From: a virus
Strand: one strand, 5' to 3'
IMG/VR virus record: IMGVR_UViG_3300042991_000209
Location: 1 to 20,359 of that record
Length of the DNA: 20,359 bases
This document shows, in pieces, positions 1-20,359 of the stretch; within the stretch, counting starts at the first letter, position 1; each line of letters opens with the position of its first letter. The translations under genes and the position numbers were made by a program. Under the pieces are notes generated by a model, which worked only from the letters and a program-made list of their open reading frames with translations, was not told the origin of the DNA and did not search any database.

Positions 1-733
1 GTAGCATATATGATTCTGCATTAGCAGTTGCTGTTGTTAAAGGTGGTGGAGGCGGACAGCCGTCGTAAGCATCCATAATCTGCTTATCGCTATGCCTAAA
101 CGTGTAATACCAGATGTCTATACCTGTTGAAATAGTTTTTTCTATATCAGTTTCACATCCAGAGTAGGTAACACATTCTTCACAGATGTCTCCAATATAT
201 TCGTTAAATCTTAAATATCTATAATCATTAACAGAAGGATTATTTAAACTATTAAAATTCACTCCACCCATTATAATGCTAGCAGGCCAACCTGTAACAG
301 GCAGCTCAAAAGTCTTACTATCCATATGAACTGATGACATAGCTTCTTCACCATATTCTCGGCGAAGTCTAATAGGATCTCCTATTAGTCGGCGAATTCT
401 GCTTATAGTCAGTTGCTGTGCTGTTCCATAACTAATTTCTTCAGGATATAATGGATTATAGAATATATCTCCAGCCTCGCCAAGAACAGGAGATGACCAT
501 TCACTAAAATAACCGGTGCTTGTGGAGTAATATCTTGATATATACCAGTCAGTAGAAACCCCTGTAGCATCATCAAGTGTATAGGTCGAAGTGCCTCCAG
601 AAAGTACCACAGGACCAAGTCCAGCAATGGTTTCATAAGTACCTGTCTCAGTAGCAGAGCGTTGTACTTGTATTTGATTATACACTTGTATTACAGTGCT
701 TATATTATCTACGGTAAATGTTAATCTAATCAT
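1..733 (-). CDS. Partial virion/neck-like protein, FN3-like N-terminus
   Basis: An open frame starts at ATG 733..731 and runs off the left edge without a stop: 244 codons are visible and the C-terminus is missing. A GGAGA site lies 7 bases before the ATG. Residues 1-85 look like a fibronectin type III or similar beta-sandwich: a VQRSATETGTYETI strand pair, then TDWYISRYYS and YFSEWS. Residues 108-125 carry SRIRRLIGDP, a segment I associate with phage head-tail adaptor or neck proteins. A Cys-containing stretch (C184, C187, C193, C226) and a run of five prolines (227-231) follow. It is the last visible gene of the operon, 15 bases after the 89-residue gene. A role as a neck or connector-associated structural protein is inferred from context and the RRLIGDP segment only. 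Confidence 0.8.
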   Translation of the reverse strand, partial: MIRLTFTVDNISTVIQVYNQIQVQRSATETGTYETIAGLGPVVLSGGTSTYTLDDATGVSTDWYISRYYSTSTGYFSEWSSPVLGEAGDIFYNPLYPEEISYGTAQQLTISRIRRLIGDPIRLRREYGEEAMSSVHMDSKTFELPVTGWPASIIMGGVNFNSLNNPSVNDYRYLRFNEYIGDICEECVTYSGCETDIEKTISTGIDIWYYTFRHSDKQIMDAYDGCPPPPPLTTATANAESYML

Positions 734-748
734 TTTATATTCTCCATT

Positions 749-1018
749 TTAATCATTTGGCGATGGAAAAGCACGATAAATATTTTTAGTAGGTAAAACT
801 GGAGAAGTACTTCTTCTCCTTGGCATAACTATTGTTCCTACAATAGGATTGGGTATTGCCGAAATAGCATCTGGATCTCTAGCCGTGAAAGACAAATCTC
901 CTACTTCTTCAGATTCTGGGCCAGTATTACACAAAGGAAAATCCACATAAACTGTGTCCCCTGAGAAACCTCCCATGAACCCACCAATAACTCCTCTTGT
1001 GGCTAATGCTATACTCAT
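749..1018 (-). CDS. Small hypothetical protein, 89 aa
   Basis: The start ATG (1018..1016) overlaps the TGA of the 719-residue gene as ATGA, so translation is probably coupled to it. The protein begins MSIALATRGVIGGFMGG, a mildly hydrophobic Gly-rich N-terminus that is too short to be a convincing membrane helix. A mixed segment follows, with an acidic patch (PESEEVGDL) and a basic MPRRRS. I recognise no family. Tight coupling to a large structural protein suggests an accessory or assembly partner, or a minor virion component; this is inference. Confidence 0.75.
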   Translation of the reverse strand: MSIALATRGVIGGFMGGFSGDTVYVDFPLCNTGPESEEVGDLSFTARDPDAISAIPNPIVGTIVMPRRRSTSPVLPTKNIYRAFPSPND

Positions 1019-3174
1019 ACTTTTACCACCTTATATGATTGCATTTCATCACCATTCCATGTAGTAGTTATGTTGTATGTGGCAATTACATTATTAGTTG
1101 TACCTACTGATACAGCATCACTATATGTTCTTATTCGTCCGGAAGATAAAAGTTTTTGTCCATTGAATATTGTATACGTTGTTTGGTCTAAGTATTGATT
1201 TTCTTGAAGTAGCCCAAGCATTCTCAGCAGTGCTGGGCCAATTTCTTCATTGATGGCGTCTGTAACTATGGTACCCATATCGGATTCATCAGGTAAGCTT
1301 AATAATTTATCATGCTCTTCTTCAGTTAATCCACCACTATTATCTATGAGAGTGTTAATAATTGTTGCACCATGCCAAACACCAGAAGAGATATTATTTC
1401 CACTTTCATCAGTAAGTGTACCTATTCCTGATACACTAATAAGTCCACCAGTTATTGTACTTGAGTCTAATCTAATATGTCCTGCGATAAGCCCTATACC
1501 AACTTTAACACTTGACCCAGTTATATTTTTAATAATTAAAAGACCTGTATAACCAGGTACCACTAAGTTCTGTCCACTTCCACCCATATCTATTGTAGGT
1601 TGAGTGTTCATATCTAACCTAGCGCAATCTCTGATATATGTGGATAGTCCTCCACCTAAAGTAATTTTTCCTGTAAGAGAAGAGTTATGAATATGACCAT
1701 TAAAATGAGAAATGTCACCAACAACACAATTATTAATTTCCGTATTATCATCTAATACACCACTTACCGTACAATCATTAATAGTTATATTATTAGCTTG
1801 TGTTTCTGAAGAAACCATAATAGAAATATTTACATGACTTTCACCATTTATAGTAAAATCACTGACATTGAAAGGACCACCTATTTCCATGCTACTATTT
1901 ATATATAGTGTGTCAAATCCTCTTTCGGCGGCTATAAGAAGAGCATCTTCTAAATTATTAACAGGGTCTAAAGGAGTTCCTTTTGGATATGCTATGCCGG
2001 AGGATACTGATGTTACATCAATTGTAACACAACAATTAAATGATGAGTATTCAATTTCAGGACCAATAGTATCTTCTATAGCATCAACGATGCTGGCTTT
2101 TGAGATTAAACCTGCTGAATCTACTATAGCACCATTTGAATTATCTATCAATTGTCCTGCACCACGGACTTGAATCGTACCACCAGTAACTGTCTCATCA
2201 AGTACTACGACCCCAGAACTTAGATCAATATCTATATTTTCTGGACCATTTTTATTTATTATTTGAATTGCTCCAGAGTAATTTCTCATACCTAAAGAAG
2301 TTCCAGAACCACCCATATCAATAATAGGAATTATATCAGCTAAAGTATCCAATCTGCCTGATACACAATTAATAATATTAGCAAATCTTGAACCTGAAAG
2401 AAGTATAGTACCATTTGCATCTAAGATACAATCTTCAACAATACCATCTATATAATCCAAATCAAATATTCTACAACCTCTTAAAACAGAGCCCCCATCT
2501 AATATTCCTGCTAATTGGGCATCTCTAAATTCACATTCAAATACATTTGCTACATTAGAAACTGTTATAACTGTCTTTGTATAACTTTCTCCTATAAAAG
2601 TATAACCGTGGTAATCTCCCCCAGAGTCGATGGTCATACTTCTTTTTACAAATATGGTGTCAAAACCTCTATATTGACATATTAATATAGCGTCTGCTAA
2701 ATTATTAACTGGGGCTTGTGGAGTACCTACTGGAAACACTGTACCAGTAAATGAACTTTCTATATCAACGGTTACTCCTTGATTATAAGACGAATATTCG
2801 ATGGCGGGGCTGGAAATTAAACCTGCCGAGTTAGCAGAACGAACTGATACTTGATTAACATTGACTCTATCACCAACATTACTATTCGCGCCGACAAGAT
2901 TTACGGCATACTGACCGTCTTCAAAAAGCAAAGAATAATTATTAATTATCTCTATGACCCGTGCAAAAGTAAGCCCCCCTAAGTATACCTCAGTGTTATG
3001 CCTATGGGTATCAGGGAAAGCCATTCCCTCCTCAGAGTCTTCTAAATCTTTTAATTGTAGACGGAACCAATTTAAATTAAGCTCTCTAATCTCGACAGGA
3101 GAGGATTGAATTAACGTGAGATCATTCCTCGGGATATATATTATTCGTGTTCCCCAATCTATAGTTATGGCCAT
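1015..3174 (-). CDS. Large repetitive virion protein with duplicated beta-helix-like module, 719 aa
   Basis: The start is ATG 3174..3172 with GGGGAG close upstream. Residues 1-118 form a head domain containing ITIDWGTRIIYIP, DLEDSEEGMAFPDTHRHNTEV and YAVNLVGANSNV, a combination I recognise from uncharacterised structural proteins of many environmental phages. Two homologous copies of about 220 residues follow. Copy A (about 124-347) starts IEYSSYNQGVTVDI and copy B (about 373-592) starts IEYSSFNCCVTIDV. Each contains GTPxxPVNNLxDA, RGFDT and IDMGGSG, and the short alternating strands suggest a right-handed beta-helix. The C-terminus has an EEHDKLLSLPDE segment, a short helical zone, and a terminal beta domain (GRIRTY, NNVIATY, SYKVVKV). 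It is probably a trimeric fibre, spike or baseplate-type protein. Virion association rests on family resemblance and operon position, and the exact location is unknown. Confidence 0.88.
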   Translation of the reverse strand: MAITIDWGTRIIYIPRNDLTLIQSSPVEIRELNLNWFRLQLKDLEDSEEGMAFPDTHRHNTEVYLGGLTFARVIEIINNYSLLFEDGQYAVNLVGANSNVGDRVNVNQVSVRSANSAGLISSPAIEYSSYNQGVTVDIESSFTGTVFPVGTPQAPVNNLADAILICQYRGFDTIFVKRSMTIDSGGDYHGYTFIGESYTKTVITVSNVANVFECEFRDAQLAGILDGGSVLRGCRIFDLDYIDGIVEDCILDANGTILLSGSRFANIINCVSGRLDTLADIIPIIDMGGSGTSLGMRNYSGAIQIINKNGPENIDIDLSSGVVVLDETVTGGTIQVRGAGQLIDNSNGAIVDSAGLISKASIVDAIEDTIGPEIEYSSFNCCVTIDVTSVSSGIAYPKGTPLDPVNNLEDALLIAAERGFDTLYINSSMEIGGPFNVSDFTINGESHVNISIMVSSETQANNITINDCTVSGVLDDNTEINNCVVGDISHFNGHIHNSSLTGKITLGGGLSTYIRDCARLDMNTQPTIDMGGSGQNLVVPGYTGLLIIKNITGSSVKVGIGLIAGHIRLDSSTITGGLISVSGIGTLTDESGNNISSGVWHGATIINTLIDNSGGLTEEEHDKLLSLPDESDMGTIVTDAINEEIGPALLRMLGLLQENQYLDQTTYTIFNGQKLLSSGRIRTYSDAVSVGTTNNVIATYNITTTWNGDEMQSYKVVKV

Positions 3175-3237
3175 ACTGCTCCCCGTCTTTTATTTAGTCT
3201 TTTTTAATTTTTTTACTTCGTCTGTAAGATCTTCTAT

Positions 3238-3408
3238 TTATTTTATATGTTCTTTCATCTTTTCTTTAGACTTTTCTAGTTCTATATCTTTTAGTGAAAT
3301 TTCTTCACATAACTTTTTATTCTTTTCCAATAAATTAGTTATAGTACTACTATTCTTCTTATGAAGTATAGATAAACTGTTATACATGTCACTATAATTA
3401 CACGGCAT
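3238..3408 (-). CDS. Small coiled-coil protein, 56 aa, possibly truncated paralog
   Basis: This ORF starts at ATG 3408..3406, one base after the TAG of the upstream coiled-coil gene, with an AAGGTGA site 5 bases upstream, so it looks translationally coupled. It encodes MPCNYSDMYNSLSILHKKNS followed by charged helix ending KEKMKEHIK and a TAA at 3240..3238. It aligns without gaps to the N-terminal half of the preceding 96-residue protein: YNSLSILHK against YNSLRRLYD, and EISLKDIELEKSKEKM against EITLRDQKLINCQSAL. After the TAA the same frame stays open for 15 more codons (IEDLTDEVKKLKKTK) to a TAA at 3192..3190, still heptad-like. It is either a short paralog or a recently truncated one. Function is unknown; an oligomerising partner of the upstream protein is plausible. 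Confidence 0.7.
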   Translation of the reverse strand: MPCNYSDMYNSLSILHKKNSSTITNLLEKNKKLCEEISLKDIELEKSKEKMKEHIK

Positions 3409-3409
3409 A

Positions 3410-3700
3410 CTATTCACCTTGATTTTTTAACTGCTGTTCTAGCTCTTTTATTTTTGCTTTTAATTCTTGTATTTCAGCACCATACTCTGTTTGAATTCTA
3501 TTTTGTTCAGTCAAAGCATTCTGCATAATTGTTTTATTTATATCTAACGCACTTTGACAATTTATAAGTTTCTGATCTCTCAGAGTTATCTCTCCAAGCA
3601 ATTCTATTTGTTTAGTTTGAATATTAACTACTGCTTCACTTTGTGAATCATAAAGTCTTCTTAAACTATTATATTTATCTTCAAAACTTGCTTCAGTCAT
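3410..3700 (-). CDS. Coiled-coil protein, 96 aa, unknown function
   Basis: The start is ATG 3700..3698 with AGGAG 5 bases upstream, in an 11-base gap after the 614-residue virion gene. Nearly the whole protein is predicted helix with heptad spacing: residues 12-60 (YNSLRRLYDSQSEAVVNIQT onward) and a strong Leu/Glu/Lys coiled coil at 70-93 (IQELKAKIKELEQQLK). There is no signal peptide or membrane segment. The next gene down encodes a shorter homolog. Small coiled-coil proteins between fibre genes can be trimerising adaptors or assembly factors. That role is inference; no family is recognised. Confidence 0.82.
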   Translation of the reverse strand: MTEASFEDKYNSLRRLYDSQSEAVVNIQTKQIELLGEITLRDQKLINCQSALDINKTIMQNALTEQNRIQTEYGAEIQELKAKIKELEQQLKNQGE

Positions 3701-3711
3701 AAATTCTCCTT

Positions 3712-5556
3712 TTATTCATCTGGTGATAATATTGCAGTAAATGTACTATCGGCAGAAGTTGAAACCACTCCTGACAATGGGCCTTGTTTATAATATGGTG
3801 ATCCTGATGATTTTCTTGCCCATCCAGTGACTGTTTGAGTGGCGCCAATTGCACGAGACATTGAAAGTTCCCCACTACTATCAGTTGCTCCCTCAAGAAA
3901 TACAAATGAAGCTTTTATTGTACCAGTAGGACTACTTCCAGGTGCACTACCCATTGTATATGTATAGCTATTATCACTAATCCGTGTTGCTATAATAAAC
4001 ACACCATTATTTGCTGCAAGGCTTGCTCCAGAAATAACAACTTTATCGTTAACAAGCATACCATGACCTGTATGTGTTACAGTTGCTGTTGTGCTACTAT
4101 TTGAAATTGTTACTGTATCATCATATGGAAACCCACCACTTGCATCAGCAGAAACTTTTAGAAAAACTCTTGCTGATTGTATTTTAGTTCCATCTGCTTT
4201 TTGTACGATTGCTTTAATTGTTCTTGAAGATGTTACTATTGTAACTGTAGCACCAGCTGTTTTATATGATGGCGATGTTCCACCAGTAATTGTGATAGTT
4301 ACTTCGCCTGATGTTCTTTTAATATGAATTGCGGAATCATTTTGTGCATTTGATCCATTAAATCCAGTAAAAGTAACATTTGTTAATGTCATACTTGTTG
4401 GGCTTGTTGTACCAAATTCTATTGCGTGATGTGCATTTGTTCCTTTGGTAAAAGAACAACCACTTAAATCAGAATTTGGATCAGTAGCCACATCCCAAAC
4501 TAAAGCGGAAGTATCTGCTGCAGCTGAGGATGAGTCAAAAATTGTCCCTGTAAAATTTGCATCATTTGCAGTTATTTGGCCACACCGTCTAAAAATACTA
4601 TTTAAAATGTCGGATGCTGATTTAAAAATAAATGTTCCCATATCAGTAAAGGTACATTTACTAATATTTACATCACAATCATCAATTACTTCTAAATTAC
4701 CTTTTGCCACAGTTCCTAATGCTTGAAATGAGACGCTTGCCAAATCAACTCTTGATGTCGCTTGACGAATTTCTATTTTAGAAAAATTTGACGTTACTTT
4801 TTTATCATTAACAATTAGTACAAGTGTGTTACTATCTCTGAAATCAACAGCAGAAACATATCCTAAAGTCATTAGCCCACGCCATTTAAATCCGCCTTCA
4901 GAAGCCGTAATTAATCCCCATCTATTTGCTGAAAGATCGTTTTGTGTAGCATATCCGGCAAAAGTACAAGGAGAATCAGGACTTGTACCTCCTGCAAATC
5001 TTGATTCACACCTTCCATATCTTAAAACATCAACACCGAATGGATTTCCTTTAGATGGAACAGTTGAAGGACAATTGTAAGCCCATCCAAAATATCTTCT
5101 TGTAGTAGTGGGAGCACCTACAGCAGTTTCAGTTGTAATTGCACTTGGATTAGCCATAGCCAAATTTTGCCAGCCGCCATATGGATTCGGATATAAATCT
5201 TTGCCCCCAATTTTAACCCAATAAAACGCATTTAAAGCACTTCCACAAATTAAACGCATTCCTCCATTAGCTTCTGTATCTAAAAGACTAGGTGCTGCAA
5301 AATAACACCAAACTAAAAATGCACCGTCAGTTGGAATTGTTACACCACTTGCACCAGAATCAGCCAATATTCCACCAACACCAGTTTTAAGTGTTGCCGC
5401 AACACAATATGTGCTTTGAATTGTAAATTCATTTTCTTGAAATACAATTGAATTCAAAGAAGTCCATCCAGTTGCAGTTGGTTCTGCCCACGTACCAGAT
5501 GTTTCTTCTGCTTGACTTATGGTTGATAAATCAGTTGTGTATGATGCTACAGCCAT
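3712..5556 (-). CDS. Beta-rich virion protein with parallel beta-helix-like core, 614 aa
   Basis: The start ATG (5556..5554) overlaps the TAA of the Cys-cluster gene as TAATG, with AAGGTGA just upstream. The N-terminal 220 residues are rich in aromatic and Gly residues (LVWCYFAA, GGWQNLAMANP, RRYFGWAYNCPS), like concanavalin-type or receptor-facing domains of environmental phage structural proteins. Residues about 230-430 show short repeated strands typical of a right-handed beta-helix (DCDVNISKCTFTDMG, SLTLTNVTFTGF-like steps). Residues about 470-560 carry a THTGHGMLVNDKVVISGA ... NNGVF ... YTYTMG module, seen repeatedly in phage tail and fibre proteins. The C-terminus (about 560-614) is a small beta domain. 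It is probably a fibre, spike or decoration protein. The fold is inferred from sequence pattern only. Confidence 0.87.
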   Translation of the reverse strand: MAVASYTTDLSTISQAEETSGTWAEPTATGWTSLNSIVFQENEFTIQSTYCVAATLKTGVGGILADSGASGVTIPTDGAFLVWCYFAAPSLLDTEANGGMRLICGSALNAFYWVKIGGKDLYPNPYGGWQNLAMANPSAITTETAVGAPTTTRRYFGWAYNCPSTVPSKGNPFGVDVLRYGRCESRFAGGTSPDSPCTFAGYATQNDLSANRWGLITASEGGFKWRGLMTLGYVSAVDFRDSNTLVLIVNDKKVTSNFSKIEIRQATSRVDLASVSFQALGTVAKGNLEVIDDCDVNISKCTFTDMGTFIFKSASDILNSIFRRCGQITANDANFTGTIFDSSSAAADTSALVWDVATDPNSDLSGCSFTKGTNAHHAIEFGTTSPTSMTLTNVTFTGFNGSNAQNDSAIHIKRTSGEVTITITGGTSPSYKTAGATVTIVTSSRTIKAIVQKADGTKIQSARVFLKVSADASGGFPYDDTVTISNSSTTATVTHTGHGMLVNDKVVISGASLAANNGVFIIATRISDNSYTYTMGSAPGSSPTGTIKASFVFLEGATDSSGELSMSRAIGATQTVTGWARKSSGSPYYKQGPLSGVVSTSADSTFTAILSPDE

Positions 5557-6008
5557 TATTCACCTTTATAATTCATAATTTCTGCCGATCTTTTTATATC
5601 TTCATATACTTCTTCTTTTGTCTTTCCCTTTGGGGGTAAAATACAACTTTCATTTCCACCATCTATACTTATAACTACTCCAAATCCAGCAGTTAAAAAC
5701 TCAGATATTAATTTTGCTGGCATACCAATTTTCCAAGCATCTTTATGTTCTTTATCAACGAGTGCTAAAAATGTAGGTCCTATAGGTAATTGTTCAAATA
5801 ATACATGACAAATATCAGGACGAAGAGAAGCATGTAGTTTATCTTTTAACCAAACACACTGAAAACTTCTACAAGATTCTGGTCTTTGCTCATATATAGT
5901 ACATCCTTTTTCTTTATTACAATAATTACACCATATAGTTAGAGGTTTTTTTAACTCTGGAACCTCAGTTAGACAACAACAAAGTGTACATGTTCCACAA
6001 CTATTCAT
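5556..6008 (-). CDS. YkgJ-type zinc/iron-chelating cysteine-cluster protein, 150 aa
   Basis: The N-terminus has a CxxCxxCC cluster (C4, C7, C10, C11, with C12 beside it), then WCNYCNKEKGCTIYEQRP (C27, C30, C36) and SCRSFQCVWL (C46, C51). The spacing and the GC-x-IY-x-x-RP-x-x-C-x-x-F-x-C-x-W-L core match the YkgJ/UPF0153 cysteine-cluster family, thought to bind zinc or an iron-sulphur cluster; the biochemical role of the family is unsettled. The length is normal for a complete member. The start ATG (6008..6006) has AAGGA 5 bases upstream and overlaps the end of the HNH gene by 8 bp, while its TAA overlaps the next ATG by one base. It is out of place among structural genes and may be a moron carried in with the HNH gene. 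Possible roles are metal handling, protein modification or host takeover, none visible from sequence. Confidence 0.85.
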   Translation of the reverse strand: MNSCGTCTLCCCLTEVPELKKPLTIWCNYCNKEKGCTIYEQRPESCRSFQCVWLKDKLHASLRPDICHVLFEQLPIGPTFLALVDKEHKDAWKIGMPAKLISEFLTAGFGVVISIDGGNESCILPPKGKTKEEVYEDIKRSAEIMNYKGE

Positions 6009-6600
6009 TATTTTCCTTATCCTCTTCCTTAATAGTGTTCGAAAAATTTACCAAAGCCGTAGCCATTTTTAATACATCCTCATGTGTCCAATATTTCTTA
6101 GCTAAGTTGTAGCAGCCACATACTAATCTGCAATTTGCTTGTGTATATCCTTTTTCTGGAATTTCTCTATCAATATGTGCAGTAAAAGCTGATTTACAAC
6201 CATATCTATCAAGCGGTAATCCAGTTACTGCACATCCTTTTTCAAACTGTTCCTCATACCATTCAGCTGTAAGGTCAAATGGTAAGTTTTTCATGTGAGC
6301 CCTATCTTTAGTGGCTTTTATGGCTGCTTTTAAAAAATTCACTTGATTCCATTTTTTACGATATTGTTTTTTATCATCATTAGTCCAATAATTTTTTGCT
6401 TTAGCTTTAGCAGCAATTATATCCTTGTTGGCTTCCTGATATTTATGTTGTCGTTTCTTTTGTTCATTATTTCTTCTCTCAAATTCTTCTACATCGTTTT
6501 CCTTCAAATATTTTCTTCGCAAACTTCGTTGCTGATTTATGAGTACCTTGTTTTTAGCAAGGTACTCTTTCATACAAATATTTCTTTGTTCTTTAGTCAT
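6001..6600 (-). CDS. HNH-family (His-Me finger) endonuclease, probably free-standing homing endonuclease, 199 aa
   Basis: Residues 1-100 are very rich in Lys, Arg, Gln and Asn, as expected for a DNA-binding region. The nuclease-like part is at 120-170: C123-AVTGLPLD, then HIDRE (H142, D144), GYTQANCRLVC (N156, C161) and YNLAKKYW (N165). The C-x-x-TG ... HIDR ... GYT-x-x-N-x-R-x-V-C ... N-x-AK pattern fits phage HNH nucleases, with C123 and C161 as candidate zinc ligands. The start ATG (6600..6598) has no convincing Shine-Dalgarno, unlike its neighbours, which is common for homing endonucleases expressed at low level. It lies between the 564-residue virion gene and the Cys-cluster gene. A role in DNA packaging (gp74-like HNH) is an alternative, but the distance from terminase makes a selfish element likelier. 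Confidence 0.82.
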   Translation of the reverse strand: MTKEQRNICMKEYLAKNKVLINQQRSLRRKYLKENDVEEFERRNNEQKKRQHKYQEANKDIIAAKAKAKNYWTNDDKKQYRKKWNQVNFLKAAIKATKDRAHMKNLPFDLTAEWYEEQFEKGCAVTGLPLDRYGCKSAFTAHIDREIPEKGYTQANCRLVCGCYNLAKKYWTHEDVLKMATALVNFSNTIKEEDKENNE

Positions 6601-6624
6601 AACTATCTATAATTATTAACTTTC

Positions 6625-6640
6625 ATCACGCGTCCGTGAT
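6625..6640 (-). other. Small GC-rich stem-loop at the end of the 564-aa gene
   Basis: ATCACG and CGTGAT form a perfect 6-bp stem with a 4-base loop. The TGA of the 564-residue gene (6628..6626) lies inside the stem. On the minus strand no uridine run follows, so it is not a canonical terminator. It may slow ribosomes or polymerase ahead of the HNH insert, or be chance. Confidence 0.3.
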
Positions 6641-8320
6641 TCTCGACGCGACAGCTGAACCACCAGCAACACCCAAGGAACCAGGAGATTCGAAGGTCTT
6701 AATAGGTGTACCACCACCATCACGCACTCTAATATATAGATCACGTGGAGCACTATAAATGGTAGTAAAAGCTTCAGATGTATCATCACAAAGCCTGTCA
6801 ATATAGGAGATGAACAAATTCTTTCCAGCGGCAGACGCATTAACACCACTAAAATCCGTTGATGCTATAGTAAACGTGCTGGTTGCCCATGAAAGATAAT
6901 TGACTTTACGATACACACCTGTATCAAGTTGGATTCTAATAGACCCTGAGGCTGGAGTATCTGCAGGAATTGCAGTTGTTACAACAATAGCCTCAATGCC
7001 AGCAGAATTATACGTTGCATTTGTTAAGAGCTGATTAAATTTAAAAGCATTTCCAGTATCTTTTGGTCCAACTAGTACGTAATCTTCACCATTAACTAAA
7101 CCAGAAACCGTGAATATAACATTGTTTGGAGGAATTTGTGTAGCACCATTCAAATCTTGAATAGTGTCGGAAGCGGTTAAATCGTCTGTATCAACCCCTA
7201 CTCCGAAAGCACCGATCAATGTACCTGTATAAGATCCAAGAAATACCTTGGGAACGGTCTTACCAGTAACGGTACCTTGAACCGCAGTAGCTGTACTGGC
7301 CCCTGTAATAACAATACCACCACTCGGAATAACTCCAGTTAAAAGCTGTATCCACATTTTAGTACCAGCGGTTACACTATCAATAGCAAGAAGTTGCCCT
7401 GTTCCAGCGGTTGCTCCAGTTCCCCAAGTAACTAATTCTGGTTCTGAAAAAGTACCGGTGGGTGAAGAAATGGCAATTTCATGGGTGATACCTAAAAACA
7501 TTTCACCATTCAAACCATAGAGATCTGCGACTGGTGACGCCTGACTTGTAAGTTCCTTGATCCATTCCCAAATAGCCTTAAGTTTTGCAGTGTTGCTATT
7601 ATAAGTCCACTTAGAATAATAAGGTTTATTACCAGCACCGTTGTTTAAGTTAATCATTTGATAACCTTCAACATTGGTAGGAATATCTCCGCCAGCCCAT
7701 CCTTGAACAGTACCAATTAAAGAAGTGTTCTGAGCATCAGGTGTAGTACCAAGAGCCGCCACCGCCTCACCTTCTCCGAGTGTTACATTAAAGAAGTCAT
7801 ATGTATCACCCCAATGTCTGGCTTGCACACGAATACGCTTACCATCAACATCTGCACCAAGAGTTCTTGATTTAACAAGAATACGAAGCAAGATACCCGC
7901 AGTAGCATTACCATTGTATCCACCAGTTGCTTGAGTTCCCCAGAAAGGAGATGCTTGGTATAAATCATTATTTTGTACAACTTGGATTTGTGTTGCAGTA
8001 TTATTAACAGCACCCAACACCATGAGACCAGAATAAATTTCTTCTGTACCACCAGTTCCTTGTTTAATAGACCCAGCATACAAATACTCAGCAGCATCAC
8101 CATCAATATTGTAGTTACCTAAAAGTGTGATAATGTTGTCTGTTGATCTTTCAGATGGTGTACTACTTGTAATATCCAAAAGGTCATTACCAGAAGCTAC
8201 TGCATCATCTGCTAAGTCTTGAAGAAATCTGTGTAGCTCCAAAACAGTATAATGGGATGTTCCAGATGAGTGTCTGATAGCCCCACTGACCGTTACGGTA
8301 AAATCATCAGCTATAGCCAT
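6626..8320 (-). CDS. Conserved phage virion structural protein, 564 aa
   Basis: The start is ATG 8320..8318 with a strong AGGAGG 8 bases upstream, after the longest non-coding gap in the window. Residues 1-60 contain DDFTVTVSGAIRHSSGTSHYTVLELHRFL-type sequence and LLDITSSTPSERSTDNII. Residues 140-230 contain ILLRILVKSRTLGADVDGKRIRVQARHWGDTY. I recognise this combination from uncharacterised structural proteins of environmental phages. The rest is Gly/Thr/Ser-rich beta sequence, with a low-complexity segment at about 300-360 (GTGATAGTGQLLA, ITGASTATAVQGTVTGK). There are no membrane segments. The good initiation site and own leader suggest high expression. It could be a collar, neck or head-fibre protein. 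Virion assignment is by resemblance and context. Confidence 0.87.
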   Translation of the reverse strand: MAIADDFTVTVSGAIRHSSGTSHYTVLELHRFLQDLADDAVASGNDLLDITSSTPSERSTDNIITLLGNYNIDGDAAEYLYAGSIKQGTGGTEEIYSGLMVLGAVNNTATQIQVVQNNDLYQASPFWGTQATGGYNGNATAGILLRILVKSRTLGADVDGKRIRVQARHWGDTYDFFNVTLGEGEAVAALGTTPDAQNTSLIGTVQGWAGGDIPTNVEGYQMINLNNGAGNKPYYSKWTYNSNTAKLKAIWEWIKELTSQASPVADLYGLNGEMFLGITHEIAISSPTGTFSEPELVTWGTGATAGTGQLLAIDSVTAGTKMWIQLLTGVIPSGGIVITGASTATAVQGTVTGKTVPKVFLGSYTGTLIGAFGVGVDTDDLTASDTIQDLNGATQIPPNNVIFTVSGLVNGEDYVLVGPKDTGNAFKFNQLLTNATYNSAGIEAIVVTTAIPADTPASGSIRIQLDTGVYRKVNYLSWATSTFTIASTDFSGVNASAAGKNLFISYIDRLCDDTSEAFTTIYSAPRDLYIRVRDGGGTPIKTFESPGSLGVAGGSAVASRITDA

Positions 8321-8454
8321 GTTTTATGCCTCCTAAAGAATTTAATAAATTTTAATAACAAAACATTTAAATCTTACCAGATAATGCCCTACCGTAGCTA
8401 AAAGCATTCGGTAGTTATACACATCTCACTCTATTAATATGGAAAGTTACATTA
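8321..8454 (-). promoter_or_regulatory. 134-base leader with stem-loop ahead of the 564-aa gene
   Basis: This is the longest gap between genes. In minus orientation it holds an AT-rich start, a stem CTACCG/CGGTAG (8389-8394 with 8409-8414) with an inner GCT/AGC pairing, a second AT-rich stretch, and the AGGAGG site at 8331 or so. No uridine run follows the stem, so it is not a standard terminator. I see no convincing sigma-70 promoter; TATAAC just upstream of the stem lacks a matching -35. An eight-codon ORF (MCITTECF) overlaps the stem, without a good ribosome site. A phage-specific late promoter or a structured 5' leader is plausible. Confidence 0.4.
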
Positions 8455-8862
8455 TTAATTTTCTACGGAAACTTTAATTGAAGGAATAAATTGTTCGGTA
8501 GAAAACTTAATATCACTCTTATTGACAACCACGCTAACGGAACCAAAACTTTCACTTGTTGCTTCTGGTACGTAACATCCCAATAAAGACGCTATATATT
8601 GTTCGATTATTATTTCCTCCGCCTCTGATAGATACCCTGAACAAGCAGTATATACAAAATAAGAACCCACTTCAAATATCTCTACCATTGTAGTATATAC
8701 TCCTGGAACATCATCAGATTCAGGTAATATCCCAGATAAAGTAGGAGACAAAGGAAGATCTCCCACTTGGTGTCTAACATCATAAAATACTATCTTTCCA
8801 GATGCAATATCATCTAAGGTAACAGTTATAGGAAATGGTTCTGAAGCATAAGCCCTTATCAC
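8455..8862 (-). CDS. Small beta-rich hypothetical protein, 135 aa, GTG start
   Basis: The start is GTG (8862..8860): GAGGAG lies 5 bases upstream at 8873..8868, and no ATG sits in a better position. The protein begins MIRAYASEPFPITVTLDD and alternates short strands with Gly/Pro turns (PGVYTTMVEIFEVGSYFVYT), an immunoglobulin-like pattern. A single acidic helix (SEAEEIIIEQYIASLLG) and a C-terminal strand pair ending IPSIKVSVEN follow. There is no membrane segment. It starts 12 bases after the stop of the 407-residue fibre gene, so it belongs to that transcript. A fibre-associated or minor virion component is possible; no family is recognised. Confidence 0.8.
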   Translation of the reverse strand: MIRAYASEPFPITVTLDDIASGKIVFYDVRHQVGDLPLSPTLSGILPESDDVPGVYTTMVEIFEVGSYFVYTACSGYLSEAEEIIIEQYIASLLGCYVPEATSESFGSVSVVVNKSDIKFSTEQFIPSIKVSVEN

Positions 8863-8874
8863 TTTATCTCCTCA

Positions 8875-10098
8875 TTAATCTTCTATAAGCATCCAATCAA
8901 TAAAATAATTAGCACTATCCATATCTCCAGTAAAAATTACAGTAAAACTACTAGCTGTTTTTGCTGATATAATAAACATGTAAATGGATGGTGGTGAATC
9001 TGCAGTATTCACTAAAGTAGCATTTACCGTATAATTTGTATGCCCCAAACTACTAAAAGTTACTGTTACTGTAGAAGCTCCATCTGAAATAGCTGTTCTG
9101 CCCCTTAAAGTGATACCATCACCCACACTTTCAGTATCAACATAAGATTTGGTAGCTAAATCATAATCATTTACTGGGGAAACACCCGATACAGTATTAG
9201 TAAAACCACGAGAACCATCAACTAAGATATATTGGGTATGATCATCATCTCCTAAACCAGTAAGATTACCATGATCACTATAGGTAGTAATATCTGCTTC
9301 AAGTCCAGAAATAGTAGAATCTATTTCACCTTCGGTATAGTAAATACTATTGTGAGTATGCTGTAATGAAGCATCACCTATTCCACTGGTACTAGTCAAC
9401 GCATTATGTTGCTCACCTGTTAAATGATAATAATCGTCAGTGGTGCCACCTTGAAGACCTGAAGTATTATTATGAGTGACAGTACTACCAAAACGCACCC
9501 AAATTGTACCATTAAAAAGATATGCTACATCAAGGTCTTCTATCCATGCAGAAAAACCTTCATTAGGAACTGTTTCTACCCACGCAGCACTATCCCAAGT
9601 ATAAACACGATGTATAGTCCAACCATTACCCGAATCTCCAGCAATATACCTAACACCTAAAGTTGGTGATCCTGGAAGACCAGTAGATGCTGTCCAGAAA
9701 TTTTTAATACTTTGTTGCCAATCTAAACCTTGAATAGCAAGATCCACATAACCTTTAGTGGTTAAGTGTGAACTTAAGGTAGGGGTAACACCCCCTACAG
9801 TAGAAGAAAAAGATCTACCACCATTAACTAACATGTACTGAGTGTGGTCATCATCGCCTAGCCCTGTCAAACTATCATGACTTTGAACTATACCCCCACT
9901 AAGTGTAGACAGTTCTTCATCAATATAGCCCTTGGTAGCTAAGTGATGGCCCTCTGTAGGCATGACTCCACTAATAGTAACATCTACTTTAAGTTGGCTA
10001 TTAACACCATCCCACCATATATTAGCATCTAAAGAATCTCCCCAGGTAACCTTTTGTTCATCTTTTAGACGTAAGTCTTTATTAGTAAATTTTGCCAT
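8875..10098 (-). CDS. Tail-fibre-type protein with DHTQY repeats, 407 aa
   Basis: The start is ATG 10098..10096 with AGAGG 8 bases upstream. Two repeats of about 45 residues (73-119 and 276-321) share LTGLGDDDHTQY(M/I)LV, G-R-x-F and LxTKxYVD; a third LATKGYID lies at 53-60. The DDDHTQY motif is common in phage fibre shafts. Between the repeats, residues 125-205 form a separate module (WQQSIKNFW, GVRYIAGDSGNGWTIHRVY, AYLFNGTIWVRFG) and 208-275 carry collagen-free shaft sequence. The C-terminal 335-405 is a beta module (SSLGHTNYTVNATLV, FTGDMDSANYFIDWM) homologous to residues 49-126 of the adjacent 298-residue protein. It is likely a trimeric fibre involved in host binding or head decoration. 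Confidence 0.88.
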   Translation of the reverse strand: MAKFTNKDLRLKDEQKVTWGDSLDANIWWDGVNSQLKVDVTISGVMPTEGHHLATKGYIDEELSTLSGGIVQSHDSLTGLGDDDHTQYMLVNGGRSFSSTVGGVTPTLSSHLTTKGYVDLAIQGLDWQQSIKNFWTASTGLPGSPTLGVRYIAGDSGNGWTIHRVYTWDSAAWVETVPNEGFSAWIEDLDVAYLFNGTIWVRFGSTVTHNNTSGLQGGTTDDYYHLTGEQHNALTSTSGIGDASLQHTHNSIYYTEGEIDSTISGLEADITTYSDHGNLTGLGDDDHTQYILVDGSRGFTNTVSGVSPVNDYDLATKSYVDTESVGDGITLRGRTAISDGASTVTVTFSSLGHTNYTVNATLVNTADSPPSIYMFIISAKTASSFTVIFTGDMDSANYFIDWMLIED

Positions 10099-10112
10099 TT
10101 ATGTAATCCTCT

Positions 10113-11009
10113 TTAATTAGTATTTTCCGAACTTAAATCGGGATCAAACCTTATTGTATCTGGTGATATGGCTATACCAACAACTTGGGGCCAAGAACCC
10201 CCATTAGGTTTTATATTAGTCAAAGATCCTTCGACTGTTGATACATATATTTTGTTGCCTGGAGTCCAATTCCAAATTCCCTTTCTTACATTTCCTTTCC
10301 AGAAAATATTTGTGACTTCTCCGTATACCTCACTAAGTGCTAAAGCAGCACATGGCATATTATAAATACCACTAGCTGCACAGGCTGCTCCCCAATTACC
10401 ATTAGACTGCATATACAGTGGGCAGGCAAAACCAGTGGGATTATCAGAAACATACATTTCTGATGCCTCTCCACTATAACCCATTTCATAACCATGTAAA
10501 TTTATTCCACTTGGAGCAACATCTAACATGACTAAATGGGAACCTATATCTAAATCCCCACCTAATTCTGGACTAGTATCATCTGACAATTCAGTTATAC
10601 CAGAAACCCCAGGATTGTATACCTCTATGTCGGAAAATGTAGCCTTCCAGTTTAAATAATAATTACTTGAATCTATTTCTCCTGAAAAGTATACATCAAA
10701 ACCATTAATAGTTTTATCTTTTACTAATATGGGATATACTGAAGGTTCGACATCTATTTTGTTTTCTAAACTGACTGCTAATATATAATCTATAGATGGA
10801 TATTGATTTGAAAAATCAACAGAAATTGAGGATGTTCCAGCAGGTATATTCACTATACCTGCTTGTGCATTAGCATTAATAGGAACAAATTCTATGGAAT
10901 CTCCAGGGGCATTAACCTTTAAAAAATTATTTTCAAATCCTGAATAAGTAGTAGGAGTATCGGTAAGTTCTAAAAAACTTGATGCGCCTTGTTTCCTTAA
11001 AATTATCAT
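10113..11009 (-). CDS. Fibre-type protein sharing a beta module with its neighbour, 298 aa
   Basis: The start is ATG 11009..11007 with AAGGA 9 bases upstream. Residues 10-45 read FLELTDTPTTYSGFENNFLK and onward, a segment typical of phage fibre N-termini. Residues 49-126 form a beta module (IPAGTSSISVDF, YPSIDYILAVSL, DVYFSGEIDSSNYYLNW) that matches the C-terminus of the next gene's product. The C-terminal 170-298 carries IWNWTPGNKIYVSTVEGSLT and PQVVGIAISPDTIRFDPD, a module seen in many phage fibre proteins, where it may cap the fibre. Four cysteines occur in 196-220. It is probably a fibre or fibre-tip partner of the 407-residue protein, from which it is separated by 14 bases. Confidence 0.85.
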   Translation of the reverse strand: MIILRKQGASSFLELTDTPTTYSGFENNFLKVNAPGDSIEFVPINANAQAGIVNIPAGTSSISVDFSNQYPSIDYILAVSLENKIDVEPSVYPILVKDKTINGFDVYFSGEIDSSNYYLNWKATFSDIEVYNPGVSGITELSDDTSPELGGDLDIGSHLVMLDVAPSGINLHGYEMGYSGEASEMYVSDNPTGFACPLYMQSNGNWGAACAASGIYNMPCAALALSEVYGEVTNIFWKGNVRKGIWNWTPGNKIYVSTVEGSLTNIKPNGGSWPQVVGIAISPDTIRFDPDLSSENTN

Positions 11010-11040
11010 CCTATTTTATCCTTCTTATCAAGGCATGTTA

Positions 11041-11529
11041 TTATCTTGATAGTTGCAATTCTTTTATTCTCTTTCTTATAATTCTACATAAACTATCTTT
11101 GCCAGAAAGTTGATTAGCCTCTTGCATAGCATATTTTAGTAAATTTAAATCTGTTATTTTAGGTAACATGTCTCTAGCTTGTCTAACTGATAATCCTACT
11201 ATATCTGCAACATTCAGTTTTTTAGAAACAAGCGGCGTTACTGCATCAGTTCCTTTAGATCTATTAGGGGAACTCTTAGTAACAGCCTCCTTTGCTTCTA
11301 CAGAAGTTGTATCGTTTGGTATGTTGTCCTCAATTACTATATTCCACCTAGACTTATCATTAAGCTTTACTGAGCGAAGCCATTCTATAAATTCTGGGCC
11401 CTCTGTAAGTCCATGCTTTATACCGTATTGTTCAAAAAGCTCTTTTAGTGGAATCTTTCCGCCAGGACCTACCGATCTTTTCATAGCATGTGTCCAACTA
11501 GGTAACCTGTTTATTACATAACCTTCCAT
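11041..11529 (-). CDS. Conserved phage hypothetical protein, 162 aa
   Basis: The start is ATG 11529..11527 with AAGGAGA 8 bases upstream. The N-terminal half (YVINRLPSWTHAMKRSVGPG, GKIPLKELFEQYGIKHG, FIEWLRSVKL) looks like a compact helical domain that I have seen in uncharacterised phage proteins encoded after the capsid gene. A Ser/Thr/Lys-rich linker spans about 85-107. The C-terminal half is helical (LNVADIVGLSVRQARDMLPK, LLKYAMQEANQL, LCRIIRKRIKELQLSR), with a basic end. There are no membrane segments or catalytic motifs. A head-completion or assembly role is guessed from position only. Confidence 0.82.
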   Translation of the reverse strand: MEGYVINRLPSWTHAMKRSVGPGGKIPLKELFEQYGIKHGLTEGPEFIEWLRSVKLNDKSRWNIVIEDNIPNDTTSVEAKEAVTKSSPNRSKGTDAVTPLVSKKLNVADIVGLSVRQARDMLPKITDLNLLKYAMQEANQLSGKDSLCRIIRKRIKELQLSR

Positions 11530-11573
11530 ATTAAATTCTCCTTTTCATTAAATTTTTACCTTGTCCTAAATGT

Positions 11574-11894
11574 TTAACTTCCGTGAACTTTATCCATTAT
11601 ATTGTGAAATAAATTAGATAAACGATGAAGTATTATGGCTATAAAAAACCAATCTATACTCCAATGTAAAAGACTAACCTCTCTAAAAAATAAAATAGCG
11701 ATCAACGCACCAGACCATACTGAAAAACAGTATCCGCAGTCTAATAAGCTATGAAGCCAAGAAAAAAATTTATTATTTTGGCTTAACTTAAAAATCTTTC
11801 CCCGTAAAGGCTCAAAGATTTCTGATTTAGTTACTATTTCTGTTATGGCTTCGGTGAGTATAATCGCTAGCAAGAACATAATTGATATATGCAT
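11574..11894 (-). CDS. DUF1360-like small membrane protein, 106 aa
   Basis: Three hydrophobic segments are visible: 3-20 (ISIMFLLAIILTEAITEI), 58-70 (SVWSGALIAILFF) and 80-97 (IDWFFIAIILHRL). Before the second is LLDCGYCFSVW (C53-x-x-C56-x-x-x-W60), and a polar loop with EPLRGK lies at 28-33. An N-terminal helix with LTE, a P-x-R loop, then C-x-x-C-x-x-x-W is the pattern of the DUF1360 family, whose function is unknown and which occurs in phages and bacteria. A GGAGG lies 13 bases before the ATG, slightly far, and right after the hairpin that follows the capsid gene. It could act in host envelope interaction or superinfection exclusion; this is speculative. Confidence 0.78.
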   Translation of the reverse strand: MHISIMFLLAIILTEAITEIVTKSEIFEPLRGKIFKLSQNNKFFSWLHSLLDCGYCFSVWSGALIAILFFREVSLLHWSIDWFFIAIILHRLSNLFHNIMDKVHGS

Positions 11895-11915
11895 AGTCTA
11901 GTATTATCCTCCAAC

Positions 11916-11960
11916 ACACAAATACTCCGTCCCCAATTAAAGGAACGGAGTACCTTGTGT
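11916..11960 (-). terminator. Strong stem-loop after the capsid gene, probable terminator or mRNA stabiliser
   Basis: It begins 8 bases after the capsid stop (11971..11969). TACTCCGT at 11923-11930 pairs perfectly with ACGGAGTA at 11945-11952. After a small internal loop (A against CC), ACACAA at 11916-11921 pairs with TTGTGT at 11955-11960. In minus orientation the 8-bp core stem is followed by TTTGTGTGTT, a moderately U-rich tail, so it could terminate most transcripts and limit expression of downstream genes relative to capsid. The longer stem could instead protect the capsid mRNA 3' end. Confidence 0.62.
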
Positions 11961-11968
11961 TATACTTA

Positions 11969-13039
11969 TTATAGACTACGGTCAATAACACCAAGTCCAA
12001 GCATTCTACTATCAAGGCAAGCAAAGCCCAATTCAGCCCAACCAAAAAATCCTTGTTTTTGAACGCGGAGTAGGGTAGGATCATCATGTGCTTCGTATTC
12101 TTTACGGATAGGCATAACTAAGGAATCGTTGACCGATAGGTCAAAACCAAAAACCTGAGTTTCACCTAAAGTAGCTACGGTACCGTCGGCATTGGTAACA
12201 TTTGGATTTTCAATGCTATAAGCGTTGAAAGCTTCGTTACCATCTGCAACAAATTTACCATAAGCGGCTGTGCTACCATTAATATTATATAGACCGGTAG
12301 CACCAAGGTGCTGAATTTCATGAAGACGTACATTCCAAATACTTCCCATACCAGCAGCTTGGAAAATCTCACGGCGGGTTACAGGATCGATATCTGTGTC
12401 TGTCCATTCTCTAATATCAGCTGCATCTTCTGGGGATACATAAAGGTCGGTAAAAGTACGACCAATTCTCTTAAAACCAACAATCATCTTATTGATAAGT
12501 TCTTTAGAAAGATATCCTGCTCCAGTAGATGCAGGATTAATTTCATAAATAGGTGCTGGACGAGAACCTAAAAGACCTTTACCTGAGAAAGAAGATGTTG
12601 CGGCAGGTAGAATAACTCTCCAACCACATTCTTCCTCATAATTAGCAAGATCTTTGGCCGCGCGAGCAGCAGCTCTTTGAGCAATATCAATACGTGAGTC
12701 ACGTGCATAAGTAATTTTCCAATCTGCAGAAGCATCGATTGAAAAGGTAGGAACATATACCTCTTCGCCGATACCTTCAATAAAGTTTTGTGCAATATAA
12801 CCAAGGCCAGGAAGTACCCAAACTGGGATTTCAAAATCTTCAGCAATTGGATATACTGCCTGTGCGCCTGCGGCCAATCTTTCAACTGCGAACAGTTGAC
12901 GCATGATTGACTCCAATTCAATTTTCTGCAAAATTGGAGTTGTTAGAGCAGCCGCAAATGCTCGATAAGCCGCCAAGCCTTCAGGTGTTTGAATATTAGC
13001 TGTTTCGCGGAACAACTCTTGCATTTCTTTAAGATCCAT
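11969..13039 (-). CDS. Major capsid protein, HK97 fold, 356 aa
   Basis: It is the shell subunit. Starting at ATG 13039..13037 puts GGGAGGAG (13056..13049) 9 bases upstream. A longer frame opening at TTG 13048 would abut that site, so it is rejected. The N-terminal 1-50 is helical (MDLKEMQELFRETANIQTPE). Residues about 75-130 (VWVLPGLGYIAQNFIEGIGE, then EVYVPTFSIDASADWKITYA) resemble the E-loop and spine-helix region of phage capsids that are not processed by a large N-terminal cut. The mid-part has AAARAAKDLANYEEECGWRV and a P-domain-like TFTDLYVSPEDAADIREW; the end is EAHDDPTLLRVQKQGFFGWA. Position after scaffold and decoration genes and strong initiation agree. The fold call rests on sequence resemblance and gene order. 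Confidence 0.9.
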   Translation of the reverse strand: MDLKEMQELFRETANIQTPEGLAAYRAFAAALTTPILQKIELESIMRQLFAVERLAAGAQAVYPIAEDFEIPVWVLPGLGYIAQNFIEGIGEEVYVPTFSIDASADWKITYARDSRIDIAQRAAARAAKDLANYEEECGWRVILPAATSSFSGKGLLGSRPAPIYEINPASTGAGYLSKELINKMIVGFKRIGRTFTDLYVSPEDAADIREWTDTDIDPVTRREIFQAAGMGSIWNVRLHEIQHLGATGLYNINGSTAAYGKFVADGNEAFNAYSIENPNVTNADGTVATLGETQVFGFDLSVNDSLVMPIRKEYEAHDDPTLLRVQKQGFFGWAELGFACLDSRMLGLGVIDRSL

Positions 13040-13068
13040 AATTAACAACTCCTCCCTTATTTCTTAGT

Positions 13069-13101
13069 ATTGGAAGCATGACTAGCATGCCTTAATCCAA
13101 T
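13069..13101. other. Stem-loop in the capsid-gene leader
   Basis: ATTGG (13069-13073) pairs with CCAAT (13097-13101), AAG with CTT, and CATG with CATG, separated by small bulges, around a loop of about 5 bases. In the capsid mRNA it lies just upstream of the ribosome site. Read on the plus strand it is followed by TTTTTTTATTT, so it would also serve as an intrinsic terminator against antisense transcription. Its role as 5' mRNA stabiliser is inference. Confidence 0.42.
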
Positions 13102-13113
13102 TTTTTTATTTAA

Positions 13114-13734
13114 TTAGATCAAAAGTTTGATCCTGATTGGGTACAACGTGGTATTATTGATGTTAGCAGAAGCTTTCGCAGCGCTGGCGCCCTTCACTAC
13201 ACGAGCTACAGCGGTATTAAGAACATAACCACCTACAGCATCATCTGTGCCAGTACTAATAGTGTCACTATTAGTTACTTTGGACTCATCAGCGGCTGCA
13301 TAAAGAGCCTGACCTGGTGTTAGTACTGTAGCTGCAGCAGCTCCACCTTTAGAGGTATAATGAACTGTATCCCAAATACCAAGGTGTGCTACCCCAACAG
13401 GAACAGATTTAGTACCGGTAATGGCGCCAGAAGCATTATATAAAGGTTGAGCAATAACATCGCTAGAACCTAAATCTCCAGGCATACCATAGCCAGCCGG
13501 ATGAACTTGATGATAACCAGTCTTTACCTTTTGCATAAGAAAGCCAAAAGGAGTATCAGTACCCCCATGAGCAAACTTTTTCACCATAGGTTCTTGATTA
13601 GTGGCTGCTGAATCTAAATATACTACAGATCCAGCATAAGCAACAACTCCGCCGATTCCGGCAGAAGACGTGGCAGTTTGAGATGCATAACTACAAAATT
13701 GATTTTCTACAACAGGATGTCTTGGAATAAACAT
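13114..13734 (-). CDS. Probable head decoration protein, 206 aa
   Basis: The start is ATG 13734..13732 with AGGAGG 9 bases upstream. It lies between scaffold and capsid genes, where many phages keep the decoration (cement) protein. The sequence is Gly/Ala/Val/Thr-rich and beta-dominated: GIGGVVAYAGSVVYLDSA, VKKFAHGGTDTPFGFLMQKV, VPVGVAHLGIWDTVHYTS, VLTPGQALYAAADESKVT, GYVLNTAVARVVKG. An X-GTPGQALYA-like segment with following VGYVL strand is what one sees in decoration-like proteins that carry a beta-barrel. It ends IRIKLLI. No signal, membrane or enzyme motif is seen. A minor capsid or second shell protein is an alternative. Confidence 0.8.
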   Translation of the reverse strand: MFIPRHPVVENQFCSYASQTATSSAGIGGVVAYAGSVVYLDSAATNQEPMVKKFAHGGTDTPFGFLMQKVKTGYHQVHPAGYGMPGDLGSSDVIAQPLYNASGAITGTKSVPVGVAHLGIWDTVHYTSKGGAAAATVLTPGQALYAAADESKVTNSDTISTGTDDAVGGYVLNTAVARVVKGASAAKASANINNTTLYPIRIKLLI

Positions 13735-13761
13735 GTCCTTTTTCCTCCTATGAATCTTTTA

Positions 13762-14598
13762 TTATTCTTCTTTCTTATTCCATCTCGCGGCCATAGCTTG
13801 TCCTAGCTTACTATATTTAGCTTTGAGATCTTCGCTTGGTAAATATTCCATATTTAGAGATGCCTGAGCAACTTGACCCATAGGGATCTGTACAGGAATT
13901 ATCTCTTCTTCATCTTTTTTAGAAGCATCTTCGGATGAGTCCTCGGCACACTTTTCTTTCTTTTTCTTAAAAAACATTGGTTTGCCGGTTTTAGGATCCA
14001 TTTCTTCTTCATCCTCTTCATCCTTTTTCTTCATAGCTTTTTTAGCTTCTTCTTCTTCGGCAGCTTTTTTTGCAGCCTCTTCCTCCGCCTTTGCGTCAGT
14101 TTCGGCATCGGTGCGAGCTTTTTCAAGTTCAGCAACGACAGCTTGTCTAATAGAGACCAGTTCATCCTTATAGGATGCAAAATCTTCGTCTGTCATTTCC
14201 CTTACTTTGGCTGTCTGGGAATCTCTATCAGAACGAATGACGCCAGCACCTTCAAGTTCAGCCATTCTTTGTTCTGCTGCCCTGTCCTTTTTCATATCAT
14301 CTAAAATCTTAACGGTTTCAGCTAAATTCGTATTTGCAGTTTCTAACTCTTTCTTGGCCGCCTCCAGCTCAGAAGAGAGTTCTTTAATACGTACATCATT
14401 AGCAGAAAGTTTTTCTTCATATTCAGATACTTCGCTATTCTTGTTTTCAAGAGCCGCTACAAGATCTGAAATAGAAGAAGATGCTTTCTTTAATTCTTCT
14501 TCTGTTCTTCTACGAATTTCTGCTTCTTCCTTTTCATTAAACAGGCTTTCCACAACGGTGGCAACCTGTACTTCTAACTCTGTTTTAGTCTTATCCAT
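13762..14598 (-). CDS. Scaffold protein, highly charged coiled coil, 278 aa
   Basis: The start is ATG 14598..14596 with AAGGAGG 9 bases upstream. Residues 1-115 are almost continuous coiled coil (LVAALENKNSEVSEYEEKLS, IKELSSELEAAKKELETANT). Residues 135-195 are helical and Ala/Glu/Lys-rich. Residues 190-233 are a low-complexity acidic and basic block (KKKDEEDEEEMDP, FFKKKKEKC). The C-terminus (LKAKYSKLGQAMAARWNKKE) is a basic amphipathic helix like those by which scaffolds bind the capsid subunit. Its place between protease and capsid genes fits an internal scaffold that is degraded by the protease during maturation. There is no enzyme motif. Confidence 0.85.
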   Translation of the reverse strand: MDKTKTELEVQVATVVESLFNEKEEAEIRRRTEEELKKASSSISDLVAALENKNSEVSEYEEKLSANDVRIKELSSELEAAKKELETANTNLAETVKILDDMKKDRAAEQRMAELEGAGVIRSDRDSQTAKVREMTDEDFASYKDELVSIRQAVVAELEKARTDAETDAKAEEEAAKKAAEEEEAKKAMKKKDEEDEEEMDPKTGKPMFFKKKKEKCAEDSSEDASKKDEEEIIPVQIPMGQVAQASLNMEYLPSEDLKAKYSKLGQAMAARWNKKEE

Positions 14599-14722
14599 AT
14601 GCTAAGTTTCCTCCTTGCAGTTTTTGATCCTTACAAGTATATTTTGGCAACTTAACCGACCTGAAGTTTGTTACCATCAATTTTTATACTCCCTTGACCT
14701 TATTAAAAAATTTTAATAAATA
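14599..14722 (-). promoter_or_regulatory. 124-base gap with possible promoter for scaffold, decoration and capsid genes
   Basis: The gap holds an all-AT perfect inverted repeat (14700-14719: TTATTAAAA, 2 bases, TTTTAATAA) right after the stop of the 140-residue gene, and the strong AAGGAGG of the scaffold gene. A weak sigma-70-like candidate reads TATACT (14641..14636) with TTCAGG (14665..14660) 18 bases upstream on the minus strand; the -35 matches only about half the consensus. A late-type element such as TATAAAAA near 14680 is also possible. Only the gap and its palindrome are certain. Confidence 0.25.
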
Positions 14723-15145
14723 TTACGGAAGACTTTGGGTATCACCAACATTACCCCTGCAATACAAACCAGCAGCTTCTAAATCTTCACCTAACATAAA
14801 AATAATATCTACCTGGGCACCAGAAACAGTAGGTGCAGTACCAACATTTACTGTAACAACATTAGTACCAACATCTTTAGTAACATAACAAGAAGTGCCC
14901 CAATTTGGTGTGGCTACAACCGTACCATAAGTTGCTAAATCATAACCATGCCATTTAATCCCTGAAGCCACAACCACAGATGTACCACTAATGGTCACGT
15001 CTGCAGTAGTCGCCCATAAAAATGGATATGCATGGTTATTGCCCATATTACGGTAGATGGCCTTTTTATTGTCATCACCATTAATACGAACCATTTTGGG
15101 AGTACTCTTCAATTTTCCTTGCTGTCCAATGTTTAAATCTGGCAT
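14723..15145 (-). CDS. Small beta-rich head-module protein, 140 aa
   Basis: The start is ATG 15145..15143 with AGGAGG 8 bases upstream, and the gene lies between protease and scaffold. The N-terminus is polar (MPDLNIGQQGKLKSTPKMVR). From residue 40 on it is beta-rich and Gly/Val/Thr-rich (DVTISGTSVVVASGIKWHGY, WGTSCYVTKDVGTNVVTVNV, SGAQVDIIFMLGEDL), consistent with an Ig-like or small beta-barrel fold. Candidates are a second decoration protein, a head-vertex protein or a capsid stabiliser. I recognise no family, and the role is inferred from its neighbours. Confidence 0.75.
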   Translation of the reverse strand: MPDLNIGQQGKLKSTPKMVRINGDDNKKAIYRNMGNNHAYPFLWATTADVTISGTSVVVASGIKWHGYDLATYGTVVATPNWGTSCYVTKDVGTNVVTVNVGTAPTVSGAQVDIIFMLGEDLEAAGLYCRGNVGDTQSLP

Positions 15146-15158
15146 TACTTAATTCCTC

Positions 15159-16271
15159 CTATTGTGATATAGTTTTAACTGCCTCACATAAAGCAGCTTT
15201 TAAACCATCTAAAAGCTCCTTACGTTTGTCTATAGCTGCTCTTTTCTTCATAGATTTTTTTCCAGCAGCCATTGCAAGACTAAGGATTTCCTTGTTACGC
15301 AAGCAGTCTGGATCAGTAGTATCTCTACTGAAAGACGAACAAGTTTTTTCATAAGCTGAGCACCAATCATTTGCTGTACTATTTCCATCTTTATCGAATA
15401 GGTTGCGTTTATAATTGATGCATATACCTACGCTATCATCTAGTGATCCATCGCGTGCTTCTTCTTTAATTTTAATAGTTTCTATTTCTTCAAAGGTTAC
15501 ATTATTATCTTGGCTTATTCTATCATAGTTTAATATAATCACTTCATCTGAAGCCATAGATTTACTATCTCCTTTTTCATTAGCTGTCTCAAGAATAACT
15601 GATGGTGGATTAGCTGGGTTCTTTACTATACCACATCCAGAAAAACAAATCCCACGTAATACTCTGGCTATAGTACCAGTCGCAATCTCTACGCCGCCTT
15701 TTATTACTTTAGCAAGTCTGCCTAATATCTTGTCATCGGATGAGGCCAAACCTAAAGATTCTGCTTCTTTACGATTTAAGACTAGTTCACCAATTTTAAC
15801 ATCGTAATCTTGGTAATAACATTCCATACTCACTTTAAACTTGTTATCTGCAACTTCTTTGGCTATATTTGGAAATCTATTTTTATATATTATTCCAGCA
15901 ATGGCAATATGCATATCAACATTATCCATACCAGCCACTTCTCTGGAGGCTAATTCAGATGTATCAAGTATATTATTTTCTTTATCTATATAAACACGTT
16001 CGTAAATATGTCCTATTATTTCTTCTTCGCTATGCTCAACATCTAAAGCTTTATTAATAATAGTGCCTTCGGCAGCAACGAGTTCAGAGCCTAAAAAATA
16101 AGCATGATTAAGATTTTCTCCTGAAGATACAAAAATTGCCGAGAAGTATTGGAGATCTGGTTGGCGATCTTTTTCTACTGGTAAATTTATTACTTTTGAA
16201 GCTTTTTCTTTAAGTAATTGTGTTTCCTCTTGAATTATTATAGGAGCCTCTAAATAAAATTTATTTTCCAT
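15159..16271 (-). CDS. Prohead maturation serine protease with Cys-rich C-terminal extension, 370 aa
   Basis: It would cleave scaffold and other head proteins during procapsid maturation. Residues 40-70 (LQYFSAIFVSSGENLNHAYF) lead to ALDVEHSEEEIIGHIYE, whose His80 is the likely catalytic His. Residues 145-158 contain KVSMECYYQDYDV, with Ser148 as the likely nucleophile, and 209-227 contain FSGCGIVKNPANPPS, typical of phage prohead proteases that use a His/Ser pair. The mature enzyme domain ends near 230. The remaining 140 residues include an acidic linker and a Cys-rich block (C284, C304, C311, C323) followed by a basic helix (KKSMKKRAAIDKRKELLDGL), possibly an assembly or targeting part. The start ATG (16271..16269) overlaps the GIY-YIG gene by 11 bp. 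Confidence 0.87.
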   Translation of the reverse strand: MENKFYLEAPIIIQEETQLLKEKASKVINLPVEKDRQPDLQYFSAIFVSSGENLNHAYFLGSELVAAEGTIINKALDVEHSEEEIIGHIYERVYIDKENNILDTSELASREVAGMDNVDMHIAIAGIIYKNRFPNIAKEVADNKFKVSMECYYQDYDVKIGELVLNRKEAESLGLASSDDKILGRLAKVIKGGVEIATGTIARVLRGICFSGCGIVKNPANPPSVILETANEKGDSKSMASDEVIILNYDRISQDNNVTFEEIETIKIKEEARDGSLDDSVGICINYKRNLFDKDGNSTANDWCSAYEKTCSSFSRDTTDPDCLRNKEILSLAMAAGKKSMKKRAAIDKRKELLDGLKAALCEAVKTISQ

Positions 16272-16866
16272 TTTTTATCACTCTCCATCTTATTTTAGCA
16301 GCCTCTGAAAGTTTTATTTTATGTTCATCAGAAAACCTTTTACCAGAAAGCTTTATAGAAATTTTATTCCTAGTTTCATCCGTATGATTTTTACCCTTCA
16401 TTGGAGACTGTACTCCATACATGGGATTACCTACACCGGCTTTTGATGGTCTATTTGCCATCATTTTTCTTTTTGCTTCGTCAGTCATTTTTCTACCTTT
16501 GTGGGCCTCAGACAATTTCTTTCTTGTTTCAGCTGAAGGTATACAACCTGAGTAACCTTCTCCTCCAAAGGTACAATTGTAACCAAATATTTTTATAGTA
16601 CTTCTATATGACATGATGTAATGAAACTCCATTTCATCTAATTCATCCTTAGAATAACATTTTTCTATTATTTCCCACTTAAAATTATCTAAACCATATT
16701 TGTTAAAGGCTCTCGCCATATGAGTTGTAGAAGAACCATTTCTTGAACTACGTTCATGTTCCCCTCTTCGTTTGTGTAATCCTTTTACTGTCTGACCTAT
16801 ATAGATCTTACCATTAATAATATTGGTTACTTTATATATTATACCAAAACAATCTTTGTCATCCAT
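16261..16866 (-). CDS. GIY-YIG homing endonuclease with NUMOD3-type repeats, 201 aa
   Basis: Residues 8-100 form a GIY-YIG nuclease domain: GIIYKVTN (Y11 of the GIY position), GKIYIGQT (Y22-I-G), LHKRRGEH (catalytic Arg at 33 or 34), LDEMEFHYI (E80) and GYNCTFGGEG (N97). After it come several DNA-binding repeats of the NUMOD3 kind (ETRKKLSEAHKGRKMTDEAK, GKNHTDETRNKIS, GKRFSDEHKIKLSEAA). All core residues are present, so it is probably active. It sits between portal and protease, overlapping the portal end by 8 bp and the protease start by 11 bp, with AAGGATAAG upstream. It is a free-standing selfish gene rather than an intron or intein: both flanking proteins are complete. Confidence 0.92.
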   Translation of the reverse strand: MDDKDCFGIIYKVTNIINGKIYIGQTVKGLHKRRGEHERSSRNGSSTTHMARAFNKYGLDNFKWEIIEKCYSKDELDEMEFHYIMSYRSTIKIFGYNCTFGGEGYSGCIPSAETRKKLSEAHKGRKMTDEAKRKMMANRPSKAGVGNPMYGVQSPMKGKNHTDETRNKISIKLSGKRFSDEHKIKLSEAAKIRWRVIKNGK

Positions 16867-18706
16867 ATCTTATCCTTCCCATTTCATCTAAAAAATCCGC
16901 GTAGTCTTTTCCACTTAAAACTTCCTTGGCGCCCTCTAAGAGAAAAGCATACTCTGAAGCTAACATGTCTCTGATGTCACTTTCACTTATTGAGGCATCC
17001 TGCTTTGTTTTAGGCGGTGGCTTCTTAGTAGGATCTGGCTTATTTTTAACTGGGGTAGCTTTTCCCTTAGGACGACCTGAAGAAGGAGTTCCTGAAGGTG
17101 CTACCTGATTTGGCTGCATTTTAGCTTGTTGCCAAGGAGAACCCAAAATACCAAAAGTACCATCTTCCACAAGGGGTAATTCTTCTTCCATATTATTAAG
17201 CTCATTAGCAAAGTCAAAACCAAGAGCCTCAAGAGAAGTTCTATAACTTAACATTCTACGATCTACTAACGTAGCTAAAGTGTTCATATATAGAATAGTA
17301 TCAAGTAGTACTCCATCATCCCATCTTACTTTTGGAAATCTCTCAAATCCCATAGCTTCAGCTATTTGTTGATACTCTCTATAAATCCAACGTGTAACTT
17401 GACGTCTGGCGTAATTTATTTCTTCCATTAAGCCTTTGGTAATTAGATCTACTTCAGCAGCATTTAAGTCTCCGCCCCCATCTATCAATGCTCTAGTTAT
17501 TGATAATCCTGTCGTTAAGTCTTCATCAACTTGTTCGTATTTACCCTTTCCAAGAATCTTATCGATTTCTGGAGAAACTATTTTTTTAATCTCTAAGGTA
17601 TGATTCCATACTACATCAAAAGATTTACTTGGGGTATTGAAAAGTTGGGCTACTGCTTCTAATTCTGCTTGGGATACTACTGGGTATTCATCATTACCAA
17701 TAGTTATTTGGAGGATATAATTACTGATACCATCTAATGTACTTAAATCAGCTTGTCTAAGAGACTTTTTATATTCTATAGAATCAAATACTCTTGTACT
17801 CTTTGGTTTAGCATATCTTTCATATGGTTGTTTTCTATATGTAATATGCCCTACCAATCTACTATCAAGTTGATATTCTCCACCTTTTTGAGCAGCCGCC
17901 TTTAGATCTGATGGTAGCGCTTTTATTAACTCTTTTTCTTCATCTGTTTGTTCTCCAGAAGGTTTCTTAAGAAGTTCAGTTAATTCTGGTGGTGGGGTTA
18001 TTTTGGTTACTACTTTATCAAATAGTAAATTACCAGTTATATTTACCAATACTGGATTAAGCACTGTATATGCTACAGGCAGATGCCCCTTTGACCATAT
18101 ATTCTTTTTGGCAGCCATCTCTAATCCTGCAGTCTTGGTAGATTTTTTTATATTCTGGCCAGGAACGGGAGATAAATAAGACACTCTTGGCTCATACTTG
18201 GCTAAAACTTTGTATGTAGTTACATGCCCAACTTTAAAAAAATCCAAAAATATCCAGTCTAAAATCTCTTCAAAACCCACATCAAAAGTCCACACATCAT
18301 AAAATTGTTTTATAGCATCATCATCAATATCATTTTCAAAACCCTTCCTTGCTAAACTAGCTAAAACATTAGTGGCTGAGCCCACTAATGGGTCTGTATA
18401 ATAATATTGGATTGCTCTTTTAAATGATGTCTTAGGGTCTTCTGTATAAGGGTCGCCCGCAGCTAAATCTAAATTAGTTCTCTGAATATAATCACGTGTA
18501 ATAGATGCAGCACGTTCTTTTCCAGAGAAAATTCTTGGAACTACTCCACCTTTATTAGCATCTAAAAAAGCTAAACTTTTCTTGGTAGGTTCAATGAGGA
18601 ATGTAGATTTTCCAGTACTCTCATCGACTTCTATAGAACGAATACCAATGTCAGGATATTTTTCTTGGAGAGTAGCTGTTACTTGTTTAAGTGAATTGGA
18701 TTCCAT
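16859..18706 (-). CDS. Portal protein, 615 aa
   Basis: It forms the dodecameric ring at the DNA-entry vertex. The start is ATG 18706..18704 with AGGAG 7 bases upstream. Residues 60-130 (AASITRDYIQRTNLDLA, FKRAIQYYYTDPLVGSATNV) and 135-165 (FEEILDWIFLDFFKVGHVTT) match the clip and wing region of phage portals, where helix residues are followed by LSPVPGQ-type strands. Residues 285-330 contain HITYRKQPYERYAKPKSTRV with two positive patches, and 400-500 (SITRALIDGGGDLNAAEVDL, YARRQVTRWIYREYQQIAEA) form the long stem and crown helices. The C-terminal 525-575 is a Pro/Lys-rich disordered tail and the last 40 residues are helical. Assignment rests on these segments and the portal-protease-scaffold-capsid gene order. 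Confidence 0.9.
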   Translation of the reverse strand: MESNSLKQVTATLQEKYPDIGIRSIEVDESTGKSTFLIEPTKKSLAFLDANKGGVVPRIFSGKERAASITRDYIQRTNLDLAAGDPYTEDPKTSFKRAIQYYYTDPLVGSATNVLASLARKGFENDIDDDAIKQFYDVWTFDVGFEEILDWIFLDFFKVGHVTTYKVLAKYEPRVSYLSPVPGQNIKKSTKTAGLEMAAKKNIWSKGHLPVAYTVLNPVLVNITGNLLFDKVVTKITPPPELTELLKKPSGEQTDEEKELIKALPSDLKAAAQKGGEYQLDSRLVGHITYRKQPYERYAKPKSTRVFDSIEYKKSLRQADLSTLDGISNYILQITIGNDEYPVVSQAELEAVAQLFNTPSKSFDVVWNHTLEIKKIVSPEIDKILGKGKYEQVDEDLTTGLSITRALIDGGGDLNAAEVDLITKGLMEEINYARRQVTRWIYREYQQIAEAMGFERFPKVRWDDGVLLDTILYMNTLATLVDRRMLSYRTSLEALGFDFANELNNMEEELPLVEDGTFGILGSPWQQAKMQPNQVAPSGTPSSGRPKGKATPVKNKPDPTKKPPPKTKQDASISESDIRDMLASEYAFLLEGAKEVLSGKDYADFLDEMGRIRYG

Positions 18707-18716
18707 AAATTATCTC

Positions 18717-18914
18717 CTAGTATTTATTCTTATCTAATTCCCTTCCAGTTTTAACTCTACCAATTATTGTATCTACCCCACTATAAGTGGTATCCATTAT
18801 ATCGCCGCTTCTAAATCTAGTATAATCGTCTTGCCAACTATCAAGTCCAGACACAGTTGCCCAAGGATTATCCGCAATAAAATCTAGATTACTACTATTA
18901 TCGAAACCTGGCAT
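18717..18914 (-). CDS. Small hypothetical protein before portal, 65 aa
   Basis: The start is ATG 18914..18912 with AGGAGG 8 bases upstream; it ends 10 bases before the portal ATG. The protein is acidic and aromatic-rich in the middle (FIADNPWATVSGLDSWQDDY), with a basic C-terminus (IIGRVKTGRELDKNKY). There is no membrane segment or known motif. The strong initiation site and conserved-looking context support a real gene, perhaps a portal or terminase accessory factor; this is not shown by sequence. Confidence 0.75.
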   Translation of the reverse strand: MPGFDNSSNLDFIADNPWATVSGLDSWQDDYTRFRSGDIMDTTYSGVDTIIGRVKTGRELDKNKY

Positions 18915-18926
18915 ATTTATAGCCTC

Positions 18927-19946
18927 CTAAAAAGGTATTGAGACGCTTACTCCGTAAGAAACATCTAACTCACTATCATATGTTATTACTGGAGATATAA
19001 ATAGATTCTCTACAAGCGGCAGAAATTTCCCCGCATTCCAAGAAAAAGGCTCAAAAGAACCTATAGTTTTCCAACTATCATCTGGGGCGGTTTGGGCTGC
19101 CCCTATTCCAAATGTAAAAAATCTCCAATCCATATCTACTGTAGTTTTACCATAACTAGAAGTACTAAAATCTAATCTTGGCGCTAAATCATTATTAGTT
19201 GCTGTGGCGCCTATACCTATACGTGGGTTCCACCAAAAAAAACTTTTTTCTTTTCTTTCAAATTTTTCCCATTTGAAATCAGTGATATTTATTGGGTATT
19301 CTTTACCCTTGCTTTCTTTTGTAGCATTGTTCTCTATGTGGGCTTCAGCGGCTCGACTAAAAGAACCATCTTTGTTCTCAGATTCTATCACAGTAGTATG
19401 ATACTCTAAAGGGTAAGAACCAGTCTTCCATTTCTTATCAGAATCTTGTTTAGGAAAATACATAGCCCATGCTATGGGTATATCATTACCTTTGGCATCC
19501 TTACCATAAATTTCTTTCATCTCATAAGATAGTTTATCTCGCCTTACATCTTCCTCAGTATCTCCAGTTTTTGCAGCTTCTTTAGAAACAGAAGAGTCTT
19601 CTCTTAGTTTGGTAACTGTTCTATCTAATTTAGCAATCACCACACCAACTTCTTCTAATTGAGCATTCTTCTTTTTATTCTCCGACATAACGTACTTTAA
19701 AAATTCAGACTGCTCACCTTTTGAATCTTGTAACTGCTTTATTAATGCTTTAGATGCACTATCATTAGCTATGATATTTTGTAACATAACTTTATTAGCA
19801 TCAAGTTGAAGTAATACTTCTGGAGGGATAGATTTGCTTGAATTAAATCCATCTATAAAATCTTTTCCATGATAAATTATAAACGCAACCAAAACAATAA
19901 CTACTACGCTTTTTGTTATGTCCCACACATTTAAATTTACAGCCAT
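18927..19946 (-). CDS. Membrane-anchored coiled-coil protein with OMP-like C-terminus, 339 aa
   Basis: The start is ATG 19946..19944 with AAAGGAAA upstream. Residues 11-26 (TKSVVVIVLVAFIIYH) form one membrane helix, probably a signal anchor. Residues 45-120 are helical and heptad-like (LLQLDANKVMLQNIIANDSA, LEEVGVVIAKLDRTVTKLRE). Residues 140-235 are a soluble domain with WAMYFPKQDSDKKWKTG. From 240 on, alternating strands dominate (RIGIGATAT, DMDWRFFTFGIGAA, NLFISPVITYDSE, VSYGVSVSIPF), and the last residue is Phe, as in the beta signal of outer-membrane barrels. The layout suggests a protein reaching from the inner membrane across the periplasm. It lies next to a two-helix membrane protein, so a lysis or envelope role is possible. 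This is inference; a structural role is not excluded. Confidence 0.8.
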   Translation of the reverse strand: MAVNLNVWDITKSVVVIVLVAFIIYHGKDFIDGFNSSKSIPPEVLLQLDANKVMLQNIIANDSASKALIKQLQDSKGEQSEFLKYVMSENKKKNAQLEEVGVVIAKLDRTVTKLREDSSVSKEAAKTGDTEEDVRRDKLSYEMKEIYGKDAKGNDIPIAWAMYFPKQDSDKKWKTGSYPLEYHTTVIESENKDGSFSRAAEAHIENNATKESKGKEYPINITDFKWEKFERKEKSFFWWNPRIGIGATATNNDLAPRLDFSTSSYGKTTVDMDWRFFTFGIGAAQTAPDDSWKTIGSFEPFSWNAGKFLPLVENLFISPVITYDSELDVSYGVSVSIPF

Positions 19947-19956
19947 TATATTTCCT

Positions 19957-20301
19957 TTACTGATCTGTATCTAGACTTCCTTGCCCCTTAGGTTCAAATA
20001 AAGATGTCCTTAAAACTATTCTACTTACGGCTAAAGTTATAAATCCTCCACCTAAAAAAGTTAAGCCTTCTGTAGAACTTATAAATGACACCCCTTCATT
20101 ATTCTTTTCAAAAAACATACCATAAACAACCAGCCAGAAGAAAAATACCATAAATTGATATTTGACGGAAGCAAAATTACGAAGTATTTTCTGAGTCCAA
20201 AGATCCCAAAAAGACCTATCAAAAATAGTTATCTTCACATATGGGCAATCATCCACTATGGTTTCTTCATTTTCTATTGCGGTTTGAGTTTCATCACCCA
20301 T
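19957..20301 (-). CDS. Two-helix membrane protein, holin-like candidate, 114 aa
   Basis: The start is ATG 20301..20299 with AAGGAG 8 bases upstream. The N-terminal 48 residues are polar and acidic (ETQTAIENEETIVDD), then come two membrane helices, 49-64 (QFMVFFFWLVVYGMFF) and 78-96 (EGLTFLGGGFITLAVSRIVL), separated by a short polar loop (EKNNEGVSFISSTE). A charged C-terminus (FEPKGQGSLDTDQ) follows. The size and two-helix topology suit a class II holin, but the N-terminal domain is longer than usual and no lysis gene is proven nearby. The next gene (10 bases on) is the membrane-anchored coiled-coil protein, so the two may act together at the host envelope. Confidence 0.75.
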   Translation of the reverse strand: MGDETQTAIENEETIVDDCPYVKITIFDRSFWDLWTQKILRNFASVKYQFMVFFFWLVVYGMFFEKNNEGVSFISSTEGLTFLGGGFITLAVSRIVLRTSLFEPKGQGSLDTDQ

Positions 20302-20325
20302 CTCATATCTCCTTCTATCTGTAAT

Positions 20326-20358
20326 AAGGTTAGTTTATTAAACTAATTACTTAACCTT
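20326..20358. other. Inverted repeat upstream of the first gene
   Basis: TTAGTTTA (20330-20337) and TAAACTAA (20339-20346) form a near-perfect palindrome, and AAGGTTA (20326-20332) can pair instead with TAACCTT (20352-20358). It lies 25 bases upstream of the holin-like gene at the window edge. It could end the gene that precedes it off-window, or be an operator. No uridine run follows on the minus strand. Confidence 0.3.
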
Positions 20359-20359
20359 T

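Follow-up and report, generated by a model that had tools for sequence, protein, structure and literature searches.

A holin-like gene and a candidate single-chain spanin gene with a predicted outer-membrane barrel between terminase and portal in uncultured tailed phages

Background

The systems closest to the locus described here are the spanins of phages lambda and T1. In lambda, the spanin is a pair, Rz/Rz1, in which Rz carries a type II inner-membrane anchor and Rz1 is a lipoprotein, whereas the u-spanin of T1, gp11, reaches both membranes with one chain—through a lipoprotein signal for the outer membrane at its N-terminus and a helix at its C-terminus, with a beta-rich periplasmic part between them—and acts without a partner (Kongari et al. 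2018, PMC6139136). That survey left about 13% of the analyzed genomes without a spanin, and its authors noted that anchors of other kinds escape their criteria and that the o-spanin role could fall to an outer-membrane protein (PMC6139136); a census from 2025 also applied a lipobox filter for O- and U-spanins (PMC12596118). Anchoring by an inner-membrane helix combined with an outer-membrane barrel is not described in either of these spanin surveys (PMC6139136, PMC12596118). A cellular precedent for a single protein that joins both membranes is MlaD of Veillonella parvula, which has an N-terminal inner-membrane helix and a C-terminal outer-membrane barrel (PMC10665443).

Here, we analyze a pair of genes on a 20,359-base piece of DNA from an uncultured tailed phage, taken from a virus record and called the window below. 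The first gene encodes a holin-like protein of 114 amino acids (TM2) and the second a protein of 339 amino acids (cc) for which we propose a spanin-like role. The predicted inner-membrane anchor of cc is similar to that of Rz, but cc has no Rz1-like lipoprotein and ends in a predicted barrel rather than a second coiled coil. With T1 gp11, it would share a single chain to both membranes, a beta-rich periplasmic part and, by analogy, action without a partner; however, the arrangement is reversed, with a barrel in place of the lipid. The likeness to MlaD is one of architecture; MlaD has a ten-strand barrel and an MCE domain and serves host lipid transport. As defined, the u-spanin family does not include cc, which has neither a lipobox Cys (the window protein contains no Cys at all) nor a C-terminal helix. 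It is also not a two-component i-spanin, as no partner was found in the window or around cc in 20 loci, but it may work like both kinds of spanin.

Results

A conserved gene pair between terminase and portal

Late genes of the window lie on the minus strand, and at its right end they read, in order, TM2, cc, a 65-aa protein, and portal (Table 1). TM2 and cc are separated by 10 nt, with a ribosome-binding-site-like sequence ahead of each, and both are real genes, conserved to a degree that chance would not produce. The 65-aa protein is present in relatives with or without cc and was left outside the lysis pair. The portal and major head proteins of the window are distant kin of their counterparts in Bacillus phage G, and a GIY-YIG/NUMOD3 homing endonuclease gene is inserted after the portal gene (16261-16866, minus strand).

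Table 1. Coordinates and basis of the features at the right end of the window
Feature	Position in window	Strand	Basis
TM2, 114-aa holin-like protein	19957..20301	-	ORF
TM2 hydrophobic helix 1, residues ~49-64	20110..20157	-	translation; family hydropathy
TM2 hydrophobic helix 2, residues ~80-97, basic stretch after	20011..20064	-	translation; family hydropathy
cc, 339-aa envelope-spanning, spanin-like protein (predicted)	18927..19946	-	ORF, homologues, AlphaFold2 model
cc residues 7-34, membrane helix at the N-terminus (predicted anchor in the inner membrane)	19845..19928	-	model; hydropathy
cc residues 40-230, predicted periplasmic stretch	19257..19829	-	model; VIA-align Ig-like Z ~4
cc residues 238-339, predicted six-stranded barrel	18930..19235	-	pLDDT ~83-95; VIA-align; strand charge
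cc last strand VSYGVSVSIPF, OMP-type C-terminal signature, terminal Phe	18930..18962	-	family count
Small conserved 65-aa protein, located between cc and portal	18717..18914	-	homologues in relatives without cc
Portal gene, anchors the slot	16859..18706	-	phrog_16240 portal 1.1e-6; phage G portal similarity 1e-13

When viral contigs were searched with family profiles, 26 loci were recovered for cc and 42 for TM2. The merged set holds 33 distinct cc sequences, all from uncultured tailed phages akin to the window phage. The usual order in these relatives is TerL, TM2, cc, the 65-aa protein, and portal. Among 55 distinct TM2/cc combinations in total, TM2 accompanies 28 of the 33 cc sequences. In 25 of these cases the two genes are at most 60 nt apart, and several pairs overlap by 1-4 nt. 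The three separated pairs are split by a transposase-like insert (L060), an HNH-type gene (L069), and lysis genes (L093). TM2 without cc was found in 27 combinations; a search for a displaced cc gene in 19 records found it absent from 18. Beyond these contigs, cc had no match in Pfam, in PHROGs, or in an annotated collection of 50,697 phage records, the cc profile found no match in genome contigs, and a sequence search of the PDB returned nothing significant.

Predicted structure of cc

A first-pass annotation of the window, made from its sequence alone, had proposed that the 339-aa protein consists of one N-terminal membrane helix, a coiled coil long enough to extend into the periplasm, and a beta-rich C-terminus with terminal Phe. 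We found the helix and the C-terminus as described, while an AlphaFold2 monomer model built with the 33 family members (mean pLDDT 85, pTM 0.58) gave a different picture of the middle. At the N-terminus, the helix—the feature that cc shares with i-spanins—has a hydropathy of 2.13 over 19 residues in the window protein and 1.66-2.8 in relatives with an intact N-terminus; by this measure it is present in 32 of 33 members, the remaining one being a sequence without its N-terminus. No small-x-small site was evident by eye after the helix, and we expect cc to be oriented with its C-terminus in the periplasm. The stretch that had been taken for a long coiled coil is charged and helical, but in the monomer it is modeled as two short helices (62-74 and 78-92), preceded by a hairpin (44-58) and followed by a beta-rich, mixed alpha/beta middle part; a coiled coil may still form in an oligomer. 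Ig-like matches to this region in VIA-align (Z ~4) were not significant. Judging by the model, the cc monomer looks shorter than the typical E. coli periplasm, a point against a protein that reaches both membranes.

The C-terminal domain is modeled with high confidence (pLDDT mostly 83-95) as a barrel of six strands (242-250, 254-266, 272-286, 291-306, 315-324, and 329-338) rather than as an ordinary globular domain. Its best match among solved structures is BBn6 (9xzt), with a Z of 9.5 and an rmsd of 2.7 over 83 residues in VIA-align, compared with a Z of 5.5 for a designed transmembrane barrel. BBn6 resembles the cc domain in having six strands of about 10 residues but, unlike it, is a soluble de novo design, with a fold that according to its authors occurs "rarely if ever" in nature (PMC12478100). 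The prediction thus bears out a barrel at the C-terminus, while the solubility of its closest match is a point against a membrane barrel.

Membrane or soluble barrel

The composition of the family points in the other direction. Across the family, 7% of residues in the strand columns of the barrel are charged, compared with 39% in the barrel loops, 26% in the strands of the middle domain, and 35% in the helical region. Frequent charge is limited to six columns of the barrel strands (R242, D259, D273, R275, E299, and D324), and on four of the six strands one face is hydrophobic, with 0-1% charge. An alternating hydrophobic pattern with terminal Phe is an established C-terminal signature of outer-membrane proteins. 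Scored as hydrophobic residues at positions -1, -3, -5, -7, and -9 and not between, this signature is present in 27 of 30 complete cc members but in only 5 of 1130 background ORFs; the terminal Phe itself is found in all 30, compared with 7.5% of ORFs of at least 150 aa. An N-terminal helix combined with the signature occurred in 3 of 1256 other ORFs. Taken as predictions, these patterns favor a membrane barrel. Alternatively, the domain may be soluble with an unusually uncharged surface, or the barrel may be oligomeric. The monomer model has six strands; the criterion for an outer-membrane beta-barrel is eight or more antiparallel ones. To our knowledge, no six-stranded outer-membrane barrel made by a single chain occurs naturally.

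If the barrel were soluble, cc could be an ordinary i-spanin-like protein whose C-terminal domain binds a second protein in the outer membrane, the product of a gene elsewhere, as the soluble BBn6 match would allow. A weak match to the Rz-like spanin family phrog_7584 (7e-4), obtained for one cc relative only and covering the helix and coil alone, also fits this alternative, as do small lipoprotein-like ORFs elsewhere in the closest relative (L002 13708-13875 and L120 5-229), which may represent a distant o-spanin partner. Set against these points are the nearly uncharged strand faces and the conserved C-terminal signature, together with the lipoprotein searches. A lipobox scan that recovers lambda Rz1 as a positive control returned no ORF from any of the frames across the whole window, and the window therefore holds no classical o- or u-spanin; a strict scan of 20 loci for an o-spanin lipoprotein gene embedded in, overlapping, or adjacent to cc was likewise empty, leaving no conserved lipoprotein gene beside cc. 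We consider a soluble, partner-dependent cc unlikely.

Between cc and portal of the closest relative, a small lipoprotein-like ORF overlaps the gene of a cysteine proteinase of the BTLCP type (Peptidase_C93, 3e-12; L002 13708-14252, plus strand).

TM2 as a candidate holin

The two membrane helices that had been proposed for the 114-aa protein correspond to its two hydrophobic stretches. Across an alignment of 18 members, the motif FWDLWxQKxxRNxASxKYQ is conserved ahead of the helices, as is a tail ending in DTDK/Q, and the sequence suggests a topology with both ends inside. TM2 has no match in Pfam or PHROGs and so belongs to no holin family by sequence, which sets it apart from GTA_holin_3TM (PF11351), Phage_holin_6_1 (PF09682), and described class II holins. 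It nevertheless shares with them the nature of a small membrane protein and, in relatives, the slot between TerL and portal; its two hydrophobic stretches, small size, and basic flanks are the layout of class II holins. Almost always, TM2 directly follows TerL. In one relative (G031, locus L107), it has moved out of this slot to a position 54 nt downstream of a GH24 lysozyme gene (Phage_lysozyme, 8e-45); cc is still found behind TerL there.

A competing explanation takes TM2 for a terminase-linked membrane anchor or regulator instead of a holin, with cc the only lysis protein of the two. Its nearly constant place directly 3' of TerL and the strong conservation of its cytoplasmic motif fit this explanation, and TM2 may indeed not be a holin given that a GTA_holin_3TM gene sits beside it in L094 and that a small membrane protein is encoded at the endolysin of G013, a phage that carries both TM2 and cc. 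The move to the lysozyme gene in G031, the class II layout, and the lack of TM2 where other holins occupy the slot (L012 and L018) argue for a holin instead. On balance, a terminase anchor seems to us a serious contender, if somewhat less likely than not. The G013 protein, a 62-aa single-helix product encoded directly after an M15 endolysin gene (L123 11272-11460, minus strand), is a second holin candidate in its own right.

Lysis genes in relatives

The position ahead of the portal gene had been regarded as unusual for lysis genes, but relatives carry GTA-type and LLH-type holins in the same slot: GTA_holin_3TM in L018 (7e-18) and L094 (1e-17), and Phage_holin_6_1 in L012 (2e-6). In phage T7, too, the holin and Rz-type genes adjoin the terminase genes.

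An endolysin adjoining the pair had been suggested as a check on the lysis role, and in one relative an endolysin gene adjoins cc. In L093 (record G022), the start of cc overlaps by 4 nt the end of a gene for a 147-aa M15-type endolysin (phrog_894, 1.8e-9; Pfam M15_3 reached 8e-4, below the cut-off), and this overlap equals that of lambda R and Rz. In most other relatives the endolysin is not adjacent but lies ~6-13 kb from cc; in many of them it is found upstream on the same strand, behind an actin-like gene, and is of the M15 type in six records and the GH24 type in two. The closest relative (G001) has a GH108 endolysin (1.9e-19), and no Amidase_2-type endolysin was found in 20 records. Since the window ends short of the endolysin region, its own endolysin gene would lie off-window.

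This gene context bears on the proposal that cc has no part in lysis and instead modifies the envelope or blocks superinfection. Exclusion by phage-encoded envelope proteins is known, and the cc of L015 matched a superinfection-exclusion family, but at an E of 0.059, and no family match was significant; the late-gene position, the coupling to TM2, and the endolysin overlap all speak for lysis. We regard an exclusion role as very unlikely.

Several other genes were noted in these regions. The actin-like gene that immediately precedes the endolysin slot of several relatives encodes an ATPase of the Volactin family (PF25216, 8e-67 in L119), with loci at L119 14770-15768 (minus strand), L107 842-1840, L121 643-1638, and L123 11969-12967. 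In L093, the lysis cassette includes, just ahead of the endolysin, a gene with a CAP12/Pycsar-type TIR domain (PF10137, 8.8e-15; 6788-7492, plus strand), and directly 3' of cc is a gene for an O-antigen ligase-like membrane protein (Wzy_C, 3e-17; 8897-11032, plus strand).

A fold match in Cellulophaga phages

A Foldseek search of cc against viral models returned two unnamed uncultured-phage proteins (E 4e-21 and 5e-8) and, at an E of 6.5e-6 (prob 1.00), gp59 of Cellulophaga phage phi17:2. The latter starts with a helix, has GGFKIEF as its last residues, and is encoded by a gene that overlaps the 3' end of an Amidase_3 endolysin gene by 11 nt; phi4:1 gp57 is identical to it. Both thus have in common with cc the fold, the N-terminal helix, a terminal Phe with the OMP signature, and an endolysin neighbor. 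They differ in their length of 238 aa, in having fewer C-terminal strands by eye, and in being annotated as structural. A profile comparison of cc with gp59 gave no match (hhalign probability 0.25%; identity 10%), and we therefore treat the likeness as shared architecture, not proven homology. A scan for a helix plus the OMP signature across 1-100 kb of phi17:2 and 60-90 kb of phi4:1 returned gp59/gp57 and one false match, a helicase. A helix-plus-signature protein beside the endolysin is not a general rule of Bacteroidetes phages, as none was present in B124-14, P2559S, 11b, or the first 50 kb of phi10:1.

The structural annotation of phi4:1 gp57 derives from its detection by MS/MS in phage preparations. 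The first-pass annotation had named detection in mature virions, or a soluble globular C-terminus, as refuting results; with the predicted barrel, its soluble closest match, and this detection of a fold-level relative, the outcome is mixed. The detection allows a virion role and is the main point for it: cc could be packaged or attached as a virion or injection protein that spans the envelope at DNA entry, with its barrel in the outer membrane, and its place among late structural genes, flanked by terminase and portal, would suit such a protein. On the other hand, late-made membrane proteins are common contaminants of phage preparations, and an uncleaved N-terminal membrane helix would be unusual for a particle protein. 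Moreover, the endolysin gene is overlapped both by the gene of the fold match and by a true homologue, the cc of L093, and the cc slot is exchanged for holin families in relatives. A particle component is, in our estimate, improbable.

Discussion

TM2 and cc are probably part of the machinery that bursts the host. We lean slightly towards reading cc as a unimolecular spanin-like protein, with a helix in the inner membrane and a barrel in the outer membrane, that forms a late lysis set with a holin-like partner. The single-chain link between the two membranes proposed in the first-pass annotation is in this respect supported—by the model, the composition of the strand faces, the C-terminal signature, and the linkage to endolysin genes—without the long coiled coil that was part of it.

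Under the preferred reading, the host would be a bacterium with an outer membrane, and TM2, with both ends inside, would open the inner membrane. The N-terminal helix of cc would stay in the inner membrane, an inverted anchoring relative to the u-spanin, its periplasmic alpha/beta segment would cross the peptidoglycan layer, and the OMP-type signal at its C-terminus would lead to insertion of the six-strand domain into the outer membrane, presumably through the BAM complex of the host. Once the holin had opened the inner membrane, the endolysin, encoded ~6-13 kb upstream in relatives, would degrade the wall, and the freed cc proteins could cluster, pull both membranes together, and disrupt the outer membrane.

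More specifically, cc might represent a new class of spanin, in which a single chain is anchored in the outer membrane not by lipids but by a BAM-assembled six-strand barrel, formed alone or as an oligomer; we rate this as possible, a little short of an even chance. If true, such a class would explain how some phages free of spanin lipoproteins breach the outer membrane, and the barrel of cc might be the smallest that a single chain forms in a natural membrane. The anatomy of the family would escape spanin filters based on the lipobox (PMC6139136, PMC12596118). With linkage to lysis genes in independent lineages and a length short enough for tests in E. coli K-12, the family offers a test of the six-strand barrel as an outer-membrane anchor.

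Genome bins with a related portal do not identify the host: the four MAGs are labeled WOR-3, Fermentibacteria, and, in two cases, archaea, and we rejected a host call from these contradictory labels. A diderm host is indirectly hinted at by the GH108 lysin, the O-antigen ligase gene of L093, and a secreted, Trp-ending protein of L041. This last protein, from a relative without cc, has 237 residues, is beta-rich, and shows a signal peptide-like start and an OMP-like C-terminus with terminal Trp (10848-11561, plus strand); it has no Pfam match.

Finally, the TerL frames of four relatives extend to ~1,040-1,440 aa, compared with the usual ~580 (L015 2135-6454, L016 3895-7056, L020 4523-7681, and L070 156-4271), and these oversized frames probably contain inteins or fused insertions.
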